Source: Marinobacter sp. (lineage in GTDB: Bacteria; Pseudomonadota; Gammaproteobacteria; Pseudomonadales; Oleiphilaceae). Taken from it: a stretch of 64,000 bases of DNA. Of this stretch, positions 1 to 64,000 are shown piece after piece; the first letter of the stretch is position 1, and each line of letters begins with the position of its first letter. The translations under genes and the position numbers were made by a program. The notes under the pieces are model-generated. The model was not told the DNA's origin and made no database searches. It saw nothing but the letters and a program-made list of their open reading frames with translations. The DNA lies in the NCBI GenBank assembly GCA_014359475.1, contig JACIZI010000009.1:1-64000 (forward strand), written 5' to 3'.

Positions 1-470
<470 letters not shown>

Positions 471-542
471 TCAGGTGGCCGCATGCTTTGCACTTTAATG
501 GTGCAAAACGGCGGTTTGGCGGCTTCGGCACAGGGAAAAAAA

Positions 543-571
543 TTGTGTACGTAGTTCCACGTGTGTAAAAT
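543..571 (+). promoter_or_regulatory. Candidate sigma-70 promoter for gltBD
   Basis: TTGTGT (543-548), a 17-bp spacer and TAAAAT (566-571) lie about 95 bp before the chosen gltB start. The -10 matches 5 of 6 consensus bases; the -35 matches only TTG. This is a sequence inspection, not a scored prediction. Confidence 0.35.
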
Positions 572-664
572 CCCTTCCCCCTTTTTTCGGTGTTAGTCCG
601 GCATTTGCACTAATCGGGTGCAATGTGGGCTGGCGAGAAAGCATTTACACGCGAGAGAACGCTT

Positions 665-3600
665 ATGACAACAGGCTTGTATCATCCCGATGAGTTCAGG
701 GACAACTGTGGTTTTGGCCTGATTGCCCACATGAAAGGTGAGGCCAGCCACAAGCTGTTGCAAACGGCCATTGAGTCCCTCACCTGCATGACGCATCGCG
801 GAGGCATCGCGGCAGATGGCAAGACCGGTGATGGCTGCGGGCTCCTGATTCAGAGTCCGGTCGCCTTCCTGAACAAGGCGGCGCAGGCGGCCTTTGGCAA
901 GAAGCCGGGCGATCTGTTTGCGGTCGGCCAGGTATTTCTGTCCCAGGATGAGGAGAAAGCCGCTGCCGGTCGCCATGTCCTGGAGAAGCGGCTGACAGAG
1001 CAGGGCCTGGATGTCATGGGCTGGCGCGATGTACCGGTGGATGACAGTTGCCTTGGCCCGATGGCTCTCGACTGCCTGCCACGCATTGAGCAGGTGTTTG
1101 TGGAGGCCGCCGGCAAGCCGGAAAAAGAGTTTGCGATCAGCCTGTTCCTGGGCCGCCGCAACACGGAACGGGATCTGGTCGATGATCCCGAATTCTATAT
1201 TTGCAGCCTGTCCCACCGCACCCTGGCCTACAAGGGTCTGATGATGCCGGCGGATCTGGCAAACTTCTACAAAGACCTGGGTGATCCGGATCTGCAGACC
1301 GCAATCTGCGTGTTCCACCAGCGCTTCTCCACCAATACCATGCCCAAGTGGCCGCTGGCCCAGCCATTCCGGTATCTGGCTCATAATGGCGAGATCAATA
1401 CCATCGAAGGCAACCGCAACTGGGCTGTGGCCCGTGCGGCCAAGTTCAGTTCGCCGGACCTGCCGGATTTGCAGACCCTGCAGCCACTGGTCAATCTGAC
1501 TGGCTCCGATTCATCCAGTATGGACAACATGCTGGAAGTGCTGCTGGCCGGTGGTGTCGATCTGTTCCGCGCGGTACGGATGATGATTCCCCCCGCCTGG
1601 CAGAATGTGGACACGATGGACAGTGAGCTGCGCGCCTTCTACGAGTACAACTCCATGCACATGGAGCCCTGGGACGGCCCGGCGGGTCTGGTGATGTCCG
1701 ACGGCCGTTATGCCCTGTGCATGCTGGATCGCAACGGCCTGCGTCCTGCGCGCTGGGTAATTACCGATGACGATTTCATCACCCTGGCATCGGAGATCGG
1801 CACCTACGGCTACAAGCCGGAAAATGTCGTGGCCAAGGGCCGGGTGGGGCCGGGTCAGATGCTGGCCATCGATACCGAGACCGGCGAGTTGCTGCACACC
1901 CCCGATATCAATGACCGCCTCAAGGCAGCTCAGCCATACAAGCGCTGGCTGCGGGAAAAGGCCTTCCGTCTGGAAGCCACCCTGGATCGCAATGCGCCTG
2001 ACTTCAGCGTCATGGATGAAGATCAGGTGAAGATTCACCAGAAGATGTTCATGGTCACCTTTGAAGAAAGGGATCAGGTACTGCGCCCGCTGGCCGAAAA
2101 TGGTCAGGAAGCGGTCGGATCCATGGGCGATGATACGCCGATGGCCGTTTTGTCTTCAAAAGTACGCCATGTCGCGGATTATTTCCGTCAGAAATTCGCT
2201 CAGGTCACCAACCCGCCGATCGATCCGTTGCGGGAGTCCATTGTGATGTCCCTGGAAACCTGCCTCGGGGCCGAGCGCAATGTGTTCGAGGAAACCGAGG
2301 ACCATGCAGACCGTCTGATCCTGTCTACGCCGGTGTTGTCGCCGGCCAAGTTCCTGACGATCCTGAACAACGAGCGCGTCGGATTCGAGGTGGCCCGCAT
2401 CTCCATGAGCTATCGCCCGGAGCAGGGGCTGGAGAACGCGGTGCGTCAGGTCTGCGAGGAAGCTGAGCAGGCGGTGCGCAACGGTAAGGTGATCCTGATT
2501 CTGACCGATAAGGATCTCCAGGAAGGCGAGCTGCCGGTCAATGCCATGATGGCGACCGGCGCAGTTCATCATCATCTGGTGGGGAAAGGCCTGCGTTGTG
2601 ACTCCAACATTGTGGTCGAAACCGGCTGGGCCCGGGATTCCCATCACTTTGCGGTGTTGTTCGGCTTTGGTGCCACCGCGGTCTATCCGTACCTGTCGTA
2701 CCAGGTGCTGAACGATCTGATTCGCAGTGGCGAGATCCTGATGGACCCCATTGATGCCAAGAACAATTACCGCAAGGGCATCAATAAGGGGCTGCTGAAG
2801 ATCCTGTCCAAGATGGGTATTTCCACCATCACCTCCTACCGGGGCGCCCAGCTGTTCGAAGCTGTGGGCCTTGCGGACGAGGTGGTGGATCTCTGCTTCA
2901 AGGGTGTGCCCAGCCGCATCCAGGGAGCCGGTTTCTATGACTTCCAGCAGGACCAGGAGCAGCTGGCCAGCCACGCCTGGAAGGCACGTAAGCCGATTTC
3001 CCAGGGTGGTCTCCTGAAGTTCGTCCACGGTCAGGAGTACCATGCCTTCAACCCGGATGTGGTCGGCAAGCTGCAGGATGCGGTAATCAGCGGCGAATAC
3101 GGTCAGTATCAGGAATACGCGGCGCTGGTGAACGAGCGCCCCGTCGCAACCTTGCGGGATCTGCTGGGCTTCCGGAAGGACATTCAGCCGATTGATGTAA
3201 GCGAAGTGGAGCCGGTGGAAAATATCTTCCCGCGCTTTGACTCGGCCGCCATGTCCCTGGGTGCTCTGTCGCCGGAGGCTCACGAGGCCCTGGCGGTGGC
3301 CATGAACACCCTGGGCGGTCGCTCCAACTCCGGTGAGGGTGGCGAAGACCCGGCCCGTTACGGCACCAATAAGCGCTCAAAGATCAAACAGGTGGCCTCC
3401 GGCCGTTTCGGTGTCACGGCAGAATATCTGCGCAGCGCCGATGTCATGCAGATCAAGGTGGCCCAGGGTGCCAAGCCGGGTGAGGGTGGCCAGCTGCCCG
3501 GTGGCAAGGTCAATGACCTGATTGCCCGGCTGCGTTATTCGGTGCCCGGTGTCACCCTGATTTCACCGCCGCCACACCATGACATCTACTCCATCGAGGA

Positions 3601-5113
3601 CCTGGCACAGCTGATTTTCGATCTGAAACAGGTCAACCCCGGGGCGCTGGTTTCCGTGAAGCTGGTGTCTGAACCGGGTGTTGGCACCATTGCGGCCGGT
3701 GTGGCCAAGGCCTATGCGGATCTGATTACCGTGTCCGGCTACGATGGCGGTACCGCCGCCAGTCCTCTGACGTCCATTCGTTATGCTGGCTCTCCCTGGG
3801 AGCTGGGTCTGACGGAAACTCAGCAGGCGCTGCGTGCGAATGATCTGCGTGGCAAAATTCGCCTGCAGACCGACGGCGGCATCAAGACCGGTCTGGATGT
3901 GGTGAAAGGTGCCATCCTGGGTGCCGAGAGCTTCGGTTTCGGTACCACGCCGATGGTGGCACTGGGTTGTAAGTACCTGCGCATCTGTCACCTGAATAAC
4001 TGTGCCACCGGTGTGGCGACCCAGAACGATTATCTGCGGGAAGAGCATTTCAAGGGCACCGTGGAAATGGCCATGAATTTCTTCCGTTTTGTGGCGCAAG
4101 AAACCCGTGAGTGGATGGCAAAGCTGGGCGTGCGCAGCCTAGAGGAGCTGGTGGGTCGGGTCGACCTGCTGGAGCGCCTGCCGGGCAATACTGAACGCCA
4201 GAAGAAACTGGATCTGAGTCGCCTGCTGGCCAATGACCATATTCCGGCGGACAAGCCCCAGACTTGCCAGGTCGAACGTAACCTGCCGTTTGATGAAGGA
4301 CGTCTGGCCGAGCAGATGGTGGCTGACATCCTCGCGGCGATTGAGGGTAAGAGCGGCGGACACTGGCGTTACAACGTGACCAACTGCGACCGCTCCATCG
4401 GTGCCCGTCTGTCCGGCGAGATTGCCCAGCTGCATGGCAACCAGGGCATGGCGGATGCGCCCATCACCCTGGACCTGGTCGGTACCGCTGGCCAGAGCCT
4501 GGGTGTCTGGAACGTCGCCGGCCTTAACCTGATTCTGGAAGGCGACGCCAACGACTACGTGGGCAAGGGCATGACGGGTGGCAAGGTGGTGGTGCGCCCG
4601 CCCCGGGGCAGCCGTTTCAGGACCCAGGATACGTCCATTGTCGGCAACACCTGCCTGTACGGTGCCACGGGTGGCAAGCTGTTTGCGGCGGGTACTGCCG
4701 GTGAGCGTTTCGCCGTGCGTAACTCCGGTGCCCATGCGGTCGTGGAAGGCGTCGGTGATCACTGCTGCGAGTACATGACCGGTGGTCTGGTCACAGTACT
4801 GGGCCGCACCGGCCATAACTTCGGTGCAGGTATGACCGGTGGTTTTGCCTATGTGATGGATCAGGCCAACACCTTTGTGGACCAGTACAACCACGAGCTG
4901 GTGGAAATCCAGCGGATCTCCAGCGAAGAAATGGAGTCTTACCGTAATCACCTGCGCGGCGTGATCCGTGAGCATATCTCGGAAACCGGCAGCGAATGGG
5001 CCGAGCACATTCTTGACAATTTCGACGATTACGTCGGCCGCTTCTGGCTGGTTAAACCGAAGGCTGCCAATCTGCGGAGTCTTTTGGCCAGCACCCGGGC
5101 GCGTCCGGAGTAA
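665..5113 (+). CDS. gltB: Glutamate synthase (NADPH) large subunit
   Basis: Converts glutamine plus 2-oxoglutarate to two glutamates, using electrons delivered by GltD. I chose ATG 665 ([11 protein letters not shown]) because it gives the short propeptide usual in the family, before Cys15 of NCGFGLIAH, which becomes the N-terminal nucleophile of the class II glutaminase domain after cleavage. An upstream in-frame start at 623 would add a non-conserved extension. Length is 1482 residues, typical. The order is amidotransferase domain, central domain, FMN-binding synthase domain, and C-terminal beta-helix. The 3Fe-4S cysteines are visible as Cys1102, Cys1108 and Cys1113 ([12 protein letters not shown]). 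A 74-bp gap separates it from gltD. Confidence 0.97.
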
Positions 5114-5130
5114 TAACTGAGGGACAGGTT

Positions 5131-5156
5131 GAGCACCCGGCCCAGGGCCGGGCGCT
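5131..5156 (+). other. Intercistronic hairpin between gltB and gltD
   Basis: A stem (CCCGGCC / GGCCGGG, extended by GAGC / GCTC across one mismatch) sits 18 bp after the gltB stop. There is no T-tract, so it may be an RNA-stability or processing element rather than a terminator. Confidence 0.5.
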
Positions 5157-5169
5157 CCGTCGAAATTGA

Positions 5170-6606
<1,437 letters not shown>

Positions 6607-6607
6607 C

Positions 6608-7672
6608 ATGACTGAGCTGAAGAATGACCGCTTGCTGCGTGCCCTGATGCGCCAGCCTGTGGACCGTACACCGGTATGGATGATGCGCCAGGCTGGCCGC
6701 TACCTGCCGGAGTATCGCGCCACCCGGGAGAAAGCCGGTGATTTTCTCAGTCTGTGCAAGAATACACCGCTGGCCTGCGAGGTGACTCTGCAGCCTCTGG
6801 AGCGTTATCCGCTGGATGCGGCCATTCTGTTTTCCGACATCCTCACCATTCCGGATGCCCTGGGGTTGGGCCTGTATTTCGAAACCGGCGAAGGCCCCAA
6901 GTTCCGCAATGTGATCCGTTCCGAAGCGGATGTGGCGGCGCTGCCGAAGCTCAAGGCCGAGGTGGATCTGGACTATGTGATGAACGCGGTCTCCACCATC
7001 CGCAGAGAGCTGAACGGCCGGGTGCCGCTGATCGGCTTCTCGGGCAGTCCCTGGACCCTGGCCACCTACATGATCGAGGGTGGATCTTCCAAGAACTTCG
7101 CGGAAGCCAAGAAACTGATGTACGGTCAGCCGGAGGTGATGCACCGTCTGCTGGACCATCTGGCGGATGCGGTGATCGACTATCTGAACGGCCAGATCAG
7201 GGCCGGTGCCCAGGCGGTGCAGATTTTCGATACCTGGGGTGGCGTGCTGAGTCATTGGGCCTACGAGGAGTTTTCCCTGCGCTACATGAAGAAAATTGTG
7301 GCCGGGCTGATCCGTGAAAATGACGGGCGCCGGGTGCCGGTGATTCTGTTTACCAAGAATGGCGGTCAGTGGCTGGAGTCCATTGCCGATTCCGGGTGCG
7401 ATGCGGTGGGCCTGGACTGGACCACGGATATCGGCAATGCCCGTGCCCGGGTGGGGGACCGGGTGGCCCTGCAGGGAAATATGGATCCGGCGATGCTGTA
7501 TGCGCCGAAGGAGCGGATTCGTCAGGAGGTGGCGGATATCCTCAAGCGGTATGGTTCGGGGCCGGGGCATGTGTTTAACCTTGGGCATGGGATCACGCCG
7601 GATGTGGATCCGGAGCATGCGGGGGCGTTTATTGAGGCCGTTGTTGAATTGAGTCCTCAGTATCATTCCTGA
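6608..7672 (+). CDS. hemE: Uroporphyrinogen III decarboxylase
   Basis: Decarboxylates the four acetate side chains of uroporphyrinogen III to give coproporphyrinogen III in haem synthesis; a cytosolic homodimer without cofactor. The signature [11 protein letters not shown] is at residues 27-37. The catalytic aspartate is expected at Asp77 within FSDIL. The second family signature ([17 protein letters not shown]) is also present. Length is 354 residues, standard. The start at 6608 follows the gltD stop by one base and matches the conserved N-terminus. No conventional terminator follows; structured repeat R1 begins 24 bp downstream. Confidence 0.98.
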
Positions 7673-7695
7673 TAAGACTGCTGGCTTGGGAGCGG

Positions 7696-7807
7696 GAGCC
7701 GGATCGGGGGCCTTTTTCAGGAAACGCCCGTAAATACGTCCATGTAGGGCTCGGCTCTGGCCATCCATGGCCAGAGACGTTCCTGAAAAAGGCCCCCGAT
7801 CCGGCTC
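7696..7807 (-). repeat. Structured intergenic repeat, copy R1 (canonical orientation minus)
   Basis: A perfect 27-bp outer stem (7696-7722 with 7781-7807) encloses two small hairpins. Read on the minus strand the interior gives CGT, hairpin 1 with loop ATGGAT, the conserved CCGAGCCC, hairpin 2 with loop ATGGAC, then TTTACGGGCGT. The same interior order occurs at 8354-8467, 36413-36603 and 52815-52928 with different outer-stem sequences. There is no T-tract on either side. Confidence 0.9.
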
Positions 7808-7869
7808 TTATCAGCCTGGCAGTTATCGCTTAATGAATTCTTGCTAAAAGCGCTCGCTCCGTTTTCCTC

Positions 7870-7899
7870 TTGGCTTCCCTGCCATCTCCGTTCTATAGT
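7870..7899 (+). promoter_or_regulatory. Candidate promoter for the PilZ-domain gene
   Basis: TTGGCT (7870-7875) and TATAGT (7894-7899) are spaced 18 bp and lie about 40 bp before the TTG start. The -10 matches 5 of 6 consensus bases and the -35 matches 4 of 6. Confidence 0.4.
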
Positions 7900-7939
7900 C
7901 GAATTAGTCCATAACAAAAACACCGATCAGGAGAGAGCC

Positions 7940-8311
7940 TTGCCGACCGGCCGTAATGAGAAACGTCGTTTCCATCGAATCCAGTTTGATGCCCCCTGCG
8001 AGCTGCACTGGAAGGATGAGGTGTGGGACGCGGAGGTGCTGGATATTTCCCTCAAGGGCGTGCTGCTCAGCCGGCCCGGGAACTGGACCATGCCGCTGGG
8101 GGAGCCCTGTGAGTTGATTGTTTACCTGAATGATCGCGAAACCGGGATTGTGATGGCGGTTTCATTGCGTCATGTGGAGGATGAGCGTCTGGGGTTCAAG
8201 TGTGAGTACATAGATCTGGAAAGCGCCAGTCACCTGAAGCGGTTGGTGGAGCTGAACCTTGGCGACCAGGCGCTGCTTGATCGTGAGTTTGCGCACCTGA
8301 TAGACCAATAA
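7940..8311 (+). CDS. Small single-domain PilZ protein (putative c-di-GMP receptor)
   Basis: A 123-residue protein consisting almost only of a PilZ domain, the common cyclic di-GMP-binding module. The ligand motifs are present: RRFHR at residues 9-13 (the R-x3-R type) and D35-x-S37-x2-G40 in DISLKGV. I favour TTG at 7940 because AGGAGAG lies just upstream and the protein then starts four residues before the conserved RNEKRR; a longer reading from 7841 has no such support. The target process is not evident. The gene stands alone, bracketed by repeat copies R1 and R2 in opposite orientation. Confidence 0.85.
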   Translation: MPTGRNEKRRFHRIQFDAPCELHWKDEVWDAEVLDISLKGVLLSRPGNWTMPLGEPCELIVYLNDRETGIVMAVSLRHVEDERLGFKCEYIDLESASHLKRLVELNLGDQALLDREFAHLIDQ

Positions 8312-8353
8312 ATGCCTTAATTTTCCGTGAGGATATACCTCCGTTGCTAGCTC

Positions 8354-8467
8354 GGAGTGGTTGCGGGGCTGGTTTTCAGGACCGTCTGCAGCCAGGGATG
8401 GCTGCAGCCGAGCCCCCCAGGGATGGGTTTACGGGCGTGTCCTGAAAACCAGCCCCGCAACCGCTCC
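8354..8467 (+). repeat. Structured intergenic repeat, copy R2
   Basis: A 28-bp outer stem (8354-8381 with 8440-8467; one position pairs only as G-U in RNA) encloses hairpin 1 (CTGCAGCC, loop AGGGAT, GGCTGCAG), the conserved CCGAGCCC, hairpin 2 (CCC, loop AGGGAT, GGG) and TTTACGGGCGTG. It starts 43 bp after the PilZ gene and ends 27 bp before the radA stop, so it lies between converging genes. Confidence 0.92.
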
Positions 8468-8493
8468 AGCCCCCAAAGCACGCAGGCTACAAG

Positions 8494-9870
8494 TCAGAGG
8501 TCTTGCAGGGCATCCAGCGCTTCAGACAGTTTGGTGACGGGGATGACGTTCATGCCTTCCACCGGCTTGCGGGGTACGTTGGCCTTGGGGACGAGGGCAC
8601 GGGTGAAGCCGTGTTTGGCGGCTTCGTAGATGCGTTCCTGGCCGCTCGGGACGGGGCGGATTTCGCCGGAGAGGCCGACTTCGCCGAAGATGACCAGGTC
8701 CTGGGGCAAGGCGCGGTCGCGGAAGGAGGAGACGATGGCCGCCAGCAGGGCCAGGTCGGCGCTGGTTTCGGCGACTTTCACGCCGCCCACCACATTCACA
8801 AACACATCCTGGTCGGCTACATGCATACCACCGTGCCGGTGCAATACGGCCAGCAGCATGGCCAGCCGGTTCTGATCGGTGCCCACGGCCACCCGTCTCG
8901 GGTAACTTCCCTGGGCCATGTCCACCAGCGCCTGAATCTCCACCAGCATCGGCCTGGTGCCTTCCCAGACCACCATCACCACACTGCCGGGTGCGGCTTC
9001 TTCGCCACGGTTCAGGAATATGGCGCTGGGGTTTTTCACTTCCTTCAGGCCCTGTTCCAGCATAGCGAACACACCCAGTTCATTCACCGCTCCGAAGCGG
9101 TTCTTGATGCCCCGCAGGGTGCGGTAGCGGCTGTCGCTGGAGCCTTCCAGCAGGATGGAGCAGTCGATCATGTGCTCCAGCACCTTGGGGCCTGCCAGGC
9201 TGCCGTCTTTGGTGACGTGGCCGACCAGGAACAGGATGGTGCCGGTCTGTTTGGCAAAGCGGGTCAGGTAGGCGGCGCTCTCCCGGACCTGGGAGACGGA
9301 GCCGGGGGCGGATTCAGTGTCCGCTACGTGCATCACCTGGATACTGTCCACCACCAGGATCTTCGGCTGCTCCGCTTCGGCGACCTGGATGAGGCGTTCA
9401 ACACTGGTTTCGGACAGCATTTTCAGGTCTTTGGTGGGGACCCCCAGGCGCTTGGCGCGCATGGCGACCTGTTGCAGGGATTCCTCACCGGTGACGTAAA
9501 GGGCCGGGGTTCTTGCGGCCAGGTTGCAGACCGCCTGCAGCAGCAGGGTGCTTTTGCCGGCACCGGGGTGGCCGCCCATGAGTACCGCGGAGCCCTCCAC
9601 CAGGCCGCCTCCCAGAACCCGGTCGAACTCCTGAATGCCGGTGCTGATGCGGGCTTGTTCAGCCAGGCTGACTTCGTCCAGGCTTTTGACCTGGGACAGG
9701 CTGCCGGCGTAGCCCTCAAAGCGGGCGCTGCGGGCACCTTTGCCGGGGGCGGAAACACCGCGCACTTCCTTGATGGTGTTCCAGGCCTGGCAGGCTGTGC
9801 ACTGGCCTTGCCACTTGGAGTAATCCGCACCGCACTCGGTGCATACAAAGGCGGTTTTGGCTTTGGCCAT
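8494..9870 (-). CDS. radA: DNA repair ATPase RadA (Sms)
   Basis: A RecA-family, DnaB-like helicase that extends branches at recombination intermediates. N-terminal zinc finger uses Cys10, Cys13, Cys24 and Cys27. Walker A GGHPGAGKST is at residues 99-108. The RadA-specific KNRFG motif lies near residue 257, and the C-terminal third is the Lon-protease-like domain (VVGGVKVAETSADLA). Length is 458 residues, standard. It is encoded downstream of ettA on the same strand after a 70-bp gap, so co-transcription is likely. Confidence 0.97.
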   Translation of the reverse strand: MAKAKTAFVCTECGADYSKWQGQCTACQAWNTIKEVRGVSAPGKGARSARFEGYAGSLSQVKSLDEVSLAEQARISTGIQEFDRVLGGGLVEGSAVLMGGHPGAGKSTLLLQAVCNLAARTPALYVTGEESLQQVAMRAKRLGVPTKDLKMLSETSVERLIQVAEAEQPKILVVDSIQVMHVADTESAPGSVSQVRESAAYLTRFAKQTGTILFLVGHVTKDGSLAGPKVLEHMIDCSILLEGSSDSRYRTLRGIKNRFGAVNELGVFAMLEQGLKEVKNPSAIFLNRGEEAAPGSVVMVVWEGTRPMLVEIQALVDMAQGSYPRRVAVGTDQNRLAMLLAVLHRHGGMHVADQDVFVNVVGGVKVAETSADLALLAAIVSSFRDRALPQDLVIFGEVGLSGEIRPVPSGQERIYEAAKHGFTRALVPKANVPRKPVEGMNVIPVTKLSEALDALQDL

Positions 9871-9940
9871 CGGCAGAATTCCGTATCGGGCAAATCAGGG
9901 CAGGAATACGAGCCGGCGCGAAGGCCGGCCCGGCAAGGGA

Positions 9941-11602
9941 TCAAGCCAGTTTCTTGTACTTCATGCGCCTGGGCTGCATGGCGGAGTCGCCCTTGCGCTT
10001 TTTGAAGTCGGCATCGTAGTCGGTGAAGTTACCCTCGAAGTAGACCACTTCTCCGTCGTCCTCGAACGCCAGAATGTGGGTGGCCACCCGGTCCAGGAAC
10101 CAGCGGTCGTGGGAGATCACCAGGGCGGAGCCCGGGAAGTTCAGCAGGGCTTCTTCCAGAGCACGCAGGGTTTCCACGTCCAGGTCGTTGGTGGGTTCGT
10201 CCAGCAGCAGCACGTTGCCGCCCTGTTTCAGCAGCTTGGCCAGGTGCAGGCGGTTGCGCTCACCACCGGACAGGTCGCCGACCCGCTTCTGCTGGTCGCT
10301 GCCCTTGAAGTTGAAGCGGCCCACGTAGGCCCGGGACGGGGTCTCGTAGTTGCCCACCTTGATGATGTCATTGCCGTCGGACAGCTCTTCCCACACGGTT
10401 TTGCTGCCATCCAGGTCGCGCATCTGGTCCACATAGGCCAGTTCCACGGTTTCGCCCACGGTGATGTCGCCGGAATCCGGCTTGTCGTAGCCGGCAATCA
10501 TCTTGAACAGGGTGGATTTACCGGCACCGTTGCCACCGATGATGCCGACAATAGCTCCGGGCGGCACACTGAACGACACATTTTCGTACAGCAGGCGATC
10601 ACCGAACGACTTGGAGATACCCTCTACCTCGATCACCTTGTTGCCCAGGCGCGGTCCCGGCGGGATATACAGTTCGTTGGTTTCGTTACGCTTCTGGAAC
10701 TCCTGGGAGCTCATTTCCTCGAAGCGGGCCAGGCGGGCCTTGCTCTTGGACTGGCGGCCCTTGGCGTTGGAGCGCACCCATTCCAGCTCTTCCTTGATGG
10801 CTTTCTGGTGAGAGGCCTCCTGTTTGGACTCCATTTCCAGACGCTTTTCCTTGTTCTCCAGCCACTGGCTGTAGTTGCCTTCAAACGGGATACCGTGGCC
10901 GCGATCCAGTTCCAGGATCCAGCCCGCGACGTTGTCGAGGAAGTAGCGGTCGTGGGTAATAGCCACCACGGTGCCGTCATAGTCATGCAGGAAACGCTCA
11001 AGCCAGGCGACGGATTCTGCATCCAGGTGGTTGGTCGGCTCGTCCAGCAACAGCATGTCCGGACCCGACAGCAGAAGGCGACACAGGGCGACACGGCGGC
11101 GTTCACCACCGGACAGCACCTTGACTTTCTGATCCCATGGCGGAAGACGCAGCGCATCAGCCGCCACCTCCATCTTGCGCTCAATATCGTGGCCGTCGGT
11201 GGCCTGAATGATTGCTTCCAGCTCTCCCTGTTTCCTGGCCAGGGCATCGAAGTCTGCATCCGGCTCGGCGTAGTCGGCGTATACCTGATCCAGTTCGGCC
11301 AGGGCATTGTGTACGTGGGCCACGGACTCGTCGACAATTTCCTTGACGGTCTTTTCTTCGTCCAGTTCCGGCTCCTGGGGCAGGTAACCAACGTTGATTC
11401 CCGGCTGGGCGCGCGCCTCGCCGGAGTATTCCTGATCCACTCCGGCCATGATGCGCAGCAGGGTGGACTTACCGGAGCCATTGAGACCCAGAACGCCAAT
11501 CTTGGCGCCGGGGAAGAAGCTCAGGGAAATATCTTTCAGAATCTCCCGCTTGGGCGGAACCACCTTGCCCACGCGGTTCATTGTGTAGACGTACTGGGCC
11601 AT
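9941..11602 (-). CDS. ettA: Energy-dependent translational throttle protein EttA (ABC-F)
   Basis: A ribosome-associated ABC-F ATPase that binds the E site and gates the first elongation step according to energy state. It has two ABC domains: Walker A GLNGSGKST at residues 39-47 with signature LSGGERRRVAL, and Walker A GGNGAGKST with signature LSGGERNRLHL. The inter-domain linker is rich in Lys, Glu and Arg, and the N-terminal MAQYVYTMNRVGK is typical of EttA. Length is 553 residues, as expected. There is no membrane domain, so it is not a transporter. Divergent from glyA. Confidence 0.96.
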   Translation of the reverse strand: MAQYVYTMNRVGKVVPPKREILKDISLSFFPGAKIGVLGLNGSGKSTLLRIMAGVDQEYSGEARAQPGINVGYLPQEPELDEEKTVKEIVDESVAHVHNALAELDQVYADYAEPDADFDALARKQGELEAIIQATDGHDIERKMEVAADALRLPPWDQKVKVLSGGERRRVALCRLLLSGPDMLLLDEPTNHLDAESVAWLERFLHDYDGTVVAITHDRYFLDNVAGWILELDRGHGIPFEGNYSQWLENKEKRLEMESKQEASHQKAIKEELEWVRSNAKGRQSKSKARLARFEEMSSQEFQKRNETNELYIPPGPRLGNKVIEVEGISKSFGDRLLYENVSFSVPPGAIVGIIGGNGAGKSTLFKMIAGYDKPDSGDITVGETVELAYVDQMRDLDGSKTVWEELSDGNDIIKVGNYETPSRAYVGRFNFKGSDQQKRVGDLSGGERNRLHLAKLLKQGGNVLLLDEPTNDLDVETLRALEEALLNFPGSALVISHDRWFLDRVATHILAFEDDGEVVYFEGNFTDYDADFKKRKGDSAMQPRRMKYKKLA

Positions 11603-11634
11603 ATCGGCTGTGTCCTCTGATAATCAATGATCTG

Positions 11635-11791
11635 TAGCCGCGGAAACCGCGGAACGGCGCGGAAAAACAGAAAAGCTTTGCCACGGAATAAAGAAAACAG
11701 AATTTTTATAAATCTTTTCCTTCCGTGTCTTTCCGTGGCTAATCTGTCTTTACATCTGTGCTTTTCCGCGTCCTTCCGCGGATTCCGCGGC
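11635..11791. repeat. Inverted repeat of the CCGCGGA family, copy A
   Basis: The left arm (11635-11667, TAGCCGCGGAAACCGCGG onward) and the right arm (11761-11791, ending ATTCCGCGGC) are imperfect inverted copies. The interior holds a second, weaker pair built on CCACGGAA and TTCCGTGGC. The same arms recur at 22358-22550. This occupies most of the 423-bp gap between ettA and glyA; the remainder (11792-12025) holds a possible TAGAAT -10 at 11936 without a convincing -35. Confidence 0.8.
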
Positions 11792-12025
11792 GAAAAGATT
11801 CCGGCAGGCCGGCCATCGGGCCTGCGCTTGGCTTTGCGGTAAGGTATCTAAACCAGTGCCGGATAGCAATTGAACCACTGCCGTGATGCTATCCGAAGAC
11901 CCGATAAAGGGTGATTTCCGGGTGCTTTTCAAGATAGAATAGCGGGCCAAATTTTCCGGGCCTCCGGGGCGGGCAAAGAACGGCCTCAGCTCCGGGCCAG
12001 CCAAGTACACAGAGGCAGCACATCC

Positions 12026-13282
12026 ATGTTTAATCGTGATATGAAAATCGCCGGCTACGATGACGAATTGTGGACCGCCATGGAGGCGGAGCGCAACCGT
12101 CAGGAAGTGCATATCGAGCTGATTGCATCCGAGAACTATACCAGCCCGCGGGTGATGGAAGCTCAGGGCAGTGTGCTGACCAACAAATACGCGGAAGGCT
12201 ACCCCGGCAAGCGTTACTACGGTGGCTGCGAGTTCGTGGATGTGGCCGAACAGCTGGCCATCGACCGCGCCAGGGAGCTGTTCGGCGCTGCCTATGCCAA
12301 TGTGCAGCCGCACTCCGGCTCCCAGGCTAACGCTGCCGTGTTCATGGCATTGCTGAAGCCGGGGGACACCGTGCTGGGCATGAGTCTGGCCCATGGTGGC
12401 CACCTGACCCACGGTGCCAGGGTGAACTTCTCCGGCAAGATCTACAATGCCGTTCAGTATGGTCTGAACCCGGACACCGGACTGATCGATTACGACGAGG
12501 TGGAAGCCCTGGCGGTCGAGCATCAACCGAAAATGATCATTGCCGGTTTTTCTGCCTACTCCCAGGAGCTGGACTTTGCCCGCTTTCGCGAGATTGCTGA
12601 CAAGGTGGGCGCCTACCTGTTTGTGGACATGGCCCACGTGGCCGGCCTGGTGGCTGCCGGTGTCTACCCGGATCCGGTGCCCCACGCCCACGTGGTAGCG
12701 ACCACCACCCACAAGACCCTGCGCGGCCCCCGTGGCGGACTGATTCTGGCTTGTGACGACGAAGACCTGCAGAAGAAGCTGAACTCTGCCGTGTTCCCGG
12801 GTGGTCAGGGCGGCCCGCTGATGCACGTGATTGCCGCCAAGGCGGTGTGTTTCAGGGAAGCCATGAGTGACGAATTCAGGGCCTATCAGCAGCGGGTGTT
12901 GAAGAATGCTGTGGCCATGGCGGAAGTGTTTGTGGAGCGGGGCTTTGACGTGGTGTCCGGTGGCACCAAAAACCATTTGTTCCTGGTGAGCCTGATCAAG
13001 CAGGATATTACAGGTAAAGACGCGGACGCGGCATTGGGCCGTGCCCACATTACTGTCAACAAGAACGCGGTACCCAATGACCCGCGGTCACCGTTTGTGA
13101 CATCCGGCCTGCGTATCGGTACCCCGGCTGTGACTACCCGTGGTTTCGGTGAAGTCGAATGTCGCGATCTGGCCGGCTGGATGTGTGACATCCTGGATAA
13201 TCTGGAAGACGAAACCGTGAACAGCCGGGTGCGTGAGCAGGTGGAAGCCCTGTGTGCCCGGTTCCCGGTCTACGCCGGCTGA
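12026..13282 (+). CDS. glyA: Serine hydroxymethyltransferase
   Basis: A PLP enzyme interconverting serine plus tetrahydrofolate and glycine plus 5,10-methylene-tetrahydrofolate, the main source of one-carbon units. The Schiff-base lysine is Lys230 in the signature [13 protein letters not shown]. The N-terminal [11 protein letters not shown] and the YYGGCEF segment are family hallmarks. Length is 418 residues, normal. RBS-like GAGGCAG precedes the ATG. It is the first gene of a co-directional block running through nrdR and the riboflavin genes, with a 69-bp gap to nrdR. Confidence 0.98.
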
Positions 13283-13351
13283 GAGCGCCGGTAACCTACT
13301 GCGGGCCGGTGAGCATGCTTGCCGGGCCGACCCTCTCCGGAGTGCCTGAGT

Positions 13352-13876
13352 ATGCATTGTCCTTTCTGTGGTGAAGCAGATACCAAAGTGATCGACTCGC
13401 GGCTGGTGGCCGAAGGGGATCAGGTGCGCCGCCGCAGGGAGTGCCTCTCCTGCCGGGAGCGGTTTACCACTTTTGAAAATGCCGAATTGGTGATGCCACG
13501 GGTGGTCAAGCAGGACGGTACCCGCCAGCCCTTCGATGAGGAAAAGCTGCGTGCCGGCCTTATGAAGGCGCTGGAAAAGCGCCCGGTCAGTATCGAGTCC
13601 ATTGATGCGGCTCTGAACCGGATCAAATACCGCTTGCGGGCGACCGGGGAGCGGGAAGTCAAATCCATGCAGCTGGGTGAAGAGGTAATGACCGAATTGC
13701 GCCAGCTGGACAAGGTGGCCTATGTAAGGTTTGCCTCGGTGTATCGCAGCTTCCAGGACATTAATGAATTCAAGGAGGAGATTGAGCGGCTGTCGGCCCA
13801 TTCCGGTGATGCTCCGGTGGATGTGGCAAAGGCGCTGGCGGATACCTCGTCAGAGTCAGGCAAAGGCAAGGCATGA
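13352..13876 (+). CDS. nrdR: Transcriptional repressor NrdR
   Basis: A regulator of ribonucleotide reductase genes that senses ATP/dATP. The N-terminal zinc ribbon uses two CxxC pairs (MHCPFCGE and CLSCRERF), followed by an ATP-cone domain ([16 protein letters not shown]). The start at 13352 places the first zinc cysteine at residue 3, as in the family; an upstream in-frame start would add a non-conserved extension. Length is 174 residues, with an acidic and polar C-terminal tail. The stop overlaps the ribD start by 4 bp. The glyA-nrdR-rib order is common in gammaproteobacteria. Confidence 0.97.
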
Positions 13877-15018
13877 TTGACTCGAAAGACAGAGCCTTTA
13901 TGGCGCGGGCCATCCGGCTTGCCTGGCGTGGCCGTTACTCGACCCACCCCAATCCCCGGGTGGGTTGCGTGATTGTCCGTAACGGCGAGATTGTGGGTGA
14001 GGGCTGGCACGAGCGGGCCGGTGAGGCCCACGCGGAAATCCGGGCCCTCAGCCAGGCGGGTGCGGATGCCCGCGGGGCAACGGTGTATGTCACCCTTGAG
14101 CCCTGCAGTCACTTCGGTCGCACCCCTCCTTGCGCCAAGGCCTTGTCTGAAGCCGGGGTGGCCCATGTGTTTGCCGCCACCAAGGACCCCAATCCGTCGG
14201 TGTCCGGCAGCGGCCTGAAAATGCTGCAGGCCGGTGGTATCCGGGTGACCGAAGGGCTTATGGCGGAAGAAGCCGCGCGCCTGAATCCGGGTTTTATGAA
14301 ACGGATGCGTGCCGGTCGTCCCTGGGTGCGCCTTAAAATAGCGGCCAGCCTGGACGGTCGCACCGCCATGGCATCCGGTGAAAGCCAGTGGATTACCGGG
14401 GCCGAAGCACGCCGGGACGTGCAGAAACTGCGGGCCATGAGTGATGCCATCCTTACCGGTGTGGGTACGGTACTGGCGGACAACCCGTCGCTGACGGTAC
14501 GCCGTAATGAGCTGGGTGATATCGGCGAGGCCACCGAGCCGTCTCGCCAGCCGCTGCGGGTCATCGCAGACCGGGATGCCCGGACACCGCCCGGGGCGCG
14601 CATACTGCATGGCGGGGAGGTGCAGCTTTACTGTGCATCGGAGACACTCTATACGCCGGCAGCCCAGGATCTGGCGGCGCTGGGCGTCAGCCTCAATGGT
14701 GTGACCTGGCGTGAGGGCGGTGTGGAGTTGGCGGAATTGCTGGACTCCCTTGGCGAACTGGGCATCAATGAGTTGCTGGTGGAAGCCGGGCCGACTCTGG
14801 CGGGTGGGTTTATTGGCGAGGGGCTGGTGGATGAGCTGTGGCTTTACCAGGCACCGGTGTTTCTGGGCAGCTCGGGGCGCCCCACCGCCCACCTGCCGCT
14901 GCAGAACATGGCCGAAAAAGTGCAATGGAAAGTGCTGGATCGCCGCCAGGTGGGGCAGGACCAGCGCATGATCCTGGCTCCCCTGGCATCGACATTCAAT
15001 TCAGAGTCCGCTGAGTGA
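13873..15018 (+). CDS. ribD: Bifunctional riboflavin deaminase/reductase RibD
   Basis: Carries out the second and third steps of riboflavin synthesis: deamination of the pyrimidine, then NADPH reduction of the ribosyl side chain. The N-terminal cytidine-deaminase fold shows the zinc motif HAEIRAL with catalytic Glu, and the [11 protein letters not shown] cysteines. The C-terminal reductase domain begins near residue 148 ([17 protein letters not shown]). Length is 381 residues, typical. The start overlaps the nrdR stop (ATGA), indicating translational coupling. Confidence 0.97.
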
Positions 15019-15051
15019 AAGAATCGGGCTGACAAGGGTGCAAAGAACGGT

Positions 15052-16167
15052 ATGGCACTGAACAGTATTGAAGAGATCATAGAGGATATCCGTCAGGGCA
15101 AAATGGTCATTCTGATGGACGACGAGGACCGGGAAAACGAAGGCGATCTGGTGATGGCGGCGGAGCATTGTACGCCTGAGGCCATCAACTTCATGGCCCG
15201 CTTTGGCCGGGGCCTGATCTGTATGCCGATGACCCGCAGCCGCTGTGAACAACTGGGTCTGCCGCTGATGGTGCAGCAGAATGCCTCCGGTTTCGGCACC
15301 AAGTTCACCCAGTCTATCGAGGCGCGCGAAGGCGTGACTACCGGTATCTCGGCCGCTGACCGGGCCCGTACCGTGCAGGCCGCCGTGGCCCGGGATGCGA
15401 AAGCCTCGGATCTGGTGCAGCCGGGCCATATATTTCCGCTGATGGCGGATCCGGGTGGTGTACTTAGTCGCGCTGGCCACACCGAGGCTTCGTGTGACCT
15501 GGCCTCCCTGGCCGGTTGTGAGCCTGCCGGTGTGATTTGCGAGATCATGAACGATGACGGCTCCATGGCCCGCCGTGAGGACCTTGAGGCGTTCGCCCTG
15601 GAACATGACCTGAAAATCGGCACCATCGCTGATCTCATCCACTATCGCACCATGAATGAACGTACCGTGGACTGTGTCGAAGAAAACGAACTGGACACTG
15701 AGTACGGTCTTTTCCGCCTGCGCACTTACCGGGACAATATCCAGGGTGCCACTCACCTGGCCATGGTGATGGGCGATATCATCCCGGATGAGCCGGTCTA
15801 TGTACGGGTGCACATCACCGATACAATGCGGGACCTGCTGGGAGCCCGGCGTAAGGATTCCCGCAGCTGGCCGCTGCACCATGCACTCGAGAAAGTTGCT
15901 GCTGCGGGTCGGGGTGTCGTGGTATTGCTGAACAGCGTGGAAGACAGTTACAACCTGGAAGACCGCATCCACGAATTCTTTGACGAAGGACAGAAGCCGG
16001 CCGGTAGAGGCAGCTCCGGCGTCTACTTTACCGTGGGGACCGGCTCGCAGATTCTCAGGGACATAGGTGTGGGCAAGATGCGACTGCTGAGCCCGCCGGT
16101 CAAGTTCTCCGCGATTTCCGGCTTTGATCTTGAAGTGGTGGAATACGTGCCCTATACCCCCGAATAA
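15052..16167 (+). CDS. ribBA: DHBP synthase with degenerate GTP cyclohydrolase II-like domain
   Basis: The N-terminal half (residues 1 to about 205) is 3,4-dihydroxy-2-butanone-4-phosphate synthase, converting ribulose 5-phosphate to the four-carbon unit of lumazine. The acidic active-site loop [17 protein letters not shown] and the [14 protein letters not shown] segment are intact. The C-terminal half aligns in length with GTP cyclohydrolase II, but the zinc motif of two close cysteines (GSERCDCG type) is absent; the equivalent stretch reads [18 protein letters not shown]. The protein is therefore expected to act only as RibB, with a separate RibA elsewhere. Similar RibBA-like proteins occur in pseudomonads. 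Confidence 0.93.
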
Positions 16168-16212
16168 CGAACTGAACGGCTGCGACAGACGCGGTCCGGT
16201 AAAGGAAACGAT

Positions 16213-16692
16213 ATGTCAGATATCAAAGTAATTGAAGGTGATTTCACCCGGTGCAGCGGACGCTATGCACTGGTGGTGGGCCGGTTTAATGGTTTTGTGG
16301 TCGAAAGTCTGGTGGAAGGTGCGCTGGATACCCTGCGCCGCCACGGTATCCCTGATGAAAATATCACCGTCGTACGGGTACCCGGTGCCTACGAAATGCC
16401 GCTGGCGGTCAAGCGGGTGGCGGAAACCGGCAACGTTGATGCCATCATTGCCCTGGGTGCCGTTATTCGTGGCGGTACGCCACATTTCGACTTCGTGGCA
16501 GGCGAGGCCTCCAGTGGTCTGGGTGCGGTCAGCCTGGACACGGATGTGCCGGTGACTTTCGGTGTACTGACCGTGGACTCCATCGAACAGGCGATCGAAC
16601 GCTCGGGCACCAAAGCCGGCAACAAAGGCGCTGAGGCTGCCATCACAGCGCTGGAAATGGTCAGCCTGTTCAGCAAGCTGGGTGAGCAATGA
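16213..16692 (+). CDS. ribH: 6,7-dimethyl-8-ribityllumazine synthase
   Basis: Condenses the RibB product with the RibD pathway product to give lumazine, the immediate precursor of riboflavin, usually in a large icosahedral or pentameric assembly. Family motifs include [29 protein letters not shown] and [19 protein letters not shown], the last containing the catalytic histidine. Length is 159 residues, standard. A clear RBS (AAAGGAAA) precedes ATG 16213. The stop overlaps the nusB start. Confidence 0.97.
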
Positions 16693-17156
16693 GCGAGCAG
16701 CAGGAAAAGAAAGCGGGTCCGGCCCAGCCGCGGCCTGCTGACCGCCGTCGCGCCCGGGCGCTGGCGATGCAGGCGCTGTATCACCGTCATTACAGCCGTT
16801 CCCGTATTGCGGATATCGAAGCCGAGTTCATGGTCGACAACGACATGACCAAGGTGGATACCGCCTATTTCCGGGACCTGCTGCAGGGTGTGCACCGGGA
16901 GCAGGACGAACTGGACAGGCTGATTGAACCCTATCTGGACCGCGCGCTCAGGGAAGTGGATCCGATTGAACTGGCCATTGTGCGCATCGGCACCTACGAG
17001 CTCAAGCACCGCATGGATGTGCCTTACAAAGTGGTCATCAATGAAGGTATTGAAATGGCCAAGAAGTACGGCGGTACCGAGGGCCACAGGTTTGTGAACA
17101 GTCTGCTGGACAAGCTGAGCGGCCGGTTGCGGCTGGCCGAGACCCGCGCCCGCTGA
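16689..17156 (+). CDS. nusB: Transcription antitermination factor NusB
   Basis: Binds boxA RNA with NusE (S10) to promote antitermination on rRNA operons; boxA-like sequences are present at both ends of this window's rrn leader and spacer. Recognisable parts are [13 protein letters not shown] near residue 20, the central [13 protein letters not shown] and the C-terminal [15 protein letters not shown]. Length is 155 residues. The start overlaps the ribH stop by 4 bp, the usual ribH-nusB coupling. Confidence 0.97.
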
Positions 17157-17159
17157 GCC

Positions 17160-18110
17160 ATGGGCGAGTTTGATCTGATCCGGCGTTTTTTCCTGCCACT
17201 GGCGCAGCAGCGCCGGGACGGTACGCTGGTGGCAGGGCCGGGGGACGACTGCGCGGTGCAGCGCCTTGCGCCTGGTACAGATCTGGTTTTTTCGATCGAC
17301 ACCCTGGTAGAGGGTGTTCACTTCCCCGGGCACTACCCACCGGAATACCTCGGCTGGCGGGCGCTGGCCGTGGCGGTCAGTGACCTGGCGGCCATGGGTG
17401 CGGACCCCCTTTGTTATACACTTGCCCTCACGTTACCCGCTGCCACAGAAGACTGGCTTGAAGGATTTGCCTCAGGCCTGGCCAAAGCCAGTGATGCGTT
17501 CGGGATTGCCCTCGCCGGGGGTGATACCACCCGTGGTCCGCTTACCATAACCCTGCAGGTACACGGTTCCGTGCCTGCGGGTGCGGCGATTACCCGCAGC
17601 GGTGCCCGGCCCGGCGATCTGGTGTGTGTCTCCGGTACCCTGGGAGATGCGGGGGAAGCACTGAACTGGTTGTCCTGCGATGAACCGGGGCCACAGGCGC
17701 GGGCAGTGCTACACAGTTACCATTACCCTCGCCCGCCACTGGCGCTGGGCCAGGCCTTGAGAGGGAGCGCCTCTGCGGGCATCGATATCTCCGATGGTCT
17801 GTTGGCGGATCTTGCACATATTCTTGAAGCGTCTGGTGTCGGAGCACAGCTGGGAGCAGACAAGCTTCCGCTGTCTGAAGCGCTGTTGGCATTGCATAAC
17901 CGGGATAAGGCTGTGGCGCTGGCGTTAACCTCCGGGGACGATTATCAGCTGTGTGTGACCATAGGTCCCGACAGCTTCCAGTCTCTCCCCGAGGCGGTGC
18001 GTATTCAGTTGACCGTTATCGGCACCGTTGAGGCGGGCGCGGGGATTCGCTTGACCGGCGCGCCTGCCAGGCTGGATGCTGGTTATGACCATTTCCGGGA
18101 GTATTCATGA
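17160..18110 (+). CDS. thiL: Thiamine-monophosphate kinase
   Basis: Phosphorylates thiamine monophosphate to the active cofactor thiamine diphosphate. N-terminal MGEFDLIRRFF and GPGDDCAVQRL are characteristic of the family, as are the Mg/ATP-binding acidic segments DTLVEGVHF and GGDTTRGPL and the ISDGLLADL motif. Length is 316 residues, normal. The start is 3 bp after the nusB stop, and its stop overlaps pgpA by 4 bp, the common nusB-thiL-pgpA order. Confidence 0.96.
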   Translation: MGEFDLIRRFFLPLAQQRRDGTLVAGPGDDCAVQRLAPGTDLVFSIDTLVEGVHFPGHYPPEYLGWRALAVAVSDLAAMGADPLCYTLALTLPAATEDWLEGFASGLAKASDAFGIALAGGDTTRGPLTITLQVHGSVPAGAAITRSGARPGDLVCVSGTLGDAGEALNWLSCDEPGPQARAVLHSYHYPRPPLALGQALRGSASAGIDISDGLLADLAHILEASGVGAQLGADKLPLSEALLALHNRDKAVALALTSGDDYQLCVTIGPDSFQSLPEAVRIQLTVIGTVEAGAGIRLTGAPARLDAGYDHFREYS

Positions 18111-18643
18111 ACAAGAATAAACTGCCCGGCGAGCCGGAGGTGACGGAAATGTTATTGCCGCCCGGTTTCCTGCGTAATCCGGTGCATTTGCTGGCGTTTG
18201 GCTTTGGTAGTGGCGCCACGGCGCGGGCACCCGGAACCTGGGGTAGTCTGGCAGCTATTCCCCTCTGGCTGTGTTTTTTCTGGGTGCCGGTAACGGCCTA
18301 CTGGCTGATAGTGGCACTGGCATTCGTGGCAGGTATCTGGCTTTGTGGCAGGACCGCGAGTGACCTGAAAGTACACGACCACGGCGGTATTGTCTGGGAC
18401 GAGTTTGTGGGGATGTGGATTGTCCTGGGCCTGTTTCCGGATACGGTCCACGGGGTCCTGATGGCCTTTGCCCTGTTCCGGCTGTTTGATGTGGTGAAAC
18501 CCTGGCCCATCGGCTGGGTTGACCGACGGACTCCGGGTGGCCTGGGCATAATGGTGGATGACGTGCTGGCCGGGGGGATGGCTATGGCCTGCCTGTATGC
18601 AATCGACCGCTGGCTGATTACAGTACTGGTCTGGCAGCCTTGA
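18107..18643 (+). CDS. pgpA: Phosphatidylglycerophosphatase A
   Basis: A membrane enzyme that dephosphorylates phosphatidylglycerol phosphate to phosphatidylglycerol. Family motifs GSGATARAPGTWGSLAAIP, HDHGGIVWDEFVGMW and FRLFDVVKPWPIGWVD are visible, with about four hydrophobic segments. Length is 178 residues. It ends the glyA-to-pgpA block; its stop codon lies in the loop of a 9-bp hairpin. Confidence 0.96.
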   Translation: MNKNKLPGEPEVTEMLLPPGFLRNPVHLLAFGFGSGATARAPGTWGSLAAIPLWLCFFWVPVTAYWLIVALAFVAGIWLCGRTASDLKVHDHGGIVWDEFVGMWIVLGLFPDTVHGVLMAFALFRLFDVVKPWPIGWVDRRTPGGLGIMVDDVLAGGMAMACLYAIDRWLITVLVWQP

Positions 18644-18660
18644 GTCCGACAGGCTGCCAG
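18631..18660. terminator. Hairpin spanning the pgpA stop, possible bidirectional terminator
   Basis: A perfect 9-bp stem (CTGGCAGCC at 18631-18639 with GGCTGCCAG at 18652-18660) has a 12-nt loop containing the pgpA stop. It lies between pgpA and the converging small gene at 18675. There is no T-tract on either strand, so termination is inferred from position only. Confidence 0.45.
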
Positions 18661-18674
18661 GGTCCCGGTCGGGG

Positions 18675-18878
18675 TCAGTGGACCTGTTGGGTTTCCGGAA
18701 GCAGCTGCACCACGTGGAGGAAGCGCCTCAGTCCGATTTCCGCCCGCTCCCTGGTGGCAAATGGACCACTGTCGAAGCCCTCCCGCGTGGTAAAGTACCA
18801 CTTGGAGCCCACACAGAAAAAACGGCTGCTGCGGAACGGAACCGGTCCTCGCTCTCCGGACCTGAGATGGGTATCCAT
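18675..18878 (-). CDS. Small conserved protein, DUF6316-like
   Basis: A 67-residue protein starting MDTHLRSGERG with a strong RBS (ACAGGAGATCCC before ATG). The core FRSSRFFCVGSKWYFTTREG followed by GPFATRERAE matches my memory of a short family found in Pseudomonas and relatives (DUF6316), in which an aromatic and basic segment is followed by a GPF segment; the function is unknown. There is no signal peptide or membrane segment. It converges on pgpA and is divergent from the lipoprotein gene at 19018. The RBS and conserved look make it a better reading than the longer frame starting at 18986. Confidence 0.72.
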   Translation of the reverse strand: MDTHLRSGERGPVPFRSSRFFCVGSKWYFTTREGFDSGPFATRERAEIGLRRFLHVVQLLPETQQVH

Positions 18879-19017
18879 GGGATCTCCTGTAGCATTGCCT
18901 GTCGGGAAGCAAGGACTGCAGACTCCCCGGGTGAGTTTTTTTGCGCTATTGGTTAAAATTAATCCAAATTTTGTGAAATTCAACACTTTTTTACAATTTT
19001 CCTTCCCTGGAGGTAAG

Positions 19018-19665
19018 ATGAATACCTGTCACGCGTCTCTGTTTTTCAATAAATTCATTCGTCTGCTAGTCTGTTTTTCCCTCGCGGCTGCCCTGGTGGG
19101 TTGCTCCGGTATGCTAAGCCGGGTACAGACCTGGGAGGGTGAGACGCCTGAAGAAGGCGTTGCCATTCTGCAGACCCCAGGTGAAATTCGCGTTACAGCA
19201 GTAAACGATAAGTCCGTGACCAATTTTCTGATGGATGACCTGAATCTCGATTACGAGCTGCTACCGGGCAAAAACCGGATCGTTTTTGTTTACCGCAGCA
19301 TCTGGGCGAAAAATGAGAAAACCGAAAACGGTGAGAGCCCGGTTCATGTGGTAGTAAGCGAGCCTCAGGTCCTGACGCTGGATGCGCAGGCCGGGGAGAC
19401 CTATCAGCTTAGAACAAACCGCAAGCCCGGGAACCGGCGCGAGGCGCAGGCGTTTGCAGCGGCTCCGGAGGTTTCCCTGCTGGATAACTCCGGTAAGGTC
19501 GTGGCCACGGCAGAACCGCTGCCGGAGGAGCAGAGCCGGGTGGCTGTGAGCAGGGAAAGCGAGGCGCCCCTGGCGGCAGGCGCCACCCTGGAGCAGCTCA
19601 AAGCGCTTTGGGATCAGGCCACCGCCGCAGAGCGGCAGGCGTTTCTGGGCTGGGCGCTGGACTGA
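19018..19665 (+). CDS. Putative DUF2057 (YccT-like) lipoprotein
   Basis: A 215-residue exported protein with a lipoprotein signal peptide: basic start, hydrophobic LVCFSLAAALVG, and lipidation at Cys29 (LVGC). Asn at +... is not prominent, and Ser follows the Cys. The body has the pattern of DUF2057 proteins: GEIRVTAVNDKSV, a LLPGKNRIVFVY segment and an ETYQLRTNRKP strand. The C-terminal 30 residues are helical and Ala-rich. The start is fixed by the GGAGGTAAG RBS. Function is unknown; no operon partner is visible, and the next gene converges. Confidence 0.72.
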   Translation: MNTCHASLFFNKFIRLLVCFSLAAALVGCSGMLSRVQTWEGETPEEGVAILQTPGEIRVTAVNDKSVTNFLMDDLNLDYELLPGKNRIVFVYRSIWAKNEKTENGESPVHVVVSEPQVLTLDAQAGETYQLRTNRKPGNRREAQAFAAAPEVSLLDNSGKVVATAEPLPEEQSRVAVSRESEAPLAAGATLEQLKALWDQATAAERQAFLGWALD

Positions 19666-19707
19666 CAAGGGGTTTCAGATAAAGCGCAGGGCGTAATCCG
19701 GCGGGTT

Positions 19708-21237
19708 TCAGCGCCGGAAACGCCCCGGGATATTGCGCAACAAGGACTCCATGGCGGACAGCGCGTCGTCCGCCAGTGACTGATTCTGTTGCTCATGGAA
19801 TTCCGGCTCGTTACTGCTGGCGGGCAGCTCGGCTGCGGCGGCCTCAATAACCTCCAGGCTTTCTTTCAGAAGATCGGTCAGGGTTTCTCCGTCTTCCACC
19901 ACGTCCGGGCACAGGGTGAAATTTACCGTCAGCACTCCTTCATAGCTTACTGCAACGATCACCAGGCCCATGCTGTCGAACAGGGGTGCGGTGTTGTACT
20001 GGCGTACCAGCCGCGCGCCCTGAAGATACATTGGCACCTGGGGCCCGGGCACGTTGGTGATCGGTACGTTGAATACCGGCTGGTAGCGCTGGGCGATCTG
20101 TAGCTCGGAATACAGTCTTGCGGACAGTGCCAGCATGGTGGATGGCACCAGTTCAGTCAGCCGGTCTGCGGCAATCGCCTCCTGATAAGGCTCGGAGCCC
20201 ACTGCATTCCAGTGGATGCGGCGAATGCGCCGGGCCGGGTCCGGCTCGTTGGTGGCCAGGTCCAGCAGCATGGCAGACATCTGGTTGCCCGTGGCCCGTC
20301 GCAGACTGCGGGAACGGACGGAGACCGGAGTCATGGCGACAAGGGAGCGGCTGGCATCCCCGTTATGAGCTGCCTGGTAGCGCCGCAGGGTCTCCGCACA
20401 GAGCCCCAGCACCACATCGTTCAGTGTGACATCGCCCAGGTTGGCCTTGATGGCCTTCAGCCGGGACAGGGACAGGCTGGCGGCGACAATCCTGCGGTTA
20501 CGGGTAATCTGCCGGTTGAATGGACTATGGGGCGCGGAAAACAGGGGGAACGGCAGGGGCAGGCGTTTCAGCTGTTGCCGGATCAGCCCCCGGGCAGTCG
20601 CCTCGGCGGCGCTGAACACCAGCGAGGTGAACTGCAGGGGTTTGCGGAAAAGGTTGGCACTGGTCTGCAGAATTACCCGCTCCCCGGAAGGTTCCGGCCT
20701 CGGAGTCCAGGGCTGAGGCGGTGTAATCGGCCGGGGTTCGGGGCTGTACTCCAGCAGCTTGCCGATGATTTCCTCGCCGCTGAACGCATCAATGGCGGCG
20801 TGATGGAGCTTGACGATCAATGCGAAGCCTTCACTTTGCGGATCATCTTCATTAATGCGAAAACCATCTACGAAGGTGATGTGCCACAGCGGCCGGTCCC
20901 GTTTTAGTGGCTCTTCCAGGATTCTTTCGGAAAGCTCCTGCAGGCTGGCCAGCTGGCCATTGGTGCCGAGGTTAACATAGGCCAGGTGGCGCTCGATGCT
21001 GAAATTCGGGTCATCAATCCAGTAAGGGCGGCCCAGGCGCAGGGGGGTTTCCTTGAGCCGCTGGCGAAACAGGGGAACCACGTGCAGGCGGCTGCGCAGG
21101 TAGGCAACAAAGGTGCTGAAGGCCAGCGGTTCCTTGCGGTCCCGGGCATCAAACAGGTAAATGCCACCGATGTGCATGGGGGCGGATTCCGATTCCAGGT
21201 AAAGAAACGAGGCATCCAGTTCTGAAAGTTGCTGCAT
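19708..21237 (-). CDS. Wax ester synthase/diacylglycerol acyltransferase family protein
   Basis: A 509-residue member of the bacterial WS/DGAT family, which esterifies fatty alcohols or diacylglycerol with acyl-CoA to make storage lipid. Hallmarks are the N-terminal LSELDASFLYLESESAPMHI, the condensing motif at 145-151, the central LNDVVLGLCAETLRRY, and NVPGPQVPMYLQGARL near the C-terminus. The usual HHxxxDG catalytic motif reads HHAAIDA, with the two His and the Asp kept but the Gly replaced by Ala. Such enzymes are typical of Marinobacter, which has several paralogues, so activity and substrate cannot be predicted. A LysR gene lies 115 bp upstream on the same strand. Confidence 0.9.
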   Translation of the reverse strand: MQQLSELDASFLYLESESAPMHIGGIYLFDARDRKEPLAFSTFVAYLRSRLHVVPLFRQRLKETPLRLGRPYWIDDPNFSIERHLAYVNLGTNGQLASLQELSERILEEPLKRDRPLWHITFVDGFRINEDDPQSEGFALIVKLHHAAIDAFSGEEIIGKLLEYSPEPRPITPPQPWTPRPEPSGERVILQTSANLFRKPLQFTSLVFSAAEATARGLIRQQLKRLPLPFPLFSAPHSPFNRQITRNRRIVAASLSLSRLKAIKANLGDVTLNDVVLGLCAETLRRYQAAHNGDASRSLVAMTPVSVRSRSLRRATGNQMSAMLLDLATNEPDPARRIRRIHWNAVGSEPYQEAIAADRLTELVPSTMLALSARLYSELQIAQRYQPVFNVPITNVPGPQVPMYLQGARLVRQYNTAPLFDSMGLVIVAVSYEGVLTVNFTLCPDVVEDGETLTDLLKESLEVIEAAAAELPASSNEPEFHEQQNQSLADDALSAMESLLRNIPGRFRR

Positions 21238-21352
21238 ATGGCTGAACTCCCTTGATTCAGTGGCGCATCAGTATATATCAGCGGTTCAAGTGGCCGGTTG
21301 ACTCCGTTGCCCCGGCGCATGCTGTCCTGGAGTCATGGGTGGCGGCTATTAT

Positions 21353-22267
21353 TTATTGCCCGCTGAGCCACGGCTGTAAATCACTGGATTTACGAAGGTA
21401 TTCCCAGAACCAGAGCAAGGCCTTGCCCTTGTCGCCGGAGCGCCTGGCCAGGTGAATGGCGATGGCTTGCCGGGGTTCGTGGACCGGCTTGCTCACCAGC
21501 GTCCCCCGCTCAAGTTGCTGCCTGATACGGGCTGCGGGTAACCAGCCCACCCCAAGGCCCGCCTGTTGGGCTTCGATCTTCTGGTTGATATTGGTGACGG
21601 TAAAGGTGCGCTGGCGCTGGAAAATTCCCGCATTGCCCGGTGTCAGTGAGCGGGAGGTATCCGCCGCCACCACCGCCGGGAAGGGGGCGATGTCGCTTTC
21701 CCGCAACGGCTCCGGCTGGTGCGCCAGGGGATGGTCCGGTGCCACTGCGAACACGAACTCCACAAGGCCCAGCGGGCTGGTGGTGAAATGGCCTGCCGGT
21801 TTGCTGATCTGGTCAGCGCCTACAATCAGGTCCACCCGCCGGCTTTGCAGGGCATCCCAGGCTCCGGCAAAGACCTCCTCGGTAAGCTGCACGTCCACCG
21901 GCACATCCAGCTGCTGGAATGCCCGGATGGCCGGAAACAGGCACTCTGCGGGCAACAGGGAGTTGAAGCCGATCCGCAGGCGAGTCTCCCATCCTTCGGC
22001 CACCTGTCGTGTGGTATGGGCCAGCGCCTCGGCGGCCGCCAGCAGACTGCGCCCTTCCTCCAGCAGATAACGCCCCGCCGGTGTCAGCGCTGCCCGGTGC
22101 CCACTGCGGTCGAAAATGTCCACATTCAGGTCTTCTTCAAGCTTTTGTACCGTGTAGCTGATGGCCGACGGCACCCGGAACAAAACACTGGCCGCCCCGG
22201 CAAAACTGCCTTTGCGGTCAATGGCGTCCAGAACTTTCAGGGCATCAATGGTAATGGCGGTATGCAT
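21353..22267 (-). CDS. LysR-family transcriptional regulator
   Basis: A 304-residue regulator with an N-terminal winged helix-turn-helix (residues 1-60, including GSFAGAASVLFRVPSAISYTVQKLEEDL) and a type 2 periplasmic-binding-like effector domain from about residue 90. Start MHTAITIDALKVLDAID at 22267 matches the family; the open frame continues 73 codons further upstream into repeat sequence and is not conserved. It is divergent from the glutathionyl-hydroquinone reductase gene at 22572 and upstream of the acyltransferase gene, so either could be a target. The ligand is unknown. The intergenic region contains repeat copy B. Confidence 0.92.
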   Translation of the reverse strand: MHTAITIDALKVLDAIDRKGSFAGAASVLFRVPSAISYTVQKLEEDLNVDIFDRSGHRAALTPAGRYLLEEGRSLLAAAEALAHTTRQVAEGWETRLRIGFNSLLPAECLFPAIRAFQQLDVPVDVQLTEEVFAGAWDALQSRRVDLIVGADQISKPAGHFTTSPLGLVEFVFAVAPDHPLAHQPEPLRESDIAPFPAVVAADTSRSLTPGNAGIFQRQRTFTVTNINQKIEAQQAGLGVGWLPAARIRQQLERGTLVSKPVHEPRQAIAIHLARRSGDKGKALLWFWEYLRKSSDLQPWLSGQ

Positions 22268-22357
22268 GTTCGATTTATCTGATTGTGATGGCCAGAATTG
22301 ATTGCTTTGAGAGTAACAGTGCCGACGGTAGCCTGTCCTCAGGTTTGAGCAGGTTTT

Positions 22358-22550
22358 TAGCCGCGGAATCCACGGAAAGGACGCGGAAGAAGGCGAGGAT
22401 AGCCGCTGAAACCACGGAAGGACACGGAAAATTACGAAGCTAACTATGGGGTCAGATCCCTGTTGATAAGTTTGAGAGTTTTCCACAGGGGCCTGACCTC
22501 ATTGGTAGTTAACTTATCTTTTTTCCGCGTCCTTCCGTGGATTCCGCGGC
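22358..22550. repeat. Inverted repeat of the CCGCGGA family, copy B, with inner dyad
   Basis: Outer arms at 22358-22388 (TAGCCGCGGAATCCACGG onward) and 22523-22550 (ending GATTCCGCGGC) are near-perfect inverted copies and match copy A at 11635-11791. A second unit, ACCACGGAAGGACACGGAA, is at 22411-22429. Inside is a further imperfect dyad, 22441-22462 (TAACTATGGGGTCAGATCCC) against 22484-22511. The element fills the 304-bp gap between the divergent LysR and reductase genes and ends 11 bp before the RBS of the latter. Confidence 0.8.
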
Positions 22551-22571
22551 AAGAAAATCAGGAGGCAATTG

Positions 22572-23555
22572 ATGGGGCTTTTGGTTGATGGCAAGTGGCA
22601 TGACCAGTGGTATGACACCGACAAGACCGGTGGCAAGTTTGAGCGTGAGGCGGCGCGCTTTCGTAACTGGGTGACGGTGGATGGTTCGCCCGGTCCGGCG
22701 GGGCAGGGGGGCTTTGCCGCAGAGTCGGGGCGTTATCATCTTTATGTGTCCATGGCCTGCCCCTGGGCGCATCGCACGCTGATTTTCCGCAAGCTCAAGG
22801 GACTTGAGCGGCATATTGGCGTATCTGTGGTGCATCCGGATATGCTGGAGAACGGCTGGGCGTTCCGGCCGGATTCGGAACAGCACCGGGACCGGCTCTA
22901 TAACCAGGATTTCCTGTATCAGATCTACACCCGCGCCGCACCGGATTATTCCGGCCGGGTGACGGTGCCGACACTGTGGGACCGGGAAAAGGAAACCATT
23001 GTCAGTAACGAGTCCGCGGACATCATACGCATGTTCAATTCGGCGTTTGATGACCTTGATGGCGTGGATTCTGATCTGGATTTCTATCCGGCCGAACTGC
23101 GGGAGGAGATCGAGGCGGTTAACGAGCGGGTTTACCACACCGTCAATAACGGTGTTTACAAGGCCGGCTTCGCCACGGCCCAGGATAAATACGAAGAAGC
23201 CTACAGGGCATTGTTCGATTCCCTGGCCTGGCTGGAGGAGCGGCTGTCCCGTCAGCGTTACCTGGCCGGTGCGCGGATTACCGAGGCGGACTGGCGGCTG
23301 TTTACCACGCTGATCCGGTTTGATGCGGTGTATTACAGCCACTTCAAATGCAATCACCGGCCTGTCCGGGAGTATGCAAACCTTTCAGGTTATCTGCGGG
23401 AGCTGTATCAGGTGCCAGGGGTGTCCGGGACGGTGGATATTGCCCAGATCAAGCGGCATTACTATGTCAGTCAGCGGACCATCAACCCGACCAGGATCGT
23501 GCCGCTGGGGCCAGCGCTGGATTTCGACGCACCGCATGGCAGGGGTGGTCTGTAA
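22572..23555 (+). CDS. Glutathionyl-hydroquinone reductase (Xi-class GST, YqjG-like)
   Basis: A 327-residue glutathione transferase of the Xi class, which reduces glutathionyl-hydroquinones with a second glutathione. The catalytic Cys63 is in SMACPWAHRTL. The N-terminal VDGKWHDQWYDT, WAFRPDSEQHRDRLY and the C-terminal FDAVYYSHFKCN helix are family features. ATG at 22572 lies 7 bp after GGAGG; the TTG one codon earlier is less likely. Divergent from the LysR gene, which may regulate it. Confidence 0.9.
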   Translation: MGLLVDGKWHDQWYDTDKTGGKFEREAARFRNWVTVDGSPGPAGQGGFAAESGRYHLYVSMACPWAHRTLIFRKLKGLERHIGVSVVHPDMLENGWAFRPDSEQHRDRLYNQDFLYQIYTRAAPDYSGRVTVPTLWDREKETIVSNESADIIRMFNSAFDDLDGVDSDLDFYPAELREEIEAVNERVYHTVNNGVYKAGFATAQDKYEEAYRALFDSLAWLEERLSRQRYLAGARITEADWRLFTTLIRFDAVYYSHFKCNHRPVREYANLSGYLRELYQVPGVSGTVDIAQIKRHYYVSQRTINPTRIVPLGPALDFDAPHGRGGL

Positions 23556-23565
23556 TAGCGGGGTA

Positions 23566-23596
23566 TAGCTCAGCTTACGGGCTGTAGCTCAGCTTA
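23566..23596. repeat. Short direct repeat at the ispB 3' end
   Basis: TAGCTCAGCTTA occurs at 23566-23577 and 23585-23596, a 19-bp period. On the minus strand the second copy contains the ispB stop codon and the first lies immediately beyond it. This looks like a small tandem duplication. Confidence 0.7.
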
Positions 23597-24557
23597 TGCG
23601 GGCGACGGCCACCTCGGTAAGCAGCTTCAGCGCCCCGCAGTAGGTTGAATCCTGCAGGGAGTCAAGGCAGGCAAGGGCGCTGCGTGCCTGTTCCCGTGCC
23701 TTGTCCATGGTGTAATCCAGGGCCCCGGTACTCTGCACAATGGTCAGAACACGGGACAGGTCATTCAGGCCGCCTTTGCGGATTGCCTGGCGGACAAGGT
23801 TACTTTCCTGCTCGCTGCCATGTGCCATGGCGTGAATCAGCGGCAGGGTGGTCTTGCCTTCGGCCAGGTCGTCCCCGACATTCTTGCCCATGGTGTCCGC
23901 ATCGCCCCGATAGTCCAGCACATCGTCCACCAGCTGGAAAGCCAGCCCCAGGTGCTTGCCGTAGTCCTTCAGAGCCTGTTCCTGTTCCGGGTCTGCGCCG
24001 GCCAGCAGGGCTCCGGTGTGCGAGGCCGCCTCGAAGAGCATGGCGGTCTTGTTGTGGATGACCGTCATATACTGCTCTTCCGAAAGGTCCGGGTTGCGCA
24101 CATTGACCAGTTGCATTACCTCGCCTTCGGCAATCACCGCCGTGGCGTGGGAAAGCACGTTCATGACCGGCAGGCTCTGCAGCTCCACCATCATCTCAAA
24201 GGCCCGGGCATAGAGGAAATCACCTACCAGCACGCTGGGTGCGTTACCCCATCTGGCATTAGCGGTACGTCGCCCGCGGCGCATATCGGAGGTGTCCACC
24301 ACGTCGTCGTGCAGGAGCGTGGCGGTATGCAGGAATTCAATCACGGCCGCCAGCTTGAGGTGGTCGTCGCCCCGGTAACCCGCGGCCTGGCTGGATAGCA
24401 GAACCAGCAGCGGGCGCAGCCTTTTCCCACCACTTTCAATAATATACTGGGCGATCTTTTCAACCAGGGGGACATCGGAAGCGAGCCGCTGAATAATCAG
24501 CTCATTGACGCGACGGAAGTCGTGGGCCACGGTGTCATGGATGCGCTGGGCTGTCAT
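23589..24557 (-). CDS. ispB: Octaprenyl diphosphate synthase
   Basis: Builds the long polyprenyl chain for the ubiquinone side chain from farnesyl diphosphate and IPP. The first aspartate-rich motif DDVVD is at residues 84-88 in LLHDDVVDTS, and the second, DDVLD, is near residue 211. The segment ESGGKRLRPLLVLLSS is also typical. Length is 322 residues. Divergent from rplU-rpmA-obgE, a very common gammaproteobacterial arrangement. The chain length (C40 or C45) cannot be read from sequence with certainty. Confidence 0.95.
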   Translation of the reverse strand: MTAQRIHDTVAHDFRRVNELIIQRLASDVPLVEKIAQYIIESGGKRLRPLLVLLSSQAAGYRGDDHLKLAAVIEFLHTATLLHDDVVDTSDMRRGRRTANARWGNAPSVLVGDFLYARAFEMMVELQSLPVMNVLSHATAVIAEGEVMQLVNVRNPDLSEEQYMTVIHNKTAMLFEAASHTGALLAGADPEQEQALKDYGKHLGLAFQLVDDVLDYRGDADTMGKNVGDDLAEGKTTLPLIHAMAHGSEQESNLVRQAIRKGGLNDLSRVLTIVQSTGALDYTMDKAREQARSALACLDSLQDSTYCGALKLLTEVAVARIS

Positions 24558-24661
24558 CTGAATTCAGGATCCCCTGGCTGGCGTTGTCTGTTGTAAAATA
24601 CGGGCAGGTCGCGGCAATGCTAGGTATTGCGCCCACTGGTGTCAACTGAGCAAATCCGCTC

Positions 24662-24691
24662 TTGTATCGGTGGTGCTTGTTCCCGTACAAT
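24662..24691 (+). promoter_or_regulatory. Candidate promoter for rplU-rpmA
   Basis: TTGTAT (24662-24667), an 18-bp spacer and TACAAT (24686-24691) are followed by a GC-rich discriminator GCGCGCCC. The predicted transcript would have a leader of about 105 nt before rplU. Confidence 0.45.
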
Positions 24692-24802
24692 TGCGCGCCC
24701 AACTCATCCCAACCTGCGCTCCCTGCTATAGGGTCGCCAGAGCGCTTCCCTTAGAACCAGGTGGATAAGAGCAGGGATGGGTCAATCGCGGAGAGAAAGT
24801 GC

Positions 24803-25114
24803 ATGTACGCAGTTATTGTCAGCGGTGGTAAGCAACACCGCGTGAAAGAAGGTGAAACCCTCAAGCTGGAAAAGCTGGAAGTTGAAACCGGCGGCACCGT
24901 CGAGTTCGACAAGGTTCTGCTGGTTGCCGATGGCGACCGGGTCCAGGTTGGTGCGCCGGTGGTTGATGGTGCCAGGGTGACGGCTGAAGTGATCGACCAC
25001 GGTCGTCACGACAAGATCCAGATCATCAAGTTCCGTCGTCGTAAGCATTCCATGAAGCGTCAGGGCCACCGTCAGTGGTTCACTGAAGTCAAGATCACGG
25101 GTATCACGGGCTGA
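24803..25114 (+). CDS. rplU: 50S ribosomal protein L21
   Basis: A 103-residue large-subunit protein that contacts 23S rRNA together with L20. [18 protein letters not shown] and the basic [15 protein letters not shown] segment are diagnostic. The start at 24803 matches the universal N-terminus; the upstream in-frame codons are leader. First gene of rplU-rpmA-obgE. Confidence 0.98.
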
Positions 25115-25156
25115 GCCCTGGAACACCCTTTAGACCTTTAGAAGAGGAGGCTGGTA

Positions 25157-25417
25157 ATGGCTCATAAAAAGGCAGCAGGTAGTACCCGTAACGGTCGCGA
25201 TTCCGAGTCGAAACGACTGGGTGTGAAGCGTTTCGGTGGTGAAACCGTCACCGCAGGCAGCATCATCGTGCGTCAGCGTGGCACCCGTTTCCACGCCGGC
25301 AACAACGTAGGTCTGGGCAAGGACCACACACTGTTTGCAACGGCAAACGGTCAGGTCAGGTTCGAGACCAAGGGTCCTCAGAACCGTAAGTTTGTCAGCA
25401 TCGTTCCGGCTGCCTGA
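25157..25417 (+). CDS. rpmA: 50S ribosomal protein L27
   Basis: An 86-residue protein whose N-terminus ([16 protein letters not shown]) reaches the peptidyl-transferase centre. [20 protein letters not shown] and [17 protein letters not shown] are diagnostic. A strong RBS (GAAGAGGAGG) precedes it. An intrinsic terminator 70 bp downstream separates it from obgE. Confidence 0.98.
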
Positions 25418-25487
25418 GCCGAGGCGATCCGGTTCTGCAGAGCCGTGGGTTGCGCTGATCGCTGAATCCGGCATCATCGTAATCCGG

Positions 25488-25525
25488 AGCCCCGCAAAGC
25501 TTCCACGAGGCTGCGGGGCTTTTTC
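25488..25525 (+). terminator. Intrinsic terminator after rpmA
   Basis: AGCCCCGCA (25488-25496) pairs with TGCGGGGCT (25512-25520) and is followed by TTTTC. It lies between rpmA and obgE, so obgE expression would depend on read-through or its own promoter. Confidence 0.85.
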
Positions 25526-25560
25526 GTTTGTGAACACCAGGGGATTCCCGGGCAGGTTGA

Positions 25561-26751
<1,191 letters not shown>

Positions 26752-26782
26752 CAGCGGCTAAAAAGAGACGTGTTGGCAACCT

Positions 26783-27913
26783 ATGAGTGAACGTGTGCGG
26801 TTGCGCCGGGCCCGTCGCCTGGTGGTTAAGATTGGCAGCGCCCTGCTGACCAACGATGGCAAGGGCCTGGACGTGCCGGCTCTGGGCCAGTGGGTAGACC
26901 AGATGGCTGCGCTATTGGGTGAGGGCGTGGAGCTGGTGATCGTTTCCTCGGGTTCAGTGGCCGAAGGCATGAGCCGGCTGGGCTGGAGTGAGCGTCCCAG
27001 GCAGATTCACGAACTGCAGGCCGCAGCCGCAGTGGGTCAGATGGGGCTTGTGCAGACCTGGGAGGCCCAGTTTGCGCGCCACGGTATTCACACCGCCCAG
27101 GTGCTTCTGACCCATGATGACCTCTCTGATCGCAAACGCTACCTGAATGCCAGAAGCACACTCCGGGCGCTCCTGGACGTAGGCGTGGTGCCGATCGTCA
27201 ACGAGAACGACACAGTAGTCACCGACGAAATCCGTTTTGGCGACAACGACACCCTGGGTGCCCTGGTAACCAATCTTATTGATGCCGACGGTCTGCTGAT
27301 TCTTACCGATCAGTTGGGGCTGTTTGACGCGGACCCCCGCGGAAATCCCGATGCCAGACTGATCGAAGAGCGCCCGGCTGTGGATCCGGCGCTGGATGTT
27401 ATGGCCGGCGGCAGTGCCGGTACACTGGGGCGGGGAGGTATGCAGACCAAGCTGCGGGCGGCCCGTCTGGCCGCCCGGTCCGGTGCCTTTACCGTGATTG
27501 CCGGGGGTCGTATTGAGCAGGTGATCACCCGTCTGCGTCGCGGCGATGTGGTGGGGACTCTGTTGCTTCCTGAGCAGGAGCGCCTGGCGGCGCGCAAGCA
27601 GTGGCTTGCCAGTCACTTGCAGACCCGGGGCACCATTGTCCTGGATGAGGGTGCGGTGGGGGTGCTGTTGAAGGGCGGACGCAGCCTCCTGCCGGTCGGT
27701 GTGCGTTCCGTAACCGGACGTTTCCGCAGGGGAGAAATGGTGTCCTGTACCGATGAGTATGGCCGGGAAGTGGCGCGGGGGCTGGTGAACTATGATGCCG
27801 ATGATGCCCGGGCTATTGCCGGCCGTTCCAGTGATGCGATCGCTGATATTCTCGGTTACATGTCCGGAGAGGAAATGATTCACCGGGATAATATGGTCAT
27901 TGTTGCCAGATAA
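26783..27913 (+). CDS. proB: Glutamate 5-kinase
   Basis: Phosphorylates glutamate at the start of proline synthesis and is usually feedback-inhibited by proline. The amino-acid-kinase domain ([53 protein letters not shown]-type segment read here as GRGGMQTKL) covers residues 1 to about 265. A PUA domain follows ([21 protein letters not shown]). Length is 376 residues, as in other long-form enzymes. The obgE-proB pairing is common. Confidence 0.96.
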
Positions 27914-28113
27914 GTAGCACAGCACCCGGTTTGTGTGTCTCTTTGTGGTTAACTGTAAAGTCTTTATTCAATGAGGTTTCTGCGACTTGCCTGAGTGGGC
28001 AGGCCTGCTGCAAGATCAGGAGAGACAAAGAACAATAACACAATGATGTTGTGTATCTCGGTATCCCGGTTGTGGCCGGGGACTGAGAACCCTCCGTCGG
28101 TAGGGGCCAAGCA

Positions 28114-29352
28114 TTGAATACAAGAATGAAAAATCTGTCTCTGAAATATCTGCTGGACTGGTCTGCATGTGAGAAAGCGACCGTGCTGTCTATTCTGACC
28201 ATCCCCATGTTTGCGTTTTTTATGTTGTGGACCTGGGGATCCTGGCACTTCACTGAATTCGGCCAGACGTACTTCAGTGCCGAAGGCGTCCGCCTTAATC
28301 TTATCGTCGTTTGCGCCGGGATGGTTGGCTGGTTCCTGCTCGCTGGCGTGGGTTTGTGGCTGCGGGCAAAGCGTCGTAGTCCCCCGTATTTTGCAACGAT
28401 CATGGTGGTTTATTACGGGCTTTCCCTGGTGCCTGTGGTCTATGTGATTGGCATAGCCACTCCGTTAACCGGGGGTATTCTGCTGGGCGCCCCGTTGGTG
28501 GGGTTTATTATGTTCGGCTTCCGGGATGTTATGTGGTCCGTTGTGCTGAACCTGATTGGTGCGGGCACTTTAACGGCGCTGACTTCGCTTGGCTATATTC
28601 CCTATGCCCCGCTGTTCCGTCCTGATGTCGGGCTTCAGTACCTCTCCGAACCCTATTGGATGCTGAGTCTTCTGGCCTTCGTTACTCCTTTGATCCTGAC
28701 CGCGTTCGGTATTACCTACAGCCTTCTGACCCGGTGGCATGCCCGGGAGGCGGAAGCCCTGAAGATGTCTCTCACCGATTACCTGACCGGTGCCTCCAAC
28801 CGCCGTGCAGTGCTGGACGTGATCCAGACTGAGCTGACCAGTGTGCGCAAGGACAGTCGCCCCTTTGTCGTAGCCATTCTCGACCTGGACCACTTCAAGC
28901 AGGTTAACGATACTTATGGTCACGAAGTGGGGGATCGGGTGCTGGTCGGGGTAGTGCAGTGCCTGGAGGGGGCCTTGCGGGATTCGGACAGCATCGGGCG
29001 TTATGGTGGTGAGGAGTTCGTGCTGGTATTGCCCGGCACGGACGGGGCGACGGCCATACAAGTGATCGAGCGTGTGCGCACGGCAATGAGTGAGCTGCGT
29101 TTTGATGTGGGTGATGGTCGGGAAGTCGGCGTCTCAGCCAGTTACGGTCTTTATGTGGTGGAAGGCGAGCCGGGGTCGCCGGAGCCGTCCATGGAGGATC
29201 TGCTGATGTGGGCGGATGAGGCGCTTTATGAGGCCAAGGCGGCTGGCCGGGACTGCTTCAGAATCTGGCAACCGGGTTCCGGCAATACCGCCGGGCAGGA
29301 TGTGCAGACACAAAAAACCCCGCACTCCGGCGGGGTCTCATGCTGGCCGTGA
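28114..29352 (+). CDS. Membrane-anchored diguanylate cyclase
   Basis: The N-terminal 205 residues form about six hydrophobic segments with no recognisable sensor family. The C-terminal GGDEF domain has the active site as GGEEF at residues 298-302, and the inhibitory I-site RDSD exactly five residues before it, so it is predicted to make cyclic di-GMP under product inhibition. The start is uncertain: TTG 28114 or ATG 28126, and no strong RBS is seen for either. The last about 14 codons read through the rpsT terminator, giving a tail (QTQKTPHSGGVSCWP) unlikely to be functional. About 200 bp of leader upstream contain small hairpins but no riboswitch I recognise. Confidence 0.88.
   Translation: MNTRMKNLSLKYLLDWSACEKATVLSILTIPMFAFFMLWTWGSWHFTEFGQTYFSAEGVRLNLIVVCAGMVGWFLLAGVGLWLRAKRRSPPYFATIMVVYYGLSLVPVVYVIGIATPLTGGILLGAPLVGFIMFGFRDVMWSVVLNLIGAGTLTALTSLGYIPYAPLFRPDVGLQYLSEPYWMLSLLAFVTPLILTAFGITYSLLTRWHAREAEALKMSLTDYLTGASNRRAVLDVIQTELTSVRKDSRPFVVAILDLDHFKQVNDTYGHEVGDRVLVGVVQCLEGALRDSDSIGRYGGEEFVLVLPGTDGATAIQVIERVRTAMSELRFDVGDGREVGVSASYGLYVVEGEPGSPEPSMEDLLMWADEALYEAKAAGRDCFRIWQPGSGNTAGQDVQTQKTPHSGGVSCWP
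29312..29336 (-). terminator. Intrinsic terminator of rpsT, inside the diguanylate cyclase gene
   Basis: On the minus strand ACCCCGC, a 6-nt loop and GCGGGGT are followed by TTTTTT. It lies 26 bp past the rpsT stop and overlaps the 3' end of the converging cyclase gene. Confidence 0.85.
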
Positions 29353-29362
29353 ACGGTCCGGA

Positions 29363-29629
29363 TCAGGCTTTCAGTGCCTTGATGCGGGTGTTCAGACGGC
29401 TCTTGGTGCGGGCAACCTTGTTCTTGGCGAAGATGCCCTTGTTGACCATGCTGTCCATGATTGGCTGTGCTTCCTTGAACGCCGCTACGGCTTCGTCGTA
29501 GTTGCCCGCTTCAATCCTGGACTGAACCTTCTTGACGTAGGTGCGCGCCATGGACCGCAGGCTGGCATTATGCTTGCGGTTCTTCTCGTTCTGACGTGCG
29601 CGCTTCTTCGCTTGTGGGGAATTTGCCAC
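29363..29629 (-). CDS. rpsT: 30S ribosomal protein S20
   Basis: An 88-residue, Lys/Arg-rich helical protein that binds the bottom of 16S rRNA. MANSPQAKKRARQNEKNRKHN and the C-terminal NKVARTKSRLNTRIKAL are diagnostic. Divergent from murJ, the usual arrangement, and convergent with the diguanylate cyclase gene, 10 bp away. Confidence 0.98.
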   Translation of the reverse strand: MANSPQAKKRARQNEKNRKHNASLRSMARTYVKKVQSRIEAGNYDEAVAAFKEAQPIMDSMVNKGIFAKNKVARTKSRLNTRIKALKA

Positions 29630-29865
29630 CGTTTGACTCCTGAAAGTACTTGAATTCGTTGCTGTGTATTGGGTTTGGGAGCGTGATCAGCAACTCCCGG
29701 TAATCGCGGGCGCGCCATAAATCTGCGCGTCGTAATAAATGACGCGGAACTATGCCGCCAATAAGCGGGAATGTCAAGACTGGCGGCGGCCTGCTGCGGT
29801 ATTTCCGTGGCCCTGTGGTAAACTCCCGGCTTTTCCACTCACTGCGGGTTTTGAGCCGGCCATTT

Positions 29866-31449
29866 ATGTCTGCAGAACCATCCGATAGCCAGTCCTCCCG
29901 AAAGCCGCTGCCGGCTGCTCCCGGATTGCTCCGTTCCTCTGGTCTGGTGGGCATGATGACCATGCTGTCCCGGGTTCTGGGATTGGTTCGGGATATGGTG
30001 ATCGCACGGTATTTCGGGGCCGGGTCCGATGCCGATGCTTTTTTTGTCGCTTTCAAGATTCCCAACTTCCTGCGCCGGTTGTTCGCCGAGGGCGCCTTCG
30101 CTCAGGCCTTTGTGCCGGTGCTGTCGAATTACCGGGAGACCCGTTCGATCAGTGAGGTGAGGGGGCTGGTGAATGCGGTGGCCGGCTCGCTGGGGCTGGT
30201 TCTGCTGGGTGTCACGCTGGTGGCGATGCTCGGTGCGCCATTGCTTACCGCCGTTTTTGCGCCGGGTTTTCTGAATGATGACATCCGCTTCGCCCTGGCC
30301 AGCGACATGCTGCGAATCACCTTTCCCTACCTGTTACTGATTTCTCTGACCGCCTTTGCCGGGGCCATCCTCAACAGCTATGACCGTTTTGCGGTGCCGG
30401 CGTTTACCCCGGTTATTCTTAATCTGGCGATGATCGGCGCGGCGGTGTTCATGACCCCGCTGATGGATACGCCGGTGATGGCGCTGGCCTGGGGCGTATT
30501 CATCGCCGGTGCGCTGCAACTGTTTTTCCAGTTACCGTTTTTGATGCGCCTGGGCCTGATGCCCCGGCCCCGGGTGGATTATCGCCACGAAGGGGTTAAG
30601 CGCATTCTGAAGCTTATGGCGCCGGCCATGTTCGGGGTATCGGTGAGTCAGATCAACCTGCTGCTGGATACGGTGCTGGCCTCCTTTCTCCAGACAGGCA
30701 GCGTCTCCTGGCTGTATTACTCAGACCGGTTGTCGGAACTGCCTCTCGGGGTGTTTGCCATCGCTATCGGCACGGTGATTCTGCCCAGCCTGTCCCGAAA
30801 ACATGCGGCTTCTTCGGCGGACCAGTTTGCTGCAACCCTGGACTGGGCGGTGCGCTGCGTGTTGCTGATCGGCGTTCCTGCCGCGCTGGCACTGGTGTTG
30901 CTGGCGGAGCCGCTGATCGCCACCCTGTTTCATTATGGAGAGGTAACCGACCACGATGTGGCGATGTCCGCCCGGAGCCTGAGGGCTTACTCGGCCGGAT
31001 TACTGGCCTTTATGCTCATCAAGGTGCTGGCACCGGGATTTTTCGCCCGGGAAGACACCAGAACCCCGGTGAAGATCGGCATCATCGCCATGGTGGCCAA
31101 TATGCTGTTCAACCTGGCGCTGATCGTGCCGCTGGCCCACGCCGGTCTTGCGTTGGCAACGGCCCTGTCCGCCTGGCTCAACACTCTGTTGCTATGGCGT
31201 GGTCTGATGCGTGAGGGCGCCTGGCGCAGCCAGTCCGGCTGGCCTGTGTTCCTGCTTCGCCTGGGGCTTGCCAATGCAGTGCTGGCCGGGGCGATTTTGT
31301 GGCTGAGCCCGCCGGTATCAGACTGGCTGTCTGCCGGCGGCCTGCAGCGCAGCCAGGATATGGCGGTGCTGGTGGCGGCCGGACTGCTGGCTTACTTCGG
31401 CACCCTCGCACTGGTGGGCGTGCGGATAAGACATTTCCGCCAGAGGTAG
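29866..31449 (+). CDS. murJ: Lipid II flippase MurJ
   Basis: A polytopic inner-membrane MOP-family transporter that moves lipid II across the membrane for peptidoglycan synthesis. About 14 hydrophobic segments span 527 residues. Family motifs include MTMLSRVLGLVRDMVIARYFGAG, DAFFVAFKIPNFLRRLFAEGAFAQAF and the ARxTRTPVKIG-like REDTRTPVKIG. ATG 29866 gives a 29-residue cytoplasmic N-terminus before the conserved SGLVGMMTM; longer readings enter the promoter region. ribF follows after 62 bp. Confidence 0.95.
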   Translation: MSAEPSDSQSSRKPLPAAPGLLRSSGLVGMMTMLSRVLGLVRDMVIARYFGAGSDADAFFVAFKIPNFLRRLFAEGAFAQAFVPVLSNYRETRSISEVRGLVNAVAGSLGLVLLGVTLVAMLGAPLLTAVFAPGFLNDDIRFALASDMLRITFPYLLLISLTAFAGAILNSYDRFAVPAFTPVILNLAMIGAAVFMTPLMDTPVMALAWGVFIAGALQLFFQLPFLMRLGLMPRPRVDYRHEGVKRILKLMAPAMFGVSVSQINLLLDTVLASFLQTGSVSWLYYSDRLSELPLGVFAIAIGTVILPSLSRKHAASSADQFAATLDWAVRCVLLIGVPAALALVLLAEPLIATLFHYGEVTDHDVAMSARSLRAYSAGLLAFMLIKVLAPGFFAREDTRTPVKIGIIAMVANMLFNLALIVPLAHAGLALATALSAWLNTLLLWRGLMREGAWRSQSGWPVFLLRLGLANAVLAGAILWLSPPVSDWLSAGGLQRSQDMAVLVAAGLLAYFGTLALVGVRIRHFRQR

Positions 31450-31511
31450 GTTATAATCGCGCGTTTTCTCGATACTGAAACTCACGCTGGCAATCTGAAG
31501 GATCGCAGCAC

Positions 31512-32501
31512 ATGCGTCTGATCCGGGGGCTGACCAACCTCAAACACCTGTCCGGGCAGGACTCGTCACCACTGGCCAACGGCTGTGTGGCCACCATCGG
31601 CAATTTTGACGGGGTCCACCGGGGGCACCAGGCCATCATTGAGCAAGTGGTCAGAAAATCCCGGGCGCTGGGTGTGCCGTCCGTGGTGACGATTTTTGAA
31701 CCACAACCCCGGGAGTACTTCCAGGGCCGTGAGGCACCACCCCGGCTGACCGCCTTTCGGCAGAAGTTCGAGGCATTGCTGGCGGCGGGCATCGACATGG
31801 TGCTGTGCATCCGCTTCAACGGGCAGTTCCGCAGCTATACCGCCATGGGCTTTATCGATGATGTGTTGCTCAACGGGCTGGGCGTGCGTCATCTGGTGGT
31901 GGGTGACGACTTCCGTTTCGGTTGCGACCGGGCCGGGGATTTCTCCCTGCTCAGTGCCGTGGGCAGCAAAGAGGGCTTTTCCGTCGAGAATACCAGCACG
32001 GTGACCGTTGGCGGGGAACGCGTCAGCAGCAGCCGTATCCGGGAATGCCTGGCGGATGGCCGGCTGAGAGAGGCGGAACAGTTGCTGGGCCATCCCTACC
32101 GGATTCGCGGCCGGGTCGTGTATGGCCGGCAACTGGGGCGTAAACTGGACGCCCCCACGGCGAATGTGCTGTTAGCGCAGATGCCGGCCCTGGAAGGGGT
32201 GTATGTGGTGGCCTGCACCCTGGAGTCCGGCCAGACCCGGGATGGTGTCGCCAATATTGGCCTGCGCCCCACGGTAGACGGCAAGCAGCCCTCGCTGGAG
32301 GTGCACCTGCTGGACTTTTCCGGCGACCTCTACGGTCAGCATATCGAGACGGTATTCCGCCACCGGTTGCGGGAAGAAATCCGCTTTGATTCCATTGACG
32401 ACCTGAAGGCGCAGATTGCCCGGGATTTCGACCACGGCCGGGCCTGGATTGCCGCCAACGGCTCCATGGAATCGCAGGCCCTGAGCGATACAACCAACTG
32501 A
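31512..32501 (+). CDS. ribF: Bifunctional riboflavin kinase/FAD synthetase
   Basis: Converts riboflavin to FMN and FMN to FAD. The N-terminal nucleotidyltransferase domain carries [11 protein letters not shown] (HIGH-like) and the SSSRIRECL motif. The C-terminal flavokinase domain carries the [11 protein letters not shown] segment, where P-T-A-N binds ATP/Mg. Length is 329 residues. It lies between murJ and ileS, the conserved murJ-ribF-ileS-lspA order, with 29 bp to ileS. Confidence 0.97.
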
Positions 32502-32530
32502 CCACTGACCAGAGAGCACGCACACAGACC

Positions 32531-35350
32531 ATGAGCGACTACAAGCACACACTGAATCTGCCGGAAACCGCCTTCCCCATGCGCGGCAACCTGGCCAAGC
32601 GTGAGCCGGACATGCTCAGGCGCTGGCAGGACATGGACCTGTACGGCAACCTGCGCAAACAGCGTGAGGGCCGGGACAAGTTCATCCTCCACGATGGCCC
32701 TCCCTACGCCAACGGCAGCATTCACATTGGTCATGCGGTCAACAAGATTCTCAAGGACATGATCGTCAAATCCCGTGGCTTTATGGGCTATGACGCCCCC
32801 TACGTGCCCGGCTGGGACTGTCACGGCCTGCCCATCGAACACAAGGTGGAGCAGGAAATCGGCAAGGCCGGCGACAAGGTGGACTACAAGACCTTCCGCC
32901 AGGCCTGCCGTGACTACGCGACTAAACAGATTGCCGGGCAGAAAGAAGATTTTATCCGCCTGGGTGTGATGGGTGAGTGGGACAAACCCTACCTCACCAT
33001 GGATCCGAAGGTGGAAGCCGGCATCGTCCGGGCGCTGGGCAAGATCGTCGGGAAAGGCCACCTGGTGCGTGGCTTCAAACCGGTTTACTGGAGCGTGGTG
33101 GGTCAGTCCGCGCTGGCAGAAGCCGAGGTTGAGTACCAGGACAAGACTTCCACCCAGATTGATGTGCGCTTTACCGCTGTGGAGCAGGACAAGGCGTTGT
33201 CTGCGTTTGGTGGCGACCAGGGCAAAGGCCCGGTGTCTGTGGTGATCTGGACCACCACGCCCTGGACCATTCCCGCCAACCAGGCGGTGTCCCTCAACCC
33301 AGAGCTGGAATACAGCCTGGTGCAGGTGGACGCGGGGCAGGGCGCAGAGCGCATGATCCTGGCCACCGGTATGGTTGAAGGCATCATGGCCCGCTGGGGC
33401 ATCGATCACTTTGAGGTGCTTGCCCACTGCAAGGGGGCGGACCTGGAAAACCTTAAGCTGCAGCACCCTGTGTATGACAAGCAGGTGCCGCTGATCCTGG
33501 GCGACCACGTCTCTCTCGATGCCGGTACCGGTGCGGTCCACACCGCCCCGGACCACGGCATGGAAGACTTTGAAGTGGGCAAGGCCTACGGCATCGGCAC
33601 CATCAGCCTGGTGCAGGCGGATGGTACCTACACCAGCGCTGCGGGCGAATTTGCCGGGGTGCATGTGTACAAGGCCGACGACCCGGTGTGCGAGGCACTG
33701 CAGCGGGAAGGAAAACTGGTTCACTCCGAGAAATTCCGCCATAGCTATCCCCACTGCTGGCGCACCAAGACCCCGCTGATCTACCGGGCCACGCCCCAGT
33801 GGTTTATCAGTATGGACAAGAACAACCTGCGGGCCGATGCCCTGGAAGCCATCAAGGGCGTGCGCTGGGTGCCGTCCTGGGGTCAGAACCGCATCGAGGC
33901 CATGTTCGAGCAGTCCCCGGACTGGTGTATCTCGCGCCAGCGCACCTGGGGCGTGCCGATCACCCTGTTTGTACACAAGGAAACCCAGGACCTGCACCCG
34001 GACACCGGCGCACTGATCGAAAAGGCTGCCCAGGCCATCGAGAAAGACGGCATTGACGCCTGGTACGACCTGGACCCGGCCGACCTGCTGGGCAGCGATG
34101 CAGACCAGTACGAGAAAGTGACCGACACCCTGGACGTGTGGTTCGATTCCGGTGTTACCCATGAATCCGTGCTGCGCGCCCGCCCGGAGCTGGGCCAGTT
34201 CCCCGCGGATATGTACCTGGAAGGCAGCGACCAGCACCGCGGCTGGTTCCAGTCCTCCCTGAAAACCTCCATCGCCATGAACGGTGTTGCACCGTACAAG
34301 CAAGTCCTGACCCACGGCTTCACCGTGGATGGCAACGGCCGCAAGATGTCCAAGTCCCTGGGCAACGTGATCGCGCCCCAGGAGGTCATGAACGAACTGG
34401 GTGCCGACATCCTGCGCCTGTGGGTCGCCGCCACCGATTACAGCGGCGAGATGACCGTCTCCCGGGACATCCTCAAACAGACCGCCGACGGTTATCGCCG
34501 TATCCGTAACACCGCCCGCTTCCTGCTCAGCAACCTGACCGGCTTCGATCCGGAGCAGCACAGCGTGGCACCGGAAAACATGATCGCCCTGGACCGCTGG
34601 ATGGTGGATCGCGCCCTTGAGCTGCAGTGGGAGCTGGACCAGGATTACCAGAACTACGCATTCCTGCGGGCCTATCAGAAAATCTACAACTTCTGCGAAG
34701 CCACCCTGGGCGGCTTCTACCTCGACATCATCAAGGACCGCCAGTACACCACCCGGGCGGATAGCCTGGCCCGCCGCTCCTGCCAGACTGCCCTTTATCA
34801 AGTGGCGGAAGCCCTGGTGCGCTGGATTGCGCCGATCCTGAGCTTTACCGCCGATGAAATCTGGCAGCACCTGCCCGGCAAGCGCAGTGAAACCGTGTTT
34901 TACGAAACCTGGTACGAAGGCCTGACCGCCCTGCCGGAGAACGCCGAACTGGGCCGGGATTACTGGCGGCGCATCTACGATGTGAAGGAAGCCGTCAACA
35001 AACGCCTGGAAGACGCCCGCGGCCGTGGCGACATCAAGGGCTCACTCACCGCGGAAGTCACCCTCTACTGCGAAGGTACCCTGGCGGAAGACCTGAAGCA
35101 CCTGGGCGAGGAACTGCGCTTCGTACTGATCACCTCGGAAGCCGAAGTGCGGCCACTGGCGGAAGCCGGCGACGCAGAGCGCACGGAGCTGGAAGGGCTG
35201 AAGGTCAGGGTCACCCGCTCCGGCAACACCAAGTGCGAGCGTTGCTGGCATCACCGCCCGGACGTGGGGCAGAACGACCAGTACAGCGACCTGTGCGGCC
35301 GCTGCGTCACCAACATCGAAGGTCCGGGTGAAACCCGCACCTACGCCTGA
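32531..35350 (+). CDS. ileS: Isoleucyl-tRNA synthetase
   Basis: Charges tRNA-Ile. The class I HIGH motif is at 65-68 (GSIHIGHAV) and KMSKS at 605-609. The CP1 editing domain includes the [14 protein letters not shown] motif, and the C-terminus has a zinc ribbon (CERCWHHRP and CGRCVTN). Length is 939 residues, consistent with the bacterial type. Seven bases separate its stop from the lspA RBS region, indicating the same transcript. Confidence 0.98.
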
Positions 35351-35362
35351 CCCGGAGCAACC

Positions 35363-35893
35363 ATGGAAACGGCCATGAACAGCATGCAAACAGCCGACAG
35401 CAAACTCCGCTGGCTCTGGCTATCGGTACTGGTGATCGCACTGGACCTGGGCACCAAAGCTCTGGCCACCGCCATGCTCACCTACGCCGAACCGGTGGCG
35501 GTCATGCCCATGTTCAACCTCACCCTGCTGCACAACACCGGTGCTGCGTTCAGCTTCCTGGCCGGTGCCGACGGGTGGCAACGCTGGTTCTTCGTGGCCC
35601 TGGCCGTTGTGGTCAGCGTGGTGCTGGTGATCTGGCTGAAAGGCCTCAAACGGGAAGAAACCTGGACTGCCATCGCCATCGCCCTGATACTGGGCGGAGC
35701 CATCGGCAACGTCTACGACCGCGTGGTGCACGGCTACGTCGTCGACTTTCTGCACGTCTACTGGCAAAACTGGCACTTCCCGGCCTTCAATCTGGCCGAC
35801 ACCGCCATCACCATCGGCGCCGGCATGATGATACTGGACATATTCCGCAAACCGGCCACGGACGGGGACGACCACAGGAGCGACCACAGCTGA
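35363..35893 (+). CDS. lspA: Lipoprotein signal peptidase (signal peptidase II)
   Basis: An inner-membrane aspartyl protease that cleaves signal peptides of prolipoproteins. Four hydrophobic segments are visible. The two catalytic aspartates sit in the conserved [16 protein letters not shown] and FNLADTAI segments. Length is 176 residues from ATG 35363; an internal ATG at 35384 is also possible. Its stop shares one base with the fkpB start (TGATG). Confidence 0.97.
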
Positions 35894-36345
35894 TGAACGA
35901 CCTCCCCATCGACAAGGGCACCAAAGTAACACTGCACTTCGCCCTCAAATTCACCGACGGCCAGATCGTGGACTCCACCTTCGAAAAGGCCCCGGCCACC
36001 CTGGAAATAGGCGACGACAACCTCCCGGAAAACTTCGAAGCCTACCTGCTGGGCCTCAAAGCCGGCGACCGGGAAACCTTCGAAGTGCCCCCGGAAAAAG
36101 CCTTCGGCCAGCACAACCCCAGCAACGTGCAAAGCTTCAAACGCCACGAATTCAGCGCCGACATGGTGCTGGAACCCGGCGTAGTCGTCTCCTTCGCCGA
36201 TGCCCGCCAGCAGGAACTGCCGGGCGTGGTCAGCCGGGTGGAAGGGGATGAAGTGGACGTGGACTTTAACCACCCGCTGTCCGGGCGTACACTGATTTTT
36301 GAGGTGGAAATTATTGATGTGGAGCCTGCCGGTACAACCCACTGA
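35893..36345 (+). CDS. fkpB: FKBP-type peptidyl-prolyl isomerase, FkpB/SlpA type
   Basis: A 150-residue cytosolic SlyD-like prolyl isomerase and chaperone. The FKBP fold is interrupted by an insert-in-flap domain (residues about 70-120). FALKFTDGQIVDST, VPPEKAFGQHNP and VDFNHPLSGRTLIFEVEI are typical. Unlike SlyD there is no His-rich tail. The start shares one base with the lspA stop. Gene order lspA-fkpB-ispH is conserved; here repeat copy R3 separates it from ispH. Confidence 0.95.
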   Translation: MNDLPIDKGTKVTLHFALKFTDGQIVDSTFEKAPATLEIGDDNLPENFEAYLLGLKAGDRETFEVPPEKAFGQHNPSNVQSFKRHEFSADMVLEPGVVVSFADARQQELPGVVSRVEGDEVDVDFNHPLSGRTLIFEVEIIDVEPAGTTH

Positions 36346-36360
36346 GTATTGATAGACGGC

Positions 36361-36414
36361 AGGCCGAAGATGAAGTGAGCCGACCTTTCGGAAGGCTGCG
36401 GATGAAGTAAGCCG
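36361..36414. repeat. Imperfect direct repeat before element R3
   Basis: Two 22-bp units, 36361-36382 (AGGCCGAAGATGAAGTGAGC onward) and 36393-36414, agree at about 18 of 22 positions with a 32-bp period. They abut the outer stem of R3. Confidence 0.6.
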
Positions 36415-36603
36415 GTGGAGGGGGAGGTGGTTTCCGGAACCGTCTCTGGCCATGGATGGCCAGAGCCGAGCCCTACAGGGGTGAGGCCGAGCGTTTATGA
36501 AGCGAAGCTTCATGCGACAGACTCACGACCGCAATCTGTGATTGCGGGCCGGACCCGCTTGCGGGGATTCACGGGCGTGTCCCGAAAACAGCCCCCTCCA
36601 CCG
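36413..36603 (+). repeat. Structured intergenic repeat, expanded copy R3
   Basis: The outer stem begins with 12 perfect pairs (36413-36424 with 36592-36603) and then continues imperfectly. Hairpin 1 (CTCTGGCC, loop ATGGAT, GGCCAGAG) and the CCGAGCCC and TTCACGGGCGTG flanks match the other copies. Hairpin 2 is replaced by about 85 bp containing three extra hairpins: ATGAAGC/GCTTCAT (36497-36513), CGCAATC/GATTGCG (36530-36546) and CCCGC/GCGGG (36554-36565). It lies 68 bp after fkpB. Confidence 0.85.
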
Positions 36604-36642
36604 CCGGCGGGCGACATACTCCAACACATTCCGGATCATAAG

Positions 36643-37596
36643 ATGCAAATCAAACTGGCAAACCCCAGAGGCTTCTGCGCCGGCGTAGACCGCGCCATCG
36701 AAATCGTCAACCGCGCCCTGGATGTCTACGGTGCCCCCATCTACGTGCGCCACGAAGTCGTCCACAACAAGTTCGTGGTGGACAACCTCCGCAACCGCGG
36801 CGCCATCTTCGTCGACGAACTCCACGAAGTGCCGGACGACAAGCTCGTGATCTTCAGCGCCCATGGCGTTTCCCAGGCCGTCCAGAACGAAGCCGCCGAA
36901 CGGAGTCTCAAAGTCTTCGATGCCACCTGCCCGCTGGTCACCAAAGTACACCTGGAAGTCATGCGCTACAGCCGCGATGGCCGGGAATGCATACTGATCG
37001 GCCACCAGGGTCACCCGGAAGTGGAAGGCACCATGGGCCAGTATGACAGCAGCAACGGCGGAGCCATCTACCTGGTGGAAGACGAAGCCGATGTGGCGAA
37101 ACTGGAAGTCAAAGATCCCACCCGGCTCTCCTACGTCACCCAGACCACCCTCTCCATGGACGACACCGCGCGGGTGATCGACGCACTGCGCGCCCGCTTC
37201 CCCGAAATCCAGGGGCCCCGCAAGGACGACATCTGCTACGCCACCCAGAACCGCCAGGATGCGGTCAAACAACTGGCCGGCGACTGCGATCTGATGCTGG
37301 TGGTAGGCTCCCCCAACAGCTCCAACTCCAACCGCCTGCGGGAACTGGCCGAACGCATGGGCACCCCCGCCCACCTGATCGACGAAGCCGGCCAGATTGA
37401 CCCCGCCTGGCTGGAAGGCAAACAGTCCATCGGCGTCACCGCCGGCGCCTCCGCCCCGGAAGTGCTGGTTAACGATGTCATCAGCCGCCTGCGGGAACTG
37501 GGTGGTCAGACTCCGGAAGAGATCGACGGCCGGGAAGAGAATATCGTCTTCTCCATGCCCCGTGAGCTGCGGATTGATGCGGTGAACCTGGGCTGA
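36643..37596 (+). CDS. ispH: 4-hydroxy-3-methylbut-2-enyl diphosphate reductase
   Basis: The last enzyme of the MEP isoprenoid pathway, reducing HMBPP to IPP and DMAPP with a 4Fe-4S cluster. The three cluster cysteines lie in [23 protein letters not shown] and [26 protein letters not shown] is also diagnostic. Length is 317 residues from ATG 36643 ([14 protein letters not shown]); the frame is open further upstream only because it reads through R3. A terminator follows. Confidence 0.98.
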
Positions 37597-37608
37597 TAGC
37601 GCCATCTC

Positions 37609-37650
37609 AGAAGCCCTGTGCCGGTGATGATCGGCAGGGCTTCTGTTTTG
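37609..37650 (+). terminator. Intrinsic terminator after ispH
   Basis: AGAAGCCCTG pairs with CAGGGCTTCT, extended inward by GCCG/CGGC, and is followed by GTTTTG. It closes the murJ-to-ispH block ahead of the pilin operon. Confidence 0.85.
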
Positions 37651-37686
37651 TGCTCCCTCCCGCCTCTCACCGCCTCCTCCCCGAGC

Positions 37687-37708
37687 AAATGTGACGTTCG
37701 TCACGAAT
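37687..37708. promoter_or_regulatory. CRP/Vfr-like binding site upstream of the minor-pilin operon
   Basis: AAATGTGA, a 6-bp centre (CGTTCG) and TCACGAAT form a near-perfect match to the CRP consensus; the core GTGACG-TT-CGTCAC is a perfect palindrome. It lies about 110 bp before fimU. Vfr, the CRP homologue, controls type IV pili in Pseudomonas aeruginosa. Confidence 0.65.
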
Positions 37709-37753
37709 CATCTTCCTATGCCACCGCTTGTCCCCCGATAAAAACCGCTTGTC
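37694..37753 (+). promoter_or_regulatory. Three AlgR-like nonamers upstream of fimU
   Basis: ACGTTCGTC (37694-37702), CCGCTTGTC (37724-37732) and CCGCTTGTC (37745-37753) resemble the Pseudomonas AlgR site CCGTTCGTC / CCGTTTGTC. The spacings of 30 and 21 bp are close to whole helical turns. In P. aeruginosa AlgR activates the fimU operon. The first copy overlaps the CRP-like palindrome. Confidence 0.5.
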
Positions 37754-37818
37754 GCCTCCCTGTGGCAGGGTGGTTAACCTGTAGTTAATCTTCCAACAAG
37801 TCAGACTGGAAGAGAACT

Positions 37819-38310
37819 ATGAGGATGTGGCGCAGGAATTCCGGCTTTACGCTAATTGAACTGATGATCGTGGTGACACTGGTCGCCATTATCGCCACCA
37901 TCGCCGTGCCCAGTTTTCAGGGGCTGGTGGAGAGTAATCGTCAGAAATCCACGACCAACTCGGTCCTTGGCATACTGAACTATGCCCGCTCTGAGGCTGT
38001 CCGGCGCGGGGAGCCGGTTGCGGTTCGAGCTGTGAATGGTTCCCTTCAGAACGGTCTTGAAGTGGTCTACACCGGAGACGATGGAGCCGAGAACATCCTC
38101 AGAACGACGGATCCCATGCCCGGCTCCGTTGCGTTAACAAAAATCTCGGGAGACATGCCGGTATTCAGGGGGGATGGAATGAAGAACCGGCAACTGAACG
38201 CCCGGTCTGAATTCAAAATCTGCCCTGGCAATGGCGACCCGGGGGAGAAAATAGTTGTAAATGCCGGGGGGCAGACCAATCGTTCAACCGATCCCGCAAC
38301 CTGCCCATAG
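37819..38310 (+). CDS. fimU: Minor pilin FimU/GspH-like
   Basis: A type IV pilus minor pilin with a class III leader: MRMWRRNSG cleaved before Phe, with Glu at +5 (FTLIE) and a long hydrophobic helix. Length is 163 residues. The C-terminal globular part has two cysteines (KICPGNG and ATCP) and a GspH-like core. It begins a six-gene minor-pilin operon; in Pseudomonas such genes encode a priming complex at the pilus tip with PilY1. RBS GGAAGAGA is present. FimU and FimT are hard to tell apart by sequence alone; the position at the head of pilVWXY1E favours FimU. Confidence 0.88.
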   Translation: MRMWRRNSGFTLIELMIVVTLVAIIATIAVPSFQGLVESNRQKSTTNSVLGILNYARSEAVRRGEPVAVRAVNGSLQNGLEVVYTGDDGAENILRTTDPMPGSVALTKISGDMPVFRGDGMKNRQLNARSEFKICPGNGDPGEKIVVNAGGQTNRSTDPATCP

Positions 38311-38352
38311 GCATTTTTATCAACGGCTTCAGAAATGTTCAGGGTGAAAAAG

Positions 38353-38772
38353 ATGAACAGAACACAACGCGGACTGACCATGATCGAAGTGCTGGTGGCA
38401 CTGCTGGTGCTGGCTGTGGGTCTGCTCGGGGTGGCTGGCATGCAGACGATCTCGATGCAACAGACTCAGGGCGCGGACCGTCGCTCGGTGGCCGTGCTCC
38501 ACGCACAGAGCATGGCAGACGAAATACGGTCCAACCGGGGCATGCCGACAGCCGGTGTAAAAGCCGCTTGGCTCGCATCGGTGCAGGACGACCTGGGCGA
38601 CGATGCCACCGCTGCAGTGACCTCGGTAACGGCTGACAAGTCTGCAAAGGTAAGGCTCACCTGGACTGCCCGCAAAACCCAGTGGGATGACATCCCGGAA
38701 GGCCAGGAAGGAACCGAGGAAGACCTTCTTAACTACAACAAGTTTGAAGTGACGGTGAGGTACGCAAAATGA
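38353..38772 (+). CDS. pilV: Minor pilin PilV
   Basis: A 139-residue minor pilin with leader MNRTQRG, then LTMIEVLVALLVLAVGLLG with Glu at +5. The SMADEIRSNRGM segment after the helix is common to PilV proteins. ATG 38353 is preferred over 38335 because AGGGTG precedes it and the leader is of normal length. It overlaps pilW by 4 bp. Confidence 0.88.
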   Translation: MNRTQRGLTMIEVLVALLVLAVGLLGVAGMQTISMQQTQGADRRSVAVLHAQSMADEIRSNRGMPTAGVKAAWLASVQDDLGDDATAAVTSVTADKSAKVRLTWTARKTQWDDIPEGQEGTEEDLLNYNKFEVTVRYAK

Positions 38773-39884
38773 AGCCCATGCCAACACTGAACAGATTCCA
38801 GCGGGGGTTGTCGATCATTGAGCTGATGATTGCTCTGCTGCTGGGCTCCCTGCTGACTGTCGGCATGGTGCAGATCTTTACCTCTAACAGCCAGGCCTTC
38901 CAGATGTCTGAAGCGATCGCCCGCTCCCAGGAGTATGGACGTATTGCTTCCGAGATGCTGAGCCGTGAGGTTCGGGGAGCGGGTTATTACGGGTGCAATG
39001 GTCAGAATGTTGCTAGTAACCTCGCCGTAGAAGAAGGCGATGCCAACTGGGATCTGTACGACTATGCCGGTGGTCCGGCGGTCAGCTCCCTTGATCAGTG
39101 GCGGCCTGCCGCAGCTATTGACGGAACCGACATCCTGCATTTCAGCGGAATGGAAAGTTCCGGCATAGAGATTTACACCGACCAGCCGCCAACGGCAGCT
39201 TCGACCCATGTGACCAGCCGCAGTGGCCGCGGCCCGGCCAGTGAGCTGTCAGATGGCGACATCATCGCTATCACCGATTGTCAGGGTACCGATGTGGTTC
39301 AGATATCGAATATCCAGGGGGATGGCGAAGACCTCGAGGTTACCCTGGTGACCAACTCCGGAGGCGGGGCCTCTAAGGTACCAGGCAACGACTTTTCGGA
39401 CAATGTCTGTTCGAATACCGGCAATGCCGGTGCCGGCAATAACTGTCTGTCCAATGACTATGGCATTGGTGCCCAGATTCTCAAACCCTACAAACGCACC
39501 TATTTCATAGGTCCCAGTAGCGTGAGAGGCGAGGAACCTGCGCTGAAAATGGTGGAGTATAAAGGTGCGAGCTCTACAACCTTCGAAGTGGTAGAAGGGG
39601 TGATCGATTTGCAGGTGCGTTATGGCCTGTCGTCTGGTCCCGAACAGGCGGTCAGCAACTGGAAGGACGCCGACAACATGCAGACTTCCGACTGGGGTCT
39701 GGTTCGTTCCGCCAGAGTCAGTCTGCTGGTCCGGGGCGGCCCGGACAATCTGTTCGACGACAAAGCCACGGTCTGCTTTCCAGCCTGGACCGACTGCTCC
39801 GCAGGGGACAATTACACTGCGACCGACAACCGCATGTACCGGGTGTATTCCTTCACCACCAATGTGCGTAACAAATCGAGCTAA
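38769..39884 (+). CDS. pilW: Minor pilin PilW
   Basis: A 371-residue minor pilin, the largest of the set as usual for PilW. The leader is MKPMPTLNRFQRG, cleaved before Leu, with Glu at +5 (LSIIE). A long helix is followed by ARSQEYGRIASEMLSREVRGAGYYGC, typical of PilW. The globular domain has several cysteines that may form disulfides. ATGA overlap with pilV; 12 bp to pilX. Confidence 0.9.
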   Translation: MKPMPTLNRFQRGLSIIELMIALLLGSLLTVGMVQIFTSNSQAFQMSEAIARSQEYGRIASEMLSREVRGAGYYGCNGQNVASNLAVEEGDANWDLYDYAGGPAVSSLDQWRPAAAIDGTDILHFSGMESSGIEIYTDQPPTAASTHVTSRSGRGPASELSDGDIIAITDCQGTDVVQISNIQGDGEDLEVTLVTNSGGGASKVPGNDFSDNVCSNTGNAGAGNNCLSNDYGIGAQILKPYKRTYFIGPSSVRGEEPALKMVEYKGASSTTFEVVEGVIDLQVRYGLSSGPEQAVSNWKDADNMQTSDWGLVRSARVSLLVRGGPDNLFDDKATVCFPAWTDCSAGDNYTATDNRMYRVYSFTTNVRNKSS

Positions 39885-39896
39885 GGGGGACACGAA

Positions 39897-40481
39897 ATGA
39901 TTCACAGGCAAAAGGGCGTTGCCCTGCTGATGTCACTGGTGATTCTGCTGGTACTCTCCCTGCTGGCGACATCGTCCATGCAGAACTCGATCATGCAGGA
40001 GCGGATGTCTACTTCCAGCCGGGAGGGGCTGATGGCGCTTGAGGCTGCGGAGACTGCCTTGCGTGAGATAGAGGAGAATCTGGAAGGGTTGACTGCGCTT
40101 ACCGCGTTTGGAGCCAGTACAGGATTCTACGATACGGGGGATGCCCCCGGGGTTTTCGATAGTGCAACCTGGACCGGTTCCAAAAATGCGCTTGCTGCGA
40201 CTGAAGTCGACGGCATCACGCCCCGCTATTTTGTTGAATACCGGGGCCCGGTCTCCCTGACCCGTGATGGACAGGGCGGAAATGGCAAATATCTGCTGAA
40301 CCTGAATTTTGAAGGTAAGGGTAACCGCGATGGCGGCGGTGGTGCGGCGGGGCCAGGAGGGTCCGATATTATGGGCAAGGCTGAATCCATGCGTATTGTG
40401 GTGATGGCCCAGGGGCCGTCGGAGCAAAGCCGCAAAATCATTGAAGCCTACTACTTTGTCAGTGCCAAAAACTTCGAATAA
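39897..40481 (+). CDS. pilX: Minor pilin PilX
   Basis: A 194-residue minor pilin with leader MIHRQKG, then VALLMSLVILLVLSLLATSSM. The residue at +5 of the mature protein is Met rather than Glu, the same kind of substitution known for the GspK-type tip pseudopilins. The segment QERMSTSSREGLMALEAAETALREIE is characteristic of PilX. RBS AAGGGGG precedes the ATG. pilY1 follows directly. Confidence 0.88.
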   Translation: MIHRQKGVALLMSLVILLVLSLLATSSMQNSIMQERMSTSSREGLMALEAAETALREIEENLEGLTALTAFGASTGFYDTGDAPGVFDSATWTGSKNALAATEVDGITPRYFVEYRGPVSLTRDGQGGNGKYLLNLNFEGKGNRDGGGGAAGPGGSDIMGKAESMRIVVMAQGPSEQSRKIIEAYYFVSAKNFE

Positions 40482-40501
40482 GAAGGGTGAGGGTGACCGT
40501 T

Positions 40502-43500
40502 ATGTTTAATCAATTGAAACTGAGAATACTCGCAGTCGGAATGGCGCTGGTACTCCCCGCTGCAGGATGGGGTGAGGTCAACTTTTCCCAGAAACCCTTG
40601 GCTGCGGGTGGTGGCGTGGAGCCTAATCTGATGTTTATGCTGGATGACTCTGGGTCCATGCGCTGGGGGTTTATGCCGGACGAGTTAATGGATGATCAGG
40701 TTGACTATAATAGTGGTCAACCCACGGATAATCTGAAAGACAATTGTGCAGCCCTTTCGACCTACGATGGTGACACATTATGCGTCCTCTCATTGGGTGA
40801 TCGGTATCCTTTGGTGAGTCCGTCGTTTAATAAGCTTTATTACAATCCAGACTTCGATTATGAACCGCCCACCAAGGCCGACGGCACTTCGTTTGCGGAC
40901 TCCAGTTTTAGTTCAGCCAAGGTTAATGGGTTTGATTCGAATTCTTCCGAAATTGACTTGGCTACCCAGTATACGGCGATCATGGATGATTATTACTATG
41001 ATGGCAAATCCGAAAGTGGCTTCTCTACAAGTTCCGAAAGTGGCTTCTCTATAAGTTCCGAAACTGACGGTAGTGCAACTGCGGCTTTCTATTATGAGTA
41101 CAACTCAGATGGGTGCTCCGACACAACCTCCTCAAGCTGCTATCAGAAAAGGACCATTCCCTACACTGGCTCTTCGAAGACCGCAGATCAGCAGCGTCAG
41201 AATTTTGCTAACTGGTTCTCGTATTATCGGACTCGTGAAATGGCTGCAAAGTCAGGGATAGGCACTGTGTTTGCCAACCCCGAGTTGAGCACGGATTTCC
41301 GGTTAGGATGGGGCGAAATAAACCAGGGAAAGCATACAGTGGAAAGTGCTGATGTCAGAGGGGTCATCGCAGGTGTACGGCCATTCGAGGATGTAAAAAC
41401 TGATTTTCTCTCATGGCTTTATGGTGGCAATGCAGATGGCTCTACTCCTTTACAGCGCGCCCTGGAGGGTGCGGGTAAATACTATGAAAATAGCGACAGA
41501 GCCTGGCTCGATGATCCGTCTCAGAGTAAAAGTACCACCAATGTAGAAAGGGAGTGTCGTATTTCCGCTACGATGCTGATGACAGACGGTTATTATAATA
41601 CAGGGAGTGACTTTAATCCGGACTTGAGTGAACGTGCAGATGACACCGATGGGGATCAGATCACTAACGAACTGGGTGATACCGGTCAGTACATCGCGGA
41701 GGATCCATTCAGCGATAACTTTACCGGCCGGGTCACGCTGGCCGACATCGCCGCCTATTACTGGAAGCGTGACCTGCGTGGAGATATCGGTAATTTTGTG
41801 CCCACAATTGACGCGGTAGAGGATGCGGACAACGAAGACATTCGCGAAACCGTTGGTAACCCGGCATTCTGGCAGCACATGATGACCTACGGCATCGGCT
41901 TTGGTGTTGAAGGGACTGTGTCCCGTGATGATGCCGTCAGCGCGGTGCTTAATGGTACGCCCGTCAATTGGTGGGACGGTAGCACTGAGGAAAACAAAAT
42001 CAATGATCTCCTCCATGCGTCCATGAACGGTCGGGGTGACTTCTTCAGTGCTGCAGATCCCGTAACGTTCCAGAGTGAACTGGAAGGACTGCTGGACCAG
42101 TTCCTCGGCACTGCAGGCTCGGCAACCGGCCTGGATTTCAACGCAGCATCCATCGATGCAGTCGATGCCGCCCTGTCCTTCTCTTCGTATTTCGAGCCGA
42201 ATGGCTGGAGTGGTGAATTGGAGGCGATATCGCTCAAAGCGGGCGAGGATGGCCGTCCAATAGAAGTGGCTCCCGAAGAAAGAGAGGGCTGGCGTGCAAG
42301 TGAAAAGCTTGAACTCATTGACCAGAATACCCGCACAGTGATCACCTATGCTGACGGCAAAGGGGTGCCCTTCCGTTGGGATAATCTGACGGATGATCAG
42401 AAGAGTGACCTTGAGTTCGGGGATGCCGCGCTGGCAACAAAACGTGTCGAGTATCTTCGGGGTAAACGCAAGCAGGAAATCGAAGCGGAAAATAATGGCA
42501 TCGGTATTTTTTTCCGCAACCGTTCGTCGCTGCTGGGTTCGATCGTAAACTCCACACCTCGGTTCGTGGGTGAACCTGATTCCGCCTGGCCGAACACGGA
42601 TGACTTTGGCGATGGCAAGTACACGGTCTTTCGCAACAACAATATTGATCGCACCCCTGTGGTTTATGTAGGCGCTAACGACGGAATGTTACATGGATTT
42701 ATCGCAAAGAATAACAGCGTTGGTGGAGGGCAGGAGGCCCTTGCCTACGTGCCTTCGTTTATTGCCTCTGCAGCTGAGAATGAGGGCCTGCATTATCTGA
42801 CTCAGCCTGGATATGACCATCGGTACTATGTGGACCTGAATCTTGAAGTCGTTGATGTCTATTCCAGAGGCCGAAGTGATGGTAGTAATGGTAACAATGG
42901 TATCGATAGTTCCGAGGAATGGCGGACGGTATTGATCGGCGGAAGTCGGGCCGGCGCGAAGGGGATCTTTGCCCTGGATGTGACGAACCCGGACGAGTTT
43001 TCTGAGGGTAGTGCAGCCAAGCACGTAATGTGGGAGTTCGAAGATTCCCGCCTTGGTTATCTGGTAGAGCCACCGGAAATTGCCCAGATGGAGTGGCCGG
43101 ACGGTAAGATTTACTGGACCGTATTTGTTCCCAGTGGCTATAACTCAGGTACTACCGGTTTCTTTATGCTGAAACTGGAAGGTGGCCTTGACGGTACCTG
43201 GACAGAAGGTCCCAAGAAGGACTTTGTTTATCATGAATTTAAGGCTGGCGGAGAGGGATTGTCCCCGGTAACGGTGGTTGACAACGTCAACGATGATTAT
43301 CTGGTGGATCGAGTGTATGCGGGTGACCTGGATGGCAACTTGTGGGTTGCCTACAACGATAAAGGTACCATGACCACGGCCTACACCTCAGGCGGGGCTG
43401 ATGTACCTTATTTCAATGCCGACCAGCCGATCACCTCGGCTCCCGCTGTGGGGTTAGGGCTGAATGGTGGTCAGGACCCGGATATCATGATTCTGTTTGG

Positions 43501-44077
43501 CACTGGCAAGTATCTGGAAGACGCGGATGTGACTGATACCAGTGACCAGTATTTCTATAGTGTTCATGAGCGGGCGAACGCAGGAACCCTGCCGCTCACC
43601 GTGAGTGATCTGGTTGCAGCGCCCGTGGCTGAGCAGTCCGGTACCATTGACGGTGCGACCCGCAGCATCCGTGTTACGTCCGATACTGAAAACCGGGTGG
43701 ATTATGAGACCAAGCGCGGCTGGTATACACCCTTGCCCACATCTGGTGAGCGTATCGTTAACTATCCGATTGTCCGTGGCGAGTACGTTTATGTGAATAC
43801 CCTGATTCCCGGTGCCAACCCCTGCCTCGGTGGTGGTGACGGCTGGGTCATGGGCTTCGAGATCCTGCGGGCCAAGAACTACACCCCGGGATATGCGGCT
43901 TTCGAGAACTCTACTGAGGGTGCTGAGGGCTTCCGTGTAGGTAGCACAGCCTCGCAGCTTGCGACATGGGGTAATCTTCTTGCATTTGGCACCGGAGGTG
44001 GTGGTGCAGAGTTTATCGAACTGCCCGAAATCGTCATCGGCCTGGGCCGCAAAGGCTGGCGCGAGATGACCGAATGA
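40502..44077 (+). CDS. pilY1: Type IV pilus tip-associated adhesin PilY1
   Basis: A 1191-residue exported protein. Signal peptide covers about residues 1-24 (hydrophobic [13 protein letters not shown]). A von Willebrand A-like region starts with a MIDAS-type DDSGS at residues 48-52. The C-terminal third is a PilY1 beta-propeller with a likely Ca-binding loop ([19 protein letters not shown]). PilY1 sits at the pilus tip and takes part in adhesion, surface sensing and pilus extension. The N-terminal section is more AT-rich than its neighbours and holds a Ser-rich duplication. The start is ATG 40502; GTG 40487 is the alternative. No pilY2 follows. Confidence 0.93.
41009..41065 (+). repeat. 24-bp tandem duplication within pilY1
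   Basis: Two 24-bp copies (41009-41032 and 41033-41056, differing at one base) and a partial third encode [19 protein letters not shown]. The repeat keeps the reading frame. Confidence 0.9.
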
Positions 44078-44097
44078 CCAGAAACAGGAAAAGTCGT

Positions 44098-44517
44098 ATG
44101 AGCAGAAGTAACGCCAGAGGTTTCACGCTGATCGAGCTGATGATCGTAGTGGCCATTATCGGGATTATTGCGGCGATAGCGTATCCGTCCTACCGCAATA
44201 ACGTGATGGCCACCCACCGGGCCAACGCCCAGGCGGATCTGATGAAGCTGGCCCAGTGGATGGAGCGGAAGTACGTCCAGCAGGACTATTCCTACCAGGA
44301 TGGGGGCGGTGCCCCCGCTCTGCCGCAGACCCGCTCACCGTCAGACGGTACCAAGATGTATGACCTGTCTCTGTCTGCGGTTGGTAAAAACGCCTTCACC
44401 CTTCAGGCTGCCCCGGCGGGCGGCCAGACGGACGACCGTTGCGGTACGCTGACGCTGGATCAGGCGGGCAACAAGACCGCGACTAAAGGTGGCAGTACGG
44501 TCGCTGATTGCTGGTAA
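44098..44517 (+). CDS. pilE: Type IV minor pilin PilE
   Basis: A 139-residue pilin-like protein with leader MSRSNARG, then [24 protein letters not shown] with Glu at +5. The [16 protein letters not shown] segment and the paired C-terminal cysteines (DDRCGTLT and ADCW) fit PilE-type minor pilins. ATG 44098 has AGGAAA upstream; ATG 44074, overlapping the pilY1 stop, is an alternative giving a 16-residue leader. Last gene of the operon. Confidence 0.88.
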
Positions 44518-44529
44518 TCGCGTGCCTGT

Positions 44530-44561
44530 GGGCAGCCCGTTCAGCAGCGTACAGGCTGCCC
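44530..44561. terminator. Hairpin between convergent pilE and fimT-like genes
   Basis: GGGCAGCC (44530-44537) pairs with GGCTGCCC (44554-44561). The right arm lies in the 3' end of the minus-strand gene. There is no T-tract, so a terminator role is inferred from position. Confidence 0.45.
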
Positions 44562-45101
44562 GCCAGAATCTTCAGGATAGCCGTCGCCGTCGGTATCTCG
44601 TGCTAATCGCACTTTGCCACTTTTAGGAATCAGAAAGTGAGCTGCCTTGGTGGATTCCTGGATGTCGGGGCACCAGGTGATGTTACCCAGGTCGCTGTAC
44701 ACCATCCCATCGGCCCGATACTGGAAATAACTGCGATTGAAGGAGCGTACCGTGAGCTTTCCCCGTGAAGGTGGCGGCACCACCCGGATGATCTGCTCCG
44801 CGTGATTGACCTTCCTGAGGTTCTTCGGGTCGTAAAACAGGGTGACCGGTTTTGACCAGTCCCTGCTGCAGCGGTTGTCGCTGTTCAGCGGGCAGAGTGT
44901 GACGACGCGCCTGCCCAGAACGGCTTCCTGGCGGGCCATGGCGAACATGGCCAGTGTGTCGTTGATGACTGCACGGCGCTGGCTCTTTTCGATCAGTGGT
45001 GAAAAGGAGGGTGCCGCGATAGCAGCGACTATGCCGATGATGGCAATAGCAACCATAAGCTCAACGAGAGTCAGCCCCCGCTGACCGGAACCTTGTTTCA
45101 T
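44541..45101 (-). CDS. fimT: FimT/GspH-like pseudopilin
   Basis: A 186-residue prepilin with leader MKQGSGQRG, cleaved before Leu, Glu at +5 (LTLVE) and the hydrophobic MVAIAIIGIVAAIAAPSF. The downstream ARQEAVLGRRVVTLCP segment and a second cysteine pair fit the GspH/FimT domain. It is a second FimT/U-type gene, transcribed toward the minor-pilin operon. In some bacteria FimT helps DNA uptake; the basic C-terminal region here could bind DNA, but this is inference. Confidence 0.85.
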   Translation of the reverse strand: MKQGSGQRGLTLVELMVAIAIIGIVAAIAAPSFSPLIEKSQRRAVINDTLAMFAMARQEAVLGRRVVTLCPLNSDNRCSRDWSKPVTLFYDPKNLRKVNHAEQIIRVVPPPSRGKLTVRSFNRSYFQYRADGMVYSDLGNITWCPDIQESTKAAHFLIPKSGKVRLARDTDGDGYPEDSGGQPVRC

Positions 45102-45224
45102 CCCTGAATCTCCTCCGGTCCCCGTCCTGGGAACCGTTTTTCTGTTTTCAGTCTGCTGAGTAGTCTAACGAACGAAAAATGTCCGGATAAAGGGTCAGTT
45201 TCCCAATCCCCTGTAAGAAATAAC

Positions 45225-46601
45225 CTACTCCATCCCCAGTTTCTTCAACCGATACCGCAACGCCCGGAAGCTGATCCCCAGCCGTTTCGCGGCGGCCGTT
45301 TTGTTCCAGCGGGTTGCCTCCAGTGCCTTCTCGATGGTCTGGCGTTCGATGGTTTCCAGGTAGCCTTCCAGGTCTACTTCGCCATCCGGTACTGCGATGT
45401 GGTCGCACTGTTCGCCGGGACCGGAGTTTCCGGTGCCCGGTGCGATGGGCGCATTGCCCATTTGCAGGTCATCGGAGCCGATGCGGTCTTCCTCGCACAG
45501 GGTAAAGGCCCGCTCCAGTATGTTTTCCAGTTCCCTTACGTTGCCGGGGAAGCTGTAATGTTTCAGCTTGTTGATGGCATCCGTGGTCAGGCTGGCCGGC
45601 GGGCATTCGTATTCTTCTGCCAGATGCCCCAGGATATGACCAGCGAGCAGGGGGATGTCATCCGGGTGTTCCCGCAGGGGCGGGACCGCCAGTTCGATGA
45701 CGTTGATGCGGTAGAAGAGATCCTGGCGGAATTCGCCGTTGCGGACCAGTTCCGGCAGGTTGCGGTGGGTGGCGCTGAGGAGGCGCACGTCCACCGGGAT
45801 TTCCCGGCTGTCTCCCACCGGGCGCACGGCTTTTTCCTGGATGGCCCGCAGCAGTTTCACCTGCATGGCCATGGGCAGGTCCGCCACTTCGTCCAGGAAC
45901 AGGGTGCCGCCGCTGGCATCCCGGAACATGCCGTCCTTGTTGTCGATGGCGCCGGTAAAGCTGCCTTTCTTGTGGCCGAAAAATTCGCTTTCCATCAGTT
46001 CGGAAGGAATGGCTCCGCAGTTCACCGCCACAAACGGCTTGTCGCCCCGGGGACCCTGGGAGTGGATCATCCGGGCAACCAGCTCCTTGCCGCTGCCGGA
46101 CTCGCCGCTGATGAATACCGGGGCCTGGCTGCGGGCCAGTTTGCGTACCCGGCTGCGCAGTTTGCGGATTTCCTCGGACTGGCCCAGCAGCAGGCCCTGT
46201 TCGTCGTCCTGGACGGGGGCTGGTTGCTCTGGTTTCGAGAGTTTCAGGGCGCTGTTGACCAGCTCCCGCAGGCGGGGCAGTTCTACCGGTTTGGAGACAA
46301 AGTCAAAGGCCCCCGCCTTCAGCGCTTCGATGGCGGTGTCCATGCTGCCGTAGGCGGTGATCACGGCCACCGGCGTGTGCGGACAGTATTGCTGCATCCA
46401 CTGCACCAGTTCAATGCCGTTGCCGTCCGGCAGATTCATGTCGGTCAGGCAGAGCTGCGGGGGGTTGTCGGCCAGCAGTTGTTTGGCGCTGGCCACGTCC
46501 TTCGCTGTAAGTGTGGCAATGCCCATGCGGCTGAGAGTGATTTCCAGGAGGTCGCGGATATCCGGCTCGTCGTCGACGATCAGGGCTGTCTGGCTGGTCA
46601 T
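45225..46601 (-). CDS. pilR: Sigma-54-dependent response regulator PilR
   Basis: An NtrC-family activator of pilin transcription. The receiver domain holds the acidic pocket DDEPD and phospho-acceptor Asp in LTDMNLPDGNG. The AAA+ domain has Walker A GESGSGKE and the sigma-54 contact loop, here GSFTGA in place of GAFTGA. The C-terminal Fis-type HTH (KTAAAKRLGISFRALRYRLKKLG) ends the 458-residue protein. The gene follows pilS on the same strand after 45 bp. Confidence 0.96.
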   Translation of the reverse strand: MTSQTALIVDDEPDIRDLLEITLSRMGIATLTAKDVASAKQLLADNPPQLCLTDMNLPDGNGIELVQWMQQYCPHTPVAVITAYGSMDTAIEALKAGAFDFVSKPVELPRLRELVNSALKLSKPEQPAPVQDDEQGLLLGQSEEIRKLRSRVRKLARSQAPVFISGESGSGKELVARMIHSQGPRGDKPFVAVNCGAIPSELMESEFFGHKKGSFTGAIDNKDGMFRDASGGTLFLDEVADLPMAMQVKLLRAIQEKAVRPVGDSREIPVDVRLLSATHRNLPELVRNGEFRQDLFYRINVIELAVPPLREHPDDIPLLAGHILGHLAEEYECPPASLTTDAINKLKHYSFPGNVRELENILERAFTLCEEDRIGSDDLQMGNAPIAPGTGNSGPGEQCDHIAVPDGEVDLEGYLETIERQTIEKALEATRWNKTAAAKRLGISFRALRYRLKKLGME

Positions 46602-46646
46602 GGGCGTTTATTGTTCCCTTTTTTGTTCAGACGCTACGTTTAGTTA

Positions 46647-48260
46647 TTATATCAGCCGCCCGTGGTGAGCGAAGGTAATCCTGAAGCAGCATCCCGGTTC
46701 ACCGTCCTCAACCAGGGATAGGTGAGCCTGATTAGCCTCGCACAGTTCCCGCGCCAGATAAAGACCCAGGCCGGTGCCGCTCTTGTCGGTGGTGAAGAAC
46801 GGCTCGAATACGGAGTTGCGGTCTTTCTCCGGTATGCCGGGACCGAAATCCCGCACGTCCAGGTAGGCCCGCTCGCCATCGGTGGCGGTGCCGGTGCGCA
46901 GTTCCAGCAGCGGCTTGCCGCAGGCCTGTTTGCTGTAGCGCAGCCCATTGTCGCTCAGGTTCACCAGCACCTGCTCGATCTGGCTGCGGTCAAAACGGGC
47001 CGGAGGCAGTTTGTCGCCGGTGCGCAGCCGTATTTCCGCGTCGCCCCCGTCTTTGTTCAGGCTTTGCAGGTAATCCTCACGGAATTCGGTCAGCCACTGG
47101 TTCAGGTCCACCAGATCGCTGTTGGCGGGCCGCCGGCGCGACAGGTCCAGCACGTTCTCGATGATGCTGTTCACCCTTCGTGAGTGGCGTTTGATGATAT
47201 CCAGCATCTTGCGGTCACCATTATCCAGGGCGGGGGATTCTTCCATCAGCTGGGCCGCGTGGCTGATGGCCCCGAGAGGATTACGGATTTCGTGGGCGAT
47301 ACCGGCGGTCAGGCGGCCCAGGGAGGCCAGTTTCATTTGCTGTGCCTGCTGGGTCACCCGGCTCATATCTTCGATAAAGATCAGGATCTGATCGCCCTGT
47401 TGCTGATCCAGCTGAGTGAAGTTTGCCTGAAGCAGCGGAGAGGTGGGGGTGGGCTGGAAGGGCTCTGCCCGCCTGGCCGGTTCTTTCAGCCAGGTCTCCA
47501 GACCCCGCTTGAGAGGCGCAGGCAGACCCTGGCGGTGGGCTTCTTGGCTGTCCAGGTTCTGGCCGGGGAACAGCAGCTCTTCCGCGGCTGCATTGGCCAG
47601 CCGGATCTGGCCAAAACGGTCGGTCACCACAATGCCGGTGCGCATGCGCTGGATGATCTGCCGGTTGATCTGTTCCAGTTCGGCGATGCTGCGGGCCCGG
47701 GACAGGGCCAGGCGTTCGCTGCGAATCATGCGCCGGGAGATGTACTGGATAAAAAACGCCGCCGCGAAGTACAGAATGCCCAGTGAACCGGCCCGTACGA
47801 TGTCGTCGGCGGAGTGCCCCAGCCGGAGTACTGACCAGATAGCCACCAGGAGCGAAAACAGCGCCCCCAGCGCGGCATAGAAGGTGCCCATCCGTCCCGG
47901 GCTGAGGATATTGCCGGCCGCCACCACAACGATAGTCAGATTGGCCAGCCCATTGGTAATGCCGCTGCTGGCGAACAGCAGTATGTGGATGATCACAATA
48001 TCCATCAGGATGGACAGCGTGATATGGCGCTGGGAAGGCTGAAACCCCGCGAGAATGGTCAGGCCAATAAAGCTGTTAATGGCTGCGTAGCTGACCACTG
48101 TGAACTGGTAGGTTGCCAGTGCCCGAAAGTGGGTTTCAACATTGATGGGTTCAACAAACAACAGGGCCAGTAACAGCAGGCTGACCACCAGCCGGTAGTG
48201 ATTATAGATCCGGAACAGGCTGGTTTGTTGCTGGCCGGGTGTTTTTGCGGTCGTGCTCAT
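46647..48260 (-). CDS. pilS: Sensor histidine kinase PilS
   Basis: A membrane kinase partner of PilR. About six transmembrane segments (residues 25-190) precede a PAS domain, then the HisKA motif AGIAHEIRNPLGAISHA with the phospho-accepting His, and a HATPase domain (DNGLRYS, GTGLGLYLARELC). In P. aeruginosa PilS monitors PilA in the membrane. Start MSTTAKTPGQQQ at 48260 gives 537 residues; the frame is open for 61 more codons without conservation. The RBS is weak. Confidence 0.94.
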   Translation of the reverse strand: MSTTAKTPGQQQTSLFRIYNHYRLVVSLLLLALLFVEPINVETHFRALATYQFTVVSYAAINSFIGLTILAGFQPSQRHITLSILMDIVIIHILLFASSGITNGLANLTIVVVAAGNILSPGRMGTFYAALGALFSLLVAIWSVLRLGHSADDIVRAGSLGILYFAAAFFIQYISRRMIRSERLALSRARSIAELEQINRQIIQRMRTGIVVTDRFGQIRLANAAAEELLFPGQNLDSQEAHRQGLPAPLKRGLETWLKEPARRAEPFQPTPTSPLLQANFTQLDQQQGDQILIFIEDMSRVTQQAQQMKLASLGRLTAGIAHEIRNPLGAISHAAQLMEESPALDNGDRKMLDIIKRHSRRVNSIIENVLDLSRRRPANSDLVDLNQWLTEFREDYLQSLNKDGGDAEIRLRTGDKLPPARFDRSQIEQVLVNLSDNGLRYSKQACGKPLLELRTGTATDGERAYLDVRDFGPGIPEKDRNSVFEPFFTTDKSGTGLGLYLARELCEANQAHLSLVEDGEPGCCFRITFAHHGRLI

Positions 48261-48345
48261 GAATCGCCGGTTGCCGGAAGAAATGGAGTGCCTTGCAGGG
48301 TTATAATAACCTCTTATTCCCAGTGAGTGACAGGAGCAGTCCCTT

Positions 48346-50007
48346 ATGTCCGAGTTCCGCAAGACCGCCCCCGGTAGCCAAAGCCAGCGCCTGCGGGTTG
48401 TGATCGCCCAGGTGGATTTCCTGGTGGGCGACATCCCCGGCAATACCCGTAAGGTGATCGGGTCTGTGCGGGAAGCGGAACAGCAGCATGGCGCGGATAT
48501 TGTGGTGTTCCCGGAACTGTGCCTGACCGGCTACCCGCCAGAGGATCTGTTGTTGCGTCCCAGCATGGATATTCGCGTGGCGGAGGCGCTGGATGCCTTG
48601 CTGACGGAATCCTTCTCCGCCGCGGTGATCCTGGGGGCTCCCCAGCGGCACGCCGGACTCCTGTACAACGCGGCGCTGGTGATCAGTGAGGGGCGGATAA
48701 ACGCCCGGTATTTCAAGCAATTCCCCCCGAACTACCAGGTGTTCGACGAGAAACGCTATTTCGCTTCGGGTGATGAAACCTGTGTGGTGGAGATTTGCGG
48801 CGTGCCGGTTGGCATCACGGTCTGCGAAGATATCTGGAGCGATGGCCCGCTGGAAAGGGCGGCCTCGGCCGGCGCGCAACTGGTTATCAATCTGAACGCC
48901 TCGCCCTACGATATCGACAAGCAGGCCCGCCGCAAGGCCCTGCTCGAGCGCAAGGCGGCTGAGAACCGGGTCAGTATTGTCTACTGCAACCTGGTGGGCG
49001 GCCAGGACGAACTGGTGTTTGATGGCGGCTCCATGGTGTATGACCACTCCGGGGTGCTGGCGGTGGAGGCGCCCCAGTTCGAGGAGGGGCTCTACCCGGT
49101 GGAGTTTGTCTGCGAACACCATTGTCAGCCGGTATCGGCGCCGCCCTTGCCTGAGCCCAGTCTGGAGCAGAATGTCTACCGGGCCCTGGTGCTGGGTGTG
49201 CGGGACTATGTGAACAAGAACGGCTTCCGCTCGGTGGTGCTGGGGCTCTCCGGCGGTATTGATTCAGCTCTGACTCTGGCCGTGGCGGTGGATGCGCTGG
49301 GTGCGGACCGGGTGAGGGCGGTGATGATGCCGTTCCGTTATACCTCCGGCATGAGCCTGGAGGATGCCGCGGCGGAGGCAGAAAGCCTGGGTGTTCAGTA
49401 CGACGTCTTCTCCATCGAGCCCATGTACGATGCTTTTATGGGTAGCCTGCAGGAGGCCTTTGCCGGCACCACCCCGGACACGACCGAGGAAAACCTGCAG
49501 GCCCGCCTGCGCGGTGTGTTATTGATGTCGTTATCCAACAAGTTCGGTTCCCTGGTGCTGACCACCGGCAACAAGAGCGAGTTGGCGGTCGGCTATTCCA
49601 CCCTTTACGGAGACATGGCTGGCGGCTTTGATGTGCTCAAGGACGTGCCCAAAACCATGGTATTCCGCCTGTCCCGCTACCGCAACACGATCAGCCCGGT
49701 GATCCCGGAACGGGTGATTACACGGCCGCCTTCGGCCGAGCTTGCCCCGGACCAGAAAGATGAGGACAGTCTGCCCGGCTATGATGTACTGGATCAGATC
49801 CTCAACCTGTACGTGGAGCGGGACTACAGCGCCGAGGCGATCATTGCTGAAGGCTTTGCAAGGGACGACGTGGAGCGAGTGCTCCGGCTGGTGGATATCA
49901 ACGAATACAAGCGTCGCCAGGCCCCGATTGGCGTGCGGATTACGGAAAGGGGGTTCGGCAAGGATCGGCGTTATCCGATCACCAACGGCTGGAAAAGCGG
50001 CAAATAA
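48346..50007 (+). CDS. nadE: Glutamine-dependent NAD+ synthetase
   Basis: Makes NAD+ from deamido-NAD+, ATP and glutamine. The N-terminal nitrilase-type glutaminase contains the catalytic Glu (FPELCLTGYPPEDL), Lys and Cys160 (ITVCEDIW). The C-terminal synthetase domain has the ATP-binding SGGIDS at 302-307. Length is 553 residues, the glutamine-dependent class. A TATAAT lies at 48303 within a GGTTAT-A-ATAACC palindrome 40 bp upstream, but no good -35 is seen. Confidence 0.96.
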   Translation: MSEFRKTAPGSQSQRLRVVIAQVDFLVGDIPGNTRKVIGSVREAEQQHGADIVVFPELCLTGYPPEDLLLRPSMDIRVAEALDALLTESFSAAVILGAPQRHAGLLYNAALVISEGRINARYFKQFPPNYQVFDEKRYFASGDETCVVEICGVPVGITVCEDIWSDGPLERAASAGAQLVINLNASPYDIDKQARRKALLERKAAENRVSIVYCNLVGGQDELVFDGGSMVYDHSGVLAVEAPQFEEGLYPVEFVCEHHCQPVSAPPLPEPSLEQNVYRALVLGVRDYVNKNGFRSVVLGLSGGIDSALTLAVAVDALGADRVRAVMMPFRYTSGMSLEDAAAEAESLGVQYDVFSIEPMYDAFMGSLQEAFAGTTPDTTEENLQARLRGVLLMSLSNKFGSLVLTTGNKSELAVGYSTLYGDMAGGFDVLKDVPKTMVFRLSRYRNTISPVIPERVITRPPSAELAPDQKDEDSLPGYDVLDQILNLYVERDYSAEAIIAEGFARDDVERVLRLVDINEYKRRQAPIGVRITERGFGKDRRYPITNGWKSGK

Positions 50008-50019
50008 GACAGGGAGAGG

Positions 50020-50052
50020 CGACCCTGTTGCATTCGGCCCGCAACAGGGTCG
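50020..50052. terminator. Bidirectional hairpin between nadE and bamD
   Basis: CGACCCTGTTGC (50020-50031) and GCAACAGGGTCG (50041-50052) form a perfect 12-bp stem with a 9-nt loop, midway between converging stops. There is no T-tract on either side. Confidence 0.6.
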
Positions 50053-50060
50053 GCGCGGGA

Positions 50061-50891
50061 TCAGTCGCCCAGCATGCCGAAGGTGACAACACTGAGCAGG
50101 GAACGGCGCTCGTTTTTCGGCAGGCTGCTCCGGAATTTGCCCTCTTGATCAAACGCCCTGCTGTTCGGGAAGTTGACCCGCAGCAGCGCGATGGCATCTT
50201 TGGCTGGCTTGTCCAGGTCAAGCCGCTGGCTGGTCTCCGCCAGAATAATCAGCGCTTCCTCCACAGAGGGTGTGCGAGGGTAATTCTCGATCACATACGC
50301 TGCCCGCTTGTTTGCGGCCACATAGGCCTGACGCTTGATGTAGTAGCGGGCAGCACGGATTTCCAGCGCGGCCAGCCGGTTACGGATGCTGATCATCCGC
50401 TGGCGGGCATCCGGCGCATACTGGCTGTCCGGGTAACGGCTCAGTAACTGGCTGAAATCCTGAAACGCCTGGCGTTGCTCGCCGGGCTCCCGGGCATCCA
50501 CGTCCACGGGCAGGTAGCGGGACGCCAGGCCCAGGTCCAGGTTGTAGGAGGCAAGCCCCCGCATATACAGGGCATAGTCGCCGTGCTCGCTTTGCGGGTT
50601 AAGGCGCAGAAAGCGATCCGCAGCGGAGCGGGCACCCTCAAGGTCCAGGTTTTGATAGCGCGCATAGATCAGATCCAGCTGAGCCTGCTCTGCATAGCGG
50701 CCGAAGGGGTAATAGGTTTCCAGATAGCCCAGATTCTGCTCGGCCCTGGTAAAGTTGCCGGCATTCATCGCCTGGCGGGCGTTCTTGTAATAGGTTTCCT
50801 CCGGCAGCACCTCTTCGGGCCGGTTGGAAGCACAACCGCTGATTACCAGGGCAAGGGTGGTCAATAAAAGCAGGCGGACAACTGATCTCAT
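50061..50891 (-). CDS. bamD: Outer membrane assembly lipoprotein BamD
   Basis: An essential lipoprotein of the BAM complex that inserts beta-barrel proteins. The signal peptide ends at Cys20 (LVISGC). TPR-like repeats follow (YYKNARQAMNAGNFTRAEQNL, YPFGRYAEQAQLDLIYARY, PQSEHGDYALYMRGL). Length is 276 residues, a little longer than in E. coli because of the C-terminus. Start MRSVVRLLLL at 50891 gives a proper signal peptide; longer readings cross into the divergent rluD region. Confidence 0.96.
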   Translation of the reverse strand: MRSVVRLLLLTTLALVISGCASNRPEEVLPEETYYKNARQAMNAGNFTRAEQNLGYLETYYPFGRYAEQAQLDLIYARYQNLDLEGARSAADRFLRLNPQSEHGDYALYMRGLASYNLDLGLASRYLPVDVDAREPGEQRQAFQDFSQLLSRYPDSQYAPDARQRMISIRNRLAALEIRAARYYIKRQAYVAANKRAAYVIENYPRTPSVEEALIILAETSQRLDLDKPAKDAIALLRVNFPNSRAFDQEGKFRSSLPKNERRSLLSVVTFGMLGD

Positions 50892-51027
50892 GCCGGAATC
50901 CCGTATAATGGTTGTCAGAAAATGATCGGTCATTGTAACGGGGAACCGTTGCCTTGTGCAGCCTTGTGTCGGAGGCTGCCTCTTAATCTGGTCCGAATGT
51001 AATCCAATCACTGGCCCCGGGGGCTGA

Positions 51028-52005
51028 ATGTCGTCTGAAAACCGTATTACCGCCGAATTTACCATACCGCCGGAACTGAGTGACCGTCGGCTGGACCAGG
51101 CTGCAGCCGAACTGATGCCGGAGCATTCCCGCTCCCGGCTGCAGGGCTGGATCAGGAATGGGGCGCTGACCCTCAACGGCAAGCATTGCAAGCCCCGGGA
51201 CAAGGTGATGCTGGGTGACCGGATGGATCTGGACGCGGAACCGGAAGTGCAGGTGACCTGGGAAGCCGAGGCCATTGAGCTGGACGTGGTCTACGAGGAC
51301 CAGCACCTGCTGGTGATCAACAAACCCGCCGGGCTGGTGGTGCACCCGGCCGCAGGCCATGCCGACGGCACGTTGGTCAACGCCCTGCTGAACTACGCCC
51401 CGGAAGTGGAAAACCTGCCCAGGGCGGGCATAGTTCACCGGCTGGACAAGGACACCTCCGGTATCATGGTGGTCGCCCGCAGCCTTATTGCCCACACTTC
51501 GCTGGTGGAACAGTTGCAGGAGCGCACCATGGGCAGGGAATACGAGGCCGTCGTGGTAGGCACTATGACCGGCGGAGCCACCGTGGACGCCCCCATTGGC
51601 CGGCACCCCACCGATCGCAAGAAAATGGCGGTGGTCGCAGCCGGCAAACCGGCGGTCACCCATTACCGGCTGATGGAACGGTTTGCCGCCCACACCCACA
51701 TTCGCTGCAAGCTGGAAAGTGGCCGTACCCACCAGATCCGCGTACACATGGCCCACGTGCGCCACCCACTGGTGGGCGATCCCGCCTACGGCGGCCGGCT
51801 GCGCCTGCCCAAGGGTACGACGGAAGAACTCCGGGAAGAACTGGCCCGCTTCCAGCGCCAGGCCCTCCACGCCCGGCAACTGACCCTGGAGCATCCGGAA
51901 ACCGGCGCAATACTCACCTGGGAAACACCTTTGCCGGCAGACATGGTGCAACTGATCGCAGCCCTGAGAAAGCATGCGGCGGAGCTCGAGAACAGTGAAT
52001 TCTGA
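51028..52005 (+). CDS. rluD: 23S rRNA pseudouridine synthase RluD
   Basis: Makes pseudouridines 1911, 1915 and 1917 in helix 69 of 23S rRNA. An N-terminal S4-like domain (residues about 15-75) precedes the synthase domain with catalytic Asp140 in HRLDKDTSGIMVVAR. The C-terminal GRTHQIRVHMAHVRHPLVGD is also typical. Length is 325 residues. Divergent from bamD and followed by pgeF, a widely conserved set. Confidence 0.97.
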   Translation: MSSENRITAEFTIPPELSDRRLDQAAAELMPEHSRSRLQGWIRNGALTLNGKHCKPRDKVMLGDRMDLDAEPEVQVTWEAEAIELDVVYEDQHLLVINKPAGLVVHPAAGHADGTLVNALLNYAPEVENLPRAGIVHRLDKDTSGIMVVARSLIAHTSLVEQLQERTMGREYEAVVVGTMTGGATVDAPIGRHPTDRKKMAVVAAGKPAVTHYRLMERFAAHTHIRCKLESGRTHQIRVHMAHVRHPLVGDPAYGGRLRLPKGTTEELREELARFQRQALHARQLTLEHPETGAILTWETPLPADMVQLIAALRKHAAELENSEF

Positions 52006-52759
52006 CCCGGACACCGGCGGCCTGATCTGCATAGAGCCCGACTGGCCCGCTCCCGCCAAGGTACGCGCACTGACCACGACCCGTCTCGGTGGCATCAGTG
52101 AGCCACCGTGGCACAGCCTGAATCTTGGTGACCACGTGGCTGACAACCCCGCCCACGTGGCGGAAAACCGCCGCCGCCTGGCCGACAGCATCGGCCTCCC
52201 CGCGGACCGTATTGCCTGGGTCCGCCAGACCCACGGCACCCACGTCGCCCGCTTCCCCGGCGCGGATAACCCCGAAGTCGATGCCTCCGTCACCAGCGAA
52301 ACAGGCCTCGCCTGCGCCATCCTCACCGCCGACTGCCTGCCGGTTGTCTTCTGCAATACCGCCGGTAGCAAAATCGCCGCCGCCCACGCCGGTTGGCGCG
52401 GCCTCTGCAACGGCATTCTGGAAAACACCGCAAAGGAAATCGGCGACCCGGAAAACACCCTCGCCTGGCTGGGCCCCGCCATAGGCCCGGACCAGTTCGA
52501 AGTCGGCCCCGAAGTCCGCGAAGCCTTCCTCGCCCGCAGTCCCGAAGCCATCAGCGCTTTCAACCCCAGCCCGAAGTGCCCCGGCCACTACCTCGCCAAC
52601 CTCTACCACCTCGCCCGTCAGCGGCTCAACAACGCCGGCATCTCCAGAATCTACGGCGGCAGCCACTGCGCCGCCACCGAACGCGACCGCTTCTACTCCT
52701 ACCGCCGTGACGGCACGACCGGAAGAATGGCAACGCTTATCTGGCTGATGTCTGAGTGA
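51995..52759 (+). CDS. pgeF: Purine nucleoside phosphorylase / laccase-domain protein (YfiH)
   Basis: Member of the YfiH (polyphenol oxidase/laccase) family; studied homologues act on purine nucleosides or edit peptidoglycan precursors. The metal-ligand motifs are TADCLPV, HAGWRGL and the VRQTHGTHV histidines. From GTG 51995, which overlaps rluD and has CGGAG upstream, the protein is 254 residues; ATG 51974 would add seven. It forms a unit with rluD. Repeat R4 lies 56 bp downstream. Confidence 0.9.
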   Translation: MNSDPDTGGLICIEPDWPAPAKVRALTTTRLGGISEPPWHSLNLGDHVADNPAHVAENRRRLADSIGLPADRIAWVRQTHGTHVARFPGADNPEVDASVTSETGLACAILTADCLPVVFCNTAGSKIAAAHAGWRGLCNGILENTAKEIGDPENTLAWLGPAIGPDQFEVGPEVREAFLARSPEAISAFNPSPKCPGHYLANLYHLARQRLNNAGISRIYGGSHCAATERDRFYSYRRDGTTGRMATLIWLMSE

Positions 52760-52814
52760 GCCATTGAATAAAAGTTGGTTCCTGATATCTGGGCGGCTTG
52801 CACAAGGACCGGTC

Positions 52815-52928
52815 GCAAGGGGCAGGGTAGCGCTTTCCGAAACCGTGGAGCGCCAAGGATGGCGCGACCCGAGCCCCCCATGGATGGGTTCACGGGCGTG
52901 TTTCGGAAAGCGCTACCCTGCCCCTTGC
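52815..52928 (+). repeat. Structured intergenic repeat, copy R4
   Basis: A perfect 29-bp outer stem (52815-52843 with 52900-52928) encloses CGT, hairpin 1 (GCGCC, loop AAGGAT, GGCGC), the conserved CCGAGCCC, hairpin 2 (CCC, loop ATGGAT, GGG) and TTCACGGGCGTG. Stem sequence is unrelated to R1-R3. It occupies the middle of the 350-bp pgeF-clpB gap. Confidence 0.93.
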
Positions 52929-53003
52929 AGCCCCCGCAAAAGCCCTATAAGAAAAACAAAACCTGATGCCCGTCAATTTTCTGACAGTTTCACGGGTCAG
53001 CAC

Positions 53004-53031
53004 CTTGAAGTCCCCCTCAACGCCCCTACAT
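53004..53031 (+). promoter_or_regulatory. Heat-shock (sigma-32) type promoter of clpB
   Basis: CTTGAAG (53004-53010), a 12-bp spacer and CCCCTACAT (53023-53031) resemble the RpoH consensus CTTGAAA-N11-16-CCCCATNT. The ATG of clpB, a classic heat-shock gene, is about 80 bp downstream. Confidence 0.7.
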
Positions 53032-53109
53032 TAAGTTGCAAAGCCAACAACCCCAAAGGCTGCGTTTTCGGCTAACGCCGGCAGCCGCCAGATTAAGGAA
53101 TACCGGAAC

Positions 53110-55686
53110 ATGAGAATCGACAAACTGACCAGTAAGCTCCAGAACGCACTGGCCGATGCCCAATCCATCGCGGTCGGCAAAGACCACAATTTTATCGAGC
53201 CCGTTCACCTGATGCAGGCTCTGCTGGACCAGCAGGGGAGCTCCATCAAGCCTCTGATCAAGCAGGCCGGGGCAGAGCCGGGCCGCATCCGCCAGGCGAT
53301 TGCCCAGGAGATTGAAAACCTGCCGGAAGTGAAAGGCTCCGCCGGTGATGTCTCTATGTCGAACGACATGGGCCGGCTGTTCAACATTGCCGACAAACTG
53401 GCGCAACAGCGTAATGACCAGTTCGTCTCCAGTGAGCTTATGCTGCTGGCGGCCCTGGAAGACCGGGGCAGCCTCGGTCGTGTGCTGCGCGAGCATGGCC
53501 TCGACAAGGCCGCCCTGGAGCAGGCCATCGAGCAGGTGCGCGGTGGCGAGTCGGTCGACGACCCTTCCGCCGAAGAGAACCGCCAGGCCCTCGATAAATA
53601 CACCATAGACCTCACCGAGCGCGCAGAGGCGGGCAAGCTGGATCCGGTGATCGGCCGGGATGACGAAATCCGCCGCACCATCCAGGTATTGCAGCGTCGC
53701 CGCAAGAACAACCCGGTGCTGATCGGTGAGCCGGGCGTGGGCAAGACGGCCATTGTGGAAGGTCTGGCCCAGCGTATTGTGAACGGCGAGGTGCCGGAAG
53801 GCCTCAAAAACAAGCGTGTGCTCTCGCTGGATATGGGTGCCCTGATTGCCGGTGCCAAGTTCCGTGGTGAGTTCGAGGAGCGCCTGAAGGCGGTGCTGAA
53901 CGAACTGGCCAAGCAGGAAGGGCAGATCATCCTGTTCATCGACGAAATACATACGGTCGTGGGTGCCGGCAAGGCCGAGGGCTCCATGGATGCCGGCAAC
54001 ATGCTCAAGCCGGCCTTGGCGCGTGGTGAACTCCATTGCGTGGGTGCGACCACCCTGGACGAGTACCGGGAAAATATCGAGAAAGATGCCGCTCTGGAGC
54101 GCCGCTTCCAGAAGGTGCTGGTGTCTGAGCCCAGCGAGGAAGACACCATCGCTATCCTGAGGGGCCTGAAAGAACGCTACGAAGTGCACCACGGTGTGGA
54201 GGTCACTGATGGCGCGATCATTGCCGCCGCCAAGCTCTCGCATCGCTACATTGCGGACCGGCAACTGCCGGACAAGGCCATCGATCTGGTGGACGAAGCA
54301 GCCAGTCAGATCCGTATGGAAATGGACTCCAAGCCCGAGGCACTGGATCGCCTGGAACGGCGTCTGATTCAATTGAAGATCGAGCGGGAGGCACTGAAAA
54401 AAGAAACCGATCCGGCCTCCAGGAAACGCCTGGAAGAACTGTCGGATGTGATTGCCGGCGTGGAGCGTGAATACGCCGATCTGGAAGAAGTCTGGAATAC
54501 CGAGAAGGCGGCACTGCACGGCTCCCAGAAGATCAAGAGCCAGCTGGAGCAGGCCCGGATTGACCTGGAAAACGCCCGCCGGGCCGGTGATCTGGGCAGA
54601 ATGTCCGAGCTGCAGTATGGCCAGATCCCGGAACTGGAGCGGCAGCTGGATATGGCCAGTCAGGCAGAGATGATGGAGATGACGCTGCTGCGTAACCGGG
54701 TCACTGATGAAGAGATTGCAGAAATCGTTGCCAAGTGGACCGGCATTCCGGTGTCCAAGATGCTGGAAGGGGAAAAAGACAAGCTGATGCGCATGGAAGA
54801 AGCGCTGCATGACCGGGTCATCGGTCAGGATGAAGCCGTGGAGGCCGTTGCCAACGCGGTGCGTCGCTCCCGGGCCGGGCTGGCAGATCCGCATCGCCCC
54901 AACGGTTCCTTCCTGTTCCTTGGCCCTACCGGGGTGGGCAAGACCGAGCTGTGCAAGTCACTGGCTTCGTTTCTGTTTGATACCGAGGAAGCCATGGTGC
55001 GGATTGATATGTCCGAGTTCATGGAGAAACACTCCGTGGCCCGGCTGATCGGTGCGCCTCCGGGTTATGTCGGTTATGAGGAAGGTGGCTACCTGACCGA
55101 AGCCGTCCGCCGCCGGCCCTATTCGGTTTTGTTGCTGGATGAGGTGGAGAAGGCTCATCCGGATGTGTTCAACATCCTGTTGCAGGTGCTCGAAGACGGT
55201 CGCCTGACCGATGGCCAGGGCCGCACCGTGGATTTCCGCAATACGGTGATTGTGATGACCTCCAACCTGGGGTCAGACATTATTCAGCAGAAGGCCGGTG
55301 AGGAAAACTACGAGTCCATGAAGAATGCGGTAATGGAGGTGGTCGGCACCCACTTCCGCCCGGAATTCATTAACCGTGTGGACGAAGTGGTGGTGTTCCA
55401 TCCTCTGGCGGAAGACCAGATCCGCGGTATCGCGAAGATACAGGTGGAGCTGCTGGGCAAGCGGCTGAAGGAACAGGACATGAAGCTGGAGCTGGACGAG
55501 TCCGCGATGGAACGGCTGGCGAAAGTGGGTTACGACCCGGTCTACGGTGCCCGCCCCTTGAAGCGGGCGATCCAGCGGATGATCGAGAACCCCCTCGCAC
55601 AGCGCCTGCTGAACGGGGACTTTGTGTCCGGCGACACCATCCTTGCCAAAGTGGATGGCGATCAGCTGGTATTCACCCGGAAGTAA
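53110..55686 (+). CDS. clpB: Disaggregase ClpB
   Basis: A hexameric AAA+ chaperone that resolubilises aggregates with DnaK. It has an N-terminal Clp_N repeat domain (residues 1-145), the first ATPase with Walker A GEPGVGKT at 206-213, a coiled-coil middle domain (about 400-525, rich in Glu, Lys and Arg), and the second ATPase with Walker A GPTGVGKT at 605-612. Length is 858 residues. Preceded by an RpoH-like promoter and followed by a strong hairpin. Confidence 0.98.
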
Positions 55687-55709
55687 GCCGGGCGTTCCGA
55701 CACCGCAAA

Positions 55710-55743
55710 GGAGAAAGGGGTGCCCTCAGGCACCCCTTTCTCC
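55710..55743. terminator. Strong hairpin between clpB and the converging DUF4124 gene
   Basis: A perfect 15-bp stem (55710-55724 with 55729-55743) with a CTCA loop lies 24 bp after clpB. The right arm contains CCCCTTTCTCC but no run of T follows. The symmetry suits both converging genes. Confidence 0.75.
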
Positions 55744-55783
55744 ATCTCCGGATGCTGACTGTCCGTATGTGGGGCGGTAACAG

Positions 55784-56248
55784 TTACTGTTGATCGCTTC
55801 CAGCCGGCCCGCAGTTTTCGTCCACCATGGTCCGGAATTCCTGCTTCTTCTGGCTGATTTCTTCCGGGGACAGGAAGCGCTGCTCACCGTTTTCCTCAAC
55901 GCGGATGCGGCTGTTCCGTTCGATAATTTTCAGATTACTCCGGGCCGTTTCGCAGGCGGCTTCGCGCTGTTTGCGCTGGGCGCGCTCGGCGGCGGATTCA
56001 TCGGCCCGTTGCTGGGCCTGGCGCTGCTGCTCTTCCATTTCGTCCAGGCGTTCCCGGGGAGATTGGCGGCTATCGCCGGAGGGGCGGCCGGTCTTGATAC
56101 TGACACGCTCGGACTGCTTGCCGGCGGGCTGGCGGTCGCCAAAGTGGGTGACACCGTTCTCATCGGTCCATTTGTAGACAGACTGGGCGATACCCAGCGC
56201 GGGGGTCAGTGCCAGCAGTGTGGCCAGGGTCACAGCTTTTATTTTCAT
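55784..56248 (-). CDS. Exported DUF4124-domain protein
   Basis: A 154-residue protein with a signal peptide (MKIKAVTLATLLALTPALGIAQ) followed by the DUF4124 motif SVYKWTDENGVTHFGDRQPAG, common in gammaproteobacterial periplasmic proteins of unknown function. The central region (residues 60-105) is charged, Gln/Arg/Glu-rich and probably helical. Two cysteines (ACETAR and ENCGPAG) may pair. It converges on clpB. Confidence 0.85.
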   Translation of the reverse strand: MKIKAVTLATLLALTPALGIAQSVYKWTDENGVTHFGDRQPAGKQSERVSIKTGRPSGDSRQSPRERLDEMEEQQRQAQQRADESAAERAQRKQREAACETARSNLKIIERNSRIRVEENGEQRFLSPEEISQKKQEFRTMVDENCGPAGSDQQ

Positions 56249-56390
56249 GGAATCACTCGTCTTGCGTTACCTGTTGGCCGCCGGTTCGGGCCGGTATCAG
56301 GTTACCATGCCATAATGGTACCGGCTTTTCTTCCGCCTGGTTCAAAAAATGCGGGACTCTAGTATAGACACAGAATCCCGCACCTACTAT

Positions 56391-56417
56391 TGACAGGAGG
56401 TTTCCCGCTGTCAAAAT
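56391..56417 (+). promoter_or_regulatory. Candidate promoter/operator dyad upstream of ilvB
   Basis: TTGACAG and CTGTCAA form an inverted repeat; TTGACA would be a perfect -35 and CAAAAT a weak -10 at 16 bp. The 462-bp region 56249-56710 otherwise shows no gene: no branched-chain-rich leader peptide and no attenuator-like terminator. Confidence 0.35.
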
Positions 56418-56710
56418 TGTCGATTGCCTGAAGACAGGGGTCAATACGGCAGGTAATCCCGAGCGAGTATCCCCCGTTAATCACCATGCTGAAGTACCGT
56501 GCGCAGGCACGGAAGGGTTGTCGCATTTCCGGACAACCCGCTGTCGGGCTGTTCTCCGCAACCCTCAGGAGGGCGGTCGGCCAGGAGACAACCTCTGTAA
56601 TGCAGTGTGGCAGAATCATCCGGCGCGGTTTTCAAAAGAAACCGGGGGCACGGAGATCCAGGCGACCGGGCAGGGCCCGGCTCATTCACTCGTCGAAGAG
56701 GGTAGAAAAC

Positions 56711-58429
56711 GTGGAGTTATTGTCTGGTGCCGATATGCTTATCCGGTCCCTGCAGGATGAAGGGATCGAATACATTTACGGTTATCCCGGTGGGGCAGCG
56801 CTGCATATCTACGATGCGCTGTTCAGGCAGGACAAGGTAAAGCACATTCTGGTTCGCCACGAGCAGGGGGCGGTTCACATGGCCGACGGCTATGCCCGTG
56901 CGTCCGGCAAGGCCGGCACTGTGCTGGTTACCTCTGGCCCTGGTGCCACCAATACGATTACCGGTATTGCCACAGCGTTCATGGATTCCATTCCCATGGT
57001 GGTGCTGTGTGGCCAGGTGGCGTCCTCGCTGATCGGGGAGGATGCGTTCCAGGAGACCGACATGATCGGGGTGTCGCGGCCGGTGGTCAAACACAACCTG
57101 AGTGTGCGTCATCCTGAAGAAATTCCGGAGATTATCCGCAAGGCTTACTATATTGCCACTACCGGTCGCCCCGGTCCGGTGGTTGTGGATATTCCCAAGG
57201 ACATGACCACCCCCAACGAGCGCTACGAATACGTCTTCCCCAGGAAGGTCAAGCTGCGCTCCTACAATCCTGCCCTGCGCGGCCACGCTGGCCAGATCAG
57301 GAAAGCGGTGGATATGCTCATGGCGGCCCGGCGCCCGGTGGTCTACGCCGGTGGTGGGGTGATTCTGGGCAAGGCGTCCGAGCAACTGACCGAACTGGTG
57401 CGGATGCTGGGCTGCCCGATCACCAACACCCTGATGGGTATTGGCTGCTACCCGGCGACCGACAGGCAGCACCTCGGCTGGCTGGGCATGCATGGCACCT
57501 ACGAGGCCAACATGGCCATGCACCACTCGGACCTGATCCTCTGTGTGGGTGCCCGGTTTGATGACCGCGTTACCAATGCCACGGAGAAATTCTGCCCGGG
57601 TGCCAGAATTGTCCACATCGATATTGATCCGGCCTCCATTTCCAAGACGGTGGACGCGGATGTGCCCATCGTGGGGCCGGTGGATGCGGTACTGAAAGAG
57701 ATGATCAGCCTGGTGCGCGAGAGCAGGGAAAAGCCGGATGAGGAAGCACTGGCTGCCTGGTGGAAGCAGATCGATGAATGGCGCGCGTTCCATGGCATGC
57801 GTTATGAAACCAGCGATGACGTGATCAAACCCCAGGAAGTGATCGAAGCATTGTGGCGGCTCACCAATGGAGAGGCCTATGTGACATCGGATGTCGGTCA
57901 GCATCAGATGTTTGCTGCCCAGTACTACAAGTTCGACAAGCCCAACCGCTGGATCAACTCCGGTGGCCTGGGCACCATGGGCTTTGGCCTTCCGGCGGCC
58001 ATGGGGGTCAAGCTGAATTACCCCGAGGAGGAGGTTCTGTGCATTACCGGTGAAGGCAGTATCCAGATGAACATCCAGGAGCTGTCCACCTGTAAGCAGT
58101 ACAATCTGCCGGTCAAGATCATCAACCTGAACAACCAGGCTCTGGGTATGGTCAAGCAGTGGCAGGATATGAACTATGAGTCGCGCCACTCCCAGTCGTA
58201 CATGGAATCACTGCCAGACTTCATCAAGCTGGCTGAATCCTACGGCCATGTGGGGATTCGCATCGACAGGAAGGAAGATCTGGAACCGAAGCTGAAAGAA
58301 GCGCTGGCCATGAAGGACAAACTGGTGTTCGTCGATATCTATGTGGACCGGTTTGAGCATGTGTATCCCATGCAGGTAGCCCGGGGTTCCATGAAGGACA
58401 TGTGGCTCAGCAAAACGGAGAGGGTGTGA
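56711..58429 (+). CDS. ilvB: Acetolactate synthase large subunit
   Basis: A ThDP enzyme starting branched-chain amino acid synthesis. It has a ThDP-binding N-terminal domain with catalytic Glu51 in [17 protein letters not shown], a central FAD-binding domain, and a C-terminal ThDP/Mg domain with [13 protein letters not shown] chose GTG 56711 because it gives [14 protein letters not shown], the conserved N-terminus; the 75 codons before it, from 56486, are Arg-rich and not conserved. Length is 572 residues. The small subunit follows after 2 bp. Confidence 0.96.
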
Positions 58430-58431
58430 TC

Positions 58432-58923
58432 ATGCGTCGAATCATTTCTGTTTTGCTTGAGAACGAACCCGGCGCCCTGTCACGGGTAGTGGGGTTGTTC
58501 TCCCAGCGCAACTACAATATCGAAACCCTGACCGTGGCGCCGACCGAAGACGAGACCCTGTCCCGCCTGACGGTCACCACCACCGGCTCCGACAAGGTGA
58601 TTGAGCAGATTACCAAGCAGCTCAACAAGCTGATTGAAGTGGTCAAGCTGGTGGATCTGACCGAGGGTGCCCACATCGAGCGTGAGCTGATGCTGGTCAA
58701 GCTCAAGGCCACCGGCTCCCAGCGGGCCGAAATCAAGCGCACGGTGGATATTTTCCGGGGCCAGATTGTGGATGTGACCAGTTCTGTGTACACGGTCCAG
58801 CTGGCGGGCAACAGCGAGAAGCTGGATGGCTTTATCCAGGCCGTCGGTACCTCCGGTGTGCTGGAGGTGGTGCGTAGCGGTGTCTCCGGTATCGCCCGTG
58901 GCGAAAAAGTTCTGAGTCTTTGA
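58432..58923 (+). CDS. ilvH: Acetolactate synthase small (regulatory) subunit
   Basis: A 163-residue regulatory subunit that activates IlvB and gives valine feedback inhibition. The N-terminal ACT domain reads MRRIISVLLENEPGALSRVV with the Gly of the effector site, followed by FSQRNYNIETLTVAPT. The C-terminal domain includes SRVDIFRG-type sequence, here TVDIFRGQIVDV. The start at 58432 matches the family. Confidence 0.97.
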   Translation: MRRIISVLLENEPGALSRVVGLFSQRNYNIETLTVAPTEDETLSRLTVTTTGSDKVIEQITKQLNKLIEVVKLVDLTEGAHIERELMLVKLKATGSQRAEIKRTVDIFRGQIVDVTSSVYTVQLAGNSEKLDGFIQAVGTSGVLEVVRSGVSGIARGEKVLSL

Positions 58924-58974
58924 GAAATTCAGTTGTCTGACATTAACGGATGGCCCTGCGGGGCCAAAACATAA

Positions 58975-60003
<1,029 letters not shown>

Positions 60004-60031
60004 TTCATCGTTCTTCGGTCTGTTTGAGAGG

Positions 60032-60055
60032 CGCGGCCCGGGTGGCCGCGTTTTT
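60032..60055 (+). terminator. Intrinsic terminator after ilvC
   Basis: CGCGGCC (60032-60038), loop CGGGT, GGCCGCG (60044-60050) and TTTTT. Confidence 0.9.
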
Positions 60056-60094
60056 CGTATATAATGGCCGCAAATGCTTGCCGGAGTAACAGGA

Positions 60095-60901
60095 ATGAGC
60101 GAAGACAAGACTGAAAGCAGCCACGTTATTGATGATATTGAAGCTGGCGAGGTGGTTGAAGAAGAGGTGATCGGAGGTACCAGGGTGCGTCGCAAGGGTA
60201 TCTATCTTTTGCCCAACGCGCTGACCACTGCCTCACTCTTTTCCGGCTTTTTCGCCATCGTCTCGGCAGCCAATGGCATGTTCGATAATGCGGCCATCGC
60301 GATATTTGTATCGATGATTCTGGATGGTCTGGACGGTCGGGTTGCCCGCATGACCAATACCCAGAGCAAGTTCGGGGAAGAGTACGACAGCCTCGCAGAC
60401 ATGGTGGCTTTCGGTGTGGCTCCGGGCCTGGTGGCCTTCTTCTGGTCCCTGAATGAGATGGGCAAGATCGGCTGGGCGGTTACCTTTATCTTTGTAGCGG
60501 GTGCCGCGCTGCGGCTGGCAAGGTTCAATACCCAGATTGGCTCTGTGGACAAGAAGTATTTTGTCGGTCTGGCCAGCCCGGCCGCGGCCGCCTGTGTGGC
60601 GGGGCTGGTTTGGTGCTTCCATGATGATCAGCCGAGCAACTGGCTCAGCATGCTCACACTGTTAATTGTGGGTGGCGGCGGTATGCTGATGGTCAGCAAT
60701 ATCCTTTACAGGAGCTTCAAGGATCTGGACCTGCGGGGGCGGGTGCCGTTTGCAGCCATTCTGCTGGTGGTTCTGATCTTTGTCGTCATTGCTCTGGATC
60801 CGGCAACGGTTCTGTTCAGTGTGTTCCTTCTGTATGCGCTGTCCGGACCGGTTCGGGCGCTGTTGCGCAGGGCGCGTCGTTCATCCCGCGCCGCGGAGTG
60901 A
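60095..60901 (+). CDS. pssA: CDP-diacylglycerol-serine O-phosphatidyltransferase
   Basis: A membrane CDP-alcohol phosphatidyltransferase making phosphatidylserine, the precursor of phosphatidylethanolamine. The active-site motif DG-x2-AR-x8-G-x3-D-x3-D is read in DGLDGRVARMTNT and GEEYDSLADMV. About seven hydrophobic segments follow. ATG 60095 gives 268 residues with an acidic cytoplasmic N-terminus; AGGA lies immediately upstream. This is the type II, integral-membrane class. Confidence 0.94.
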   Translation: MSEDKTESSHVIDDIEAGEVVEEEVIGGTRVRRKGIYLLPNALTTASLFSGFFAIVSAANGMFDNAAIAIFVSMILDGLDGRVARMTNTQSKFGEEYDSLADMVAFGVAPGLVAFFWSLNEMGKIGWAVTFIFVAGAALRLARFNTQIGSVDKKYFVGLASPAAAACVAGLVWCFHDDQPSNWLSMLTLLIVGGGGMLMVSNILYRSFKDLDLRGRVPFAAILLVVLIFVVIALDPATVLFSVFLLYALSGPVRALLRRARRSSRAAE

Positions 60902-60998
60902 TGAGGGTGTTTTGGCGGATTTCCGGTCAATCTGCCGATCTTCTGATCAGTGTCGTGGGTGGAAGGCGAAATAAAACAGAAATTTTTCAGAAACCTCG

Positions 60999-61026
60999 TT
61001 GACACATTTCCTGAGGCCTGTAGAAT
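60999..61026 (+). promoter_or_regulatory. rRNA operon promoter P1
   Basis: TTGACA (60999-61004), a 16-bp spacer and TAGAAT (61021-61026), followed by a GC-rich discriminator (GCGC), with an A/T-rich UP-like stretch just upstream. Confidence 0.85.
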
Positions 61027-61131
61027 GCGCACCACTTCTGAGGGACAAGGCGGCTGAGGTCGGCGGAACCAAGGGAGTAACTGACTGAAAATGCTGAAGA
61101 AAATTGATCGAAAGATTCTTCAGAAAAGCAG

Positions 61132-61159
61132 TTGACAAGGCCGGCATTCACTGTAGAAT
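61132..61159 (+). promoter_or_regulatory. rRNA operon promoter P2
   Basis: TTGACA (61132-61137), a 16-bp spacer and TAGAAT (61154-61159), 133 bp after P1 with the same hexamers and spacing. Confidence 0.85.
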
Positions 61160-61188
61160 ACGCCACCTTGATTGAGCAGACAGCTCAC

Positions 61189-61200
61189 CGCTCTTTAAAA
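61189..61200 (+). promoter_or_regulatory. boxA-like antitermination site in the rrn leader
   Basis: CGCTCTTTAAAA resembles the rrn boxA (TGCTCTTTAACA) bound by NusB-NusE. A better match, TGCTCTTTAACA, is at 63755-63766 before 23S. Confidence 0.65.
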
Positions 61201-61205
61201 AGTTG

Positions 61206-61223
61206 ACCAAGTAATTCGTGTGG
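61206..61223 (+). other. Pre-16S processing stem, 5' strand
   Basis: These 18 bases are perfectly complementary to 62898-62915, so the 16S precursor would be enclosed in a long duplex, the usual RNase III substrate. Confidence 0.85.
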
Positions 61224-61330
61224 GCGCTGGCCGAGGTATGTCGGATAGATATATTGAGGCAAGCGACTCGTCGAGAATGAGTTTTTGTCTTGAGCAAGAA
61301 TAGAGGATCTTCGGATTCTTGTATGATTTA

Positions 61331-62870
<1,540 letters not shown>

Positions 62871-62897
62871 AACGAAGCCGACGGCTTCGGTCAGAGT

Positions 62898-62915
62898 CCA
62901 CACGAATTACTTGGT
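62898..62915 (+). other. Pre-16S processing stem, 3' strand
   Basis: Perfect complement of 61206-61223, located 28 bp after the 16S 3' end. Confidence 0.85.
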
Positions 62916-63000
62916 TAGCTTAAGAAGAGAGCAAAGGGTCTTTGCAGGCCCGAAAACGGTTTTGTCAGACCTCAGGGTTTGGCGCCGGATTCGGATTGGC

Positions 63001-63080
63001 TGGCAAGGCGCAGATTGAGTGAAGGCGGGAGCGTACATCAGTACGTGACCAACTGAGTGAAAGCTGCAACGCAGTCCAGG
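63001..63080 (+). repeat. Spacer repeat unit 1 (80 bp)
   Basis: Aligns base for base without gaps to 63131-63210; shared blocks include CAAGGCGC, GGGAGCGTACA, AGTACGTGACC and CTGCAACGC. The centre GCGTAC-atca-GTACGT is a hairpin. Confidence 0.85.
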
Positions 63081-63130
63081 CGATTCGAAGACAAGCAAAA
63101 CCGGAAATTAGCGCTGTAGATTGTGACAGC

Positions 63131-63210
63131 TGACAAGGCGCGGATGGAGTGAGTGAGGGAGCGTACAATAGTACGTGACCGAGTGAGCGAAGACTGCAAC
63201 GCCGCTCAGG
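63131..63210 (+). repeat. Spacer repeat unit 2 (80 bp)
   Basis: Second copy of the 63001-63080 unit, offset by exactly 130 bp. Variable positions are concentrated in the arms. A more diverged, similarly built segment lies at 63484-63555, after tRNA-Ile. Confidence 0.85.
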
Positions 63211-63233
63211 TGGCACAAGATGCAGTGATAATT

Positions 63234-63310
<77 letters not shown>

Positions 63311-63483
63311 AAATCGCTCAGCTCGTCGTTGCTTCCAGGCTCATGTGCTATTCGCACACTACACCTGAAAGCGCCTAGATCTGAACGATTTCCGAGTAAG
63401 CCGATACATTGGCGTTGGGCTCGGTTTGGTAGGCCTCGAATGTGGAGGCGAACGCGGATGCGCCGGACAGGTTTTGTCAATCC

Positions 63484-63555
63484 AGGCGTAGTGCGAGCGA
63501 GTGAAGGAGTGACCCTCGATGGGTCATGACTGATGCGAGTGAGTGCTACAACGAC
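63484..63555 (+). repeat. Diverged third spacer unit between the tRNA genes
   Basis: AGGCGTAGTGCGAGCGAGTG, a central hairpin AGTGACCC/GGGTCATGACT, and GCGAGTGAGTGCTACAACG repeat the layout of the two 80-bp units with low identity. It lies in the 271-bp gap between tRNA-Ile and tRNA-Ala, where no gene is seen. Confidence 0.5.
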
Positions 63556-63581
63556 GAGTGACGAAAGCTGGACAAGCAGAC

Positions 63582-63657
63582 GGGGCTGTAGCTCAGTTGG
63601 GAGAGCGCCTGCCTTGCACGCAGGAGGTCAGCGGTTCGATCCCGCTCAGCTCCACCA
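63582..63657 (+). tRNA. tRNA-Ala (TGC)
   Basis: A 76-nt cloverleaf with acceptor GGGGCTG/CAGCTCC, D-arm TAGCTCAGTTGGGAG, anticodon TGC at 63615-63617, T-arm GGTTCGATCCC and encoded CCA. Confidence 0.98.
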
Positions 63658-63754
63658 AAAGCCCGAGAGATCGATGATTACTGACGAAAGTCAGTGTGCA
63701 GAAAAAAGTGTTTCAACTTGATGAAGCCTTCCTTTCTGATCACTGGGTCAGATT

Positions 63755-63766
63755 TGCTCTTTAACA
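63755..63766 (+). promoter_or_regulatory. boxA of the 16S-23S spacer
   Basis: TGCTCTTTAACA matches the rrn boxA consensus exactly. The rest of 63658-63990 holds small hairpins and no gene. Confidence 0.8.
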
Positions 63767-63993
63767 AATTGGACGAGATAGAACACGAATATTTTCTCTC
63801 ATTATCTCCGAGAGGGAATGTTCAAAGTGATAACGATTTCAAGCGTTATCCGGTGTTGTCGTTGAAGTGGTTGTGTATGACTTCGAGCGGCTGTCTCTGA
63901 ATCTCATCCTGGATGAGGAATCTGGATTCACTTCGGTGGGTGCGGGGTTCTTGTTGGGTGATGGGGCGCAGATCAGTTGTCTTGGGGTTATAT

Positions 63994-64000
63994 AGTCAAG
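63994..64000 (+). rRNA. Probable first bases of 23S rRNA
   Basis: AGTCAAG at the window edge resembles the start of Pseudomonas-type 23S (GGTCAAG). Only a few bases are visible, so the boundary is a guess. Confidence 0.4.

Follow-up and report, generated by a model that had tools for sequence, protein, structure and literature searches.

Four intergenic elements in a 64,000-nucleotide stretch of Marinobacter sp. (positions 1 to 64,000 of contig JACIZI010000009.1; hereafter, the window) belong to a dispersed family that, judged by sequence comparison, apparently adds a new branch to a type of mobile miniature repeat that is already known. The reading that we find, on balance, probable is that of an intergenic miniature repeat resembling the Yersinia element YPAL and overlapping the TwoAYGGAY motif, in which the GGA-bearing strand would be transcribed and would bind CsrA through two hairpin loops. 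The evidence comes from the conserved junction and its covariation, the strand asymmetry of stem mismatches, and the sequence and spacing of the loops, and it has to be weighed against several explanations at the level of DNA or of mRNA ends.

The four window copies and the extent of the family

As the initial annotation had proposed, the four copies share a three-way-junction layout, with a conserved interior and private, paired outer stems in both the sequence and the RNA folds (Table 1). The junction runs from the outer stem through CG-U-hairpin 1-C-CG, A, GCCC-hairpin 2-TTYAC-GGGC and GT back to the outer stem; the short form measures 114 bp, and its outer stem of ~29 bp is near-perfect in the three window copies of this form. 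Two parts of the earlier description needed revision: the layout lies on the plus strand in copies 2, 3, and 4, whereas copy 1 has it on the minus strand only, and it is common to the three short copies, whereas copy 3 carries ~85 nt extra inside the hairpin 2 loop. RNA fold z-scores on the GGA strand were −10.6 to −11.2 for the three short copies and −5.2 for the long copy.

All four copies had been placed within 70 bp after a stop codon, and the measured distances to the outer stem are 22 to 66 bp: 22 bp past hemE (URO-D) for copy 1, 42 bp past a PilZ-domain gene for copy 2, 66 bp past fkpB (FKBP_C) for copy 3, and 55 bp past pgeF (Cu-oxidase_4) for copy 4, the Pfam domains being consistent with the gene names originally given. 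The genes beyond the copies encode a KaiC/Lon_C (radA-like) protein, LYTB (ispH), and ClpB according to Pfam. Copy 1 is antisense to both hemE and the PilZ gene, and copy 2 also lies 26 bp from the stop codon of the convergent radA-like gene. An ordinary terminator had been noted as absent, in agreement with the count of zero U-tract terminators in positions 7600 to 8560, which cover two of the four copies.

Table 1. Element copies, predicted CsrA sites, and the additional domain of the long form in the window
Feature	Position	Strand	Basis
Copy 1, short form, hemE / PilZ gap	7695..7808	-	R1 137.4 bits, R2 111.5 bits, RNA fold
Predicted CsrA site ATGGAT, loop of hairpin 1 in copy 1	7763..7768	-	A.GGA at element offset 40
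Predicted CsrA site ATGGAC, loop of hairpin 2 in copy 1	7738..7743	-	A.GGA at element offset 65
Copy 2, short form, PilZ gene / convergent radA-like gene gap	8354..8467	+	R1 141.2 bits, R2 112.8 bits, RNA fold
Predicted CsrA site AGGGAT, loop of hairpin 1 in copy 2	8394..8399	+	Sequence
Predicted CsrA site AGGGAT, loop of hairpin 2 in copy 2	8419..8424	+	Sequence
Copy 3, long form, fkpB / ispH (LYTB) gap	36412..36607	+	R1 82.1 bits, R2 65.1 bits
Predicted CsrA site ATGGAT, loop of hairpin 1 in copy 3	36452..36457	+	Sequence
Copy 3 extra structured domain in hairpin 2 loop, approximate limits	36481..36565	+	Alignment and consensus fold, 7 long forms
Copy 4, short form, pgeF / clpB gap	52815..52928	+	R1 138.9 bits, R2 110.9 bits, RNA fold
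Predicted CsrA site AAGGAT, loop of hairpin 1 in copy 4	52855..52860	+	Sequence
Predicted CsrA site ATGGAT, loop of hairpin 2 in copy 4	52880..52885	+	Sequence

Within the genome, the exact pattern CCGAGCCC-N10-20-TTNACGGGCGT was matched 35 times (17 forward and 18 reverse), some matches at contig ends being a single copy counted twice, while the reversed control pattern gave no match on either strand. A covariance model built from 27 copies (R1) gave 109 matches, many of which are antisense echoes because the outer stem is near-symmetric. Removal of echoes and repeated loci left 70 sense matches in the extracted loci, some of them cut or doubled at contig ends, and 61 of these were long enough for a comparison of stem arms, with no duplicates among them. 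The covariance search, named beforehand as the test that could refute the family, returned at least 61 full-length copies in the genome, as well as matches in all 24 congeners examined (between 3 and at least 87 in each). Several contigs of the assembly (C5, C9, C14, C18, C19, C22, C24, C29, C44, C51, and C85 of G000) end within or near a copy, as short-read assemblies break at long inverted repeats; near the start of C44 there is, in addition, a long G run resembling an artefact.

The family extends well beyond the genus. Of 13 genomes that belong to the same order but to different families, R1 matched 3, and a second model (R2), built on an alignment of 113 short copies from four families (A4), matched at least 81 of 370 gammaproteobacterial genomes and at least 70 of 273 genera, under stricter filters and with no more than 10 candidates per genome scored. 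Among 397 genomes drawn from the phylum, R2 matched 39, 38 of the same class and one, marginally, outside it (G746, E 6.5e-4). The core pattern occurred in at least 120 stretches of named genomes, 80 of those listed being given as loci; the listed matches include Marinobacter, Stenotrophomonas, Xanthomonas, Rheinheimera, Halopseudomonas, and Microbulbifer, and also Alteromonas, Methylotuvimicrobium, Sodalis, Yersinia similis, and others. Spread by plasmids was considered and rejected, as a blastn search with copy 2 found no match in 72,556 plasmid records.

Covariation, strand asymmetry, and CsrA-type loops

The predicted pairing is well conserved. In the MAFFT alignment of 27 copies (A1), 93.1% of cells were paired, against 70.2% after shuffling; in A4, which was picked from R1 matches, has only 23 copies from the genome itself, and was compiled without the long forms, four misfits, and the majority of partial copies, the values were 88.4% and 57.4%, with 1570 double changes against 501 in the shuffled control. 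A two-sided change occurs somewhere in A4 in all 29 outer-stem pairs and all 10 hairpin 1 pairs. Invariant in 113 of 113 copies are AGC ahead of hairpin 2, its A.GGA loop, and GC behind it. By eye, hairpin 1 stems fall into two types, plain or with tandem G-A mismatches, and such mismatches are known from TwoAYGGAY hairpins, according to the consulted part of PMC4333381.

The insert of the long form lies in the hairpin 2 loop and has helices of its own, some of which covary among 7 aligned long forms. It was seen at ~85 nt in five copies of the genome (36481-36565 of the window; L093:4168-4385, L021:585-803, L104:969-1183, and L112:2472-2689) and in copies of two congeners (G010, L153; G022, L138), and in an Rfam scan of the insert no family attained its own threshold. 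The insert may represent a nested element or an additional domain for binding. In long forms the second GGA loop, that of hairpin 2, is lost, which counts against a two-site CsrA reading.

The consensus of CsrA/RsmE sites is ANGGAN, with A/U-CANGGANG-U/A and the SELEX consensus as further statements of it. Both hairpin loops of the repeat fit ANGGAN, and they do so at dimer spacing, with 22 to 25 nt between the loops in 113 of 113 copies of A4. In hairpin 1 the A, G, G, and A are present in 107, 112, 108, and 109 of 113, and both N positions are free. In one genome (G027, family f4), G-C has replaced C-G as the closing pair of hairpin 1, with ANGGAN kept in the loop. When 83 matches were picked by the hairpin 2 pattern alone, a selection independent of the covariance model, the 34 nt upstream contained A.GGA in 69 and GGA in 82, against 12.7% for A.GGA in shuffles. 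On these sequence grounds, which make a strong case, both loops likely bind CsrA.

The genome has one csrA gene. Across the genomes compared, csrA was detected in 96 of the 98 with the element and in 228 of the 272 without it (Fisher p 6.5e-5, uncorrected for phylogeny, with the presence lists matched by eye), an association that is confounded by phylogeny and genome reduction. The two element bearers lacking csrA (G212 and G403) are drafts, and their family-mates have the gene.

Mismatches in the outer stems differ between the strands. Over 136 elements, all with at least 11 of 16 Watson-Crick pairs in a register set by such pairs only and none too close to the end of its locus, the GGA strand had 114 G-T against 18 A-C mismatches; 69 elements leaned to G-T and 11 to A-C, all elements being treated as independent with kinship uncorrected. 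The ratio was 17:5 in the genome itself (30 elements), 74:9 in named genomes (70), and 23:4 in relatives (36). In fixed alignment columns, stem G-U and A-C stood at 123:63 in A4 and at just 18:11 in A1, the latter weighing against the CsrA-binding RNA reading. Hairpin-internal pairs gave 25:12 in A4 and 2:24 in A1, the reversal in A1 arising because hairpin types carry fixed A-C mismatches. Among controls, other long inverted repeats of named and syntenic loci gave 25:26 over 68 on an arbitrary strand and 41:10 with each on its better strand, so single ones can be equally lopsided; ordinary hairpins past stop codons gave 11:6 over 50.

Split by gene context, G-T to A-C was 36:5 in convergent gaps, 25:8 in tandem sense, 20:3 in tandem antisense, 14:0 in divergent, and 19:2 in edge positions. 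As antisense copies keep the excess, read-through from the upstream gene is not the whole story. There is thus good evidence that a single-stranded fold of the GGA-bearing plus strand is under constraint, and RNA is the likelier form of it than folded DNA, which would also be expected to favour G-T over A-C. Taken together, the ANGGAN loops at 22 to 25 nt and the G-U excess on one strand point to an RNA function on that strand.

Under the CsrA-binding reading, the GGA-bearing strand of the repeats would likely be transcribed and act as RNA rather than as single-stranded DNA, a CsrA dimer would bind the two hairpin loops of a copy, and dozens of copies together would either compete for CsrA or mark host transcripts by adding CsrA sites to them. 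A wider version, which we put forward only tentatively, holds that YPAL, the Yersinia small RNA Ysr224, TwoAYGGAY, and the Marinobacter repeats might form one gammaproteobacterial mobile superfamily that disperses a two-site CsrA-binding RNA, with CsrA titrated by dozens of decoys; in this version, the RNA-type stem constraint seen even in antisense copies would point to a promoter of their own or to movement via an RNA intermediate. Paired CsrA-type loops and an RNA-type constraint on one strand would then unite YPAL, TwoAYGGAY, and the Marinobacter repeats in a single testable role. Mobile repeats would tune a global regulator and constitute a scattered reserve of CsrA-binding RNA across the genome, and predictions of CsrA regulons in many genera would overlook a large class of sites.

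Placement, mobility, and alternative explanations

Copies were found in 42 convergent and 10 divergent gaps, against a Marinobacter background of 39 and 66 that includes the copy gaps; this set is restricted to copies that lie clear of locus edges and of predicted ORFs, which removes 11 of 61 in the genome and 31 of 110 in named genomes, and all context counts carry some error from the codon-usage ORF caller. In a second set that adds syntenic relatives, the counts were 38 convergent and 18 divergent. Single tandem copies were sense in 28 cases and antisense in 16 in the first set, and 28 and 32 in the second; of the copies no more than 100 bp from a stop codon, 36 were sense and 53 antisense. 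Orientation with respect to neighbouring genes is near random, which we counted against the CsrA-binding reading. A simple sense 3'-UTR element was rejected as the sole model, as the tandem singles of the first set run both ways and the loops persist in both orientations.

Copies also lie in a preferred orientation to one another. Among 62 pairs of close neighbours (at most 300 bp apart), 50 are head to head (-/+), 5 are +/-, and 7 run the same way; the head-to-head share is 14 of 14 in the genome's own set, 19 of 22 in G027, G029, and G034, and 17 of 26 in named loci. Separately, head-to-tail tandem arrays with a period of ~180-235 bp were observed (L091, L176, and L197 of G034; L298; G554:C1:94415-95661), and Xanthomonas has BIME-like clusters of four mostly alternating elements (L343:3605-4278, L324:811-1529, L359:6690-7534).

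Comparison of relatives revealed filled and empty sites. At a first locus (locus A), the site is empty in G010, and the copy of G003 is, by eye, flanked on both sides by GCCGGCG at a palindromic target; G016 and G023 have the same flanks with one mismatch, also by eye, and G014 and G007 have a different copy on the opposite strand. The flanks are likely a 7-bp target duplication, observed at this one site and possibly in part a stem extension. Inversion in place was rejected, since the opposite-strand copies have unrelated stems, and separate insertions or replacement are therefore likelier. Origin of the stem from an inverted target duplication was likewise discarded, the stem arm being missing at the empty site. 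At a second locus (locus B), whose site limits could not be fixed, G014 and G023 have an empty site; four others carry a copy, that of G007 with a different stem. Near pgeF, R1 found a sense copy in 3 of the 24 congeners, a reversed one in one (G002), and none in 20. In the hemE-PilZ and radA-PilZ gaps (L141-L165), both elements recur at matching positions and in matching orientations across several congeners, and the radA-side element has a different interior subfamily in a cluster of them.

The outer-stem arms of the 61 copies are no more similar to one another than column-shuffled arms. The stems are therefore private, and copying of the whole element including its stem was rejected on the same ground; private stems would arise either via fast paired evolution or via the insertion process.

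Much of this fits a miniature transposon acting as DNA, whose plus strand folds as single-stranded DNA and whose transposase reads the junction and loops, the likeness to CsrA sites being incidental. The near-random gene orientation, the likely target duplication at a palindrome together with presence and absence between relatives, and the head-to-head pairing all favour it, and G-T over A-C also suits a strand-specific DNA hairpin. We nevertheless consider it rather unlikely: ANGGAN is present in both hairpins, with the N positions free and close to the CsrA consensus; the tandem G-A mismatches and the extra covarying domain suit RNA; and a search for Y1_Tnp genes gave two, IS605-like by eye, whose loci hold no copy.

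The convergent excess, weaker in the second gap set, and the very stable stems would suit a 3'-end element, either a bidirectional terminator or an RNase barrier, that ends or protects mRNA in either reading direction, as REP/BIME sequences do. We judge this improbable, as the conserved junction, the two ANGGAN loops, and the strand asymmetry are needless for a simple hairpin, and a terminator role in particular is not favoured because a U-tract is lacking in the region around two of the four copies and both orientations occur past stop codons. That the repeats form a conventional family of RNA genes, transcribed from a promoter of their own and unlinked to mobile DNA, is very improbable given the empty and filled sites, the YPAL homology, and a sole promoter-like site in one scanned region that adjoins neither copy, even if own transcription is what the asymmetry kept in antisense and divergent copies would lead one to expect and a GATAT lies upstream of the stem in some copies.

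Relation to YPAL, TwoAYGGAY, and other known systems

The family had been left without a name. This stood insofar as no Rfam family reached threshold in the window copies, whereas comparison places the repeats as kin to YPAL/RU-2 and Ysr224 and in overlap with TwoAYGGAY. The literature was consulted in part, including PMC2864571, PMC2267715, and PMC9788540; the portions searched contained no paper joining YPAL with CsrA, no tested function for TwoAYGGAY, and no proposed ligand for YPAL.

YPAL/RU-2 is described in the consulted parts of PMC2229807 and PMC2759123 as a palindromic miniature DNA insertion of Yersinia, ~168 bp long. R2 covered its full model on a Y. similis locus (L356) at 75 bits (E 2.3e-20), and by eye the sequence of this locus corresponds to that published for RU-2. 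On the 20 loci of TwoAYGGAY (RF01731), R2 scored at least 72 bits at 3 (4 matches), 21 to 31 bits at 3 others, and under 16 bits or not at all at the remaining 14. With the YPAL locus matched and only a minority of RF01731 loci matched, the kinship read from these sequences is firm for YPAL and partial for RF01731.

Like YPAL/RU-2, the Marinobacter repeats have the junction core with both GGA hairpins, are dispersed and intergenic, and likely duplicate a palindromic target (at one Marinobacter site). Their flanks are weakly conserved, with GATAT (−19 to −22) in 11 and CAGGCT (+13 to +17) in 15 of 60 copies, which, added to the 114-bp junction, suggests an element of ~155 bp, against ~168 bp for YPAL. 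The private stems and the long form were observed in Marinobacter, and the comparison with YPAL covers the core.

Ysr224 (Rfam RF02770), a Yersinia sRNA counted among the most prevalent and described as temperature-responsive in the consulted part of PMC9029176, overlies the YPAL core. It exceeded its threshold on the Y. similis locus (126.5 bits) and on a Sodalis locus (L350, 82.9 bits); at its gathering score of 70 bits it gave nothing in the window, and the scanned Marinobacter loci reached at most 33 bits. Its annotation lies on the strand opposite to the GGA strand, which weighs against the CsrA-binding reading.

With TwoAYGGAY (RF01731, clan CL00106), the repeats share two GGA-loop hairpins on the same strand within an outer stem, and the hallmark of that motif, two hairpins with AYGGAY-like loops, is present in the family. 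TwoAYGGAY was earlier proposed by others as CsrA-binding, without a test (PMC4333381, part consulted). At its gathering score of 43 bits, RF01731 matched no window copy, and it gave none in 16 further loci at E 0.1; it matched weakly six of eight copies in three loci of the genome (best 41.4 bits, below 43). In the class search at E 0.001 it was found in 23 of 370 gammaproteobacterial genomes, 14 above threshold, with 0 of 14 controls and 0 matches in the Marinobacter genome itself (G000). Six genomes are common to the R2 and RF01731 lists, and four head-to-head pairs occur among RF01731 matches.

Like REP, BIME, and REPIN sequences, the repeats are high-copy, intergenic, and palindromic, with alternating orientation; unlike them, they are much larger and form a three-way junction. 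A RAYT/REP system was rejected: no RAYT gene flanked by copies was found, and R1 had no match in the loci of the two Y1_Tnp genes of the genome (L113:1501-1866 and L114:1501-1812). One of these genes lies beside an apparent TnpB gene on the other strand, in the IS605 style, and the second is apparently a shortened version without a TnpB neighbour. Finally, GGA in hairpin loops and paired sites at dimer spacing recall the CsrA decoys of the RsmZ/CsrB type. Those are single-locus sRNAs with many GGA sites, eight in RsmZ according to the consulted part of PMC13287468, whereas the Marinobacter family is a dispersed repeat with two.
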